64,000 bases of DNA from Microbacterium cremeum. Its GTDB lineage: Bacteria > Actinomycetota > Actinomycetes > Actinomycetales > Microbacteriaceae. The stretch covers positions 2,294,001 to 2,358,000 of the forward strand of contig NZ_CP063812.1 in the NCBI RefSeq assembly GCF_015277855.1. Direction: 5' to 3'. This document shows, piece by piece, positions 1 through 64,000 of this stretch. Under the pieces are notes generated by a model. It was not told the origin of the DNA. It made no database searches and saw nothing but the letters and a program-made list of their open reading frames with translations. Within the stretch, counting starts at the first letter, position 1; every line of letters starts with the position of its first letter. A program made the translations under genes and the position numbers.

Positions 1-421
1 TCACCGCTCGGATGGAGGCGACCTGACTGCGGGTCACCGGCTGCTTGTACGCGATCACGGCCAGCGTCTCCAGCGCCGCCTGCGACAGTCGCGACGGCGC
101 CTGGCCCCCGACGAACTCGCTCACGAGGTCGTCGAACTCCTCGCGCACGTACAGTCGCCACCCGCCGCCGACCTCGCGCAGCTCGAACCCGCGCACCGGT
201 CCGCCGGCACGGCCGTCGTAGTCGTCCACGAGTGCTTCGATCGCCTGCCGCACGGCGGGCACGGGCGCTCCGACGGCCGCCGCGAGGCTCACCAGGCTCT
301 GCGGCTCCTCGACGATCAGCAGGATCGCCTCCAGCCGGCGCGCGACATCGTCGGCCACGTGCGGCAGGTCGCCCCCCGTTGCGGGTGCCCGCGAAGCGGG
401 GGTCTCGGGATCATCGGTCAT
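1..421 (-). CDS. scpB: Segregation and condensation protein ScpB (partial, C-terminus beyond window)
   Basis: This is the N-terminal ~140 residues of ScpB, the winged-helix kleisin partner that joins ScpA and SMC in the bacterial condensin complex. The ATG at 421 lies 11 bp inside the end of scpA, as expected for translationally coupled scpAB. The visible protein carries the family pattern of an N-terminal helical wing (RRLEAILLIVEEP) followed by LSQAALETLAVIAYKQPVTRSQV, split here as LSQAALETLAVIAY and KQPVTRSQV, near residues 114-136. The gene runs off the left edge of the window, so the C-terminal winged helix is not seen. The call is firm from sequence and context. Confidence 0.9.
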   Translation of the reverse strand, partial: MTDDPETPASRAPATGGDLPHVADDVARRLEAILLIVEEPQSLVSLAAAVGAPVPAVRQAIEALVDDYDGRAGGPVRGFELREVGGGWRLYVREEFDDLVSEFVGGQAPSRLSQAALETLAVIAYKQPVTRSQVASIRAV

Positions 422-1223
422 AGTCGGCTCCCAGGGTCGCGAGGTTCTCGTCGGACCACCGCTGCGCGCTCCAGCGGAGAGTCAGCTCGCCGAGCGGCTC
501 GAGCTGCTCGAACGAGAGGGCGGCATGGCGGTAGAGCTCGAGCACCGACAGGAATCGCGCCACGACGACTCCGGACTGGTCCACGCCGGCGATGAGCTCG
601 CGGAACGTCAGGCTTCCGGCATCCCGCAGCAGGGTGACCACGATCGCCGCCTGCTCGCGGATGCTCACCAGCGGCGCGTGCAGGTGGTCCAGGCCCACCC
701 GGGGGATCTCCTTCGGCGTCATCGCGAGGAGCGCGAGCGCGGCGAAGTCGTCGACGGTGAGCGACCACGCGAGCTCGGGCACCGCGTTGCGGTACTTCTC
801 GTCGAGGCGCACCGAGCGCGTGTGCCGCCGCTCCTCGCGGCGCAGGCACCGCTCGAACCACGCCGAGACCTCCTTGAACGCGCGGTACTGCAGCAGGCGG
901 GCGAAGAGCAGATCGCGCGCCTCGAGCAGCGCGACCGACTCGGCATCGACGAGCTCGCCCTGCGGCAGCAGCCCCGCGACCTTCATGTCGAGCAGTGTCG
1001 CCGCCACGACCAGGAACTCGGAGGCCTCGTCGAGATCCTCCTCCGGCCCCAGCTGCCGCAGATACGAGATGAACTCGTCGGTCACCTTCGACAGCGACAC
1101 CTCGGTGATGTCGAGCTCATGCTTCGAGATGAGGTTCAGCAGCAGATCGAACGGGCCGTCGAAGTTCGACAGCGAGACGCGGAACCCCTCGCCCGGTTCG
1201 GTGACCTCAGGCGACGGCGCCAC
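411..1223 (-). CDS. scpA: Segregation and condensation protein ScpA (kleisin)
   Basis: ScpA is the kleisin subunit that bridges the SMC heads in the chromosome-condensation complex. The 270-residue product has the characteristic N-terminal FDGPFDLLLNLISKHELDI-type segment (about residues 19-38) that contacts the SMC neck. A C-terminal winged-helix region with VVVARFLSVLELYRHAALSF follows. The start at 1223 overlaps the end of parA by 17 bp and the stop overlaps scpB by 11 bp, so parA-scpA-scpB is one coupled unit. Length is normal for actinobacterial ScpA. Confidence 0.93.
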   Translation of the reverse strand: MAPSPEVTEPGEGFRVSLSNFDGPFDLLLNLISKHELDITEVSLSKVTDEFISYLRQLGPEEDLDEASEFLVVAATLLDMKVAGLLPQGELVDAESVALLEARDLLFARLLQYRAFKEVSAWFERCLRREERRHTRSVRLDEKYRNAVPELAWSLTVDDFAALALLAMTPKEIPRVGLDHLHAPLVSIREQAAIVVTLLRDAGSLTFRELIAGVDQSGVVVARFLSVLELYRHAALSFEQLEPLGELTLRWSAQRWSDENLATLGADYDR

Positions 1224-2097
1224 GGGCGACCAGCTCCCGCGCCAGTCGCAGGTACGCCTGCGCGGCAGCGTGCTCGGGCGCGAACTCGGTGATGGGCATG
1301 CCCGAGACGGACGCGTCCGGGAACTTGACCGTGCGCCCGATCACCGTCTCGAGCACGTCGTCGCCGAAGGCGTCCACGACCCGCTCGAGCACTTCGCGCG
1401 AATGCAGAGTGCGAGGGTCGTACATCGTCGCCAGCACGCCGTCGAGCGTGATCGTCGGATTCAGCCGGTCGCGCACCTTGTCGATCGTCTCGATCAGGAG
1501 GGCCACGCCGCGCAGCGCGAAGAACTCGCATTCCAGCGGGATGATCACGCCGTGGCTCGCCGTGAGCGCGTTCACGGTGAGCAGGCCGAGCGACGGCTGG
1601 CAGTCGATGAGCACCACGTCGTAGTCGTTGGCGACGGGGCGGAGGACTCGCGCGAGCGTCTGCTCCCGGGCGACCTCGTTCACCAGGTGAACCTCCGCGG
1701 CCGACAGATCGATGTTGGCGGGGAGCACGTCCAGGTTCTCGACGCGCGAGCGCACGATCACCTCGCGCGGGTCGCGCTTGCCGTCCAGCAGCAGGTCGTA
1801 GATGGTGGGGGTCTCGTGCGTCTGGATGCCGAGTCCCGCCGACAGGGCGCCCTGCGGGTCGAAGTCGACGGCGAGCACCTTGCGTCCGTACGACGCCAGC
1901 GCCGCGGCGAGGTTGATGGTGGTCGTCGTCTTGCCGACGCCGCCCTTCTGGTTGCACAGCGAGATGATGCGGGCGGGGCCGTGGCCGTCGAGCTGGGGAG
2001 GCGTGGCGAAGCCGTGGTACGGACGCCCGGTCGGTCCGATCGGAACCTCGGACTTCGAGGTCTTCGCCGACCCTGTCTTCGTCCTGCTGTCAGCCAC
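1207..2097 (-). CDS. ParA/Soj-family chromosome partitioning ATPase
   Basis: This is a deviant-Walker ParA-type ATPase. Residues 51-57 form the KGGVGKT P-loop, and VVLIDCQPSLG (Walker B) and a VNALTAS segment follow. The first ~42 residues are a low-complexity tail before the ATPase core. I place the start at the GTG at 2097 (296 aa) because it has a GGGAG ribosome-binding site just upstream; an upstream in-frame start at 2151 would extend into non-conserved sequence. A TAGTAT -10 element at 2126-2131 gives the gene its own promoter. Its place between xerD and scpAB is the standard actinobacterial arrangement. This is the scp-linked ParA, not necessarily the origin-proximal ParA that pairs with ParB. 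Confidence 0.88.
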   Translation of the reverse strand: MADSRTKTGSAKTSKSEVPIGPTGRPYHGFATPPQLDGHGPARIISLCNQKGGVGKTTTTINLAAALASYGRKVLAVDFDPQGALSAGLGIQTHETPTIYDLLLDGKRDPREVIVRSRVENLDVLPANIDLSAAEVHLVNEVAREQTLARVLRPVANDYDVVLIDCQPSLGLLTVNALTASHGVIIPLECEFFALRGVALLIETIDKVRDRLNPTITLDGVLATMYDPRTLHSREVLERVVDAFGDDVLETVIGRTVKFPDASVSGMPITEFAPEHAAAQAYLRLARELVARGAVA

Positions 2098-2205
2098 CGT
2101 GCTCCCGCTTCCTCGTGCTCGCTCGATACTAGTCGGCCACCGGGATTTCACGCGGCACGGCGCCGGACCGGCGGCGAATGCCGCACACTTCGATCCCCCG
2201 GCCGC

Positions 2206-3186
2206 TCACCGCGCCCGGGGGTGCGAGGTGGCATAGACGTCGCGCAGCGCATCCACCGAGACGTACGTGTAGATCTGCGTCGTGGCGACCGACGCGTGCC
2301 CCAGCAGCTCCTGCACCACGCGGACGTCGGCCCCGCCCTGCAGCAGGTGCGTCGCGAACGAGTGGCGCAGTGTGTGCGGCGACACGTGCGCCGTCAGGTG
2401 CGCGCGTTCGGCGGCGGACTGGATGACGAGCCATGCGCTCTGCCGCGAGAGCGGCGCGCCCCGCGCCCCGAGGAAGAGCCTCGGGGTCGCCCGTCCCCGG
2501 CGCGACAGCTCGGGCCGCGCGCGCGTGAGGTACACGTCGAGCGCGGCGCGCGCGTACGAGCCGACCGGGACGATGCGCTCCTTCGAGCCCTTGCCCCGCA
2601 CGCGCAGCACATCGCCGTGACTCACGTCGTCGACGTCCAGCTGCACGATTTCGGAGACGCGTGCGCCGGTCGCGTACAGCAGTTCGAGCAGCGCACGGTC
2701 GCGCATCCCGATGAGGTCTCCCGGCGCCGCTCCCCCGCTCGGAGCCGGACCCGCCGCGGCGGCGCCCGGCGCATCAGACGCCGCCACCGTCGCGGGCGCC
2801 GGGCCGGCGGCATCCAGCAGCTTCTCCACCTGCTCGATCGTCAGCGCCTTCGGAAGCCGGCGCGGCTGCTTCGGCGGACGCAGGCGGGCCGCCGGATCGA
2901 CCGTCTCGACGCCCTCTCGGGCGAGGAACCGGTGAAGCCCGCGCACCGAGGACTGGAGCCGGGCGAGCGACGACGCCGCGATGGGCGGACGAGCCGCGGC
3001 GCGATCCGCGACGAAGGCACCGACCACGTCGGCGGTCACCGCCGACGTGTCGTCGATGCCTCGCTCGCGCAGCCAGGCCACGTAGCCGGCGAGGTCGCGG
3101 CGATACGCCGCCACCGTGTTCTCCGACAGCCCGCGCTCGATCGAGACGTGGCGCAGGTAGGAATCCACCGCCCGGTCCAGTCGCAT
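2206..3186 (-). CDS. xerD: Tyrosine recombinase XerD
   Basis: XerD is a site-specific tyrosine recombinase that resolves chromosome dimers at dif with XerC. An N-terminal SAM-like DNA-binding domain (about 1-95) precedes the catalytic domain. The catalytic residues are visible: R176 (ATGARVSE), K199 in the GKGSKER hairpin, H271 and R274 (HTLRH), H297 (LLGH) and the nucleophile Y306. A stretch rich in Ala, Pro and Gly at about residues 127-156 is inserted between the KLLD helix and the MRDRALLELL helix and makes the protein longer (326 aa) than the usual ~300. It ends 108 bp before parA. XerD rather than XerC is inferred from the scp neighbourhood. Confidence 0.9.
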   Translation of the reverse strand: MRLDRAVDSYLRHVSIERGLSENTVAAYRRDLAGYVAWLRERGIDDTSAVTADVVGAFVADRAAARPPIAASSLARLQSSVRGLHRFLAREGVETVDPAARLRPPKQPRRLPKALTIEQVEKLLDAAGPAPATVAASDAPGAAAAGPAPSGGAAPGDLIGMRDRALLELLYATGARVSEIVQLDVDDVSHGDVLRVRGKGSKERIVPVGSYARAALDVYLTRARPELSRRGRATPRLFLGARGAPLSRQSAWLVIQSAAERAHLTAHVSPHTLRHSFATHLLQGGADVRVVQELLGHASVATTQIYTYVSVDALRDVYATSHPRAR

Positions 3187-3206
3187 GCGCGAACCCGCCG
3201 CCCGGA

Positions 3207-5563
<2,357 letters not shown>

Positions 5564-5571
5564 TTATCCTA

Positions 5572-7263
5572 TCAGTCCAGGTCCGTGCGAAGTCTGAGCA
5601 ACTCGCGTGCGTGTGTGAGCGCGGCATCGGAATCCGGCATCCCCGAGAGCAGTCGCGCCATCTCGGCCTCGCGCTCGGCACCGTCCAGACGCCGGACATC
5701 GGATGCCGTGACCGAGCCGTCGCTCGCCTTCACGACCGTCAGATGATTGGCCGCGAACGCGGCGACCTGCGCGAGATGGGTCACCGCGATCACCTGCGAC
5801 GACTGCGCGAGCCGGGCCAGACGCCGGCCGACCTCGATGGCGGCCGCGCCGCCGATGCCGGCGTCGACCTCGTCGAAGACGAAGGTGGGCACGGGGTCGA
5901 CGGCGGCGATCACGACCTCGATCGCGAGCATCACGCGGCTGAGCTCGCCGCCGCTCGCGCCGCGCGAGACCGCCCGCGGCTCGGCGCCGGGGTGCGGGGC
6001 GAGCAGGATCGCGACGTCGTCCCGGCCCGACGCCGACTCGGCTCCGGGGGTGACGGCCACCTCCAGGCGCGCGTCGGGCATCGCGAGGGCGCGCAGCTCG
6101 GCCGTCACCGCAGCGCCCAGTCGCTCCGCCGCCTCGGTGCGCGCCGCGGTCAGCGCGCCCGCGGCCGTGTCGAGGGCGGATGCCGCGGCATCCCGCTCGC
6201 TCGTGAGCCGCTCGATGCGATCACCGTCGTCATCGAGTTCGGCGAGCCGCGCGGATCCGGAGTCGAGCAGGTCGAGCGCCGCGTCGAGCGAGCCGTGTGC
6301 GCGCACCAGGGCCGCCAGCACCGACCGGCGCTCCTCGACGGCGGCCAGTTCGTGGGGGCCGGTCTCGTCGAGATCGGCGAGGTAGCCCGCGAGCGCCGCG
6401 GCGACGTCGGCGGTGCGATAGCCGAGGTCGGCGACCTGCGCACCCAGCTCCTCGAGCACAGGATCGTGCACCCGTTCGAGGGCCCGGCGCGCCTCGGCCA
6501 GAAGCGATCCCGCATCGGGCGCGTCTCCCTCTCCCGACAGCGCATCGTGCGCGGAGGCCGCGGCCAGCCTCAGCTCCTCCGCGTTCGCGAGCCGCTCGGC
6601 GCGCGTGGCGAGCTCGGCGTCCTCGCCGGGCTGCGGCGCCGCCTGCTCGATGTCGGCGAGCTGCGCGCGCAGCTCCTCCGCTTCGCGCGCCCGGGCATCC
6701 CGGTCGGCGGTCAGCTGCGAGAGCTCGCGGTCGAGCGTGCGCCAGTGCTCGTACGCCAGGCGGTACTCGGCTCGCGCGGCCTGCACGGGCTCGCCGCCGA
6801 ACCGGTCGAGCGCATCGCGCTGCGCGGCGGCCGAGCGCAGGCGCAGCTGGTCGGACTGACCGTGCACCACGACGAGCGAGTCGGCGAGGTCGGCCAGCAC
6901 GCCCGCGGGGGCGGCGCGACCGCCGACCGATGCGCGGCCGCGGCCCTCGCTCGAGATCGAGCGCCCGACGAAGAGCTCGGCGCGGCCGTCCCCGAGGGGC
7001 TCGACGTCGCCGCCCGCCTCACGCACGCGCTCGGCGACGGCGCCCTCCTCCGGCACGATCCACACGCCGTCCACGGTCGCCTGCGCGGCGCCGGCGCGCA
7101 CCGCGCCCGAATCGGCGCGCTGCCCGAGCAGCAGCCCGAGACCCGTCACCACCATCGTCTTGCCCGCGCCGGTCTCGCCGGTGATCGCGGTGAACCCAGG
7201 CCCGATCGGCAAGGTGGCCTCCGCGATCACCCCCAGGTCGCGCAGCCGCATCTCTTCGATCAC
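5572..7263 (-). CDS. recN: DNA repair protein RecN
   Basis: RecN is an SMC-like ATPase that acts in double-strand break repair. The Walker A motif GETGAGKT is at residues 29-36. A long coiled-coil region with many Ala, Arg and Glu residues follows, and Walker B/signature sequence (TFVFDEVDAGIGG) sits near the C-terminus. The start GTG at 7263 overlaps the nadK stop as GTGA (563 aa); ATG 7251 is a possible alternative. The order tlyA-nadK-recN is conserved widely in Gram-positive bacteria. Confidence 0.94.
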   Translation of the reverse strand: MIEEMRLRDLGVIAEATLPIGPGFTAITGETGAGKTMVVTGLGLLLGQRADSGAVRAGAAQATVDGVWIVPEEGAVAERVREAGGDVEPLGDGRAELFVGRSISSEGRGRASVGGRAAPAGVLADLADSLVVVHGQSDQLRLRSAAAQRDALDRFGGEPVQAARAEYRLAYEHWRTLDRELSQLTADRDARAREAEELRAQLADIEQAAPQPGEDAELATRAERLANAEELRLAAASAHDALSGEGDAPDAGSLLAEARRALERVHDPVLEELGAQVADLGYRTADVAAALAGYLADLDETGPHELAAVEERRSVLAALVRAHGSLDAALDLLDSGSARLAELDDDGDRIERLTSERDAAASALDTAAGALTAARTEAAERLGAAVTAELRALAMPDARLEVAVTPGAESASGRDDVAILLAPHPGAEPRAVSRGASGGELSRVMLAIEVVIAAVDPVPTFVFDEVDAGIGGAAAIEVGRRLARLAQSSQVIAVTHLAQVAAFAANHLTVVKASDGSVTASDVRRLDGAEREAEMARLLSGMPDSDAALTHARELLRLRTDLD

Positions 7264-8291
7264 GGGGCGACCTCTCCGGCGAGACGCGCCGCGGGATCGG
7301 CGGGGGCCGCGGATGCGGCATCCTTCGCCGGCGCGAGCGGGAGCGCGGCGGTGATCGCCGCCGGACCGCGCCACCCCTCCACCGGCAGGCGGAACTTGCG
7401 CACGAGACGGTCGGTGAACTGCGCCGGGTGAAGACGCGCGAGACGCACGGGCCGGCTGGAACGGCGTACGACGACGCGCGCTCCGGGCGGCAGATCGTGC
7501 GAGCGGCGCCCGTCGCACCACAGGATGCCGGTGCCGTTCGTGTGTTCGAGCACCTCGATCGCGACCGAATGCTCCGGCCCGACCACGAGCGGCTCCGCGA
7601 AGAGCGCGTGCGCAGAGAGCGGCACCACCGCGATGGCCTCGACGGTCGGCCAGATGACGGGCCCGCCGGCCGAGAAGTTGTACGCGGTCGAGCCGGTCGG
7701 GGTCGAGATCACGACGCCGTCGCATCCGAACGTCGACAGCGGCCGGCCGTCGATCTCGATGACGACCTCGAGCATGCGCTCGCGGCTCGCCTTCTCGACC
7801 GTCGCCTCGTTGAGCGCCCACGTCTCGTAGATCACCGAGTCGGCGGTGTCCTTCACGCGCACCTGCAGCGCAAGTCGCTCCTCGACGTCGTAGTCACGCT
7901 CGATCACTCGGCGGACGGCGTCGTCCATGTCGTCGCGCTCGATCTCGGCGAGGAAGCCGACGTGCCCCATGTTGATGCCGAGCACGGGAGCCGTGCCGTC
8001 CCGCACGAGTTCGGCCGCGCGCAGGATGGTGCCGTCGCCTCCGAGCACGATCGCCAGCTCGATGTCGGCGACCGCGACATCGCGGCCGAGGATCGCGATG
8101 TCGGCGAACGACGGGCGCACCGCGATGACGTCTTCGCTGTCGTCCGGCGAGAGCACCGGCCGCGCTCCCGCGGCGCGCAGCGCCGTCACGACCCGCTCCG
8201 CGGCATCCACCGTCTCGGCACGGTGCGCGTGCGCGACCACCAGGATGCTGCGCTCGGCCCCTGCGTCGGCCCGTGGATCGGAGTTGTTCAT
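7260..8291 (-). CDS. nadK: NAD kinase
   Basis: NAD kinase phosphorylates NAD to NADP. The GGDG motif is at residues 84-87, followed by GTILRAAELVRDGTAPVLGINMGHVGFLAE-type sequence, and the second conserved glycine-rich site GDGVVISTPTGSTAY-like (here CDGVVISTPTGSTAYNFSAG, the first 15 quoted) is present. The ATG at 8291 has a GGGGAG ribosome-binding site and overlaps the tlyA stop by 4 bp, giving 343 aa. An in-frame extension upstream to 8450 lies inside tlyA and is not conserved-looking. The C-terminus has an Ala/Pro-rich tail. Confidence 0.94.
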   Translation of the reverse strand: MNNSDPRADAGAERSILVVAHAHRAETVDAAERVVTALRAAGARPVLSPDDSEDVIAVRPSFADIAILGRDVAVADIELAIVLGGDGTILRAAELVRDGTAPVLGINMGHVGFLAEIERDDMDDAVRRVIERDYDVEERLALQVRVKDTADSVIYETWALNEATVEKASRERMLEVVIEIDGRPLSTFGCDGVVISTPTGSTAYNFSAGGPVIWPTVEAIAVVPLSAHALFAEPLVVGPEHSVAIEVLEHTNGTGILWCDGRRSHDLPPGARVVVRRSSRPVRLARLHPAQFTDRLVRKFRLPVEGWRGPAAITAALPLAPAKDAASAAPADPAARLAGEVAP

Positions 8292-9088
8292 CGGCTCCCC
8301 GCCAGTCGGTTCACAGTGCCCAACCATTCTGTCGGATTGCTCCCCTGCCCCGGCGCGAGGTGTGCGATGAACTCGGAATTCCCGTGCGTCCCCACGACCG
8401 GGGAGGAGACGACGCCGCACGTGCCGAGTCCGGCATCCCACGCCGCCCACAGGACGCCGGCGACGGCATCCGCCCGCAGCGCGGGATTCGTCACGAGCCC
8501 GCCCTTGACCGCCGTGCGCCCCACCTCGAACTGCGGCTTGATGAGCAGCACGAGATCCGCCGGTGCGGCCGCGACGTCGCGCGCGGCCGGCAGCACATGC
8601 GTCAGCGAGATGAAAGACAGGTCGCCGGTGATCACGGACGGCGGCGCGTCGATGCCCGACGCCTCGGCGAGAGAGTCGCGTGTCATGTGGCGGACGTTGA
8701 ACCCCTCGACCGAGATGACGCCGGGGTCGTCGGCGACGGATGCCGCGAGCTGCCCGTGGCCGACATCCACCGCGATCACCGGCTCGGCGCCGCGCTCCCG
8801 GAGCACCTGCGTGAAGCCCCCGGTCGAGGTGCCCATGTCGAGGGCGAGCCGCCCGCGCACGTCGATGCCGAACGCATCCAGCCCGGCGATGAGCTTGTGG
8901 GCCGCGCGGCTGACGTAGTGGTCGCCGCCCGCGACCTCGAGCACGCTGTCGTCGGCGACCTGAGCTGCGGGCTTGACGACAGGTCGGCCATCGACGGAGA
9001 CCAGGCCCTGCGCGATGAGGGTCGCGGCGTGCGTGCGCGAGCGGGCGAGTCCTCGAGCAGCCAGCGCGGCGTCGAGGCGCGGCGTCAT
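8288..9088 (-). CDS. tlyA: TlyA-family rRNA 2'-O-methyltransferase
   Basis: TlyA is an S4-domain plus FtsJ-type methyltransferase; in mycobacteria it 2'-O-methylates 16S and 23S rRNA and its loss gives capreomycin resistance. Residues 1-60 form the S4 RNA-binding domain (RLDAALAARGLARSRTHA). The SAM-binding motif LDMGTSTGGF starts at residue 83, and the catalytic-lysine segment LLIKPQFEVG follows. The 266-aa length is normal. Its start overlaps the upstream small gene and its stop overlaps nadK, so the three genes are translationally coupled. Confidence 0.92.
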   Translation of the reverse strand: MTPRLDAALAARGLARSRTHAATLIAQGLVSVDGRPVVKPAAQVADDSVLEVAGGDHYVSRAAHKLIAGLDAFGIDVRGRLALDMGTSTGGFTQVLRERGAEPVIAVDVGHGQLAASVADDPGVISVEGFNVRHMTRDSLAEASGIDAPPSVITGDLSFISLTHVLPAARDVAAAPADLVLLIKPQFEVGRTAVKGGLVTNPALRADAVAGVLWAAWDAGLGTCGVVSSPVVGTHGNSEFIAHLAPGQGSNPTEWLGTVNRLAGSR

Positions 9089-9243
9089 GACGGCGTGCCG
9101 GGGGTCGCCTCGAGACGGCGGGCGAGCGTGTCGTGGAGCGACTCGTACGCCTCGGCGCGCGTCGCGAGCGGCTGCGCCTCGATCACCTCGAGAGACGACA
9201 GCAGGTCATCGGCCTCGTCGTCGCGTTCGCTGGGCTGATCCAT
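9085..9243 (-). CDS. Small conserved acidic protein, function unknown
   Basis: A 52-residue acidic protein, MDQPSERDDEADDLLSSL at its start, lies between the HAD phosphatase and tlyA. I chose ATG 9243 because a TATCCT -10 element (9250-9255) sits exactly 6 nt upstream, implying a leaderless transcript that would start the tlyA-nadK-recN group; an upstream in-frame start at 9285 would ignore this promoter. The middle is a predicted helix (SLEVIEAQPLATRAEAYESL). The stop overlaps tlyA by 4 bp. Small proteins of this kind sit next to tlyA in many actinobacteria; I know of no assigned function. Confidence 0.75.
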   Translation of the reverse strand: MDQPSERDDEADDLLSSLEVIEAQPLATRAEAYESLHDTLARRLEATPGTPS

Positions 9244-9281
9244 GCCCCCAGGATACGGGCGCGCCGCGACGCCGCCGGGGA

Positions 9282-10319
9282 TCACGGCCGGTGGAACGGA
9301 TCCGCGTAGAGCCGCTCGGGAACGCGGAAGCCGAAGATCGCCCGGCCGGTCGACCAGATGGCAGCAGCGCCCGCACGAACCAGATCGATCGGCCGCTCCC
9401 CCTCGCTCACGATGCGGATGTCGGGGTCGTCGATCGCGACGCGCGCACCGCGGACGGTCGCGACGCCGTCCCGGACCTGCACCTCGGGATACGGCTCGTG
9501 CAGCTCGCGCAGGTCACCCAGGATGTAGGTCGGGCGCGAGCCCTCCGGGGCGGCGAGCACGTGCTTCGGGCGATCGATGCCGGTGAGCACCAACGCCGAA
9601 GCCATCCCCGCCCTGTTGGCCCCGAGGATGTCGGTGTCGAGCCGATCGCCGAGGAACAGCGGACGCTGCGCACCGAACCGCGCCGTCGCCTCCTCGAAGA
9701 TCGGCACCTCCGGCTTGCCTGCGACCGTGGCCAGGCGCCCGACCGCCGTGTGCACGGCCGAGACGAGAGTGCCGTTGCCGGGGGCGACGCCACGCGACTG
9801 CGGGATCGTCCAGTCGGTGTTGGTCGCGATCCAGGGGATCCCGCCCTCTTCCTCGGGCACCTTCAGCGCGAACGCCGCCTCGGCGAGCTGGGCCCACCCG
9901 ACCTCCGGTGCGAAGCCCTGGACCACTGCCGCCGGATGCTCGTCCGCGCTGCGGGTCACGACGAAGCCGGCCTTCTCGACTTCGACGACGAGGCCGTCGC
10001 CGCCCACCACGAGGACGGTCGAGCCAGGCGCGATCCTCGAGCTCAGCAGCCGCATCGCAGCCTGCGGACTCGTGACCACGTCACGCGCGGCTGTCGCCAG
10101 CCCGAGCTCGGTCAGGTGCGCCGCGACCGAGGCATCCGTCCGAGAGGCGTTGTTCGTGATGTATCCGAGTGCGCGGCCCTCACGCGCGGCCTCGAGGCTC
10201 TCGACGGCGTACGGCAGCGCGCCGGCGCCGGCGTAGACCACGCCGTCCAGGTCGGCCAGCACGACGTCCACACCGTCCAGCGGGGCGGCAGTCGTCGACC
10301 GCCGTCCGAACAGACCCAT
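9282..10319 (-). CDS. HAD-IIA family sugar/nucleotide phosphatase (NagD-like)
   Basis: This is a haloacid-dehalogenase superfamily hydrolase of subfamily IIA. The nucleophile motif is DLDGVVY (D23 nucleophile, D25 acid/base). The ITNNASRT threonine/asparagine motif follows, with a large C2 cap and the C-terminal FLGDRLDTDILGA motif that binds Mg. The 345 aa exceed a typical NagD (~260) because of a C-terminal extension of roughly 60 residues ending VPERLYADPFHRP. Its start overlaps the stop of the upstream repeat protein. The physiological substrate cannot be read from the sequence. Confidence 0.85.
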   Translation of the reverse strand: MGLFGRRSTTAAPLDGVDVVLADLDGVVYAGAGALPYAVESLEAAREGRALGYITNNASRTDASVAAHLTELGLATAARDVVTSPQAAMRLLSSRIAPGSTVLVVGGDGLVVEVEKAGFVVTRSADEHPAAVVQGFAPEVGWAQLAEAAFALKVPEEEGGIPWIATNTDWTIPQSRGVAPGNGTLVSAVHTAVGRLATVAGKPEVPIFEEATARFGAQRPLFLGDRLDTDILGANRAGMASALVLTGIDRPKHVLAAPEGSRPTYILGDLRELHEPYPEVQVRDGVATVRGARVAIDDPDIRIVSEGERPIDLVRAGAAAIWSTGRAIFGFRVPERLYADPFHRP

Positions 10320-12175
10320 CAGCGGTCGGCCTCGTCCGGCTCGTCGACACCGGCCTCGACGAGCAACTCGGCCACCTCGTCGGCGACCGAAGGCTCGGGC
10401 TCGGCGTCGGCCGCGGCGGGCTCCTCGGCGTCGTCGAACTCTTCGGCGTCGTCGGCTGGTTCCTCGGCGTCGTCGTCGGACTCGTCGTCGTCGTCGACGT
10501 CGGACTCGTCGTCGACGTCGGACTCGTTGTCGTCGACGGCGAACTCGTCGGCATCGTCGGCGAGCTCGAGATCGGACTCGAGGTCGGATTCCGCCGGCTC
10601 CTCCTCGACCTCCTCCTCGACTTCCTCCACGATGACCGTCTCGAGGTCACCGAACCCGGAGGCGGCGTCCAGCGCCTCGGCCGCCACGTCGGCGCGCGCA
10701 CGCCACTTCGCCGCTTCGTCGTCGCGTCCGAGTTCCTCGAGCACGGTGGCACGGGCGGCGAACAGGGCAGGGCTCCACTCGTACGCGCGGTCGGGATCCA
10801 GTTCGGGGATGTCGAGCTCCAGCAGCGCCCGCTCGGGATCGCCCTGGTCGAGACGCGCACCCGACATGGCGATCGCGAGCTCGACGCGCACGGGCGTTTC
10901 GAGCGAGGAGCGATCGACTGCCCGACCCGCTTCGAGTGCGCGGTCCGGGCGGCCCACGCCGCGCTCGCTGTCGACGAGCAGGGCGATCTGGTCGTCCTTG
11001 CCGGAGATCCGGCGATACGTGCGGAGTTCGCGCACGGCCAGCGCGTAGTCGCCGGTGGCATACGCGGTGATCGCGAGCGTCTCGCGCACGACCGCGATGC
11101 GTCCCGCGCGACGCGACGCCGAGACGGCGTGCTGGTGCGCCAGCTCAGGGTCCTCGTGGATGAGCTGCGAGGCCATCGCCAGGTGCCGAGCGACCTGATC
11201 CGCGTTCTCCTTGCTCAGCGTCTTGAGCTCGTTGCGGGCGCTCGGGTGCAGATCCCGCGCGGTGACGTCCTCGGGGATGATCGGATCGTCGTGACGCGCA
11301 CGGACCGGCCGGATCTCGCCCTCGCGCACCTCACGGTCGGGACGGTTCGCTCCACCGCGGGTCGGCCGCGGCGCACGGGACGACGAGCCGCGGTCATCGT
11401 CGCGACGCGCATAGGGCTTACGGTCGTCGTCGCGACGCGCATAGGGCTTACGGTCGTCGTCGCGCTTCTGGTACGGACGGTCGCTGTCGCGCTTCGCGTA
11501 CGGCTTGCGGTCATCGTCGCGCTTCGCGTACGGCTTGCGGTCGTCGTCGCGCTTCGCGTACGGCTTGCGGTCATCGTCGCGCTTGGCATACGGCTTGCGG
11601 TCGTCGTCGCGACGCGGGTAGGGCTTACGGTCGTCGTCGCGCTTCTGGTACGGACGGTCGCTGTCGCGCTTCGCGTACGGCTTGCGGTCGTCGTCGCGAC
11701 GCGCATAGGGCTTACGGTCGTCATCGCGCTTCTGGTACGGACGGTCGCTGTCGCGCTTCTGGTACGGACGGTCGCTGTCGCGCTTCGCGTACGGCTTGCG
11801 GTCGTCGTCGCGCTTCGCGTACGGCTTGCGGTCGTCGTCGCGCTTGGCATACGGCTTGCGGTCGTCGTCGCGCTTGGCATACGGCTTGCGGTCGTCGTCG
11901 CGACGCGGGTACGGCTTACGCTCATCGTCCCGCTTCTGGTACGGACGGTCGCCGTCTCGCTTCACATACGGCTTGCGGTCGCCGGCACGCGGGGCAGCCG
12001 ACCGGCGTTCGCCACCGTCACGCCGCTCGTAGGGCTTGCGGTCGCCGCCGTCACGGGAGGCATACGGCTTGCGGTCGCCATCGCGCTTGGCGGGCGGCGT
12101 GCGCTTCGAGGACGTGTCGTCACGCCTGCCGCGGGGTCTGCGTTCAGCGTCGTCGCGCGACTCGTGCTCTGCCAT
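10319..12175 (-). CDS. Large charged protein with decapeptide repeats, TPR-like middle and acidic tail
   Basis: This 618-aa protein has three parts. Residues ~25-265 hold about 22 copies of a charged unit, mostly DDDRKPYAKR with variants DSDRPYQKR, DDDRKPYPRR and DDDRKPYARR, and are surely disordered. Residues ~270-510 are helical and resemble TPR/HEAT-type repeats (for example NELKTLSKENADQVARHL and DYALAVRELRTYRRISGKD). The last ~100 residues are extremely acidic (EEVEEEVEEEPAESD and DESDVDDDDESDDD). The ATG at 12175 has a GGAGAGG ribosome-binding site. It is the first gene after the rRNA operon terminator and its stop overlaps the HAD gene. I do not recognise a function; separated basic and acidic disordered ends suggest RNA or ribosome-related binding or condensate formation, which is inference only. 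Confidence 0.8.
   Translation of the reverse strand: MAEHESRDDAERRPRGRRDDTSSKRTPPAKRDGDRKPYASRDGGDRKPYERRDGGERRSAAPRAGDRKPYVKRDGDRPYQKRDDERKPYPRRDDDRKPYAKRDDDRKPYAKRDDDRKPYAKRDDDRKPYAKRDSDRPYQKRDSDRPYQKRDDDRKPYARRDDDRKPYAKRDSDRPYQKRDDDRKPYPRRDDDRKPYAKRDDDRKPYAKRDDDRKPYAKRDDDRKPYAKRDSDRPYQKRDDDRKPYARRDDDRKPYARRDDDRGSSSRAPRPTRGGANRPDREVREGEIRPVRARHDDPIIPEDVTARDLHPSARNELKTLSKENADQVARHLAMASQLIHEDPELAHQHAVSASRRAGRIAVVRETLAITAYATGDYALAVRELRTYRRISGKDDQIALLVDSERGVGRPDRALEAGRAVDRSSLETPVRVELAIAMSGARLDQGDPERALLELDIPELDPDRAYEWSPALFAARATVLEELGRDDEAAKWRARADVAAEALDAASGFGDLETVIVEEVEEEVEEEPAESDLESDLELADDADEFAVDDNESDVDDESDVDDDDESDDDAEEPADDAEEFDDAEEPAAADAEPEPSVADEVAELLVEAGVDEPDEADR
11395..12090 (-). repeat. In-frame tandem repeats of 27-30 bp
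   Basis: Direct tandem repeats of 30 bp (ten codons) are interleaved with 27-bp units (nine codons) within the preceding coding sequence. Many copies are identical at the DNA level. There is a second-order pattern: the run of one PYPRR unit, four PYAKR units, a RPYQKR unit and PYARR units occurs twice, suggesting segmental duplication. The length of this tract probably varies between strains. Confidence 0.9.
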
Positions 12176-12223
12176 CTCTCGATCCTCTCCGATGCTGATC
12201 CCTCAGACAATCGGCTGTTAACG

Positions 12224-12257
12224 CGGAATGGCCACCCTGCGTTGGGTGGCCATTCCG
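12224..12257 (-). terminator. rRNA operon terminator
   Basis: A perfect 14-bp inverted repeat (12224-12237 paired with 12244-12257, core GGAATGGCCACCC) with a 6-nt loop lies directly after the 5S gene. The U-tract after it is weak, as is common in actinobacteria. It separates the rRNA operon from the charged repeat protein. Confidence 0.85.
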
Positions 12258-12265
12258 TTAATGGG

Positions 12266-12385
12266 TGTCCGGCGGTGTCCTACTCTCCCACAGGGTCTCC
12301 CCTGCAGTACCATCGGCGCTGGGAGGCTTAGCTTCCGGGTTCGGAATGGGACCGGGCGTTTCCCTCTCGCTATGGCCGCCGAAAC
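12266..12385 (-). rRNA. rrf: 5S ribosomal RNA
   Basis: The minus strand reads GTTTCGGCGGCCATAGCGAG at the 5' end and closes with the complementary GGACACCGCCGG end, as in actinobacterial 5S rRNA. Internal CCCATTCCGAACCCGGAAG is the conserved loop region. Length is about 119 nt; the ends are accurate to a few bases. Confidence 0.96.
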
Positions 12386-12490
12386 TCTCTTGATGTTTCA
12401 GTCAAACACACATGATCGTGAAGATTGTGTGTGGTGTCCCGACCGTACATCGGGAACCACTCAGTGGACGCGAACACTCGCAGAAGTGTT

Positions 12491-17505
<5,015 letters not shown>

Positions 17506-17678
17506 AAAATGATGCACAACCCCACCGGGAAAACAGTGAAAGCCATGCGAGTTCAACCTGACCAAAAAAGACAGACCACCAAAAAAATGATGACCCATCG
17601 AATTGATCCAAAAACCACCCCCACCAACCACAAAAGCAGTCAGCAGAGACAAAAATTGGCATATGACAAGTGCACGCT

Positions 17679-17692
17679 GTTGAGTTCTCAAG
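17679..17692 (-). promoter_or_regulatory. rRNA leader antitermination-type motif
   Basis: The minus strand contains TTGAGAACTCAAC about 175 nt upstream of mature 16S. The same core recurs in the 16S-23S spacer. Conserved elements of this kind in actinobacterial rrn leaders act in NusB-dependent antitermination or leader folding. The region from 17506 to here is AC-rich on the plus strand and probably contains the RNase III stem. Confidence 0.55.
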
Positions 17693-17847
17693 GATCGGAC
17701 GCACCCACCAACCAACCACCAAAACACAGCAGCCAGCCCAGCAGGGCAACTTCACAACCATACCCCACCCACAGACCTTCGGTGCTGCCGGCCACGGATC
17801 GAGATCCGTGCCGGCGGTCGAGGACTGCCTCGGAGGGGAAGACTCCC

Positions 17848-17876
17848 ATCTTAGACCCGAAGGTCGGGCCACTCAA
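17848..17876 (-). promoter_or_regulatory. rRNA operon promoter
   Basis: On the minus strand TTGAGT (17876-17871) is followed after exactly 17 bp by TAAGAT (17853-17848), a good vegetative sigma promoter. Transcription would start near 17840, about 335 nt before mature 16S. A nearly perfect 12-bp hairpin at 17787-17815 then lies early in the leader transcript. Confidence 0.75.
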
Positions 17877-17880
17877 GTGA

Positions 17881-18113
17881 GTGGGCCGTGTGAGAAGGGA
17901 GGTGGTCCGCCAGCTTGAGGGGGGTGAGACTCTCGGTCTCTCCGCTCCCCTGTGGGGCGAACAAGTAAAACTTTACGTGCGATCCTCCGATCGGTCCAAT
18001 CCAGCCCGCATCCCGGGCGTGTCGCACCCCACCACCCGCGGAAACACGCGGAATCCGGACGGGAGGCGCCTGCAACGCACGGGGCGCCGGGCGCCGTCCC
18101 CGGACGGCCGGTG
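17881..18113. other. Intergenic region upstream of the rRNA promoter
   Basis: This 233-bp stretch between the DUF4184 gene end and the rrn promoter holds no convincing gene. It probably contains upstream rrn promoter sequence. A short AT-rich patch (AAGTAAAACTTTACG near 17966) may mark a second rrn promoter, but I cannot fit a good pair of hexamers. Confidence 0.4.
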
Positions 18114-18941
18114 TCACCCCTTCCCGGGTGCGCGGGTGCGGGTGCTCTGCACGACGACGCAGAGCACCAGCGTCGCCGCACCCCACACCGCGCACGCGGG
18201 CGGCAGCACGCGGTAGGCCAGATGGGCCACGGTGAAGCCGTCGTCGAGCGCCCCGTAGGCACCGAGCCCCCACAGCCAGGCGACCAGGAGGCACGCGGGA
18301 AGCGAGATCCACCACGTCCACCGCACCGCTGCGGGAAGTGCGCGGGCGACGGATGCCTCGGGCCGGCGCCGGACCAACCACACCAGCATCCACACGCCGA
18401 GGATGACCAGCCCGATCGTGGTCGACCCGTGCTGCAGCCACTTGTAGCCCGGCAGCGGGCCCCAGTCGTCGCCGAGCGCCGGGAGCGCGGCGACTCCCCA
18501 CCGTCCGTCGTGCGTGAAGAGGTCCCACACGATGTGGCTGACGACGCCGATCACCAGCGACGCGACGAGCAGGGCCACCGCGCCCCACGCGACCGGCCGC
18601 GCCGCGGGCGCGGAAGCGGGCGTTGCGCCCCCGAACGTCTCGCGCAGCGCCGCGACGGCGCCGCGGTCCCACTCCCCCGGAAGCCGCACCGCCAGCCATC
18701 GCGGCGCGAGCTCGCGTGCCGCGGGGCGCAGCACGCACCGCCAAACGAGGAGGAGCAGCAGCGCGAGGGCCACCGTGACGGGCAGCCACTCGAATGCGTG
18801 CGACCGGCCGTAGTGCAGCGGGAAAGGGCGCACGAACAGCGGAAAGTCGGGTGTCATCGCCCCCACGGCGATCGCCGCCGGCACGAGGGGCGTCCGCATG
18901 AACGGGAGTGCGACGACCGCGTGACTCGGCGTGAACGGCAT
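18114..18941 (-). CDS. DUF4184 family integral membrane protein
   Basis: A 275-aa membrane protein beginning MPFTPSHAVVALPFMRTPLV, which matches the conserved N-terminus of DUF4184 proteins. The PSHA and H-x-x-WDLFTH motifs (VSHIVWDLFTHDGRWG near residues 130-145) recall the metal-dependent membrane hydrolases of the YdjM type, where the histidines and aspartate could bind a metal. I count about six hydrophobic segments. It lies between tyrS and the rRNA operon, 30 bp downstream of the tyrS stop. Function is unknown. Confidence 0.8.
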   Translation of the reverse strand: MPFTPSHAVVALPFMRTPLVPAAIAVGAMTPDFPLFVRPFPLHYGRSHAFEWLPVTVALALLLLLVWRCVLRPAARELAPRWLAVRLPGEWDRGAVAALRETFGGATPASAPAARPVAWGAVALLVASLVIGVVSHIVWDLFTHDGRWGVAALPALGDDWGPLPGYKWLQHGSTTIGLVILGVWMLVWLVRRRPEASVARALPAAVRWTWWISLPACLLVAWLWGLGAYGALDDGFTVAHLAYRVLPPACAVWGAATLVLCVVVQSTRTRAPGKG

Positions 18942-18971
18942 CGGACTCCGATCGGCGAGCGGGAGCCGACG

Positions 18972-20273
18972 TCAGCCGAGGAAGACGCCCGCCAGCGTCT
19001 TCTTGCCGCGCCGAAGCACCGACACCCCGCCGGGCAGTCTCCCGGCCACCACGGCCGTGTCGTCGTCGACCTTCGCGCCGTCGAGCGACACGCCGCCCTG
19101 GGCGATCGCGCGGCGCGCCTCGGACAGGCTCGACACGAGCCCCGTCTCGACGAGGGCGTGCACCACCGGCGTGCCGGCGGCGACGGTCGCGTTCGGCAGC
19201 TCTTCGAGCGCATGACGCAGCGTGGTCGCGTCCAGCGCCGAAAGGTCGCCCTGACCGAACAGCGCCTCGGATGCCGCGATCGCGGCGGCCGTGGCATCCG
19301 TTCCGTGCACGATCGTGTTGACCTCGAGGGCGAGCCGCTTCTGCGCGGCGCGGCGGAACGGCTCTTCGGCCACGAGGCGCTCGTACTCCGCGATCTCGGC
19401 CCGGGTGAGGAAGGTGAAGACCTTGAGTCGCTCGATCACATCGGCGTCGTCGGTGTTGAGCCAGAACTGGTAGAACGCGTACGGACTGGTCATGTCCGCG
19501 TCGATCCAGATCGCGTTGCCCTCGCTCTTGCCGAACTTGGTGCCGTCGCTGTTGGTGATCAGCGGCGTGCCGATCGCGTGCACCGAGACGCCCTCGACAC
19601 GGTGGATCAGGTCGGTGCCGCTGGTGAGGTTGCCCCACTGGTCGCTGCCGCCGGTCTGCAGGACGCAGCCGTACTGGCGGTAGAGCTCGAGGAAGTCCAG
19701 GCCCTGCAGGATCTGGTAGCTGAACTCGGTGTAGCTGATGCCCGCGTCGGAGTTGAGGCGCGCGCTGACGGCGTCCTTCTTGATCATCGTGCCGACGCGG
19801 TAGTGCTTGCCGATCTCGCGGAGGAAGTCGATGGCGCTCAGCGGGGCGGTCCAGTCGAGGTTGTTGACCAGCCGCGCCGCGTTCTCGCCGTCGAAGCTCA
19901 GGTACTGCTCGACCTGGCCGCGCAGACGCTCCACCCATTCCGCCACGGTCTCGCGCGTGTTGAGGGTGCGCTCGGCGGTGGGGCGCGGATCGCCGATGAG
20001 TCCCGTCGAGCCCCCGACGAGGCCCAGCGGCTTGTGTCCGGCGAGCTGGAGCCGGCGCATCGTCAGCAGCTGCACGAGGTGACCGAGGTGCAGGCTCGGA
20101 GCCGTCGGGTCGAAGCCGCAGTAGTACGTGATCGGGTCCCCGGCGAGAAGGGCGCGCAGCGCTTCCTGGTCGGTGGACACATGCACGAGGCCACGCCACA
20201 CGAGCTCGTCCCAGACGTTGTCGAACGTCGGGTCGTTCGCGGGGCGGGTCGCGCTCACGACGGATTCAGACAC
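18972..20273 (-). CDS. tyrS: Tyrosyl-tRNA synthetase
   Basis: TyrS charges tRNA-Tyr. Class I signatures are HLGH at residues 62-65 and KFGKS at 246-250, with the YYCGFDPTAPSLH tyrosine/ATP pocket and the GGSDQWGN motif between them. The last ~70 residues form an S4 RNA-binding domain (ARRAIAQGGVSLDG). At 433 aa it is of normal length. The GTG at 20273 is preceded 7 nt upstream by a TAGCCT -10 element (20281-20286), so the mRNA is probably leaderless. No T-box leader is present. Confidence 0.96.
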   Translation of the reverse strand: MSESVVSATRPANDPTFDNVWDELVWRGLVHVSTDQEALRALLAGDPITYYCGFDPTAPSLHLGHLVQLLTMRRLQLAGHKPLGLVGGSTGLIGDPRPTAERTLNTRETVAEWVERLRGQVEQYLSFDGENAARLVNNLDWTAPLSAIDFLREIGKHYRVGTMIKKDAVSARLNSDAGISYTEFSYQILQGLDFLELYRQYGCVLQTGGSDQWGNLTSGTDLIHRVEGVSVHAIGTPLITNSDGTKFGKSEGNAIWIDADMTSPYAFYQFWLNTDDADVIERLKVFTFLTRAEIAEYERLVAEEPFRRAAQKRLALEVNTIVHGTDATAAAIAASEALFGQGDLSALDATTLRHALEELPNATVAAGTPVVHALVETGLVSSLSEARRAIAQGGVSLDGAKVDDDTAVVAGRLPGGVSVLRRGKKTLAGVFLG

Positions 20274-20303
20274 GCGGTTCAGGCTATCAGCGACGCATCC
20301 GTC

Positions 20304-21257
20304 TCATACCGCCGCGTCGAGACGGGCGAGCTGGTCGACCGTCAGGGTGAGGCGCACGGCGTCCATCGCCGCGTCGAGCTGCTCGACCTTGCTGCCGCCG
20401 AGCATGGGACGCACCCCGTGTGCGACGTGCCACGCGAGGACCGTCTGCCCGCGCGTCGCGCCGAGCTCCGCGGCGACGTCGTCGAGGACGCCGAGGCGCC
20501 GGTCGTTGCCGACGTGGTCGTACTGCTCGGGGATGGTCTTGGCGGGGTTGTCGTAGGCGCCCGACAGCAGCGGCGTGTAGGCCCACACCTCGAGTCCGTG
20601 CTCATCGGCGTAGTCGCGCTGCTCGTCGCTGAGCACGCCGAAGCGGTGCTCGACACCCGGGGGCCGGGTGCCCGGACGCACGCGGAGGTAGGTCGCGTTC
20701 AGCTGCAGGGCGTCGATGGGGATCGCCCCGATCGCACGTGCGTGGGTGCGGGCGCGCTCGACCCGCCAGGCGGGGTGGTTGGATGCCCCGACCCGGTGCG
20801 CGCGCCCCGCCCCGGTGAGCTCGGCGAGCGCCTCGACGGTCTCTTCGATGGGTGTGGTGCGGTCCTCCTGATGGAGCCACAGGAGGTCCACGGACTCGAG
20901 GCCGAGCCGGTCGAGGCTTCCGGCGAACGCGTCGAGGACGGCGCGGTGCGACAGCCCGGCACGGCGGTCCGGCCACGATCCCGCCCACAGCGGCTCCGCG
21001 CCGAGCTTGGTCGCGATCCGCACGCGCTCTCGCACGCCGGGCCGCGCTGCCAGCCAGCGCCCCAGCACGCGCTCGCTGTCGCCACCCTGTCCGGTGGCGC
21101 TGGCCCAGAAGCTGTAGCAGTCGGCGGTGTCGATCCAGACCCCGCCGCGCTCGACGAATCGGTCGAGCAGCGCGAAGGACGTGGTCTCGTCGATGGTGGT
21201 GCCGAACATCATGGCGCCCAGCACGAGCGGTGAGGTGGGAGGAGTGGATGTCGTCAT
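20304..21257 (-). CDS. Aldo/keto reductase under MerR-type control
   Basis: An NAD(P)H-dependent TIM-barrel oxidoreductase of 317 aa. Family features are LVLGAMMFGTTIDE at the N-terminus, WIDTADCYSFW (catalytic Asp and Tyr), RVRIATKLGAEP (catalytic Lys), VDLLWLHQED (catalytic His) and a C-terminal cofactor-binding MLGGSKVEQLDAA. I start it at ATG 21257. This position is the predicted transcription start of a MerR-type promoter with a 19-bp spacer, so the mRNA is probably leaderless. It is transcribed divergently from merR, which most likely activates it. The substrate is unknown. Confidence 0.88.
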   Translation of the reverse strand: MTTSTPPTSPLVLGAMMFGTTIDETTSFALLDRFVERGGVWIDTADCYSFWASATGQGGDSERVLGRWLAARPGVRERVRIATKLGAEPLWAGSWPDRRAGLSHRAVLDAFAGSLDRLGLESVDLLWLHQEDRTTPIEETVEALAELTGAGRAHRVGASNHPAWRVERARTHARAIGAIPIDALQLNATYLRVRPGTRPPGVEHRFGVLSDEQRDYADEHGLEVWAYTPLLSGAYDNPAKTIPEQYDHVGNDRRLGVLDDVAAELGATRGQTVLAWHVAHGVRPMLGGSKVEQLDAAMDAVRLTLTVDQLARLDAAV

Positions 21258-21263
21258 GACCCC

Positions 21264-21294
21264 ACTGTGCAACCTGGAGTTCGCTCCAGGTCAA
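21264..21294 (-). promoter_or_regulatory. MerR-type operator/promoter between aldo/keto reductase and merR
   Basis: A perfect dyad, ACCTGGAG and CTCCAGGT separated by TTCG, occupies 21272-21291. On the minus strand it fills the spacer between TTGACC (21294-21289) and CACAGT (21269-21264), a 19-bp spacing typical of MerR-activated promoters that need DNA distortion. The divergent merR promoter (-10 TATCCT at 21299-21304) abuts it, which suggests autoregulation. Confidence 0.85.
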
Positions 21295-21310
21295 GCTCTA
21301 TCCTCGGAAC

Positions 21311-21697
21311 ATGACCACCTACTCTCCTGCGGAGGCCGCCGCGCTCTCGGGGTTCTCGCTGGACACGCTGCGCTACTACGAGCGCGAAGGCATCCTGCCG
21401 CCCGTCGCCCGCAGCGCGGGCGGACACCGGAAGTTCTCGGAGGCCGACCTCGGGACGCTCGGATTCCTCAGGTGCCTGCGGGAGACCGGCATGCCGATCG
21501 AGAAGCTGCGACGGTACGGGGCGCTGTGCCGTGACGAGTCGACGATCCCGGAGCGGATCGCACTGCTCGAGGAGCACGCCGCCGCCGTGAGGGACGAGAT
21601 CGAGGAACTCCTGCGGCAGCAGGCCAGACTCGACGAGAAGCTCGCGTGGTACCGCGGACAGCTGCCACCGCAGTCACCATCTGCCCGGGACCTTTAG
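21311..21697 (+). CDS. MerR-family transcriptional regulator
   Basis: A 128-aa MerR-type activator. The N-terminal winged helix (TYSPAEAAALSGFSLDTLRYY) is followed by the REGILPP wing and KFSEADL, then a helical linker and a C-terminal coiled coil (LLEEHAAAVRDEIEELLRQQ). It has only two cysteines, not arranged as a metal or iron-sulfur site, so it is neither SoxR nor a metal sensor and probably senses an organic ligand or aldehyde. ATG 21311 lies 6 nt after a TATCCT -10, implying a leaderless mRNA. It shares the operator with the divergent reductase. Confidence 0.9.
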   Translation: MTTYSPAEAAALSGFSLDTLRYYEREGILPPVARSAGGHRKFSEADLGTLGFLRCLRETGMPIEKLRRYGALCRDESTIPERIALLEEHAAAVRDEIEELLRQQARLDEKLAWYRGQLPPQSPSARDL

Positions 21698-21772
21698 TCC
21701 GTGTGCTGACGTCGCCCTCCTTATGCCCCATGGCTTGACTTCTGATAGCTTGGAGACTGAACTGAAGCATTG

Positions 21773-21790
21773 TTTAGCTCTTTAACTAAA
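21773..21790 (+). promoter_or_regulatory. Candidate satD operator and strong ribosome-binding site
   Basis: The inverted repeat TTTAG-N8-CTAAA lies immediately before GGAGG and the satD start. It is AT-rich in an otherwise GC-rich setting. TTGACT near 21735 with TGAACT 17 bp later could be the promoter. SatD proteins carry a helix-turn-helix, so autorepression at this dyad is plausible but not shown. Confidence 0.4.
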
Positions 21791-21799
21791 GGAGGCGGG

Positions 21800-22417
21800 A
21801 TGTTCGTTCTCACCGCAGACCAACGGGGCAGCCGAGCGAACGCCGACCTGGTCCCGTCGGCCCTCGCGATCGTGAACCGACGCGGTGCGACGGCACTCGC
21901 CCTCGCCCCTGAACGCACCGCCGGCGACGAACTGCAGGTCGCCCTCGCCGACCCCGCCGCCGTCCTGTCGGTCGTGCTCGAACTCACCAGGACCGACCAA
22001 TGGAGCGTCGGCGTCGGAGTGGGAGACGTCGAGTCGCCGCTCCCGGCAAGTGTCCGCGCCGCCCGCGGAGCGGCCTTCGTCAACGCCCGCGACGCCGTCG
22101 ACCGCGCCAAGAAGACTCCCACGCGGCTCGCCATCACCGCTCCGGCCGGAGGCCCCGACGCCGAGGCGCTCGTGCGGCTGCTCGTCGAGCTGCGCGACCG
22201 GCGCTCGCCCGAGGGCTGGGAGGTGTACGACCTCCTGGCGGCCGGACACAGCCAGCGCGAAGCCGCGGAAGTCCTGGGCATCTCGCAGGGCGCGGTCAGC
22301 CTGCGAGCGAAGGCCGCGGGCCTCCGCGCCGAGGAGGCTGCGGTCCCCGCCCTGGAACGCGTGCTCGGAAGCCTCGATCCCGGCGATGCGCGGGGCGGTG
22401 CTCAGCGCGTCGCGTGA
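21800..22417 (+). CDS. SatD-family DNA-binding protein
   Basis: A 205-aa protein with the SatD pattern: an N-terminal TADQRGSR strand, the central TAGDELQVALADP motif, VGVGVGDVESPLPASVRAARG, and NARDAVDRAKK. A C-terminal sigma-4-like helix-turn-helix, GHSQREAAEVLGISQGAVS, sits near residues 155-173. ATG 21800 has GGAGG 4 nt upstream. Its end overlaps the opposing M23 gene by 16 bp. SatD usually stands next to a DUF3307-type membrane partner; here a homologue of that partner begins 2.2 kb further on, past the M23 gene. Its biological role is poorly known. Confidence 0.78.
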   Translation: MFVLTADQRGSRANADLVPSALAIVNRRGATALALAPERTAGDELQVALADPAAVLSVVLELTRTDQWSVGVGVGDVESPLPASVRAARGAAFVNARDAVDRAKKTPTRLAITAPAGGPDAEALVRLLVELRDRRSPEGWEVYDLLAAGHSQREAAEVLGISQGAVSLRAKAAGLRAEEAAVPALERVLGSLDPGDARGGAQRVA

Positions 22418-24459
22418 CGCACGGCGGCGAGGTCCTGCACCAATCGACGGAGTTGGTCGTCCGTGGTCGTCGGCGAGGCGATCGCCTGCTCGGCGTCCTC
22501 CATCAGATCGAGATAGGCGATCGGCACGCCGTCCACCGTGATCTCGGCATCCCACGACACCGCTCCGCCGGCGAAGTGCAGCCATGCCGTGAGCAGCCCC
22601 GCCACCGCCCGGTCCTCCCAGCCGTCGTGGGGCGGTGCGAGAAGGTCCGCGGCCTCGGCGGGGGTTCCGGCGGAGTACGTCTCGCCGAACACGCCGGACA
22701 CCGCGGCGACGGTGCCGAGGTAGCCGGCCGCGACCGGCGGGTCGACGTGAGGCCGCCCCGTGCCCGAGAACTGGTGCATCCACCAGCCCTGCCCGAACGC
22801 CGTATCGGCGGTGCCGGTCGCGATCACGCCGGCGGAGGCATCCGTCGTCCCCCCGTCGTCATCGGCCACCGCGACCGTGAGGCGGCTCACGCCTGCCTCG
22901 GCGAATCCTGCGGTCACCGCGTCCGACGCCTCGAACGGGAAGGATCCGGACGGGCTCAGCGGCGGGTCGGGCAACGCGCCGTCGTTGTAGACGATCGACT
23001 CCGCGCCGGTCGACCACGTGAAGGCGAGGTCGTCGCTGCCCTCGTCCGCTGCGACCGCGTCGGCCTCGATCTCGCCGCCGGCCTCGAGGACGGAGAAGTC
23101 GCCGCCGGGGAACGCGACGACATCCGGCAGCGTCAGCTCGACCTCCGGGGTCAGGTTCCATACGTCGAGAGGAACGCTCCCGACGCCCACGCCGCCGTCG
23201 TCGTCGGTGACGGTCACCGCGACGGCGTACGAGCCGTCGTCTCCGTAGACGTGGTCGACGCCGAGCGCGAGCTGCGGGATCGTCACCGGTTCGGGCGGAG
23301 CGCCGTCCCCCCAGTCGATCTCGGCAGCGAACGTGTCGGTGCCGGGGTCCGCCACCGTCGCCCGCACCGACGCCGGGGCCCCTTCGTCGGCGGGCGTCGC
23401 GACCACCGAGACGGTGGGCGGCACGTTGCGGACGGTGATCTGACGGCCGGCGGTGGCGCGCAGCGCTTCGACACGGTCGTACACCACCAGCGTGACCGTT
23501 CCGGCGAAATCGTCTGCGAGCGTCAGTTCCGGCGTGGTCCCCGCGAGCGAGAACTCGGCCGGCTCCCACCGGTACGTGAGCGGGAGGCCGTCAGGATCGC
23601 TGCTCTCGGACGCATCGAACGCGATCGTGTCGCCCTCGTCGACGACGAACGGACCCCCGCCGAGGACGGCCGAAGGCGGGTCGTGGTCGCACGGTTCCGC
23701 GACATAGTCGCCCTCGACGAGCTCCTGGCCCGGGATGTCGCAGATGCGCGCGATGACGCGGGCCCCGTCGTCGAGGAAGCCGCCGAGCGCGTCCCACGTG
23801 ACCGGCGCCCCCGGGGTGTCGGGCACGGCGACCTCCCAGTGGAGGTGCGAGGCCCGATCGCCGGGCCCGCCGCCGGCGGTGCTCGCCGCGCCGATGTCGT
23901 TCTCGAGGCCGATGATCTCGCCCGCCTCGATCCAGTCGCCCTCGGACCAGTTCGCGCTCACGGTTCGCGTCCCGAGGTGGGAGTACTTCGAGTACTCGCC
24001 GTTGGGGTGCTCGATCCAGACGTAGTTGTTGTACCAGCCGCAGTTGCCGCCCCAGACGGTGCTCGACGCGTCGTTGTTCCCGCACGCGTGCTCGAGGGCG
24101 TCGTCCTGCGGCTGCGGCGGGATCTGCACGTCCCGCCCGTCGCCGGCGCCCGGCTCCTGGCCGTGGTGGTCGACGATCGCACGGATCCATCCAGAGGCGG
24201 CAGCGACGACCTCGCTGCCCAGGCCCGCGTTCATGTCGTACGCCACGTTGTGATCGTGGTGCCAGTCGGTGACGGTGAGCGCCGTGCCATCGGCGTACGG
24301 GAGGCGGTAGATGCCCGTCGACGTGGCCGCGGCCCCGTGATCTGCCACCGCGGGCGGAACCCCTGCGACAGCGGACCCGACGACGAGGCCCACCGCGATT
24401 CCGAGTGCCACCGCGATCCCCCGTCGCGATGCCGGCCGACGCATCGGCTGCCGCTTCAT
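22402..24459 (-). CDS. Secreted M23-family metallopeptidase with PKD domains
   Basis: A secreted cell-wall-type peptidase of 685 aa. It starts with a twin-arginine-like basic region and a hydrophobic signal segment (RRGIAVALGIAVGLVVGSAV, residues 12-31). The M23 domain covers about residues 60-215, with candidate Zn ligands H70/D75 and the HLHW pair H205/H207. An insertion around residues 105-140 carries two cysteines that may form a disulfide. Two or more PKD-like beta domains follow (IAFDASESSDPDG, IDWGDGAPPEP with VYGDDGSYAV). A C-terminal region of about 150 residues is unassigned. ATG 24459 has a GGAGGGG ribosome-binding site. The gene lies opposite to and between satD and the membrane gene at 24659. 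Confidence 0.85.
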   Translation of the reverse strand: MKRQPMRRPASRRGIAVALGIAVGLVVGSAVAGVPPAVADHGAAATSTGIYRLPYADGTALTVTDWHHDHNVAYDMNAGLGSEVVAAASGWIRAIVDHHGQEPGAGDGRDVQIPPQPQDDALEHACGNNDASSTVWGGNCGWYNNYVWIEHPNGEYSKYSHLGTRTVSANWSEGDWIEAGEIIGLENDIGAASTAGGGPGDRASHLHWEVAVPDTPGAPVTWDALGGFLDDGARVIARICDIPGQELVEGDYVAEPCDHDPPSAVLGGGPFVVDEGDTIAFDASESSDPDGLPLTYRWEPAEFSLAGTTPELTLADDFAGTVTLVVYDRVEALRATAGRQITVRNVPPTVSVVATPADEGAPASVRATVADPGTDTFAAEIDWGDGAPPEPVTIPQLALGVDHVYGDDGSYAVAVTVTDDDGGVGVGSVPLDVWNLTPEVELTLPDVVAFPGGDFSVLEAGGEIEADAVAADEGSDDLAFTWSTGAESIVYNDGALPDPPLSPSGSFPFEASDAVTAGFAEAGVSRLTVAVADDDGGTTDASAGVIATGTADTAFGQGWWMHQFSGTGRPHVDPPVAAGYLGTVAAVSGVFGETYSAGTPAEAADLLAPPHDGWEDRAVAGLLTAWLHFAGGAVSWDAEITVDGVPIAYLDLMEDAEQAIASPTTTDDQLRRLVQDLAAVRHATR

Positions 24460-24658
24460 GCTCTGATCCCCTCCGCGCGCCCGATCACGCGGCAGTGAAT
24501 GCCGGCGTGAGGCCGAACGCGTCAGGACGGCTCTTCCCCAGCGCCGCCCACTCCCCTGCGGATACCGTACGCCGCGGACGCACATCGCACCAGAGGGCTT
24601 CTCCGAGAACGGATGCCGCGCCCCGGCGGCGTCGCGGGCTCATGCCAGACTGAGCGCC

Positions 24659-25249
24659 ATGGTCTTCCCCGACGTGCTCCTGACGGCGGCGCTCTCGATC
24701 TTCCTGGTCCTCGCGATGTGCGCTGCACTCGTGCTGGTCATCCTCAGCCTCCGCAAGCCCGGAAATGTGCTGCTGGCGGCCGCAGGATCGCTCGTGGTGG
24801 TGTGCCTGCTGATCGTGACGGTGTCGCCCCTCAACGTGCCGCTGCCGGTGGGGCTCGGCATCGCGCTGCTCGGCACGGCGCTCGCGACCCTCGGCGGAAA
24901 CCCGGTCACCCGCCGCGTGCTCGAGATCGCGACGCACGGAAGGGTCCAGGAGGGCGACAACGGCGGCATCCTGCTGCGCGCCCCCTCGATCGTCGCGGGC
25001 TCGGAGGGTGCCGTGCGCGAGGTGCTGCGCGGCGGCACCACGATCGGCTACCTCGAGCGGCTCGCGGTGGCGCTCGGGATCATCTCGGGGTTCCCCGAGG
25101 CGATCGCCGTGGTCGTGGCTCTCAAGGGCATCGGCCGGTTCTCGGAACTGGCCGCGGCAGAGGCGCGCGAGCGGTTCATCATCGGCACGCTCGCGAGCCT
25201 GGTGTGGGCCTGCGTCGTGGCGGCCCTGGTGCGGCTCGCGATCTGGTGA
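24659..25249 (+). CDS. Integral membrane protein resembling the SatE/DUF3307 C-terminal domain
   Basis: A 196-aa membrane protein with three N-terminal hydrophobic segments (about 4-26, 36-56, 60-78). It ends in a conserved block with GYLERLAVALGI, ALKGIGRFSEL and ERFIIGTLASLVWA. This block matches the GxLER...AxKxxxRFxEL...EYFLIGTL pattern that I know from DUF3307-type proteins next to satD. A CAGACT -10-like element ends 7 nt before ATG 24659, so its transcript is probably leaderless. It likely works with SatD despite the intervening opposite-strand peptidase gene. Function is unknown. Confidence 0.68.
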   Translation: MVFPDVLLTAALSIFLVLAMCAALVLVILSLRKPGNVLLAAAGSLVVVCLLIVTVSPLNVPLPVGLGIALLGTALATLGGNPVTRRVLEIATHGRVQEGDNGGILLRAPSIVAGSEGAVREVLRGGTTIGYLERLAVALGIISGFPEAIAVVVALKGIGRFSELAAAEARERFIIGTLASLVWACVVAALVRLAIW

Positions 25250-25273
25250 CCCGCCGCTGCCGGCGGCCGCGGG

Positions 25274-27852
<2,579 letters not shown>

Positions 27853-27884
27853 GATCGCGGTTGTCGGGGGGCGCCGGAGACCGA

Positions 27885-28808
27885 TCAGTCCTGCCGCAGC
27901 AGCCAGACGAGGAGCGCCTTCTGGGCATGGAGGCGGTTCTCCGCCTCGTCCCACACCACGCTCTGCGGTCCGTCGATCACCTCGGCGTCGACCTCGTAGC
28001 CGCGGTCAGCCGGGAGGCAGTGGATGAAGATCGCGTCGCCCTTGGCCAGCGACATGAGCTCTTGCGTGACCTTGTAGCCGCCCAGGTCGCGCAGTCGCTC
28101 GAGCTTCTCCTCCTCCTTGCCCATCGACACCCACGTGTCGGTGACGATGACGTCGGCGCCCGCCGCCGCCTCGTTCGGGTCGGTGTAGAGCGTCACCGAA
28201 CCACCCGTCTCGGCGGCGCGGCGGTCGGCGTCGGCGATCACGTCGTCGCGCGGGGCGTAGGCCTCCGGCGAAGCGACGCGCACGTGCATACCCGCCGTGA
28301 CGCCGGCCAGCACGTACGAGTGCGCCATGTTCGACTTGCCGTCGCCGAAGAACGCCAGCGTGAGACCGGCGAGGTCGCCCTTGTGCTCCTTGATGGTCAG
28401 CAGGTCGGCGAGCAGCTGGCACGGGTGGAAGTCGTCGCTGAGGGCGTTGACGACCGGGACGCGAGTGCCGCGCGCCATCTCCTCGAGGCCCGCCTGGGCG
28501 TAGGTGCGCCACACGATGGCCGCCACCTGGCGCTCGAGCACCCGCGCGGTGTCGGACGGGGTCTCCTTGCCGCCGAGCTGGCTGTTGGCCGTCGAGATGA
28601 TCAGCGGCGAGCCGCCGAGGTCGGCGATGCCGACCGCGAACGACACGCGCGTGCGCGTCGACGACTTGTCGAAGATCACGGCGACGGTCTGCGGGCCCTG
28701 GAGCGCCTTCAGCTTCCAGCGGTCCTTCTTGAGCGCGATCGCGAGGTCGAGGATCTCGTCCTGCTCGGCCTGCGTCAGGTCGTCGTCGCGCAGCAGGTGA
28801 CGGGTCAC
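27885..28808 (-). CDS. argF: Ornithine carbamoyltransferase
   Basis: ArgF makes citrulline from ornithine and carbamoyl phosphate. The carbamoyl-phosphate loop STRTR is at residues 50-54, HPCQ at 128-131 and the ornithine-binding HCLP at 263-266. At 307 aa the length is normal. The GTG start at 28808 overlaps the argD stop (GTGA), so translation is coupled. Confidence 0.96.
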   Translation of the reverse strand: MTRHLLRDDDLTQAEQDEILDLAIALKKDRWKLKALQGPQTVAVIFDKSSTRTRVSFAVGIADLGGSPLIISTANSQLGGKETPSDTARVLERQVAAIVWRTYAQAGLEEMARGTRVPVVNALSDDFHPCQLLADLLTIKEHKGDLAGLTLAFFGDGKSNMAHSYVLAGVTAGMHVRVASPEAYAPRDDVIADADRRAAETGGSVTLYTDPNEAAAGADVIVTDTWVSMGKEEEKLERLRDLGGYKVTQELMSLAKGDAIFIHCLPADRGYEVDAEVIDGPQSVVWDEAENRLHAQKALLVWLLRQD

Positions 28809-30049
28809 GCGTGCACCTCCGTCGATGCGGCCGAGGGGGCGTCCAGCAGGAGGGCGTCCTCGACGGTGCGGACCGCCGCCGTGAAGAGCTCCACGAACTC
28901 ATCGATCTCGACGTCGCCGATGGTGAGCGCCGGCACGAGGCGGATCGTCTCGTCGTTGGGAGCGTTGATCACGAGGCCGTGCTCCTGCGCCGCCGACACG
29001 ACCGCCTTCGCGACGGGATGCCGCAGCGCCACGCCCAGCAGCAGCCCGCGGCCCCGGCATCCGGCGATCAGCTCCGAGTCGATGCCCTCGATCGCCTTCG
29101 TCAGCTGCGCGCCGCGCTCGGCGGCGTTCTGGACGAGGCCGGCGCGTTCGATCTCGCCGACGACGGCGCTCGCCACCGCCGTGCCCAGCGCGTTCCCGCC
29201 GAACGTCGACCCGTGCGTGCCGGGATAGAACAGCTCGCTCGCGGCGCCGAACGTGATGAGCGCGCCGATCGGGAACCCACCGCCGATGCCCTTCGCCACC
29301 GTGATCGCATCGGGGGTGATGCCCTCGTGCTGGAACGCGAACCACTCGCCGGTGCGACCGGCGCCGGTCTGGATCTCGTCGATGATCAGCAGGGCGCCGT
29401 GGCGCTCGGTGATCTCCCGTGCCGCCTTCAGGTAGCCCTCGGGCAGCTCGATGACGCCGGCCTCGCCCTTGACGGGCTCGACGAACAGTGCCGCGACACG
29501 GTCGTCGATCGCGGCTTCGAGCGCCTCAGCGGTCGAATCGATGAACTCGACGCCCGGCGTCATCGGCAGGAAGGGCTCCTGCATCCACGGCTTGCCGGTG
29601 AGCGCCAGCGTGCCCATGGTGCGGCCGTGGAACGCGTCCTTGAGCGCGAGGATGCGGGGCCGGTCGGACCCGTTCTTCCGGCTGTCGGCGCCGTGCAGGC
29701 GCGCGAGCTTGAAAGCCGCCTCGTTGGCCTCGGCGCCCGAGTTGCCGAAGTACACGCGACCCGTCTCGCCGGTGCCGGCGAGCCGCTTGAGCGTCGCCGC
29801 GAGCGCGAGCTGCGGCGGCGTCGCGAAGTAGTTCGACACGTGGGCGAGCGTCGCGGCCTGCCGTGAGATCGCCTCGACGAACACCGGGTGGGCGTGACCG
29901 AGCGAGTCCACCGCGATCCCCGCGAGGAAGTCGAGGTAGCGCTTGCCGTCGGCATCCCACAGGTACGAGCCCTCGCCGCGGACGAACAACGCCATCCGCT
30001 CGCCGAAGCTCCGGACAAGGTCCCGCCCCGCGTCTTCCTGCCACGTCAT
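28805..30049 (-). CDS. argD: Acetylornithine aminotransferase
   Basis: ArgD is a class III PLP aminotransferase converting N-acetylglutamate semialdehyde to N-acetylornithine. PLP-binding features are [11 protein letters not shown] (102-112), [13 protein letters not shown] (222-234) and the Schiff-base lysine K253 (VAKGIGGG). The 414-aa protein begins at ATG 30049, which overlaps the argB stop. An in-frame extension further upstream lies inside argB and is not real. Confidence 0.95.
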
Positions 30050-30945
30050 CCGCGCACCACCTCTGTTCCGATTCCCTTGCTGGTGAAGATCTCGACGAGC
30101 ACCGAGTGCGGCACCCGCCCGTCGATGATGGCGGCCGTCTCGACGCCGCCTTCGACCGCCTCGAGGCACGCCGACATCTTGGGGATCATGCCCGACTCGA
30201 GCCTCGGCATCATCGCGCGCAGCTCCGTCGAGGTCAGATGCGACACGAGCGAGTCGCGGTTCGGCCAGTTCGCGTACAGGCCCGGCACGTCGGTGAGCAC
30301 CACCAGCTTCGCCGCGCCGAGCGCGACGGCGAGGGCGGATGCCGCGGCATCCGCGTTCACATTGAGCGAGTGCCCCGGGTGGTCGAGGTCGGGGGCGATG
30401 CTCGAGACGACCGGGATGCGGCCGGAGGCGAGCTGATCGAGCACCGGCTGCGGATCGACCTCGACGACGTCGCCGACGCGGCCGAGGTCGTGCTCGATGC
30501 CCTCGATCACGACGCCGCGGCGGCGTCCGCCGAAGAGCCCTGCGTCTTCGCCGCTGAGACCGGTGGCCACGGGACCGTGCGCGTTGATCTTCGACACGAG
30601 CTGCGGGTTGATCTGCCCGGTGAGCACCATGCGCACGACCGAGATCGCCTCGGTCGAGGTGACGCGGTACCCGCCCTTGAACTCGCTGGGGATCTCCAGG
30701 CGATCGAGCATCGACGAGATCTGCGGACCGCCGCCGTGGACGACGACGGGCTTGACCCCCACGTAGCGGAGGTACGCGATGTCGGCGGCGAAGGCATCCT
30801 GCAGCTCTTCGCTGACCATCGCGTTGCCGCCGTACTTGATCACCACGACCTGGTCGCGGAAGCGCTTGAGCCACGGGAGCGACTCGATCAGCGTCACGGC
30901 GCGGGCGCTGGCCTCGTCCGGATCGGTGTCTTGCAGGTCTGTCAT
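30046..30945 (-). CDS. argB: Acetylglutamate kinase
   Basis: ArgB phosphorylates N-acetylglutamate. The ATP-binding KYGGNAM motif begins at residue 37, followed by [14 protein letters not shown] (substrate-binding glycine loop), [12 protein letters not shown] and [17 protein letters not shown]. At 299 aa it is of normal size. The ATG at 30945 overlaps the argJ stop by 4 bp. The kinase is the usual target of arginine feedback inhibition; the N-terminal helix that mediates it ([16 protein letters not shown]) is present. Confidence 0.95.
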
Positions 30946-32099
30946 GAGGAGTACGCGCTGTTCTCGTGGACGTAGTCGTGCGTGAGGTCGTTGGTGAGGA
31001 TCCGGGCGGATGCCTCTCCCACCTTGAGGTCGATGACCAGGTCGGTCGCGCGCGGGGTCAGGTCGACCTCTTCGCGCGGCCGGTCGGGGCCGCCCTGCGC
31101 GCACACCCGGACACCGTTCATCCACACGTCCACGTCGTACGGATCGAACACGGCCTGCGTGGTGCCGATCGCGGCGAGCACGCGGCCCCAGTTCGGGTCG
31201 TTGCCGAAGATGGCGGCCTTGAAGAGGTTGTTGCGGGCGACCGAGCGACCGACCTCGACGGCGTCGTCTTCGGAGGCGGCGTTCCGCACGAGGATGCTGA
31301 TGTCGTGGCTGGCGCCCTCGGCGTCGCCCTGCAGCTGCTCGGCCAGGGTCGTGCACGCCTCGGCGAGCGCCGCCCGGAACTCCGCGGGGTCGGGGGTGAT
31401 GCCGGACGCGCCGCTGGCCATCAGGGTCACCTGGTCGTTCGTCGACATGCAGCCGTCCGAGTCGAGTCGGTCGAAGCTGACGCGAGTGGCGTGACGCAGA
31501 TGCGCGTCGGCTTCCTCGGGACTGAGCACGGCGTCGGTGGTGAGCACCACGAGCATCGTCGCAAGGCCGGGCGCCAGCATCCCCGCCCCCTTCGCCATGC
31601 CGCCGATCGTCCAGCCGCCGACGCTCGCGACGACCCGCTTGGGGCGGGAATCGGTCGTCATGATGGCGAGGGATGCCGCCTCACCGCCGGCGGCCGACAG
31701 CTCGGCGATGGCGTGCTCGGTGCCGGCGAGCACCTTCGCACGGAAGACCTCGTCGCCGGTGCCGATCAGCCCCGTGGAGCACACCAGGACGTCGCCCGCG
31801 CTGACGTCCAGGAGCTCGGCGGCCTTCTCAGCGGTCTGGTGCGTCGTCTGGAAGCCGAACGAGCCGGTGAAGCAGTTGGCCCCGCCCGAGTTGAGCACGA
31901 TCGCCTCGACGGTGCCGTCCTGGATCACCTGCTGCGACCACAGGATCGGGTTCGCCTTCGCGCGGTTGCTCGTGAACACCGCCGCGCCGACCTTGAGCGG
32001 GCCGCGGTTGACGACCACCGCGACGTCGGGGGCGCCGGTCGACTTCAGTCCCGCCGCGACGCCCGCGGCCTCGAATCCCCGGGGCGCCGTGACGCTCAC
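30942..32099 (-). CDS. argJ: Ornithine acetyltransferase / N-acetylglutamate synthase (bifunctional ArgJ)
   Basis: ArgJ recycles the acetyl group from N-acetylornithine to glutamate. It is made as a precursor that cleaves itself before a threonine; the conserved cleavage site is seen as A180-T181 in GLATML. Other family motifs are [29 protein letters not shown] and GNDPNWGR. The length (385 aa) is normal. The GTG start at 32099 overlaps the argC stop. The presence of argJ means the cyclic acetyl route is used. Confidence 0.95.
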
Positions 32100-33229
32100 G
32101 GTGCCACTCCGTTCACGGTGAGCGCGGTGGCCTCGGGAAGCCCCAGCGCGATGTTCATGGATTGCACGGCGGCACCCGCGGTGCCCTTGGTGAGATTGTC
32201 GAGCGCGGTCACCACGACGACACGGTTCGCAGCGCGGTCGATCGCGAGCCCCAGGAGCGCGGTGTTGGCGCCGAGCACATCGGCCGTGCGCGGGAACTCC
32301 CCTGCCGGCAGCAGCTGCACGAACGTCTCGTCGCCGTACGCCGCCTCCCAGGCGCCGCGGATCTGCTCGTCGGAGACGCCCGGCGCGATCGGCGCGGTCG
32401 ATGTGGCGAGGATGCCGCGCGCCATCGGCACGAGGACAGGAGTGAAGGAGATCCGGATGTCGTCATCCGACGTCTCGGTCGTTGAGCGAGCGGAGCGAGA
32501 CGAAACGTCGCGTCTCGTCTCGTCGCTGCGCTCCTCGCTCAACGACCGGTACGACGCCCGAGCCGCGTACAGCGCCTGGCGGATCTCGGGGATGTGCCGG
32601 TGCGTGCCGCCGACGGCATACGGATTCGCGCTGCCGAGGATCTCGCTGGCGAGCAGGTTCGTCTTGAGGCTCTTGCCGGCGCCGGACGGGCCCACGGCGA
32701 GCACCGTCACGATGTCGGACGGGTCGATGACGCCCGCCGCGACGCCCGGGGCGAGCGACAGCGAGACCGTCGACGCGTTGCAGCCGGGGGCGGCGATGCG
32801 GGTTGCCCCGATCAGCCGCTCGCGCTGCTTGGCGCCTGCCACCGGCAGCTCGGGCACTCCGTAGACCCACGGCTCGTGGAAGTCGCCGCCGTAGTACCGG
32901 TCCCAGTCGGCGACCGACTCCAGCCGGTGGTCGGCTCCCGCGTCGATGACGAGCGGGGTGTCGCCGAGCGCGTCGGTGTACTGCCCGGATTGCCCGTGCG
33001 GAAGTGCCAGGAACACGATGTCGTGACCGGCGAGGATCTCGGGCGTGGTGTCCTGCAGCGTCAGGTGCGCGAGCGAGCGAAGGTGCGGTTGGTGCTGGAT
33101 GAGCGGCTGTCCCGCGTTGGAGTGCGCGGTCACGGTGCGGATCTCGACGTCGGGATGCGCGGCGAGGATCCGCAGGATCTCGCCGCCCGCATAGCCGGAT
33201 GCGCCGGAGACGGCGACCGAATATGTCAT
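32096..33229 (-). CDS. argC: N-acetyl-gamma-glutamyl-phosphate reductase with an inserted repeat
   Basis: ArgC reduces acetylglutamyl phosphate with NADPH. The Rossmann GASGYAGGE motif is at residues 9-17, the catalytic C150 in AAPGCNAS, and the substrate-binding GGTHRH near 208-212. The protein (377 aa) is about 30 residues longer than usual. Residues ~226-257 (from [11 protein letters not shown] to the STTETSD end) are a Ser/Arg/Glu-rich insertion that exactly coincides with a palindromic DNA repeat found elsewhere in the window. The reading frame resumes with [18 protein letters not shown] 33229 has AGGTGG at proper distance; a GTG at 33238 lies on top of that site and is less likely. Confidence 0.93.
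32477..32547 (-). repeat. Palindromic REP-like element inside argC
   Basis: A 71-bp imperfect palindrome with ends GGTCGTTGAGCGAGC and GCTCAACGACC and a centre containing GAAACGTCGCGTCTC. Its arms match the element at 42516-42545 almost exactly and the one at 58574-58649 in part. It sits in frame in argC. Confidence 0.82.
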
Positions 33230-33253
33230 GGATTCCACCTTAGAGTCTGGGGC

Positions 33254-33270
33254 GGGGCCGTTACGGCCCC
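33254..33270 (-). promoter_or_regulatory. Candidate attenuator hairpin before argC
   Basis: On the minus strand GGGGCCG (33270-33264) and CGGCCCC (33260-33254) form a 7-bp GC stem with a UAA loop, 25 nt before the argC start. There is no U-run. The left arm overlaps CGGGGG (33272-33267), which can instead pair with CCCCCG (33328-33323) directly after the leader-peptide stop codon, so two exclusive folds are possible. Confidence 0.45.
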
Positions 33271-33332
33271 CGGGCCGGAGACGGCGACGCCCGTTCGCAG
33301 ACGTCCAGGACAGGACGGCGTTCGGGGGTCGC

Positions 33333-33437
33333 CTAGACTCGGCGCTCGCGCGGGTCCAGAGAAAGGCGCTGACGGCGTCGGCGCATGGGAGCGGCGCTCA
33401 GAACGAGCGTCGGAAGTCCCTGGGTCGCCGAAGGCAT
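33333..33437 (-). CDS. Putative Arg-rich leader peptide of the arginine operon
   Basis: A 34-codon open frame starts 6 nt after a TATCGT -10 element and ends TAG 104 nt before argC. The peptide begins [13 protein letters not shown] and its second half contains [17 protein letters not shown], with eight arginines in the last 16 residues. Such a frame at the head of an arginine operon fits a ribosome-mediated attenuation leader. Caution: random frames in GC-rich DNA are often Arg-rich, so this is a candidate only. Translation would be from a leaderless mRNA. Confidence 0.5.
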
Positions 33438-33443
33438 GCGCCG

Positions 33444-33473
33444 ACGATAGCCGTCGGGCTGCGGCATCCGCAA
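33444..33473 (-). promoter_or_regulatory. Candidate promoter of the argCJBDF-H operon
   Basis: On the minus strand TTGCGG (33473-33468) and TATCGT (33449-33444) are 18 bp apart. Transcription would start at about 33437, the first base of the leader-peptide ATG. I see no convincing ArgR (ARG box) palindrome here. The rest of the 253-bp region between argC and the epimerase is the leader described separately. Confidence 0.6.
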
Positions 33474-33482
33474 ATCCGCCGT

Positions 33483-34466
33483 CTACGCCGCTGCGACTTC
33501 TCGCACAAGCGCGAGCTCGTCGGCGCGCGCGAGCCCCGCCCGGCGCGGGCGGTCGAGCCCGCGGGCCTGCTCGTCCCGGAACGTGCGCTCGAGCGTGTCG
33601 CGCAGGGGGCGCAGCCGGCCGCCGAGCAGCCGGTACACCGCGTTCGATCGGGTCCAGAAGCCGGTCATCTCGCGTGGCAGCCACAGCGGCAGCGACCGCG
33701 GGCCCGACCAGTATGCGACGTCGTGCTGCTCGAGCCAGGTGTCGGTCGCCGTCACGAGCGCGCCGGTGTGGCCGGCGACCTCGCGGGCCAGCCGGAGCAC
33801 GTCATCGAGATCGGTCGGATCGCCCACGGCATTCGCCACACCGGTCCACCGCTCGCGCCCGATCGCCTGCACGAATCCGGACAGATCGTCGACGTCGATC
33901 ACCTGGGTCCCGCGCGCGTCGAGGTCCGGCACCAGCACGTCCCCGTCACCCGCGAGCCCGAAGCGCCCGACCCAGTAGCCGAAGCGGTCGGTCGGATCCC
34001 CGGGGCCCACGATGAGCCCGGGTCGCACGATGGCCGCGCGATGCCCCAGTGCGCCGCGCACGGATGCCTCGGCGCGCACCTTCGCGCGGCCGTAGTCCTC
34101 ATCCTCATCCGGGCCGGCGGGCGCGAGCAGCTCGGCCGACTCGCCCGCGCCGGCTTCGTCGTTCGCGGCGTACACCGAGACCGTGGAGATGTACGTCCAG
34201 TGCTTCGCCCGCTCCCCCAGCGCCGCGACGGCGGCGGCCACGTGCGACGGCGTCGACGAGATGTCGACCACCTCATCCCACTCACGGCCGGTGACCGCCG
34301 CGTAGGCCTCGGGTTCGTCGCGGTCGCCGACGACGAGGGTGGTCCCATACGGCGCGTCCCGACCACCCCGGGCGAGGCAGGTCACGGATGCCCCGGCATC
34401 CGCCCACTTCTCGGCGATGCGCCCGCTCAGCCACCCGGTCCCACCCAGCACGAGCACATCGGTCAT
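33483..34466 (-). CDS. NAD-dependent epimerase/dehydratase (extended SDR)
   Basis: A 327-aa extended short-chain dehydrogenase. The nucleotide-binding motif LGGTGWLSGRIA is at the N-terminus. Ser/Tyr catalytic elements are STVSVY and DYGRAKVRAE (YxxxK variant: YGRAK). VRPGLIVGPGDPTDRFGYW is the usual region after the active site. ATG 34466 gives MTDVLVLGGTGW; an earlier in-frame start at 34478 adds only four residues. It stands alone between pheT and the arg operon. Its substrate cannot be read from the sequence. Confidence 0.82.
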   Translation of the reverse strand: MTDVLVLGGTGWLSGRIAEKWADAGASVTCLARGGRDAPYGTTLVVGDRDEPEAYAAVTGREWDEVVDISSTPSHVAAAVAALGERAKHWTYISTVSVYAANDEAGAGESAELLAPAGPDEDEDYGRAKVRAEASVRGALGHRAAIVRPGLIVGPGDPTDRFGYWVGRFGLAGDGDVLVPDLDARGTQVIDVDDLSGFVQAIGRERWTGVANAVGDPTDLDDVLRLAREVAGHTGALVTATDTWLEQHDVAYWSGPRSLPLWLPREMTGFWTRSNAVYRLLGGRLRPLRDTLERTFRDEQARGLDRPRRAGLARADELALVREVAAA

Positions 34467-34541
34467 GGCTTCACCCAACCAGACACGCCGTGCCGCGGCA
34501 TCCCGATCCGCCGATGGCGGAATCCTCCCTCGCGGAACCCG

Positions 34542-37079
34542 CTACTCGCGCAGGGTCGCACCGAAACGCTGTGCCGCCACCGCGACGCCGGCGAGCTTGG
34601 CCTCGCTGGCCTCGGCTGCCGTCAGCGTGCGATCGGAGGCGCGGAAGCGCAGCGCGAACGTGAGGCTCTTCGCACCCTCCGGCACCCCCTGGCCGCGGTA
34701 GTCGTCCACGAGCCGCAACGACTCGAGCAGCTCCCCCGCGCCTTCGACGAGGGCCGCGCGCACCTCGGCGGCGGGCACATCGGCGCCGACGACCAGCGAG
34801 ACGTCCTGCGTCGCGGCAGGGAAGCCCGACAGCGACGCCGCGACCACCTTCTCGCCCGCGAGCGAGAGCACGAGGTCCAGGTCGAGCTCGGCGACGATCA
34901 CGCGACCGGGAAGGTCGGAGGCCTCGGCCACCGCGGGCAGGAGCTCGCCCACGTATCCGACCTCGGTACCGGCGACCGACAGCACGCCGGTGCGACCCGG
35001 GTGCAACGCCGCGCGCTGCCCCTGCGTCACCTCGACCGCGACGCCCGCGGCGACCGCGATCGTGCGCACGGCGTCCAGCGCGTCCGAGAGGCCGGCGGTG
35101 ACGGCGTCCACGCCCGGCTGCTTCGCGACGAGGCTCCCGGTCAGCAGCACCGCGACGTGCCGGTGCTGCGGCGGGATCGAGGCGTCGAGCTCGGCGAGGG
35201 TCGAGGCGTCCGGACGCACCGCCAACGGCGGCACGTGCGAGGTGCCGTACTGCACGCCCGGCTCGGGAAGGAACACCGCGCCGGTCTCGAACAGCGCGAG
35301 ATCGGTGAACCCGCGCGAGAGGTTGCGGTGCGCCACCTGCAGCAGGCCCGGGATCAGCGAGCGGCGCAGGAACGGCGCCTGACCGTCGAGCGGGTTGGCG
35401 AGCTTGACGCTCGGCAGGTGCTCGCCCGACGCCGAGCCGTGGAGGTCGTTCTGCTCCTCGGTCGTGAAACCGAACGACGGCGTCTCGATGTACCCCGCAG
35501 CCGCGAGGGCGTTCGCGACGCGCCGACGTCCCTGCTGCGCGGCGGTCAGGCCGCGGCCCGACGGCGGCAGCGGCAGCACCGACGGGATGCGGTCGTACCC
35601 CTCGATGCGGGCGACCTCCTCGGCCAGCGTCCACTTGTCGGTGAGGTCGGGGCGCCACGACGGCGGGATGACGTGCCACCCGGCCGCGTCGTCCTCGTTG
35701 GACACGACCTCGCAGCCGATGAGGCGCAACGAGGACTCGATCTGCCCCGGCGTGTAGTCGACGCCGATGAGATGCTGCACGAACAGCGGCGGAAGCTCGA
35801 TGCCCGGCACGAACACCTCGGCGAACAGGGCCCCGCCGTACTCGTCGTCGCTCGTGCCGCCCGCGTACTCGACCATGAGGTCGGCGACGTGGCGCGCGGC
35901 GACGAACGGGACGAGCGGGTCGACACCGCGCTCGAAGCGGCGGGATGCCTCGGAGGGGAGCTTGTGGCGACGGGCCGTGCGCGCGATCGACACGGTGTCG
36001 AACGTCGCCGCCTCGATCAGCACGTTGCGCGTGGTGCCGCTCATCTCGGTCGTGCCGCCGCCCATCACGCCGGCGAGGCCGATCGGCCCGGACTCGTCGG
36101 TGATGAGGAGGTCTTCGCCGTCGAGCGTGCGCACCTTGCCGTCGAGGGTCTCGAGCTGCTCGCCGCGCGTCGCGCGACGCACCGTGATGCCGCCGTGCAG
36201 CTTGTCGAGGTCGTACCCGTGGATCGGCTGCCCGAGTTCGAGCATGACGTAGTTGGTGATGTCGATCAGGATGCCGAGCGAGCGGATGCCCGCGAGCGCG
36301 AGGCGCGCGATCATCCATGCCGGTGTCGGCTTGGTGGGGTCGACGTCGCGCACGACGCGGACGACGAACTCGGACGCGCCGACGCGGCCGCGGATGGGCG
36401 CCTGGTCGTCGACGACGATCGGGAAGCCCGACCCGGGGGCGAGCTCCTCCCACGGGCGATCGGCCGGGTCGCGGAACGCCGCCCCCGTCGCGTGCGAGAA
36501 CTCGCGGGCCACACCGCGGATCGACAGCGCGTAGCCGCGATCGGGTGTGACGTTGATCTCGACCGCGGTGTCGTCGAGTCCGAGCAGGGCGATCGCGTCG
36601 GTGCCCACCGGCGCGTCGATGCCGAGCTCGACCAGGCGCAGGATGCCGTTGTGCTCGTCACCGAGCCCCAGCTCCTTGGCCGAGGCGATCATGCCATCCG
36701 AGACATGCCCGTACGTCTTGCGGGCCGCGATCGGGAACGGGCCGGGGAGCACCGCACCGGGCAGGGTCACGACGACCTTGTCGCCGGCGAAGAAGTTGCG
36801 CGCGCCGCACACGATGCCGTGGACGGCGTCGCCGCCGTCGGCCGCGGTCGATCCCTCGGGCGCCACGCGCACCTGGCACCAGCGGATCGTCTTGCCGTTG
36901 GACTGCGGCTCCTCGACGAACTCGAGAACCTCGCCGACGACGATCGGACCCTGCAGCTCGAAGCGGTGCACGTCCTCCTCTTCGAACCCGACGCGCACGA
37001 GCGCCGCGAGGACGTCCTCGGGCGAGGCATCCGTCGGCACGTCGACATACTCGCGCAGCCATGAGAGAGGGACGCGCAT
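34542..37079 (-). CDS. pheT: Phenylalanyl-tRNA synthetase beta subunit
   Basis: PheT is the large subunit of the alpha2-beta2 PheRS. Its order is an N-terminal MRVPLSWLREYVDV segment, the EMAP/OB-fold tRNA-binding domain (IVVGEVLEFVEEP...), the B3/B4 editing domain (ITNYVMLELGQPIHGYD), the B5 domain, a catalytic-like core and a C-terminal ferredoxin-fold anticodon-binding domain (SGFPAATQDVSLVV to the ALRFRASDRTLT end). 845 aa is normal. The ATG at 37079 shares one base with the pheS stop codon. Confidence 0.96.
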   Translation of the reverse strand: MRVPLSWLREYVDVPTDASPEDVLAALVRVGFEEEDVHRFELQGPIVVGEVLEFVEEPQSNGKTIRWCQVRVAPEGSTAADGGDAVHGIVCGARNFFAGDKVVVTLPGAVLPGPFPIAARKTYGHVSDGMIASAKELGLGDEHNGILRLVELGIDAPVGTDAIALLGLDDTAVEINVTPDRGYALSIRGVAREFSHATGAAFRDPADRPWEELAPGSGFPIVVDDQAPIRGRVGASEFVVRVVRDVDPTKPTPAWMIARLALAGIRSLGILIDITNYVMLELGQPIHGYDLDKLHGGITVRRATRGEQLETLDGKVRTLDGEDLLITDESGPIGLAGVMGGGTTEMSGTTRNVLIEAATFDTVSIARTARRHKLPSEASRRFERGVDPLVPFVAARHVADLMVEYAGGTSDDEYGGALFAEVFVPGIELPPLFVQHLIGVDYTPGQIESSLRLIGCEVVSNEDDAAGWHVIPPSWRPDLTDKWTLAEEVARIEGYDRIPSVLPLPPSGRGLTAAQQGRRRVANALAAAGYIETPSFGFTTEEQNDLHGSASGEHLPSVKLANPLDGQAPFLRRSLIPGLLQVAHRNLSRGFTDLALFETGAVFLPEPGVQYGTSHVPPLAVRPDASTLAELDASIPPQHRHVAVLLTGSLVAKQPGVDAVTAGLSDALDAVRTIAVAAGVAVEVTQGQRAALHPGRTGVLSVAGTEVGYVGELLPAVAEASDLPGRVIVAELDLDLVLSLAGEKVVAASLSGFPAATQDVSLVVGADVPAAEVRAALVEGAGELLESLRLVDDYRGQGVPEGAKSLTFALRFRASDRTLTAAEASEAKLAGVAVAAQRFGATLRE

Positions 37080-38143
37080 CAGACCACCATTCCGAACTGC
37101 TCGCTGAAGCGGACATCGCCCTCGGCCATGTCGCGCATGTCCTGGACGTCGCTGCGGAACATCAGCGTCCGCTCGATGCCCATGCCGAACGCGAAGCCCG
37201 AGTACTCCTCGGGGTCGATCCCCGCCGCACGCAGCACGTTGGGGTTGATCATGCCGCAGCCGCCCCACTCGATCCATCGCGCGCCGCCCTTGAAGGTCGG
37301 GTGCCACAGGTCGAGCTCGGCGGACGGCTCGGTGAAGGGGAAGAAGTTCGCGCGGAACCGCGTCTTGGCCTCGGCGCCGAACAGCACCTTCGCCGCGTGG
37401 TCGAGGGTGCCCTTCAGGTGCGCCATCGTGATGCCCTTGTCGACGACGATGCCCTCGAACTGCGTGAAGACGGGCAGGTGCGTCGCGTCGAACTCGTCGG
37501 TGCGGTACACACGGCCCGGGCACAGCACATACAGAGGCAGGTCGCGTTCGAGCATCGAGCGCACCTGCACCGGGCTCGTGTGCGTGCGCATCACCAGGTG
37601 ACGGTCGACCGGGTCGACGAAGAACGTGTCCTGCATCTGACGCGCCGGGTGGTCGACGTCGAAGTTCAGCGCGTCGAAGTTGTACCACTCGTGCTCGAGC
37701 TCGGGGCCCTCCGCGATCTCCCAGCCCATGCCGACGAAGATGTCGGCGATCTGCTCCTGCAGGAGGGAGATCGGATGCCGCGCCCCGACGCGCGCGCGTG
37801 CCGGCAGCGCCGTGACATCCACGCGCTCGGCTTCCAGACGCGCAGCGGTCTCGGCTGCGACCAAGTCCTCCTCGCGCGCCGAGAAGGCCTGGTTCACCCG
37901 CGCGCGGGCCTGCCCGACGAGCTTGCCGAGCTCGGCCTTCTTCTCGTTCGGCACGTTCCGCAGGCGCGCGTTGAGCCGGGCCAACGCCGAGCCCTCGGCG
38001 GAGTGCGCGGAACGGGCCGCCTTCAGCGCGGCGGTGTCAGCGGCCTCGGCGATCGCGGCGAGCGCCGCGTCCACGGCAGCGGACACCGCATCGGGCGTGA
38101 TCTCCGCCGGATCAGACAGGGGTGTTTCGGGTGCGTCGGACAC
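37079..38143 (-). CDS. pheS: Phenylalanyl-tRNA synthetase alpha subunit
   Basis: PheS is the catalytic class II subunit. It has an N-terminal coiled coil (about 1-105), motif 1 (HPISLLQEQIADIF), motif 2 (VYRTDEFDATHLPVFTQFEG) and motif 3 (GFAFGMGIERTLM). Length (354 aa) is normal. The GTG at 38143 follows a perfect TAGACT -10 by 8 nt, so the pheST mRNA is probably leaderless and no leader-peptide attenuator or T-box can be upstream. Confidence 0.96.
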   Translation of the reverse strand: MSDAPETPLSDPAEITPDAVSAAVDAALAAIAEAADTAALKAARSAHSAEGSALARLNARLRNVPNEKKAELGKLVGQARARVNQAFSAREEDLVAAETAARLEAERVDVTALPARARVGARHPISLLQEQIADIFVGMGWEIAEGPELEHEWYNFDALNFDVDHPARQMQDTFFVDPVDRHLVMRTHTSPVQVRSMLERDLPLYVLCPGRVYRTDEFDATHLPVFTQFEGIVVDKGITMAHLKGTLDHAAKVLFGAEAKTRFRANFFPFTEPSAELDLWHPTFKGGARWIEWGGCGMINPNVLRAAGIDPEEYSGFAFGMGIERTLMFRSDVQDMRDMAEGDVRFSEQFGMVV

Positions 38144-38185
38144 GAGAGACGAGTCTACCGACGGCGGATGCCTCGCCTCGCCGTG

Positions 38186-39136
38186 TCAGAGCGACGTTCC
38201 GTCGTGCCGGCCCAGCCCGCGATTCGCCGCCGTCCGCTCAGCCTCGTCGGCCCGCGCCTCGGCCTCGAGGAGCGCCGCCGGATTGAGGGGATCCGCTGCC
38301 TTGCCCCGACGTGTGCGCCCGCTCGCCGTGCGACGGGCGAGCCAGCGGGCGAACCACGACAGCGTGAGGTTGATCGCGAGGTAGATCACGAGCGTCACGA
38401 TGAACATCGAGAACAAGTACCGGTTGCCGAAGAAGCTCAGCAGGTTGTTCATGTTGTTCCGGATGATCTCGTTGTACCCGACGATGTAGCCGAGCGACGT
38501 GTCCTTCAGGAGCACGACCAACTGCGCGACGATGATCGGCAGCATCTGCCGGAACGCCTGCGGGAACTCCACGAGCATCTTGGACTGGAACTCGCGCATA
38601 CCGACGCTGAGCGCGGCTTCACGCTGACCGCGCGGGAGCGCCGCGAGGCCCGCGCGCAGGATCTCACCGATGAGGGTGCCGTTGTACAGGATGAGGGCGA
38701 TCACGACGGCCCAGAAGGCACCGGTCGAGGCCACGAGGAGGATGAAGAGCATCATCAGCAGCACGGGCATGCCGCGCAGGAACTCCAGCAGTCCGGCGAC
38801 CGGAATGCGGATCCAGCCGAACTTCGATGTGCGCAGCAGCGAGAACACGATGCCGAGCACGATCGCGCCCACGGCCGCGACCGCCGCCGCCTGCAGGGTG
38901 GCGACGACGCCGCGCCCGATCGAGGCCCACACGACCGGGTCGGTGAATATGTCCCAACGGCTGGGATCGAACATGCCGGGAAGCGTGATGCCGCCGGACT
39001 CCCGCGGCGCCGCCAGGAGCGTCACGACCCACACCGCCACGGCGAGGATCAGGATCAGCGAGACGATCGAGAGGACCCGCGAGAGCATGCGCGCCCGCGG
39101 CCCGGGTGCGTCGAAGAGGACGGAGGTGCCGGTCAT
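38186..39136 (-). CDS. gluD: Glutamate-type amino acid ABC transporter permease GluD
   Basis: The second permease of a polar amino acid uptake system of the Corynebacterium gluABCD type. The 316-aa protein has an extended N-terminus, five to six membrane segments and the EAA loop AALSVGMREFQSKMLVEFPQAF near residues 185-206. The C-terminal tail is hydrophilic and charged. Its ATG overlaps the gluC stop by 4 bp. It is the last gene of the cluster, ending 42 bp before pheS. Confidence 0.88.
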   Translation of the reverse strand: MTGTSVLFDAPGPRARMLSRVLSIVSLILILAVAVWVVTLLAAPRESGGITLPGMFDPSRWDIFTDPVVWASIGRGVVATLQAAAVAAVGAIVLGIVFSLLRTSKFGWIRIPVAGLLEFLRGMPVLLMMLFILLVASTGAFWAVVIALILYNGTLIGEILRAGLAALPRGQREAALSVGMREFQSKMLVEFPQAFRQMLPIIVAQLVVLLKDTSLGYIVGYNEIIRNNMNNLLSFFGNRYLFSMFIVTLVIYLAINLTLSWFARWLARRTASGRTRRGKAADPLNPAALLEAEARADEAERTAANRGLGRHDGTSL

Positions 39137-39780
39137 CGCTTCACCACCCAGCGCTTCTCGAGCCGCGCGGCGGCGAAGCCGAGCGGAACGGTGATGACGA
39201 GGTAAAGAACGGCCGCCGTGAGCAGGATCGGAATCACGATGTTCCCGTTGTCGTTGGCGAGCTGACGCGTCGTCGCGAACAGCTCGACGACGAAGAATCC
39301 GCCGGCGACCGAGGTGTTCTTGGTGAGGGCGATGAAGACGTTGATGAGCGGCGGGATGGTCATGCGGAACGCCTGTGGGAGGACCACCAGCGAGACCGTC
39401 TGGCCGAAGCCGAGACCGATGCTGCGCGCGGCTTCGGCCTGGCCGATGGGGACGCCGTTGATGCCTGATCGCAGCGCCTCGGCGACGAACGGCGAGGTGT
39501 AGTAGGTCAACGCGACGAACGCGAGCAGAAGGTACGGGGCGCGCATGCCCAGCATGGGGAGCACGAACGCGGTGAAGAAGAAGACGAGCGTGAGCGGCGT
39601 GTTACGGGCGACCTCGGTCCAGAACGCTGCGAACCCGCGCAGCGCAGCGACGGGGGAGATGCGCATCGCCGCGATGAGCGTGCCGAGGATCAACGACAGC
39701 ACACCCGATACGACGAGCAGGAGGAGGGTGACACGGAAGCCGTCCATGAAGATGGGCATCAGCGACCAGAGCTGCTCCAA
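39133..39780 (-). CDS. gluC: Glutamate-type amino acid ABC transporter permease GluC
   Basis: A 215-aa HisM/GlnP-type permease with about five membrane helices. The conserved sequence NTPLTLVFFF is near residue 60, and the EAA loop is AARSIGLGFGQTVSLVVLPQAF, about residues 116-137. I accept the TTG start at 39780 because AGGAAGGAG lies 6 nt upstream and the protein aligns from there. The gene is preceded by a strong hairpin (39813-39846) that separates it from gluB and may set the permease to binding-protein ratio. Confidence 0.88.
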   Translation of the reverse strand: MEQLWSLMPIFMDGFRVTLLLLVVSGVLSLILGTLIAAMRISPVAALRGFAAFWTEVARNTPLTLVFFFTAFVLPMLGMRAPYLLLAFVALTYYTSPFVAEALRSGINGVPIGQAEAARSIGLGFGQTVSLVVLPQAFRMTIPPLINVFIALTKNTSVAGGFFVVELFATTRQLANDNGNIVIPILLTAAVLYLVITVPLGFAAARLEKRWVVKR

Positions 39781-39812
39781 CGAGTTCTCCTTCCTGCCGG
39801 TCGAGGGACTGG

Positions 39813-39846
39813 CGACGACCCGGCCCGGTGCCGGGCCGGGTCGTCG
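39813..39846 (-). promoter_or_regulatory. Intercistronic hairpin between gluB and gluC
   Basis: A perfect 16-bp palindrome (CGACGACCCGGCCCGG and its complement, two bases between the arms) follows gluB by 6 nt. No U-run is present. It is well placed to protect the gluB mRNA 3' end or partly stop transcription, giving more binding protein than permease. Confidence 0.75.
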
Positions 39847-39852
39847 TCGTGA

Positions 39853-40725
39853 TCAGTAGCGGTCGGGTGCCGGCGGCTCGACGTACGGCAGCACTGTGCC
39901 GGCCGTGGAGTTCCAGGCCGCCTCGTAGCGGCCGTCCTCGTACGAGGCCTCGAGCACGTCGTTGATCCACATGCGGAACTCAGTGTCTTCGAGCGCGAGG
40001 CCGATGCCGTAGGGCTCATCGGTGAAGGGCTCGCCGACGACCTTGAACTCGCCCTCGTTCTGGGCGGCGAGGCCCGCGAGGATCACGTTGTCGGTCGATA
40101 CCGCGACGACCTGGCCGTTGCGCAGCGGCTCGAGGCAGTTCGAGTAGGTGTCGGTGAGCACCGGCTCGGCGCCGATCTCGGCGAGCTTGGCCGCCGGGGT
40201 CGAACCGGTCACGGAGCAGACGGGCTGCCCGACGAGGTCTTCCTCGCTCTCGATGTCGTCATTGTCGGCGAGCACGAGGATGGACTGGCCGGCCATGTAA
40301 TACGGGCCCGCGAACGAGACGACCTCCTTGCGCTTGTCGTTGATCGTGTAGGTCGCGATGACGATGTCGACCTCACCGTTCTGGATGAACGGCTCGCGGT
40401 TGGCCGAGACCGATTCCTTCCATTCGATGCTTCCCTCGTCGATGCCGAGCTCGGCGGCGATGATCTTGCCGATCTCGACGTCGAAGCCCTCGGGCGTGCC
40501 CGAGGGGCCCATGAGACCGAACAGCGGCTGGTCGAACTTGGTGCCGATCGTGATGGTGCCGGCCTCGTTGAGCTCGGCCATCGTCGTGCCCTCTTCGAAG
40601 GTGACCTCTTCGGGCTCGGGGGCGGGGGTGTCTTCGCCGCCGGGCGTGCCGCCGGTGGCGCACGCCGACAGCGCAAGGGCGCCGGCGGCGGCCAGCGCGA
40701 TCAGCGGAAGTCGCATTCGCTTCAT
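39853..40725 (-). CDS. gluB: Glutamate-type ABC transporter substrate-binding lipoprotein GluB
   Basis: A 290-aa extracellular solute-binding lipoprotein of family 3. The signal peptide ends in the lipobox LSAC with C22 as the lipidated cysteine. A Gly/Pro/Glu linker precedes the binding domain, which has GTITIGTKFDQPLFG, GFDVEIGKIIAAELG, VDIVIATYTINDKR and the GQPVCSVTGST hinge region. It works with GluA, GluC and GluD. It is flanked by hairpins on both sides. Confidence 0.9.
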   Translation of the reverse strand: MKRMRLPLIALAAAGALALSACATGGTPGGEDTPAPEPEEVTFEEGTTMAELNEAGTITIGTKFDQPLFGLMGPSGTPEGFDVEIGKIIAAELGIDEGSIEWKESVSANREPFIQNGEVDIVIATYTINDKRKEVVSFAGPYYMAGQSILVLADNDDIESEEDLVGQPVCSVTGSTPAAKLAEIGAEPVLTDTYSNCLEPLRNGQVVAVSTDNVILAGLAAQNEGEFKVVGEPFTDEPYGIGLALEDTEFRMWINDVLEASYEDGRYEAAWNSTAGTVLPYVEPPAPDRY

Positions 40726-40746
40726 GTCTTCGTCCTTTGCTGTGAT

Positions 40747-40793
40747 GGACCGCTCGTGACGGTCCTCTCGGATCCCGGCCGCTCGGGCCGGGA
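40747..40793 (-). promoter_or_regulatory. Two hairpins between gluA and gluB
   Basis: TCCCGGCC/GGCCGGGA (40773-40793, 5-nt loop) and GGACCG/CGGTCC (40747-40765) form consecutive stem-loops in the 75-bp gap after gluA. They resemble processing or attenuation structures and, with the hairpin after gluB, bracket the binding-protein cistron. Confidence 0.65.
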
Positions 40794-40800
40794 GTCTGGG

Positions 40801-41598
40801 TCAGTGCTCCAGGATCTTGGACAGGAAGTCCTTCGCCCTGTCGCTCTGCGGGTTCGTGAAGAACTTCTCGGGCGTCGCCTCCTCGACGATCGCCCCATCG
40901 GCCATGAACAGCACGCGGTCGGCGGCCTTGCGCGCGAAGCCCATCTCGTGGGTCACGACGATCATCGTCATGCCCTCCTGGGCGAGCCCGATCATGACAT
41001 CGAGCACTTCGTTGATCATCTCGGGGTCGAGCGCGCTCGTCGGCTCGTCCATGAGGATGAGCTTGGGGTTCATCGCCAGCGACCGCGCGATCGCGACGCG
41101 CTGCTGCTGCCCGCCCGACAACTGGCTCGGCATCTTCTTGGCTTGATTGGCCACGCCGACACGGTCGAGCAGCTGCATCGCCTTGTCGTCGGCATCCTTC
41201 TTCTTCATGCCCCGCACCCTGATCGGGCCGAGCGTGACGTTCTCGAGCACCGACTTGTGCGCGAAGAGGTTGAACGACTGGAACACCATGCCGACGTCGG
41301 CGCGGAGCTTCGCGAGGCCCTTGCCCTCTTCGGGCAGCGGGACGCCGTCGATCATGATGCGACCGGAGTCGATCGTCTCGAGCCGGTTGATGGCGCGGCA
41401 CAGCGTCGACTTGCCGGAGCCGGACGGACCGATCACGACCACGACCTCGCCGCGGTTGACCACGGTGTCGATGTCGTTCAGCACGTGGAGGTCGCCGAAG
41501 TGCTTGTCGACGTGCTCGATCACCACGAGCGGCTCGCCGCGACGGACATTGATGTTCGAGGTACGCGGCGCCGCTGCCGGTGCGTCAGGTGTCGCCAT
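40801..41598 (-). CDS. gluA: Glutamate-type ABC transporter ATPase GluA
   Basis: A 265-aa GlnQ/GluA-type ATPase. It has Walker [10 protein letters not shown], the Q-loop in [12 protein letters not shown], the ABC signature [15 protein letters not shown], Walker [15 protein letters not shown] and the switch [10 protein letters not shown] choose ATG 41598: a TAGGGT -10 (41611-41606) sits exactly 7 nt upstream, so the operon mRNA probably begins at the start codon. GTG 41607 or ATG 41604 would overlap the promoter. It is the first gene of gluABCD. Confidence 0.92.
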
Positions 41599-41686
41599 GT
41601 CCATCACCCTAGGCGCGCGCGTCTGCCCTCGGCCAGTGGGGCGCGGACCCTTTACCGATCTGTAACAGCAGCGGAATGAACGCCGC

Positions 41687-42487
41687 TCACCCGGCAGCGC
41701 GCTGGGCGAACGCCGTCTCGTACAGGCAGACGCTCGCCGCGGTCGCGAGGTTCAGCGATTCGGCGGCGCCGTAGATCGGCAGCCGCAGCGACAGGTCCGC
41801 GAGGGCGAGGGCGTCCTCGTCGAGACCTCGGGCCTCGTTGCCGAACAGCCACGCGGTCGGCTCGGCGAGCAGATCGCGCGACGCGAGGAAGTCCCCTCCC
41901 CCGACATCGGCGGCCACGACCCGCACGCCGGCGGCATGGGCCTTCTCGACGGCTGTCGCGAGATCGACGCCGACGGCGACCGGCAGGTGGAACAGCGATC
42001 CGGTCGTGGCGCGCACGACCTTCGGGTTGTAGGGGTCGACGGTGCGCCCGGTCAGCACGACCGCGTCGGCGCCCGCCGCGTCGGCTGCGCGGATGATCGT
42101 GCCGAGATTGCCGGGGTCGCGCACCTCCTCGCAGATCGCGACGAGGCGCGGCGCGGCGGCGAAGACGTCGCGCACCGACGTCGGGGACTGGCGCGCGACG
42201 GCGACGATCCCCTGCGGCGTCACGGTGTCGGCCATCGCGTCGAGCACGGCCTCACTCGTGAAGACCACCTCGATGCCGGCATCCGTCGCCGCCTCGCGGA
42301 GGTCGGAGTGCTTCTCGATCGCCGTCGGCGTGGCGAAGAGCTCGACGAGGGTCTCAGGACGATACGCCAGCACCTCCCGCGCCGCCTGCGGCCCCTCGAG
42401 CAGGAACAGCCCGGTCTCGTGCCGGGCGCTGCGCTTAGTCAGCTTCGCGACGGCGCGGACACGCGGAGAGCGAGGGTTCTCGAGCAC
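41687..42487 (-). CDS. SpoU/TrmH-family RNA 2'-O-methyltransferase
   Basis: A 266-aa SPOUT methyltransferase acting on rRNA or tRNA. An N-terminal substrate-binding domain ([20 protein letters not shown]) precedes the knotted catalytic domain. The latter has motif 1 [18 protein letters not shown], motif 2 [15 protein letters not shown] and motif 3 [23 protein letters not shown] 42487 lies 7 nt after a TAGACT -10 (42500-42495). The earlier ATG 42511 would start inside the repeat cluster and upstream of this promoter, so I prefer GTG. The exact RNA target is not known. Confidence 0.87.
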
Positions 42488-42515
42488 GGCTCTCAGTCTA
42501 GGTCGCGGCATCTGC

Positions 42516-42613
42516 GTTTCGTCTCGCTTCGCTCGCTCAACGACCGACGGGAGGGGTCGCTCGCTCGACGACCGACGAGGGGGGTCGCTCGCTCAACGAC
42601 CGACGGGCGCCCG
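42516..42613 (+). repeat. REP-like half element followed by three 28-bp tandem repeats
   Basis: Positions 42516-42545 match one arm of the palindrome in argC with one change (GTTTCGTCTCGC start, GCTCAACGACC end). From 42530 on, a 28-bp unit CGCTCGCTCAACGACC plus a G-rich tail occurs three times (starts 42530, 42558, 42586). It fills the gap between the rRNA methyltransferase promoter and the rplT terminator. Confidence 0.85.
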
Positions 42614-42620
42614 GGAACGC

Positions 42621-42656
42621 GAAAAGGGCGCCCTCCGCGAGGAGGACGCCCTTTCG
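42621..42656 (-). terminator. Terminator of infC-rpmI-rplT
   Basis: On the minus strand AAAGGGCG pairs with CGCCCTTT, with an inner CCTCC/GGAGG stem, followed by TTTTCG. It starts 18 bp after the rplT stop and is a good intrinsic terminator for this GC class. Confidence 0.85.
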
Positions 42657-42673
42657 AAGCCAGGCAGCCGGTG

Positions 42674-43057
42674 TCAGGCGCTCTTGGGAGCGTTGACGTT
42701 CTCGGGCAGAGCCTTCTTGGCCGTCTCGACGAGCGACGCGAACGTCTTGGGCTCGTTCACCGCGAGCTCCGCGAGCATGCGACGGTCCACCTGCACACCC
42801 GCGAGGCCGAGGCCCTGGATGAAGCGGTTGTACGTGATGCCGTTCTGGCGGCTCGCGGCGTTGATGCGCTGGATCCACAGGCGGCGGAAGTCGCCCTTGC
42901 GCTTGCGGCGGTCGCGGTACGCGTAGACGAGCGAGTGGGTGACCTGCTCCTTCGCCTTGCGGTACAGGCGCGAACGCTGACCCCGGTAACCGGAGGCGCG
43001 CTCGAGGATGACGCGACGCTTCTTGTGGGCGTTTACGGCCCGCTTGACTCTAGCCAT
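42674..43057 (-). CDS. rplT: 50S ribosomal protein L20
   Basis: L20 is an early-assembly 23S rRNA-binding protein. The 127-aa sequence begins [20 protein letters not shown] and contains the conserved [20 protein letters not shown] segment. It is the last gene of the infC-rpmI-rplT operon and is followed by a terminator. In other bacteria L20 represses its own operon through a leader RNA. Confidence 0.97.
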
Positions 43058-43088
43058 TTCGTTTGGTTCCTAACTTGCGTCGGCGCGA

Positions 43089-43283
43089 TCAGCGGCCGAG
43101 GAGCTTCTTCGCGACCTTGGCGTCGCCGGGGGCGAGGACCTGGTCCTGCGACAGACGGCGGGTACGGCGGCTGGGCTTGCCCTCGAAGTTGTGGCGAAGG
43201 TTCGCCTGCTGCTTCATGAGCTTCCCGCTGCCGGTGACCTTGAAGCGCTTCTTGGCGCCCGAGTGGGTCTTCTGCTTCGGCAT
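43089..43283 (-). CDS. rpmI: 50S ribosomal protein L35
   Basis: L35, 64 residues, begins [20 protein letters not shown] and is strongly basic. It lies between infC and rplT with 70 bp and 31 bp gaps. The start has an AAGGAAGAAGAG upstream region serving as ribosome-binding site. Confidence 0.97.
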
Positions 43284-43353
43284 CTCTTCTTCCTTCGTTT
43301 CACTTCCCGCACAGGCGGGAGTCGGATCCCGCGGTGCGGGGGTCGGTGGGGCC

Positions 43354-43992
<639 letters not shown>

Positions 43993-44212
43993 GCGGAGCT
44001 CCTTCGTGCGGGTGATGACCACCGCGACACGGATGCGTCGCGGGCGGAGGACGATCCACTCCACCCGTCGAGACGCTGGGAGCGCCGACTCTGCACCCTG
44101 TTCCCGCGCGATTCCCGAGCGGCTACCCCGGCCGCGGAACGGTCGGGGCGGAGTGCGTGACCCGGTAGCCTGGAACGGCAAGCGCGGGTGGGATGTAGAT
44201 CCTCTTTCCGAT

Positions 44213-44250
44213 CCGGTGCAGAACGCACCGGAGACCGCAGCAGTCTATCA
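44213..44250 (-). promoter_or_regulatory. infC operon promoter and 5' leader hairpin
   Basis: On the minus strand the extended -10 TGATAGACT (44250-44242) has no clear -35. It is followed by a 7-bp hairpin CCGGTGC/GCACCGG (44213-44231). The untranslated leader to the AUC start would be about 240 nt (43993-44235), long enough for an L20- or IF3-responsive leader; I could not identify a known fold. Confidence 0.5.
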
Positions 44251-44291
44251 GAGAGTACGGCGTGGACACGATTCGAGACCGGGACGGCGAC

Positions 44292-44681
44292 ATGAACGGC
44301 ACAGCGGCGGCACAGGATGCCGACCGCCAGGCCCGCTGGGAGGATCAGGAACGCGCTGCGGCATCCGCCACCCGCGACATCGCGGACGTGCCGGCGGTCG
44401 AAGTCATCACCACGACCGCGGTGCATCTCCTGAGCGCCGCCGCGGTGAAGGTCGGACTCGCCGACGACCCGGCGGCCCAGACCGATCTCGACGAAGCGCG
44501 CAAGCTCATCAACGCCCTCGCCGGTCTCATCACGGCGGGGGCACCCGAGATCAGCGACATGCACGCACGCTCGCTCCGCGACGGTCTGCGATCGGTGCAG
44601 CTGGCCTTCCGCGAGGCGTCGGTGATCCCCGACCCGATCGGTCAGGGCCCCGGCGAGAAGTGGACCGGCCCGGTCAACTGA
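44292..44681 (+). CDS. DUF1844 domain protein
   Basis: A small conserved actinobacterial protein of about 129 aa. The DUF1844 core is VEVITTTAVHLLSAAAVKVGL with DLDEARKLINALAGLI. It ends in a conserved GPGEKWTGPV tail. ATG 44292 or GTG 44262 could be the start; the core does not depend on the choice. It is divergent from infC. The function is unknown; the family is frequently found next to infC in actinobacteria. Confidence 0.85.
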   Translation: MNGTAAAQDADRQARWEDQERAAASATRDIADVPAVEVITTTAVHLLSAAAVKVGLADDPAAQTDLDEARKLINALAGLITAGAPEISDMHARSLRDGLRSVQLAFREASVIPDPIGQGPGEKWTGPVN

Positions 44682-46062
44682 TCCCCACCGCCGCCGCGCC
44701 GCGCGCGACAGCGTCCACGGTGCGGGCGACGGCTGCGGCATCCGTCCCCCGATTGCTGACGGCGAAGCGCACCACGGTGCGCCCCTGCCATGCCGACGAC
44801 GACGCCCACACGGTGCCCTCGGCGCGCAGCCACTCCCCCAATGCGGCGGTCGCGGTGTCATCGGGTCCGGCGAGGCACACCTGCGTGAAGACGACGTCGT
44901 TGAGCACCGCGAGGCCGGGGATCATCCGGAATCCGGCGGCGAGGGCGGATGCCGCGGCCGCGAGCCCGTCGACGAGGTCGGCGACGCCGGACCGGCCGAG
45001 CGAGCGCAGCGCCGCCCATACCGGCACGCCGCGCGCACGGCGCGAGAGCTCGGGAACGCGATCGTACGGGTCGGGGATGTCGGCGACCGTCGGCAGATAG
45101 GCGGCATGGGCGCCGAGCGACGCCGTCATGGCGGCCTCGTCCCGCACGATCGCGACGCCGCAGTCGTACGGCACGTTGAGGGTCTTGTGGGCGTCGGTCG
45201 CCCACGAGTCCGCGTCGGCCATTCCCGCCACGAGGTGGCGCAGGCGTGGCGCCGCGGCCGCCCACAGTCCGAAGGCGCCGTCCACGTGCACCCAGGCCCC
45301 GGCGCGCCGGGCCACCTCGATCGCCGCGGAGAAGTCGTCGAATGCGCCGGAGTGCACGTCACCGGCCTGCAGCGCGACGATGGCCGCCGCGTCGGGGTCG
45401 ATGGCGAGCGCGCGCTCCAGGCCTTCGACGTCGATGCGGCCCTCGTCGTCGGCACCCACGGTCTGAGGCGCGCCCAGGCCCGCGATCCGGGCGGCGAGCA
45501 CGACCGACGTGTGCACCGCGTCACCGGCGAGCAGGCGCACGCGCGGGGCGCGCTGCAACCCGCGGAGCGGATCGTGCCCACGGGCGCGCAGCACCGCGTC
45601 GCGCGCGACGACCAGGCACGACAGATTGGCGCTCGTGGCGCCCGTGACGAACCCGACGCCGCTTCCGGGCGGAAGCCCGAGGAGGTCGAGCAGCCAGCCC
45701 GCGGCGACCTCCTCGACCGCGGCGGTGCCGGGTGTCGGCTGACGCGACCCGGTGTTCTGGTCCCACGCCGAGACGAGCCAGTCCGCGGCGAGCGCGGCGG
45801 GGTACGTGCCGCCGATCACGAAGCCGTAGAAGCGGGGCGACCCCATCGCCATGAGTCCGGGCTCGACGGCCTCGGCCAGCGCGCCGACGACGTCGAGCGC
45901 CGGCTCCCCCTCGTCGGGCAGTCGACGGTCCAGTCGCGCCAGGATGCCGTCGACGTCGGCCTCCGGCCGGATCGGCCGGTCCGCGACGGAGTCGAGCCAC
46001 GACCGCGCGTGACGATGCGCCGCCTCCAGCGCGGATTCGTATTCAGGACGCTGCGCAGACAT
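44674..46062 (-). CDS. PLP-dependent group II decarboxylase
   Basis: A 462-aa PLP enzyme of the aromatic-L-amino-acid/glutamate decarboxylase family. The Schiff-base lysine is K293 in TDAHKTLNVPYD, and D261 (HVDGAFG) would hold the pyridine nitrogen. GATSANLSCLVVARD is the phosphate-binding region. ATG 46062 has GGGAGGG upstream. It overlaps the opposing DUF1844 gene by 8 bp at its 3' end. The substrate is open: aromatic amino acid, glutamate, diaminobutyrate or an aldolase-like reaction are all seen in this family. Confidence 0.85.
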   Translation of the reverse strand: MSAQRPEYESALEAAHRHARSWLDSVADRPIRPEADVDGILARLDRRLPDEGEPALDVVGALAEAVEPGLMAMGSPRFYGFVIGGTYPAALAADWLVSAWDQNTGSRQPTPGTAAVEEVAAGWLLDLLGLPPGSGVGFVTGATSANLSCLVVARDAVLRARGHDPLRGLQRAPRVRLLAGDAVHTSVVLAARIAGLGAPQTVGADDEGRIDVEGLERALAIDPDAAAIVALQAGDVHSGAFDDFSAAIEVARRAGAWVHVDGAFGLWAAAAPRLRHLVAGMADADSWATDAHKTLNVPYDCGVAIVRDEAAMTASLGAHAAYLPTVADIPDPYDRVPELSRRARGVPVWAALRSLGRSGVADLVDGLAAAASALAAGFRMIPGLAVLNDVVFTQVCLAGPDDTATAALGEWLRAEGTVWASSSAWQGRTVVRFAVSNRGTDAAAVARTVDAVARGAAAVGIS

Positions 46063-46168
46063 GGCACCCTCCCGGTGTCGGGGTTCACACGACGCCAGGA
46101 CGGACTCTACGCCGATCACCCGATGCGCGGCATGCCGGGACTCGGCACGACGCGACAGGTTCAGCGAG

Positions 46169-46981
46169 TCACGCGCGGACGAGCTTGACGGTGAGCGAGT
46201 CCACGAGCACCGCGATGCGATCATCGGCGGCCCACCGCTTGGCGAGGCGCGCGAGGACCGCGTCGAGCTCCTCCTGCTCCAGCCCGTGGATGAGATGAAG
46301 CCGCACCACGAGCTCGGGTCCGCGCAGCCGGGCGTCCGGGTCGCCGGGCTCGACGGCGAAGTCGATCACGGCGAGTTCGCCGCCGATGCTCTCGTTCAGC
46401 CCCGCGAAGACCTCGGGCGACGCGAAGCTCGGCTCCCAGGGCTGCCCCTGACCGATCGCCCACACGGCGGGGCGGCGGATCACGAACTCCGTCGGCGAGG
46501 CCGGGTCGACGACGATGAGCTCGGTGTCGTCGGCCACGGCCGCCAGCGCCGTGCGCACGCCGTCGACCGGGACGGGCCGTGCCGAGGCATCCCACCGCCC
46601 CATCGCCTCGACCGACGTGAACACCGGCAGCACGCGGCGCCCGTCGGGGGCGGCGACGGTGACGATCGACAGCTCCTGCGTCTTGTCGACGGCGAGACCG
46701 TGCGCGCCGACGCTCCCGGAATCCGGTTCGTCAGCCTGTCCGAGTGCTGCGAGCAGCGGGATCAGGAGGCGGGCGCCGCGGTACGCGTCCACGACCTCGC
46801 GCTGGCCGCCGCGACCGGCCCGGAACGCCGTCAGCGCTGCGAGCAGCGCGGGATCGGCCGAGCCGTCGTCGGACGAGTGGGGATTGTCGTGAAAGCTGCG
46901 CCCCGCCCACGGCACGCCGGCGGAGTCGGTCGCGGGATCCGCGCCGTGATCGTGGTCGTGCGGGCTACTTTCCGGCGACAT
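46169..46981 (-). CDS. SseB-domain protein
   Basis: A 270-aa soluble protein with an SseB-type N-terminal domain ([37 protein letters not shown]) and a C-terminal domain of the usual SseB_C kind. The ATG at 46981 lies 17 bp inside the end of hisA, so translation is coupled to the his genes. The N-terminus is His/Asp-rich (HDHDHG). Proteins of this family sit after hisA in many actinobacteria; their role is not known. Confidence 0.82.
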
Positions 46982-47711
46982 CCAGCGCCTCGGCGAGCGT
47001 GAAGGCGCCGGCGTACAGCGCCTTGCCCACGATCGCTCCCTCGACGCCCAGCGGCACGAGATCGCGCAGCGCCACGATGTCGTCGAGACTCGACACACCG
47101 CCGGACGCCACGACCGGCTTGGGAGTACGGGAGGTCAGCTCGCGCAGCAGCTCGAGGTTCGGACCCCGGAGCGTGCCGTCCTTCGTGACGTCCGTGACGA
47201 CGTAGCGGCTGCAGCCCGCCTCCTCGAGGCGGGCGAGAACCGTCCACAGGTCGCCGCCCTCGCGCGTCCAGCCACGGGCGGCCAGCGTCGTGCCGCGCAC
47301 ATCGAGTCCGACGGCGATCACGTCGCCGTAGCGCCCGATCACGTCGGCGGCCCATTCCGGGTTCTCGAGCGCCGCGGTGCCGAGGTTGATGCGCGAGGCC
47401 CCGCTCTCGAGCGCCGCCTCGAGCGTGCGATCGTCGCGGATGCCGCCCGACAGCTCCACCTGCACGCCGCGGACCTGCTTGATCACCTTGCGCATCACGG
47501 CGGCGTTGTTCCCGCGGCCGAACGCCGCATCGAGGTCGACCAGGTGGATCCACTGCGCCCCCTGGCGCGCGAAATCGAGCGCCGCGTCGACGGGGTCGCC
47601 GTAACTGGTCTCGGTGCCCGCCTCTCCCTGGGTCAGGCGCACCGCCTTGCCGTCCGCGACATCGACCGCGGGAAGAAGGACGAGCTTGGGTGTGGAGGCG
47701 AAATCGTTCAT
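46965..47711 (-). CDS. hisA: Phosphoribosyl isomerase HisA (PriA type)
   Basis: A 248-aa (beta/alpha)8 isomerase that converts ProFAR to PRFAR in histidine synthesis. The catalytic aspartates lie in [10 protein letters not shown] (residue ~13) and [10 protein letters not shown]. The sequence follows the actinobacterial PriA pattern ([40 protein letters not shown]), and PriA enzymes also do the TrpF reaction; whether this one does depends on the absence of trpF elsewhere. ATG 47711 has GGGAG before it. It follows hisH by 66 bp. Confidence 0.93.
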
Positions 47712-47777
47712 GGCTCCCTGGCTGTTTGAGAACTGTGCGGGAGGTTCCGCGGAGCGCACTCGGCGGACGGCACGATC

Positions 47778-48458
47778 TCAGAGGGTAGCCCCGCTGAGCC
47801 CTTCGATCCAATTCGCGAGCAGCCGGATGCCGGCATCCCCCGATTTCTCGGGGTGGAACTGCGTAGCCGACAGCGGCCCGTTCTCGACCGCGGCGAGGAA
47901 CGGGGCTCCGTAGGTGCACCACGTGAGGGTCGGCTGCGGGAACGGCGGCTGCACATCGAGCAGCCACTTCTGCACGCCGAACGAGTGGACGAAGTAGAAC
48001 CGCTCGTGCTCGATGCCACGGAACAGCCTCGACCCCGCCCCGGGCTCCACCGTGTTCCACCCCATGTGCGGGAGGACGGGCGCGTCGAGCTCGGTGACGA
48101 TCCCGGGCCACTCGCCCATGCCCTCGGTGTCGACGCCGCGCTCCACGCCGCGCTCGAAGAGCACCTGCATGCCGACGCAGATGCCGAGGACGGGCCGGCC
48201 GCCGGCGAGGCGGCGCTCGATGAGCTCATCCCCGCGGCTGGCGCGGAGCGCCTCGGCGACGGCGCGGAAGGCGCCGACCCCCGGCACCACGAGCCCGTCA
48301 GCCTCCAGCACGAGACCGCGATCGGACGTCAGGCGGGCGTCGGCACCGGCCGCCGCGAGCGCCTTGACGGCGGAGTGGACGTTGCCCGAGCCGTAGTCGA
48401 GGACCGCGACGAGCGGCTTCGCCGCGTCTACTGCGCGAAGCTCGGGAGCCTCGCTCAC
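47778..48458 (-). CDS. hisH: Imidazole glycerol phosphate synthase glutaminase subunit
   Basis: HisH releases ammonia from glutamine for HisF. The triad is C94 (GICVGMQ), H202 and E204 (QFHPEKSG). [10 protein letters not shown] is the conserved N-terminal motif. The protein has 226 aa. The GTG at 48458 overlaps the hisB stop. hisF, its synthase partner, is not in the window. Confidence 0.95.
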
Positions 48459-49063
48459 AGAGCACCCTTCGTGCTGGGGATGCCCTCGACCAGCGGATCG
48501 AGCGCCTTCGCCTGGCGGAAGGCGCGTGCGAACGCCTTGTATTCGGCCTCGGCGATGTGGTGCGGGTCCCGGCCCGACAGCACGCGGACGTGGACGGTGA
48601 GCGCGGCGTTGAAGGCGATCGCCTCGAATGTGTGGCGCACGAGCGAACCTGTGAAGTGTCCGCCGATGAGGTGGTGCTCGAATCCGGCGGGCTCGCCGGT
48701 GTGGACGAGGTACGGGCGCCCGCTGATGTCGACGACGGCCTGGGCGAGCGCCTCGTCGAGGGGGACGAGCGCGTCGCCGTACCTCGAGATGCCGGACTTG
48801 TCGCCGAGCGCTTCGCGGATCGCCTGGCCGAGCACGATCGAGATGTCTTCGACGGTGTGGTGCGCGTCGATGTCGGTGTCGCCCGACGCCCGCACGGTGA
48901 GGTCGGTGAGCGAGTGCTTCGCGAACGCCGTCAGCAGGTGGTCGAAGAACGGCACGGTCGTGTCGATGCGGCTGCGCCCGGAGCCGTCGAGGTCGAGCTC
49001 GAGCTCGACGGTGGACTCGCTCGTCGCTCGCCGGAGCGACGCCGTACGGGGTTCAGCGCTCAT
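48455..49063 (-). CDS. hisB: Imidazoleglycerol-phosphate dehydratase
   Basis: HisB dehydrates imidazoleglycerol phosphate. Mn-binding motifs are [21 protein letters not shown] and the second set FEHHLIGGH with [16 protein letters not shown]. At 202 aa it is the single-domain form without the phosphatase part, as in actinobacteria. Its ATG overlaps the hisC stop and its stop overlaps hisH. Confidence 0.96.
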
Positions 49064-50145
49064 GCGGCCGATCCTACCGAGGCCAGCGCGTCGAGGAATG
49101 CGGTCGTCTCGTCCGCCGTGCCCGCCGTGACCCGGAGGTGGTGCGGGATCCCGACGTCCCGGATGAGCACGCCGCGGTCGTAGAGCCCCTGCCACGTCGC
49201 GGCCGGGTCGTCGACGCCGCCGAAGAGCACGAAGTTCGTCCACGAGTCGTGCGCCGTGTAGCCGAGCGCCTCCACCGTGGCGGCGATGCGGTGGCGCTGC
49301 ACGACGATCTCGTCCACCATCCGCAGCATGACCGGCGCGTGGCGCAGCGCCGCACTCGCGGCCGCCTGCGTGAGTGCGCTCAGGTGGTACGGCAGCCGCA
49401 CCAGGCGGAGCGCGTCGATGAGGACGGGGTCGGCAGCCAGGTAGCCGACACGGGCCCCTGCGAACGCGAACGCCTTGCTCATCGTGCGCGACACGACGAG
49501 CCGTTCGCGCCCCTCGAGCAGGGTCAGAGCGGAGGCCTGGTCGTGCGGGGCGAACTCGAAGTACGCCTCGTCGACCACCACCACGCCGTCGGTGGCGTCG
49601 TAGACGGCCTCGACGACATCGAGGCCGAGCGGAGTGCCGGTCGGGTTGTTGGGCGAGCACAGGAACACCACGTCGGGCGCCGCGTCGGCGACCTGAGCCG
49701 CCGCGTCCGCGGCCTCGAGCGTGAAGTCGGGCGCCCGGGTGCCCGAGATCCACTCGGCGCCGGTGCCCCGCGCGAGCAGGGGGTACATCGAGTACGTGGG
49801 GGCGAAGCCGAACGCGGTGCGCCCCGGCCCGGCGAAAGCCTGGAGGATGTGCTGGAGCACCTCGTTGGAGCCGTTCGCGGCCCAGATCCGGTCGCGGTCG
49901 AGCCCGTGGCCGAGATAGTCGGCGAATCCCTCGCGTAGAGCAGTGAACTCGCGGTCCGGGTAGCGGTTGACGTCGCGCAGGGCGCGGGCGATCGAATCCA
50001 CGATGTCGTCGGCGACGTCCTGCGGCACGGGATGCGTGTTCTCGTTGACGTTCAGCGCAACGGGAAGCGCTGCCTGCGGGGCTCCGTACGGCTTCTGCCC
50101 GCGGAGATCGGCGCGCAAGGGAAGGTCTTCGAGGCGTGGACTCAC
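49060..50145 (-). CDS. hisC: Histidinol-phosphate aminotransferase
   Basis: HisC is a class I/II PLP aminotransferase. The Schiff-base lysine is K224 ([11 protein letters not shown]), with NENTHP and [11 protein letters not shown] as substrate and PLP motifs. GTG 50145 is 7 nt after a TAGCAT -10 (50158-50153), so the hisCBHA mRNA is probably leaderless; ATG 50154 would lie in the -10 element. No histidine leader peptide is possible with this promoter. hisD is not in the window. Confidence 0.93.
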
Positions 50146-50202
50146 CCCTCCCATGCTACGGGCGCCGCACCGACCACCGGCGACCCGTGACGTCGCGCGA
50201 CG

Positions 50203-50595
50203 TCACGGCGTCGGCTCGTACTCCGACGGGATCGACAGGCGCTGCCCCGCCCACACCACCGCGCTGTCGAGCGCGTTGAGCCGCACCAGCCGGTCGACGA
50301 CGTCGCGCGGGTCGTGCGACGGCGCGACCTCCTCGGCGATCGACCACAGCGAGTCGCCGGGCGCCACGGTGATCGTGGAGAAAGTGCCCGCCGGCGCCCC
50401 CTCGTCGCGCGACGCGAGCGCCGCGCCGCCGCCGATGATCGCGAACGCGAGGGCGATGATCGCCGGCAGAGCGGCGGCCAGCGCGAGGACGCGACGCCCG
50501 CGCACGGTCAGGCGCAGACGCGTCGCCCGGATGGCGACGGCCCGCGTGGCATCGGCGGGCGAGGGAACGGTCGTGGTGACGCCGATCGCGGTCAT
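50203..50595 (-). CDS. LysM-domain membrane protein, YneA/Rv2719c-like SOS division inhibitor
   Basis: A 130-aa protein with a cytoplasmic N-terminus, one membrane segment (about residues 36-60, [19 protein letters not shown]) and an extracytoplasmic LysM domain ([17 protein letters not shown] to the [10 protein letters not shown] end). It is divergent from lexA, as are Bacillus yneA, Mycobacterium Rv2719c and Corynebacterium divS, which block cell division in the SOS response. ATG 50595 has AGGAGG upstream. A strong promoter (TTGACA-17-TAGCTT) overlaps the candidate LexA site. The function is inferred from architecture and position. Confidence 0.82.
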
Positions 50596-50620
50596 GCTGT
50601 CCTCCTCTGGGGGCGGGAGA

Positions 50621-50659
50621 TTCGCACTCCCCGCTCGGCCGGGAGCGGGGAGGTGCGAA
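50621..50659 (-). promoter_or_regulatory. Large hairpin in the LysM gene leader
   Basis: TTCGCACTCCCCGCTC (50621-50636) is complementary to 50643-50659 except for one bulged base, with a 6-nt loop. It lies in the 5' untranslated region of the LysM transcript, about 25 nt before the start codon. Confidence 0.7.
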
Positions 50660-50665
50660 CCTCTT

Positions 50666-50699
50666 TTCCGAAGCTATCTTCGAGTCTGTAGGATGTCAA
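50666..50699. promoter_or_regulatory. Overlapping divergent promoters with a candidate LexA operator
   Basis: Minus strand: TTGACA (50699-50694), 17 bp, TAGCTT (50676-50671) for the LysM gene. Plus strand: TTCCGA (50666-50671), 17 bp, TAGGAT (50689-50694) for lexA. Both overlap the dyad CGAAG-CTAT-CTTCG (50669-50682). This resembles the actinobacterial LexA box TCGAAC-N4-GTTCGA with the inner C/G exchanged, so it is a plausible but non-canonical SOS box. Confidence 0.6.
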
Positions 50700-50858
50700 T
50701 ACCGGAATCCGGATCGCGACTCTCGAACGCGACACGCGGCGAGGTTGTTCCCCTCGCGGGTCACAGGCGGATACGGTTTCGATACGAGAACCCCACCACG
50801 GGCCTCCGACATTCGAAGAAACCGCGCTCCACCGACGGGCGCGAGACGGGAGCCGGAC

Positions 50859-51539
50859 ATGAGCGACGCGGCCGGGCGCGAGAAGCCCCAGACACGACGG
50901 CGCAAGAGCCTGAGCGACAAGCAGCTCGCGATCCTCGAAGTGATCCAGCGCTCGATCGCCCGTCACGGCTATCCGCCGAGCATGCGCGAGATCGGCGACG
51001 CCGTCGGCCTCAAGTCGCTCTCGAGCGTGACGCACCAGCTGAATCAGCTGGAGCTGAGCGGATATCTGCGCCGCGACGCGGGGAAGACGCGCGCCATGGA
51101 GGTGCTGATCGATCTGCCCGGCACCGCCACCGAGAGCCCGGCCGACAGCGCGCCGTCGGTCGGCGACGCCGCTCTCGTGCCTCTCGTGGGCCGCATCGCC
51201 GCCGGCGTGCCCATCACGGCCGATCAGCAGATCGAAGAGATCTTCCCGCTCCCCCGGCAGCTGGTCGGCAAGGGCGACCTCTTCATGCTGCGCGTGTCGG
51301 GCGACTCGATGATCGACGCTGCGATCTGCGACGGCGACTGGGTCGTGGTCAGGTCGCAGGCCACGGCCGACAACGGCGAGATCGTGGCGGCCATGCTCGA
51401 CGGCGAAGCGACCGTCAAGACGTTCCGCCAGCGCGACGGCCACACCTGGCTGCTCCCGCGCAACTCCGCCTTCGAGCCGATCCTCGGCGACGACGCGGTC
51501 GTGCTCGGCAAGGTCGTCGCCGTGCTCCGGGCGGTCTGA
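50859..51539 (+). CDS. lexA: LexA repressor
   Basis: LexA represses the SOS regulon and cleaves itself when RecA filaments form. The N-terminal winged helix ([32 protein letters not shown]) is followed by the S24 peptidase domain. The scissile A115-G116, the nucleophile S150 (SGDSM) and the general base K187 (ATVKTF) are all present. ATG 50859 with GGGAG upstream gives 226 aa; in-frame sequence further upstream to 50745 is not LexA-like. Confidence 0.95.
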
Positions 51540-51596
51540 CGGATTTCATCCGATGCGCGTGTAGCCGTGTGAGCGGCACCACGATATAAGGGTGAG

Positions 51597-53096
51597 ATGA
51601 CCACCGCAGCGCCCGACGCCGACTCCCCCGACCTCTACGCCCGCTTGGCCGAGCTCGAGGCGGAGAACGCCCGCCTCCGCACCGAGGCGCCCCCGGCCGC
51701 GGACACCGCTCGCGGTCCCCGCGGCTCGCGCTGGCGGGCGTTCCTGTCGGCGCTGTGCATCGTCATCGCGACGATCCTCGTCCCGCTGGCCGTCGTCACC
51801 GCGTGGGCGCGGCTGGAACTCGTCGACGAGGCGGCCTTCGTCTCCACGCTCGCGCCGCTCGCCGACGATCCGGCCGTGCAGCAGATGCTCATCGACGAGA
51901 CGGTCGAGGCCGTCGAGGCCCAGGTCGACTTCGACGCGCTCACCGCCGACGTCTTCGACGGGATCGCCCAGCTCGGCCTGCCGCCTCGCGCGACCGACGC
52001 CCTGCGGCTGCTGGAGGCGCCGGCCGCGGAGGGCCTCAGCAACCTCCTCACCCAGACCGTGACGAGGGTCGTGGAATCCGACGCGTTCGCCGACACCTGG
52101 ACGACCACCACGCGTGCCGCGCACCGGGTGCTGACGGCCGCCGCGACCTCGGACGGCGGCGGCGTGGTGGTGCTCACCGACGACGGTCTCGGCATCCAGC
52201 TGGGCACGATCGTCGACGGCGTCAAGCAGAACCTCCTCGACCGCGGCGTCGGGATCGCGCAGCTGATCCCGGCCGTCGACCGCGTCGTCATCATCGGCAC
52301 CGGCGAGACCCTGGTCACGGTGCGGACCGTTTACGCGCTCGCCACCACCCTGGGCTGGTGGCTCCCGGTCATCGCCATCGCCCTGTTCGTCATCGGCATC
52401 CTCATCGCCCGGCGCCGCAGCACGGCGGTCCTCGGGACCGGCATCGGTTTCGTGGTGGGCGGCGGCGCCCTCGCCCTGGCGTTCGCGATCGGCTACCCGG
52501 TCGTCGGCCAGGCCGCCGTGCAGCTCGGCCTGTCTTCGGCGGCGCTCGGCGTCGTGTACGAGAGCCTCGTCGGGGCGATGCAGCAGACCGCGGCGATCGT
52601 GGCGCTCCTGGGAGCGGTGATCGCGGTCCTCGGCTGGTTCGCCGGGCGATGGTCTCCGGCCGTCCGGACGCGCGGCGCCGTGGGCTCGATGAACGCCTCG
52701 TTGCGCGCGCGGCTGGCGGACCACGGCTTCACGACCGGCCGCTTCGGAGCGTGGCTCGCACGGTACCGCATCGCCGTCCGCACGATCGTCGTGGCACTCG
52801 CCGTCATCTGGCTCTTCGCACTCCGGCCGCTGTCGGCGGGCGACGTCCTTCTCGTCGTCATCGTCGCGCTCGTGGTCACCTGGATCCTCGAGATCCTGCA
52901 GCGACGTGACTCGGCGACGGATGCCGAAGACGACGTCGCGGACGAGGTCGTCGTCCTCTCCGCCCCCACCGAGGAGCCCGCCCCCACCGAGGAGCCGGTC
53001 GACACCGAGGAGCCGGTCCCCTCCGCGGAGCCGGCCGAGGCCGGGACGGCGGAGCCGGCATCCGTCGGCACGAAGCGCAAGCCGCGCGTCCGCTGA
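51597..53096 (+). CDS. Large integral membrane protein, function unknown
   Basis: A 499-aa membrane protein. It has an N-terminal short coiled coil (LYARLAELEAENARLR), a first membrane helix at about 50-70 and a long extracytoplasmic domain (about 70-240). At least four more hydrophobic helices (about 245-460) follow, and a Glu/Pro-rich cytoplasmic tail has PTEEP repeats. TATAAG lies 6 nt before ATG 51597, so its transcript is probably leaderless. It is convergent with metE, with stops 3 bp apart. I recognise no catalytic motif. Confidence 0.72.
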   Translation: MTTAAPDADSPDLYARLAELEAENARLRTEAPPAADTARGPRGSRWRAFLSALCIVIATILVPLAVVTAWARLELVDEAAFVSTLAPLADDPAVQQMLIDETVEAVEAQVDFDALTADVFDGIAQLGLPPRATDALRLLEAPAAEGLSNLLTQTVTRVVESDAFADTWTTTTRAAHRVLTAAATSDGGGVVVLTDDGLGIQLGTIVDGVKQNLLDRGVGIAQLIPAVDRVVIIGTGETLVTVRTVYALATTLGWWLPVIAIALFVIGILIARRRSTAVLGTGIGFVVGGGALALAFAIGYPVVGQAAVQLGLSSAALGVVYESLVGAMQQTAAIVALLGAVIAVLGWFAGRWSPAVRTRGAVGSMNASLRARLADHGFTTGRFGAWLARYRIAVRTIVVALAVIWLFALRPLSAGDVLLVVIVALVVTWILEILQRRDSATDAEDDVADEVVVLSAPTEEPAPTEEPVDTEEPVPSAEPAEAGTAEPASVGTKRKPRVR

Positions 53097-53099
53097 GGG

Positions 53100-55436
53100 C
53101 TACACCGGCGCCGCGACCGACTCCCGCGCCGAGCGCGTGGCCTCGATGATGTTGCGCAGCGAGGCGACCGTCTCGTCGTATCCGCGGGTCTTGAGGCCGC
53201 AGTCCGGGTTCACCCACACCTGCCTGAGGGGCAGCTCGGCGACGGTGCGGTCGAGCAGCTCGGCCACCTCGCCCACCGACGGCACGCGCGGCGAATGGAT
53301 GTCGTACACGCCGGGCCCGATGCCGTGCGCGAAGCCGGAGTGCGCGATGTCGCCGATCACCTCGCCCCGGCTGCGGGCGGCCTCGATCGACGTCACATCG
53401 GCGTCGAGGGCCGCGATCGCGTCGATCACGACGTCGAACTCCGAGTAGCAGAGGTGCGTGTGCACCTGGGTGGCCGCCGCCGCTCCCGCCGTCGCGAGAC
53501 GGAACGAGGCCACCGACCAGTCGAGGTAGGCGGGCTGGTCGGCCGTCTTGAGCGGAAGGAGCTCGCGCAGCGCCGGCTCATCCACCTGGATGATGCCGAT
53601 TCCGGCCGCCTCGAGATCGGCGATCTCATCGCGCAGGGCGAGCGCGACCTGGTCGGCGGTCTCGGCGAGGGGCTGGTCGTCGCGCACGAACGACCACGCC
53701 AGGATCGTCACCGGACCGGTGAGCATGCCCTTCATCGGCTTGTCGGTGAGCGACTGCGCGTAGGTCGACCACGCGACGGTGATCGGCGCCGGCCGCGACA
53801 CGTCTCCCCACAGGATCGACGGGCGCGTCGCCCGGGACCCGTACGACTGCACCCAGCCGTTGCGCGTCACCGCGAAACCGTCGAGGTGCTCCGCGAAGTA
53901 CTGCACCATGTCGTTGCGCTCGGCTTCGCCGTGCACGAGCACGTCGAGTCCGACCTCCTCCTGCAGCGCGACGACGCGCGCGATCTCGTCGCGCAGGAAC
54001 CGCTCGTACTCCTCGCGCGTGAGCTCGCCCGCGGCGTGCCGGGCGCGGGCGCGGCGGATGTCGCCGGTCTGCGGGAACGAGCCGATCGTCGTCGTCGGGA
54101 GCACCGGCAGGTCGAGAGCCGCCTGCTGGGCCTCCACTCGCGCGGCGTACTCACCGCGCGAGTAGTCGGCGGCGGCGAGCCGCGCCGCGCGGCTGCGCAC
54201 CGCCCCGTCGCGCACGCCCGGCGCGCTCCGCCGGTCGGCGAGGGCGGCGGATGCCTCTGCCAGCGCGTCGCCGATGGCCTCGCGTCCTGCCACCAGGCCG
54301 GTGGCCAGCGTGACGACCTGCTCGACCTTCTGGTCGGCGAACGCGAGCCATGACGCCAGGCGCGGCGCGAGGCCGGGTTCGTCACGGACGTCGTGCGGCA
54401 CGTGCTGGAGCGACGTCGAGGTCCCGGCGCTCACGTGTGCGGCGTCGAGGGAGCCGAGCGACTCCAGACGTTCCCACGCCGCCTCGAGGTCGCCACGCCA
54501 GATGTTGCGACCGTCGATCACCCCGCCGACGACCGTCTTCGCCTCGAGGCCCGGGGCCGCGGCCGGGACGGACCCCCGCACCAGGTCGATCGCGAGCGCC
54601 TCGATCGGCGCGGCGGCGAGAGCCGTCCAGGCCTCGGCCGACAGCTGCGCGTATCCCGCGGCGACGAGGATCGCGGGCCGGTCGGCCGCCTCCCCGAGCC
54701 GCTCGTAGGCGCGCGCCGCGGCATCCGCCAGCTCCTGCGTCGTGGCCGGCAGGCTCTCGCTCACCAGAGCCGGCTCGTCCAGCTGCACCCACTCGGCACC
54801 CGCGGCGCGCAGGCTCGCCAGCAGCTCGGCGTACACCGGGAGGAGGTCGTCGAGCCGGTCCAGCGGCGCGAAGCCCTCGGGAGCCCCGGGCGTCGCCTTC
54901 GCCAGCGCGAGCAGCGTCACCGGGCCCACGATCACGGGGCGCACCGTGAAGCCGTCGGCCGCCGCCTCGGCCACCTGTCGCGCGAATCGGTCGCTCGACA
55001 GCGCGAACCCGGTGTCGGGACCGATCTCGGGCACGAGGTAGTGGTAGTTGGTGTCGAACCACTTGGTCATCTCGAGCGGGGCGTCCTCGCCCGCGCCGCG
55101 AGCGGCGGTGAAGTACGCGGCCAGGCCGACCGTGCCGTCCGCGTCCTTCAGCGCGGCGAACCGCTGCGGGAGGGCTCCGACGGTGACCGCAGCGTCCAGC
55201 ACCTGGTCGTAGTACGAGAAGGTCTCGGGAATCGAGGAGTCGCCGCGGCCGAGGCCGAGCGCCGCGAGCCGGTCGCGCGTCCGGCGGCGCAGGTCGGCCG
55301 CGATGCGCTCGAGCGCCGCCTCGTCGAGCTCGCCGGCCCAGTGCGCCTCGACGGCTCGCTTGAGCTCGCGGCGGCCTCCGATGCGCGGGTATCCGAGGAT
55401 CGTGCCGTGCGGGAACGGGGTGCGGGGATGAGTCAT
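53100..55436 (-). CDS. metE: Cobalamin-independent methionine synthase
   Basis: MetE moves the methyl group from methyltetrahydropteroyltri-L-glutamate to homocysteine. The protein has the duplicated barrel layout. The zinc ligands in the C-terminal barrel are H661 and C663 (HTHLCYS), a glutamate, and C746 (NPDCGLK). The homocysteine loop is TTTIGSFPQT. The length is 778 aa. ATG 55436 has AAGGAG upstream and overlaps the metF stop, so the two are translationally coupled. Confidence 0.95.
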   Translation of the reverse strand: MTHPRTPFPHGTILGYPRIGGRRELKRAVEAHWAGELDEAALERIAADLRRRTRDRLAALGLGRGDSSIPETFSYYDQVLDAAVTVGALPQRFAALKDADGTVGLAAYFTAARGAGEDAPLEMTKWFDTNYHYLVPEIGPDTGFALSSDRFARQVAEAAADGFTVRPVIVGPVTLLALAKATPGAPEGFAPLDRLDDLLPVYAELLASLRAAGAEWVQLDEPALVSESLPATTQELADAAARAYERLGEAADRPAILVAAGYAQLSAEAWTALAAAPIEALAIDLVRGSVPAAAPGLEAKTVVGGVIDGRNIWRGDLEAAWERLESLGSLDAAHVSAGTSTSLQHVPHDVRDEPGLAPRLASWLAFADQKVEQVVTLATGLVAGREAIGDALAEASAALADRRSAPGVRDGAVRSRAARLAAADYSRGEYAARVEAQQAALDLPVLPTTTIGSFPQTGDIRRARARHAAGELTREEYERFLRDEIARVVALQEEVGLDVLVHGEAERNDMVQYFAEHLDGFAVTRNGWVQSYGSRATRPSILWGDVSRPAPITVAWSTYAQSLTDKPMKGMLTGPVTILAWSFVRDDQPLAETADQVALALRDEIADLEAAGIGIIQVDEPALRELLPLKTADQPAYLDWSVASFRLATAGAAAATQVHTHLCYSEFDVVIDAIAALDADVTSIEAARSRGEVIGDIAHSGFAHGIGPGVYDIHSPRVPSVGEVAELLDRTVAELPLRQVWVNPDCGLKTRGYDETVASLRNIIEATRSARESVAAPV

Positions 55437-56395
55437 CGGCGGGTCTCCTTGTGAGGGTCGTGCGAGGTGAGGATCCCGGCGTCGCGCAGGACGGCGAGCA
55501 CGGTGTCGTGGCTGTTGAAGGCGTAGAGGTGGATGCCGGGCGCACCGCCGTCGAGGACGCTGCGGGCGAGCTGGACCGCATGGGCGATGCCGACATCGCG
55601 CTGGCCCTCGGGCGTCGGTTCGATCTCGAGGGCGATCGACAGATCGACGGGCAGCTGCTCGCCGGTGAGCTCCACCACGCGACGAAGACGCGCGGGCGAG
55701 GTGACGGGCATGATGCCGGGCAGGATCGGGATGGTCACGCCCGCGGCTCGGGCGCGCGCGACGAACCCGAGGTAGTCCTCGGCATGGAAGAACAGCTGAG
55801 TGATCGCGAGCGTGGCCCCGGCGGCCTGTTTGGCCAGCAGCGCGTCGATGTGCTCGGCGGGGTGCCGCGAGCGCGGATGGCCGTTGGGGAACGCCGCCAC
55901 GGCGATGTCGACCTTCGTGCGCCGCTCGACGCGCACCGCGCCGGGGATCCCGGGGAACGGCGCCTCGGTGTACGGCGCGCGCTCGGCCTGCACCCGGTCG
56001 ATCAGCTGCACCAGCTGCGCCGCGCTCTCGAGATCGCCGAGGAACGCGTCGTCCTCGCCGGCGCCCGCCGGCGGGTCGCCGCGCAGCGCGAGGAAGCTCG
56101 TGATCCCGGCATCCAGGAACTCCCTGATGAGGGCGTTGGCTCCCGCGTAGGTGCTGCCGACGCACGTCAGGTGCGCAAGCGGCTCCACATGGGTCTCGCG
56201 GAGGATGTGGGTGAGCAGTTCGAGCGACCGCCCGCCGGTGGAGCCGCCCGCGCCGTAGGTCACCGAGATGAACCGCGGATCCACGGCCGCGAGGTGGCGG
56301 ATGGCCTCGTGCAGGGACGCGAAGCCGGCCTCGGACCGAGGCGGGTAGACCTCGAACGAGACGGGCACCGCAGGAGTGCTCAGGTCGATCGGCAT
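55433..56395 (-). CDS. metF: 5,10-Methylenetetrahydrofolate reductase
   Basis: MetF makes 5-methyl-THF, the methyl donor for MetE. It is a FAD barrel of the bacterial size (320 aa): SFEVYPPRSEAG at the N-terminus, FISVTYGAGGST, HLTCVGSTYAGANAL, LALRGDPPAGAG and FFHAEDYLGFVARARAAGV. ATG 56395 fits the family start; in-frame sequence up to 56482 has no ribosome-binding site. It is the first gene of metFE. The 229-bp upstream gap to the divergent S9 gene shows no clear SAM or cobalamin riboswitch. Confidence 0.94.
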   Translation of the reverse strand: MPIDLSTPAVPVSFEVYPPRSEAGFASLHEAIRHLAAVDPRFISVTYGAGGSTGGRSLELLTHILRETHVEPLAHLTCVGSTYAGANALIREFLDAGITSFLALRGDPPAGAGEDDAFLGDLESAAQLVQLIDRVQAERAPYTEAPFPGIPGAVRVERRTKVDIAVAAFPNGHPRSRHPAEHIDALLAKQAAGATLAITQLFFHAEDYLGFVARARAAGVTIPILPGIMPVTSPARLRRVVELTGEQLPVDLSIALEIEPTPEGQRDVGIAHAVQLARSVLDGGAPGIHLYAFNSHDTVLAVLRDAGILTSHDPHKETRR

Positions 56396-56624
56396 GGCGT
56401 GCTTCTCGGATCGGGGGACGGGGTCATCGGGCCTGGCGGCCGCGGCACCTCTCCATCGCCGGTGTCCGGCGGAGGGTGTCATCGCGGGCGGGTGCCGGGC
56501 TCGGCTGTCGCTCCCTGCCCGGCTTCCGCTTTCGCGACGCGCCGGGCGACGATGCGTCCACGGTAGCCGAGCACGCCGGGCCGCCGCCTCCCTGTGACCA
56601 AGTGTTTCGCCGTAGCGTGGTGGC

Positions 56625-58562
56625 GTGACGACACCCGCAGTCCTCCCCTACGGAACCTGGCCATCGCCCCTCTCCGCCGCCGAGGTCTCGGCGGCGTCGC
56701 CGCGCCTGGACGGTGCGCGCTTCGTGGGCGCCGAGGTGTGGTGGGGAGAGTCGGTGCCCGAAGAGGCGGGGCGTTCCGCTGTGCGCCGGAGGACGGCATC
56801 CGGAGCCGTCGAAGACGTCCTCCCGGCGCCGTGGAGCGCGCGCTCACGGGTGCACGAGTACGGCGGCGGCTCGTGGGCCGCGACGGAGGACGGCGCGCTG
56901 CTGTTCGTCGAGAAGACCGACCAGCGGGTGTGGCGGCTCGACGCCGGAGCGGCGCCGCATCCGCTCACGGCCGACGAGGGCGATGTCCGGTACGGCGGGC
57001 TCACCCTGCAGGGCGGGCGGCTGCTGGCCGTGCGCGAGGCTCACGGGGCGCTCGGCGCGCCGCGCCGCGACATCGTGGAGGTCCCCCTCCACGGGTCGGC
57101 CGCACAGGATCCGTCACGCGTCGTGTCGCTCGTCGCGGAGAGCGACTTCGTGGCGCAGCCGGCGCTGTCGCCGGACGGGACGACCCTGGCCTGGATCGCG
57201 TGGGACCATCCCGACATGCCGTGGGACCGAGCCCAGCTGCGCGTCGGCCGCCTCGAGGGCAGCCGCGTCGCGGAGTGGCGGACGGTCGCCGGCGGCACCA
57301 GCTCGCCGCTGCAGCCGGTCTGGGCGGACGACGGCACGCTGGTGTACTCCGACGACCCGACCGGACGCTGGAACCTGTGGCGGCTCGGGCTCTCGCCCGA
57401 CCTGCGGCCCGAGCTCCGGGAGCACCTCGCGCCCGCCGACGCCGATACCGGCGGCCCGCTGTGGGTGCTCGGACCCCGCTGGTTCGCGCTCCTCGGCGAC
57501 GGCCGCATCCTCGCCGTGCGGACGAACGGCATCGACGAGCTCGTCCTCGTCGATCCCGACGGAAGCGTGCGTCCGGTGGCCGGCCCGGCCGTCACGCGCA
57601 CGTCGATCGAGGACGTCCGCGGCACGCGCGTACTGCTCGAGAGCGCGGGCGCGCGCGGCGCGGGTCTCTGGGAGATCGACGTCGACCGCCCCGGCGACGC
57701 GCGCGTGGTCGCCGGAGCGTCCTCGCCGTGGGGCGACGAGTGGATGCCGCAGCCGCGGCCTGTGACCGTGCCCGGTGCGCACGGACCCGTGCACGCCTTC
57801 GACTACCCGCCGACGAACCCCGGGGCGACCGGACCCGACGACGAGCTTCCGCCGTACGTCGTGTTCGTGCACGGCGGCCCGACGGATCATGTCGGAGGCG
57901 CCGCCACCGGCAAGATCGCGTACTTCACGAGCCGCGGGATCGGCGTGCTCGACGTCAACTACGGCGGCTCGACCGGCTACGGACGCGCCTACCGCGAGCG
58001 CCTGCGCGGCCAGTGGGGCGTCGTCGACGTCGATGACGTGGTGGCGGCCGCACGCGGTCTCGCCGACATGGGGGCCGCCGATCCCCGGCGCCTCGCCGTC
58101 GCGGGCGGGTCGGCCGGGGGCTGGACGGTGCTGTGCGCCGTCACCCGCTCCGACACGTTCGCCGCCGGGATCAGCCGGTACGGCGTCGCCGACGTGCGGC
58201 GGCTGGCCGAAGACACGCACGATTTCGAAGCCGGCTACCTCGACGGCCTCGTGGGACCACTGCCCGCGGCCGAGCAGGTGTACCTCGACCGCTCCCCGCT
58301 GTCGCACCTCGACCGCCTGCGGACACCGCTGCTCCTCGAGCAGGGACTCGACGACCTCGTCGTGCCCCCCACCCAGTCCGAGGCGGTCCGGGATGCCCTC
58401 GCCGCACGCGAGGTGCGGCACGCCTATCTCGCGTTCGAGGGCGAAGGCCACGGGTTCCGCCGCGCCGAGACGGTCATCCGCGCCCTCGAGGCCGAGCTGT
58501 CATTCCTCGGCCAGGTGCTCGGATTCGACACGCCGGGCGTGCCGAAGGTCGAGCTGGACTGA
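56625..58562 (+). CDS. Prolyl oligopeptidase-family (S9) peptidase
   Basis: A 645-aa S9 peptidase with an N-terminal beta-propeller (residues ~1-390) and a C-terminal alpha/beta hydrolase domain. The catalytic triad is S496 (AGGSAGGW), D577 (QGLDDLVVP) and H609 (GEGHGF). There is no signal peptide, so it acts in the cytoplasm, probably on short peptides. GTG 56625 follows a TAGCGT -10 by 6 nt, implying a leaderless mRNA. It is divergent from metF. Confidence 0.9.
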   Translation: MTTPAVLPYGTWPSPLSAAEVSAASPRLDGARFVGAEVWWGESVPEEAGRSAVRRRTASGAVEDVLPAPWSARSRVHEYGGGSWAATEDGALLFVEKTDQRVWRLDAGAAPHPLTADEGDVRYGGLTLQGGRLLAVREAHGALGAPRRDIVEVPLHGSAAQDPSRVVSLVAESDFVAQPALSPDGTTLAWIAWDHPDMPWDRAQLRVGRLEGSRVAEWRTVAGGTSSPLQPVWADDGTLVYSDDPTGRWNLWRLGLSPDLRPELREHLAPADADTGGPLWVLGPRWFALLGDGRILAVRTNGIDELVLVDPDGSVRPVAGPAVTRTSIEDVRGTRVLLESAGARGAGLWEIDVDRPGDARVVAGASSPWGDEWMPQPRPVTVPGAHGPVHAFDYPPTNPGATGPDDELPPYVVFVHGGPTDHVGGAATGKIAYFTSRGIGVLDVNYGGSTGYGRAYRERLRGQWGVVDVDDVVAAARGLADMGAADPRRLAVAGGSAGGWTVLCAVTRSDTFAAGISRYGVADVRRLAEDTHDFEAGYLDGLVGPLPAAEQVYLDRSPLSHLDRLRTPLLLEQGLDDLVVPPTQSEAVRDALAAREVRHAYLAFEGEGHGFRRAETVIRALEAELSFLGQVLGFDTPGVPKVELD

Positions 58563-58573
58563 GCGGTCACCGC

Positions 58574-58649
58574 GTTTCGTCTCGCTCCGCCCGTTCCACG
58601 AGCGATGCGCATCGGTCGTGGAGCGGGCGAGGACGAGCGAGACGAGACG
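58574..58649. repeat. REP-like palindrome between convergent genes
   Basis: An imperfect palindrome with arms containing GTTTCGTCTCGCTCCGCCC and its complement. Its outer part matches the elements in argC and at 42516. It fills the 87-bp gap between the ends of the S9 peptidase and hflX and may serve as a two-way terminator. Confidence 0.8.
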
Positions 58650-60176
58650 TCAGACCGCGAACGGCGCGAGCCGCGCGGCGAGGTGCTCGCCGACGCGCGC
58701 ATGGACGGCGGTGCCGCCCTCCTCGTGCCGCTGCGAGAGGATCATGCCCTGCTCGTGGATCGCCGACACCAGGTCGCCCCGGTCGTACGGCACGAGCGCA
58801 CGCACTTCGACGGCGGGCAGCGGCAGCGCCTGCTCGATCGCCTCGCGGAGCTCGTCGATGCCCTCACCGGTGCGCGAGGAGGCGAACAGCGCCTTGGGCT
58901 CGAGCCCGCGCAGCACCATTCGCGTGTCGTCGTCGACGAGATCGGCCTTGTTGAACACGACCAGCTCGGGGATGTCGCGGGCGCCCACGTCGCCGATCAC
59001 GTCGCGCACCGTCGCCAGCTGCGCCGCGGGGTCGGGGTGCGAACCGTCGACGACGTGCAGGATGACGTCGGCGTCGCCGACCTCCTCGAGCGTCGAGCGG
59101 AACGCCTCGACCAGCTGATGCGGCAGGTTGCGCACGAACCCGACGGTGTCGGTCAGCGTGTAGACCCGTCCGTCCGAGGTCTCGGAGCGGCGCACCGTGG
59201 CATCCAGCGTCGCGAACAGGGCGTTCTCGACGAGCACGCCCGCACTCGTGAGCCGGTTCAGCAGGCTCGACTTCCCGGCGTTCGTGTAGCCCGCGATCGC
59301 GACCGACGGCACCGTGTGCCGCTTACGCTCGGCGCGCTTGGCGTCGCGCGCCGGAGCGAAGTCGCGGATCTGCCGGCGCAGCTGCGCCATGCGCGTGCGG
59401 ATGCGACGGCGATCGAGTTCGATCTTCGTCTCACCGGGACCGCGCGAGCCCATACCCGCGCCGCCCGCGCCCACCTGGCCACCGGCCTGGCGGCTCATGG
59501 ACTCACCCCATCCGCGCAGTCGCGGCAGCAGGTACTCGAGCTGCGCGAGCTCGACCTGGGCCTTGCCTTCGCGGCTCTTGGCGTGCTGGCTGAAGATGTC
59601 GAGGATGACGGTGGTGCGGTCGATGACTTTGACCTTCACGACATCCTCGAGCGCGCGGCGCTGGCTGGACGCGAGCTCGGTGTCGGCGATCACCGTGTCG
59701 GCGCCGACCGCGGCGACGATGTCACGCAGCTCCTCGGCCTTGCCGCGTCCGACGTAGGTCGCCGGGTCGGGGTGAGGACGGCGCTGGAGCACGCCGTCGA
59801 GGACCACGGCACCGGCTGTCTCGGCCAGGGCCGCGAGCTCGCGCAGCGAGTTCTCGGCATCCTCCGTCTCGCCCTGCGCGTGCACGCCCACGAGCACGAC
59901 GTTCTCGAGGCGCAGCTGCCGGTACTCGACCTCGGTGACGTCCTCGAGCTCGGTCGAGAGCCCGGGCACGCGGCGCAGCGCTGCGCGCTCTTCGCGATCC
60001 CACTGCTCGCCGTCGGAGTCGGTGCGCCCGATGGTGGTCTCATCCTGCAGCGCCTGCGCGGCGCCGAAGACGCGCACCCCCGAGCGCGCTTCGGCGCGCG
60101 CCAGCACGCGATCCACCGCGTCGACCTCGTCGACCGGCGTCTCGTCTGTGCTCCGGGGTGTCTGGATATCCGTCAT
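58650..60176 (-). CDS. hflX: Ribosome-associated GTPase HflX
   Basis: HflX is a GTPase that splits stalled or heat-damaged ribosomes. The 508-aa protein has the N-terminal HflX domain (YVGRGKAEELRDIV; VIDRTTVILDIFSQHAKSREG), a linker rich in Gly (GQVGAGGAGMGSRGPGETKIE as GQVGAGGAGMG and GPGETKIE) and the G-domain. The P-loop is GYTNAGKSS at 296-304 and the switch region DTVGFVRNLP. ATG 60176 has AAAGGAAC upstream. The N-terminal ~80 residues are an actinobacterial extension. Confidence 0.94.
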   Translation of the reverse strand: MTDIQTPRSTDETPVDEVDAVDRVLARAEARSGVRVFGAAQALQDETTIGRTDSDGEQWDREERAALRRVPGLSTELEDVTEVEYRQLRLENVVLVGVHAQGETEDAENSLRELAALAETAGAVVLDGVLQRRPHPDPATYVGRGKAEELRDIVAAVGADTVIADTELASSQRRALEDVVKVKVIDRTTVILDIFSQHAKSREGKAQVELAQLEYLLPRLRGWGESMSRQAGGQVGAGGAGMGSRGPGETKIELDRRRIRTRMAQLRRQIRDFAPARDAKRAERKRHTVPSVAIAGYTNAGKSSLLNRLTSAGVLVENALFATLDATVRRSETSDGRVYTLTDTVGFVRNLPHQLVEAFRSTLEEVGDADVILHVVDGSHPDPAAQLATVRDVIGDVGARDIPELVVFNKADLVDDDTRMVLRGLEPKALFASSRTGEGIDELREAIEQALPLPAVEVRALVPYDRGDLVSAIHEQGMILSQRHEEGGTAVHARVGEHLAARLAPFAV

Positions 60177-60324
60177 GTGTTCCTTTCGGGATGCCTTTTC
60201 CAGCGTTCATCGGCCGGTTCGAGGCATCCGTGAATTCTAGTCCCGCCCACTGGGCCCGAGCTCGATGAACCGGTGACGCTGGGCTCTCCCACGCCGTCCG
60301 GCTCCTCCGCTAGGCTCGTCAGCC

Positions 60325-60972
60325 ATGGGGAGCGACCACTACTTCAGTGCCTCGCCCGCCAGTCCCGAGAATCTGCGGCGCGTCCGCGTGACGCTGGCCG
60401 GACGCGACCTCGAGGTCACGACCGCCGGCGGCGTGTTCAGCCCGGACCACGTGGACTCGGGAACCGCGGTGCTGCTGTCGAACACTCCTCCCCCGCCGCC
60501 CAGCGGGAATCTCCTCGACCTGGGGTGCGGGTGGGGACCGATCGCACTCAGCCTCGCGCTGGACGCTCCGCACGCGACGGTGTGGGCCGTCGACGTCAAT
60601 GAGCGGGCACTCGATCTGGTGAGGCGCAACGCCGAGGCGCTGGGACTCCATAACGTCAACGCGGCGCGGCCCGACGATGTTCCCCACGACATCGTCTTCC
60701 GAACGATCCGCTCGAATCCTCCGATCCGGGTGGGCAAGAACGAGCTGCACGGCCTGCTCGAGCGATGGATCCCGCGGCTCGACGACCGCTCGGACGCGTG
60801 GCTGGTCGTGCAGCGCAACCTGGGGTCCGACTCGCTGCAGCGGTGGCTCGCGGCGACCCTCGACCGCGGCTACAGCGTTCATCGGGCCGCGACGGCGCGC
60901 GGCTTCCGCGTGCTGAAGGTGCGCCGCCACGGATCGCCGCCGAGCGAACCGATCGAGCTGCCTGCACCCTGA
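60325..60972 (+). CDS. Small class I methyltransferase, RsmC-like
   Basis: A 215-aa SAM-dependent methyltransferase. Motif I is LLDLGCGWGP at residues 63-72, the acidic loop WAVDVNERAL near 88, and motif IV NPPI at 131-134, which marks enzymes acting on exocyclic amines of guanine or adenine. It resembles the C-terminal half of RsmC (16S m2G1207). TAGGCT ends 8 nt before ATG 60325, so the mRNA is probably leaderless. The exact rRNA or other target is unknown. Confidence 0.86.
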   Translation: MGSDHYFSASPASPENLRRVRVTLAGRDLEVTTAGGVFSPDHVDSGTAVLLSNTPPPPPSGNLLDLGCGWGPIALSLALDAPHATVWAVDVNERALDLVRRNAEALGLHNVNAARPDDVPHDIVFRTIRSNPPIRVGKNELHGLLERWIPRLDDRSDAWLVVQRNLGSDSLQRWLAATLDRGYSVHRAATARGFRVLKVRRHGSPPSEPIELPAP

Positions 60973-61014
60973 CCCTCCGCTCGGGCATCGGCGCCGCAGT
61001 GGCGTGTCCTGCCG

Positions 61015-61887
61015 TCAGGCCAGCGTGACCTCGCCGGAGTAGACGAGAGTCGCCGGACCCGACAGCAGCACATGATTCTCGCCGTCGACCTCCGGCATCC
61101 GGACCCCCAGCGTCCCGCCGGGGACATCGACGACCCAGTGGTCAGGAGCGGCCGGCCCCGCCCAGTGCCGCACCGCGATCGCCGCCGCCGCGACGCCCGT
61201 CCCGCAGCTGAGCGTCTCGCCCACCCCGCGCTCGAACACGCGCATGCGGATCGATCCGACGCCCTCGCGCACGAGCGGGTCGGCGGGCACCACGAACTCG
61301 ATGTTGGCGCCGTGCGGGGGGACGGGGTGCATCTGCGGCTGCGCCGCCAGATCGAGGCCCTCGAGCTCGCGCTCGTCGGGAAGGGCGACGACGACATGAG
61401 GATTGCCGACGTCCACCCCGATGCCCGGGCGCGGGGCGCCGCCCCCGCGCGTGCGCACCAGGACGTCCGCGTCGTCCACGTGGAAGGGGCCGAGGTCGAC
61501 CTCGAAGCCGCGGTCGCTGCGCGTGAGCGTCTTGACGCCCGCACGGGTGCCGATCGCCACGGGCCCGTCGTCCCACGTGGCCCAGCCGACCTCGATGAGG
61601 TAGCGCACGAAGACCCGCGTGCCGTTGCCGCACATCTCGGCCTTCGAGCCGTCGGCATTGCGGTAGTCCATGAACCACTCGGCACCGGATGCCGCAGCCG
61701 CCGCTCCCTCGTCGATCGCGCTGGAGCGGACCACGCGCAGGATCCCGTCGCCGCCGATCCCGAAGCGACGGTCGCACAGCACGGCGACCTGGTCGTCGGA
61801 CAGATCCAGCTGCCCGTCCGGGTCGGGGACGATGACGAAGTCGTTCCCGGTGCCGTGGCCCTTGGTGAACGCGATGGTCTGCGGCAT
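61015..61887 (-). CDS. dapF: Diaminopimelate epimerase
   Basis: DapF interconverts LL- and meso-diaminopimelate for lysine and peptidoglycan. The two catalytic cysteines are C86 (EMCGNGTR) and C228 (LSCGTG). KGHGTGNDF at the N-terminus is conserved. The protein has 290 aa. ATG 61887 lies 6 nt after a perfect TAGACT -10, so the transcript is probably leaderless. Confidence 0.95.
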
Positions 61888-61991
61888 CGCACCAGTCTAT
61901 GGTCGGCGCCGCGCCCCCTCGCCTGCTCGGAGACTGTCACATCTCGCCGTCGCACGGTGTCGAATGTGTGAGTCCATCAGAGGAGGCCGAC

Positions 61992-63656
61992 ATGCGCCGC
62001 ATGGCGATCGAGACGGAGCAGAGGCAGCGGCAGGGCCGACGGACGTCGATGACCGACCGGCTCACCGAACGCCTGCACGGCACGACGATCTTCGGCCGGC
62101 GGATCGGCGACCTCTCGGCCGCGGTCCGTGGCCGGCGGGTGCCGACCCACTGGACGAACCTGTTCGGAGTCGTGACGGTCACGTGCCTCCTCGTCGTCAC
62201 CGTGACGGGGTTCGTGCTGATGTTCTGGTACACGCCGTCGAGCGAGATGGCGACGTACACCGGCTCGCACGCGCCGCTGCACGGCGCCGAGGCGTCGAAG
62301 GCGTTCGCTTCGACGATGGGCATCACCTTCGACGTACCGGGGGGCCGGCTGATCCGTCAGGCGCACCACTGGGCGGCCCTGCTCCTGCCGGCCTCGATGG
62401 TGCTGCAGCTGGTCGTGACGTTCTTCACCGGGGCCTTCCGTCGGCCGCGGCGTGGCCCGTGGGTGCTGCTCGTGCTCGCGTTCCTCGCCGCACTAGCCGC
62501 CGGGTGGAGCGGATACGCCCTGCCCGACGACATGCTCTCGGGAACGGGACTGCGCATCGTGGAGGGCATCGTGCTCGGCATCCCGGTCGTCGGGACGTGG
62601 GTCGCGTCCGCGCTCTTCGGCGGCCCGTTCCCGGGGCGGATCATCGAGAACCTGTACCCGCTGCACGTCCTGGTGTTCCCCGGTGCGCTCATCGTGCTCC
62701 TCGCGCTGCGCGCGGTGGCGGCCTGGCGTCACGGACCCGCGCAGTTCCCCGGCCCCGGACGCACCGAGCAGAACGTCGTCGGAGTTCCGCTCGTCCCGAA
62801 CGCGGCCGCACGGGCGGGCGGGCTGGGCGTCCTCGTGACCGGACTGCTCCTGCTCGTCTCGGCCACGGTGACCGTGAGCCCGATCTGGCTCTCCGGCCCT
62901 GGCGACCCCGGGAACGCCGGGGCCGGCAGCCAGCCCGACTGGTACACGGGATTCCTCGACGGCGCGCTGCGGCTGGTCCCGCCGGGCTGGGAGGTGGTGT
63001 GGCTGGACCGCACGTGGACCCTCGCGATCCTGGTGCCGCTGGCGGTGGTCGGACTGTTCTTCGCGGTGGTCGCGGCGTATCCGTTCCTCGAGGAGTGGGT
63101 GACCGGCGACTCCCGTGCGCACCACCTGCTCGATCGTCCGCGCAACGCGCCCACGCGCACGGGCATCGGGGTGGCCGGGCTCGTCTTCGCCGGGGTGCTG
63201 TGGGCGGCGGGCGGCGCGGACATCCTCGCGATGACGTTCTGGATCAGCATCGAGCACGTCATCACCGCCCTGCAGGTGGCGCTCGTCGCGGGCCCGATCG
63301 TCGGCTTCACCGCCGCGCGACGGATCTGCCTGGGGCTCCAGCGCAAGGACCGCGACCTGCTCGCCCACGGCGTCGAGACCGGCCGCGTCGTGCGTCTCGC
63401 CGGCGGCGAGTACGTCGAGGTGCATCAGCCCCTCGACGAGGCGGAGCGTGCTCGCATCGCCCTCCCGGAGGCCCTGGAGCCCCCGGGAACCGGTCCGGAC
63501 CCGCTCGGCCGCCGCACCCTGACGCAGCGCGTGCGCCTGCGCCTGTGGGACTTCTACGTCGGCGGCCGCCTCGACGATGACGATGCGGCGCCCGTCCAGG
63601 GTGCGGAGCCGGTGGCACCGGCCGAGCAGCAGCCCGCGTCGCTCAGTCGGCGATGA
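61992..63656 (+). CDS. Orphan QcrB-like cytochrome b lacking one heme-ligand pair
   Basis: A 554-aa homologue of QcrB, the cytochrome b of actinobacterial bc complexes. It keeps the fold markers FTGAFRRPRR, YALPDDMLSGTGLR, VVGTW, QFPGPGRTE, the PDWY quinol-site motif (315-318) and the usual C-terminal tail. Canonical cytochrome b has four heme-binding histidines in two pairs. Here H125 and H225 remain, but the positions 14 and 15 residues later are Q139 and R240 instead of histidines, so one heme (the bH type) should be absent. No qcrA, qcrC or ctaE gene is nearby. ATG 61992 has AGGAGG 5 nt upstream. It is probably a paralogue of a normal QcrB elsewhere. Confidence 0.85.
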   Translation: MRRMAIETEQRQRQGRRTSMTDRLTERLHGTTIFGRRIGDLSAAVRGRRVPTHWTNLFGVVTVTCLLVVTVTGFVLMFWYTPSSEMATYTGSHAPLHGAEASKAFASTMGITFDVPGGRLIRQAHHWAALLLPASMVLQLVVTFFTGAFRRPRRGPWVLLVLAFLAALAAGWSGYALPDDMLSGTGLRIVEGIVLGIPVVGTWVASALFGGPFPGRIIENLYPLHVLVFPGALIVLLALRAVAAWRHGPAQFPGPGRTEQNVVGVPLVPNAAARAGGLGVLVTGLLLLVSATVTVSPIWLSGPGDPGNAGAGSQPDWYTGFLDGALRLVPPGWEVVWLDRTWTLAILVPLAVVGLFFAVVAAYPFLEEWVTGDSRAHHLLDRPRNAPTRTGIGVAGLVFAGVLWAAGGADILAMTFWISIEHVITALQVALVAGPIVGFTAARRICLGLQRKDRDLLAHGVETGRVVRLAGGEYVEVHQPLDEAERARIALPEALEPPGTGPDPLGRRTLTQRVRLRLWDFYVGGRLDDDDAAPVQGAEPVAPAEQQPASLSRR

Positions 63657-64000
63657 GGCGCTTGCCGGTGGTCCACGTGTCGAAGGGCTCGTAGCCCAGC
63701 TCGCGGTAGAAACCCTGGGCCCCGTTGTTGTCGGGGCGCACCATGAGCTGCACCTTGGGGCATCCCATCGCCAGGAGCCGCTCCTCGGCCTCCTCGACGA
63801 GCCGCCTTCCGATGCCCTGCCCGCGCCGCTGCGGGTCGCTTGCGAGGTAGTACAGCCAGCCGCGGTGCCCGTCGTAGCCGGCCATCACCGATCCCACGAC
63901 CTGGCCGTCGGCCACGGCCACCAGGAACAGCTCCGGCTGCACCGACAGCTTGCGACGGATGTCCTGGTAGGGATTGTTCCACGCGCGGGTGAGACCGGTC
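63643..64000 (-). CDS. GNAT acetyltransferase, YpeA type (partial, N-terminus beyond window)
   Basis: The C-terminal ~118 residues of a GNAT N-acetyltransferase. The acetyl-CoA-binding motif is QRRGQGIGRRLVEEAEERL, and PDNNGAQGFYRELGYEP is the C-terminal motif B. Upstream the frame stays open to the window edge with TRAWNNPYQDIRRKLSVQPE, a YpeA-family sequence, so an apparent start at 63942 is internal. Its stop region overlaps the convergent cytochrome b gene by 14 bp. The substrate is unknown. Confidence 0.85.
   Translation of the reverse strand, partial: TGLTRAWNNPYQDIRRKLSVQPELFLVAVADGQVVGSVMAGYDGHRGWLYYLASDPQRRGQGIGRRLVEEAEERLLAMGCPKVQLMVRPDNNGAQGFYRELGYEPFDTWTTGKRLIAD

Follow-up and report, generated by a model that had tools for sequence, protein, structure and literature searches.

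A candidate leaderless arginine-codon attenuator upstream of argC in Microbacterium and other Microbacteriaceae

The window, i.e. the whole stretch of 64,000 nucleotides of Microbacterium cremeum that was analysed, carries on its minus strand the operon argCJBDF-(unknown)-argH, in which argC, argJ, argB, argD, argF and argH all score above the NCBIfam cut-off. The first gene, argC (32096-33229; TIGR01850), contains at 32468-32556 an in-frame palindromic repeat element that adds about 30 residues, and a 111-base query over this repeat matches the genome at 121 sites, its own among them. The gene between argF and argH (26701-27954, minus strand) has no NCBIfam match and encodes a membrane-protein-like sequence. 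Upstream of argC, on the same strand, lies a leader peptide gene of 34 codons (33437-33333), which starts with ATG at 33437 and ends with TAG at 33335-33333, and in which 8 of the final 16 residues are Arg. It is preceded by a promoter-like motif, P1, that consists of a −35 region (GATTTGCGG, 33476-33468) with the hexamer TTGCGG (33473-33468), an 18-nt spacer and a −10 hexamer of the leaderless type, TATCGT (33449-33444), 6 nt 5′ of the leader ATG. An earlier note on this DNA had pointed out the operon genes, the motif, the frame and its Arg richness, and all of these were recovered on re-reading. A scan of 33150-33600 for consensus sigma-70 promoters found none, so that P1 is presumed to be a promoter because the motif is conserved and not on the strength of that scan.

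Conservation was assessed in 81 argC upstream regions, namely that of the window and those of the best 80 argC relatives in named genomes, which are Microbacterium or closely allied records; leaders were detected through a TAG with GCG(A/G)C immediately after it. An equivalent leader frame with its Arg codons was found in 80/81 regions and is missing in one MAG (L060). All 80 leaders, of 23 to 43 codons, have a frame that is open from the promoter to the TAG and a TAnnnT hexamer that is separated from the ATG by 6 (76 leaders) or 7 bases (4 leaders), and GATTTG is found in the −35 region in 75/80. This placement of a −10 hexamer 6-7 nt before the ATG is that of leaderless leader ORFs of the mycobacterial type, and the leader transcript would probably start without a 5′ untranslated region. 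The last 12 codons include 6 Arg in 50 leaders, 5 in 18, 7 in 6, 4 in 3, 3 in 2 and 8 in 1, with a mean of 5.72 in frame vs. 0.69 and 1.99 in the other two frames. The leader promoter and stop codon are always in the same frame, and the lengths of the spacer between the leader stop and argC are distributed 29/28/23 modulo 3. Two leaders (L063 and L066) have an in-frame insert, LSERSESKG or LSERSETKG, that resembles the type of repeat present in the window's argC and leaves the promoter, the Arg run and the stop unharmed.

Given that Arg-rich frames are common in GC-rich DNA, the leader could be a frame that arose by chance, a caution already expressed in the earlier note. However, among 1,055,964 strand-specific bases flanking the same loci, there were 14 closed frames that begin at a TAnnnT-N6/7-RTG start, of which one had 15-45 codons, with a single Arg, and 1 of 4050 mononucleotide-shuffled upstream sequences passed with at least 5 Arg. 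These controls, along with the conservation in Microbacterium and the comparison of frames, rule out a chance frame for all practical purposes. A short ORF rich in the codons of the operon's product is what is expected of an attenuator, and in this case, both the ORF and the Arg enrichment are conserved.

The choice among synonymous Arg codons in the leaders differs from that in argC. In the last 12 codons of the Microbacterium leaders, there are 246 CGC, 154 CGA, 54 CGT and 4 CGG codons and no AGG or AGA, vs. 752 CGC, 427 CGG, 94 CGT, 38 CGA, 27 AGG and 1 AGA in argC of the same genomes. Among the 334 Arg codons in the last 20 codons of 50 leaders from other genera, 89 are CGA and 12 are CGG, compared to 20 CGA and 101 CGG of the 367 Arg codons in the corresponding argC genes (24 loci); at least one CGA is found in 50/50 of these leaders and no CGG in 40/50. 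With all 47 tRNA places of the window's own genome typed, the tRNA-Arg set comprises one ACG, one CCG, one TCT and two CCT. In the form of inosine-CG, tRNA-Arg(ACG) decodes CGU, CGC and CGA, of which CGA is read worst. Because the leader uses CGC, CGU and CGA and there is a single tRNA-Arg(ACG), the Arg run appears to be decoded by one isoacceptor, and the codon that this tRNA decodes worst is enriched in the leader. Part of the codon bias may serve RNA structure given that CGCCGA may also pair with GGCG.

Codon bias also bears on the alternative that arginine acts as a free ligand, such that the leader would be an arrest peptide on which ribosomes stall at high arginine. Arginine-responsive arrest peptides exist, namely the fungal arginine attenuator peptide and SpeFL, and the conserved Arg-rich C-terminus near the stop codon would be compatible with this function. 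However, the C-termini diverge among genera and have Arg in common (RRRRGGRRL, RRRLGDRRI, RRVRRARRLSATPRR and RRRLVDERR, each followed by the stop), with wide differences in the residues other than Arg and in spacing, and the synonymous-codon bias points to decoding by tRNA rather than to the peptide. An arrest peptide is, therefore, very unlikely.

A hairpin that starts on the leader stop codon is predicted throughout Microbacterium. Its 5′ arm, GGCGAC (strand 2; 33333-33328), begins with the third base of the stop codon, and its 3′ arm is GUCGCC (strand 3; 33288-33283), the whole hairpin spanning 33333-33283. In a search with the 5′ arm fixed at the stop codon and at least 5 of the 6 outer pairs required, the predicted hairpin was present in 80/80 leaders (76 unique, 74 with a single loop, 43-64 bases). 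A looser search caught unrelated long-range stems in several sequences, and the resulting pair table was dropped. Because the basal stem is nearly invariant in Microbacterium, little covariation is available: the 76 unique hairpins include one compensatory double change (L076), and the sixth pair is unpaired in two sequences (L037 and L039). RNAalifold, applied to the sequence alignment, returned 8 pairs, one of them with a double change, this outcome being due to the fact that the hairpin interior does not align. Compared to dinucleotide shuffles, the interior yielded a mean z of −1.6 (170 sequences) vs. −0.3 for 165 control segments, where the 170 are those of 217 sequences, redundant and leader-free ones included, in which a hairpin was found; part of the −1.6 reflects selection because folding energy itself was the criterion for taking a hairpin, which biases z downwards.

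The 3′ arm region may have a competing partner. A possible strand 4, GCCCG (33275-33271), could pair with CGGGC (33293-33289), which would exclude the conserved hairpin. Among 79 sequences less than 0.8 alike, reduced from 145 unique ones and including some without a leader, the 3:4 pairing showed a modest signal relative to shuffles (mean z −0.55, s.e. 0.15; controls 0.16 and −0.04), and a mean z of −0.22 (s.e. 0.11) relative to partners swapped between genomes. Many relatives allow the 3′ arm region to be paired in this competing way with sequence further down; in L143, for example, GAGUGGGCG and CGCCCACUC were matched by eye.

A different switch was proposed in the earlier note, whereby CCCCCG (33328-33323) pairs with CGGGGG (33272-33267) to the exclusion of an argC-proximal palindrome, GGGGCCG-UAA-CGGCCCC (GGGGCCGTAACGGCCCC, 33270-33254). 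All these sequences are present in the window, but neither stem is conserved among the relatives, and the pairing gains no support as a conserved switch. The palindrome is best regarded as an optional argC-proximal hairpin: as such, it is not conserved, and some stable hairpin in this position (MFE ≤ −8) occurs in 43/80 leaders, that of the window included, with other sequences. The CCCCCG element is predicted to extend the 5′ side of the conserved hairpin, with 33326-33323 pairing with 33293-33290. The ribosome logic of that proposal can be applied to the conserved hairpin: a ribosome finishing at the stop would hide the strand after it, and one stalled at the Arg codons would free it.

At the gathering score, Rfam detected only rRNA in the window, away from the leader, and a complete 16S-23S-5S rRNA operon occupies 12267-17505 (minus strand). 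At a relaxed threshold, the leader region had two sub-threshold matches, to unrelated families. The Rfam scan of 8 relatives yielded only a TPP riboswitch, away from the leader, in L015 (positions 1176-1269, approximately 1.7 kb upstream of argC in that sequence). A covariance model was built from 56 sequences that cover the hairpin and the 3′ portion of the leader. At E ≤ 0.01, it matched 68/199 family genomes, and the best 30 of the 82 listed matches all (30/30) adjoin argC, two of them in the genus Microbacterium itself. In the window's own genome, the argC site alone had an E value below 0.01, the next best being 0.0104. A second leader copy in this genome was sought with a degenerate pattern and rejected, there being 2 two-mismatch matches vs. 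1 for the reversed control.

Across the family, we analyzed 110 Microbacteriaceae genomes, of which 104 had argC, and scored as a leader any frame with a window of 12 codons that included at least 4 Arg, given that scoring the last 12 codons only misses extended leaders. Leaders were found in 54/104 genomes, which represent 42/81 genera; this count includes a correction by eye, in which two pheT ends (G031 and G105) were removed and two leaders (L189 and L210) were added, the automatic count having been 54 genomes in 41 genera. Two features of this distribution count against an attenuator. In several genera, the stop is displaced downstream, such that the GGCGAC arm (strand 2) is translated as codons, and in the 50/104 genomes without a leader, ArgR was not found either. 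In a number of leader-free genomes (L131, L133, L137, L193, L204 and others), TAGATT or a similar hexamer lies 6-7 bases before the argC start. In three others (L199, L200 and L228), pheT is directly upstream, and its end is predicted to pair with GUCGCC before argC. Outside Microbacteriaceae, a similar scan found an Arg-rich leaderless frame in 0/49 argC upstream regions, which were chosen from 132 argC hits and include a few with a misplaced start and one short region (L269).

ArgR was not found in the window's own genome. In Microbacteriaceae, its DNA-binding domain was detected in 0/199 genomes and its C-terminal domain in 0/100, in contrast to the other families of the order, where the DNA-binding domain was present in 138/139 genomes, the exception being a genome of 0.8 Mb. 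Because ArgR is present in the surrounding families, we infer that it was lost in Microbacteriaceae rather than never present. The best ARG-box-like score before argC, out of a maximum of 14, had a median of 10 in the 49 out-of-family genomes vs. 7 in both the 54 leader-bearing and the 50 leader-free family genomes, in agreement with the observation of the earlier note that no ARG box is present here. Thus, at this argC, neither component of an ArgR regulon, the ArgR gene or the ARG box, was found. The earlier proposal of an Arg leader peptide of the leaderless type that acts instead of ArgR is consistent with these findings, and our best reading is that an attenuator would occupy the place that ArgR holds in the other families.

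We assign a probability of about 0.8, from sequence comparison, to the region being a ribosome-mediated attenuator that senses arginine. Under the proposed mechanism, the leaderless transcript would begin at the leader ATG or close to it, with immediate translation. With charged tRNA-Arg, chiefly the CGU/CGC/CGA isoacceptor, in short supply, the ribosome would stall in the Arg run, and expression would continue into argC; with plentiful arginine, the ribosome would reach the stop codon, and argC expression would be cut. Stalling would free, and finishing would hide, the 5′ arm of the stop-codon hairpin, which would make this hairpin the 'on' structure. The comparison among relatives bears out the frame, the promoter-like motif, the Arg codons, the synonymous bias and the stop-codon hairpin, and the sensing half of the proposal is strongly supported in this way; the output is the least certain part.

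The argC start itself is preceded by a Shine-Dalgarno (SD) sequence, AAGGTGG (33241-33235), which overlaps a possible second −10 hexamer of the leaderless type, TAAGGT (33242-33237), 7 bases before the ATG (both within TAAGGTGG, 33242-33235, minus strand). TAAGGT is found before argC in 80/80 Microbacterium leader loci, at a distance of 6 (54 loci) or 7 bases (26 loci). In the family, an SD-like motif precedes argC in 52/54 leader-bearing vs. 18/50 leader-free genomes (Fisher p = 9 × 10−12, kinship ignored), numbers that supersede those obtained with an older SD criterion (57/60 vs. 24/60). This pattern suggests that, where the leader exists, argC is built for translation from a longer transcript. 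Alternatively, argC could have a leaderless promoter of its own (TAAGGT-N7-ATG), the upstream gene then encoding an unrelated small Arg-rich protein. Along with the presence of TAAGGT throughout the Microbacterium loci, this alternative is favoured by the occurrence of TAnnnT-N6/7 before argC in 39/54 leader-bearing and 34/50 leader-free genomes of the family; 30 of the latter 34, with TAGATT and similar hexamers, have no SD-like motif. However, 14/54 leader-bearing genomes have an SD-like motif without such a −10, a leaderless start gains nothing from an SD, and the hairpin and the C-rich spacer accompany the leader. We consider an argC promoter with an unrelated upstream gene unlikely; under the attenuator reading, TAAGGT in Microbacterium may act as SD and −10 at once, and may be a promoter from which some transcription bypasses the leader.

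With respect to the output, no intrinsic terminator, i.e. a hairpin with a U-run, was found in 33150-33600, the earlier note having remarked that its argC-proximal hairpin lacks a U-run, and the 10 bases after the conserved hairpin contain at most 3 T in the 80 leaders. On these two observations, a U-run terminator and, with it, a classical transcription attenuator were rejected; a terminator without a U-run ranks third among the outputs considered and is improbable. Another possibility is translational attenuation, whereby GUCGCC, freed when the ribosome covers the 5′ arm, would pair with the argC SD (GGUGG). The cysteine leaders of mycobacteria act on translation, according to the available part of PMC9031893, and SD accessibility in the window, predicted with the ribosome footprint placed at the Arg run vs. 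at the stop codon, behaves as expected (0.55 vs. 0.07). However, the predicted accessibility did not differ between the stalled ribosome and the ribosome at the stop in 79 Microbacterium leaders (0.434 vs. 0.420, p = 0.72) or in 41 leaders of other genera (0.399 vs. 0.423, p = 0.69), and shuffled spacers gave similar values (0.400 and 0.417). SD masking was, accordingly, rejected as a general output, and control of argC translation, by this pairing or otherwise, comes second among the outputs and is doubtful.

The favoured output is termination by Rho in the spacer that separates the hairpin from argC and is rich in C and poor in G, a candidate that we hold tentatively, at somewhat less than even odds, on the basis of the composition of the spacer and the presence of a rho gene. 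Between the 3′ arm and the point 16 bases 5′ of argC, the frequency of C is 0.472 and that of G is 0.279, with C exceeding G in 79/79 sequences. In the family, the composition of bases −45 to −16 is C 0.475 and G 0.224 where a leader is present (C > G in 54/54, two of which are Microbacterium) vs. C 0.335 and G 0.345 where it is absent (C > G in 21/50); this comparison included all 54 leader-bearing and all 50 leader-free genomes, 24 chosen leader-free genomes having been used in the one before it. The C-rich spacer is not specific, given that C exceeds G in 80/80 cases both in the leader gene (C 0.434, G 0.306) and in argC over its first 100 bases (C 0.379, G 0.287), and for this reason, the odds assigned to Rho were kept lower.

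ArgR exists in the Salmonella lineage, from which the nearest tested precedent that we found originates. In this precedent, the orf34-speF leader, ribosomes stall at two Arg codons when arginine is scarce, upon which a hairpin downstream of the stop forms, with the involvement of Rho, as far as the available part of PMC6386406 describes it. Both systems feature a short leader gene in which Arg codons follow one another, and a hairpin past the stop, which in orf34-speF is formed on a pause at the Arg codons and is blocked by a ribosome at the stop. However, judging from the same part of that source, orf34-speF governs ornithine decarboxylase, whereas the Microbacterium leader precedes arginine synthesis; its leader carries an SD, and the peptide includes a conserved domain (DUF2618), unlike in Microbacterium; and its regulatory Arg codons number two, vs. 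a run of 3-8 here. The leaderless polycysteine short ORFs of mycobacteria (Canestrari et al. 2020, via PMC9031893) resemble the present leader in being actinobacterial, in the run of codons for one amino acid and, as proposed here, in attenuation; they differ in responding to cysteine before cys genes, i.e. another operon, and the available text describes no hairpin downstream of the stop. The trp, his and leu attenuators, including that of actinobacterial trp operons covered in part of PMC1262725, likewise have a leader peptide containing regulatory codons, and their mutually exclusive strands would have a possible counterpart here in the modestly supported 3:4 pairing; unlike these, the Microbacterium leader has no U-run terminator. 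The same part of PMC1262725 reports no conserved RNA structure before actinobacterial arginine operons, with Microbacteriaceae represented by one clear case, Leifsonia xyli (plus Tropheryma, if counted). Control of argC by ArgR and the ARG box concerns the same operon and the same physiological job, and neither of the two was found in Microbacteriaceae. A literature search, with most subscription journals outside its scope, retrieved no title or abstract on an arginine leader peptide before argC. We conclude that this is probably an arginine attenuator whose general kind is known and whose location and codon signature are new.

In evolutionary terms, it appears fairly probable that ArgR and its operator were lost throughout the family and that many genera substituted a leaderless Arg-codon attenuator that is tuned to tRNA-Arg(ICG) through enrichment of CGA and avoidance of CGG, i.e. 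an evolutionary swap of a DNA-binding repressor for sensing by the ribosome. Because the leader is short and easily edited, the claim is directly testable. If true, it would provide, with CGA vs. CGG, a natural test of the theory of selective tRNA charging (as outlined in part of PMC1183508), and would show that, at one and the same operon, a sensor based on translation has taken over from a repressor. It would also explain how arginine synthesis is controlled without ArgR in many Microbacteriaceae.
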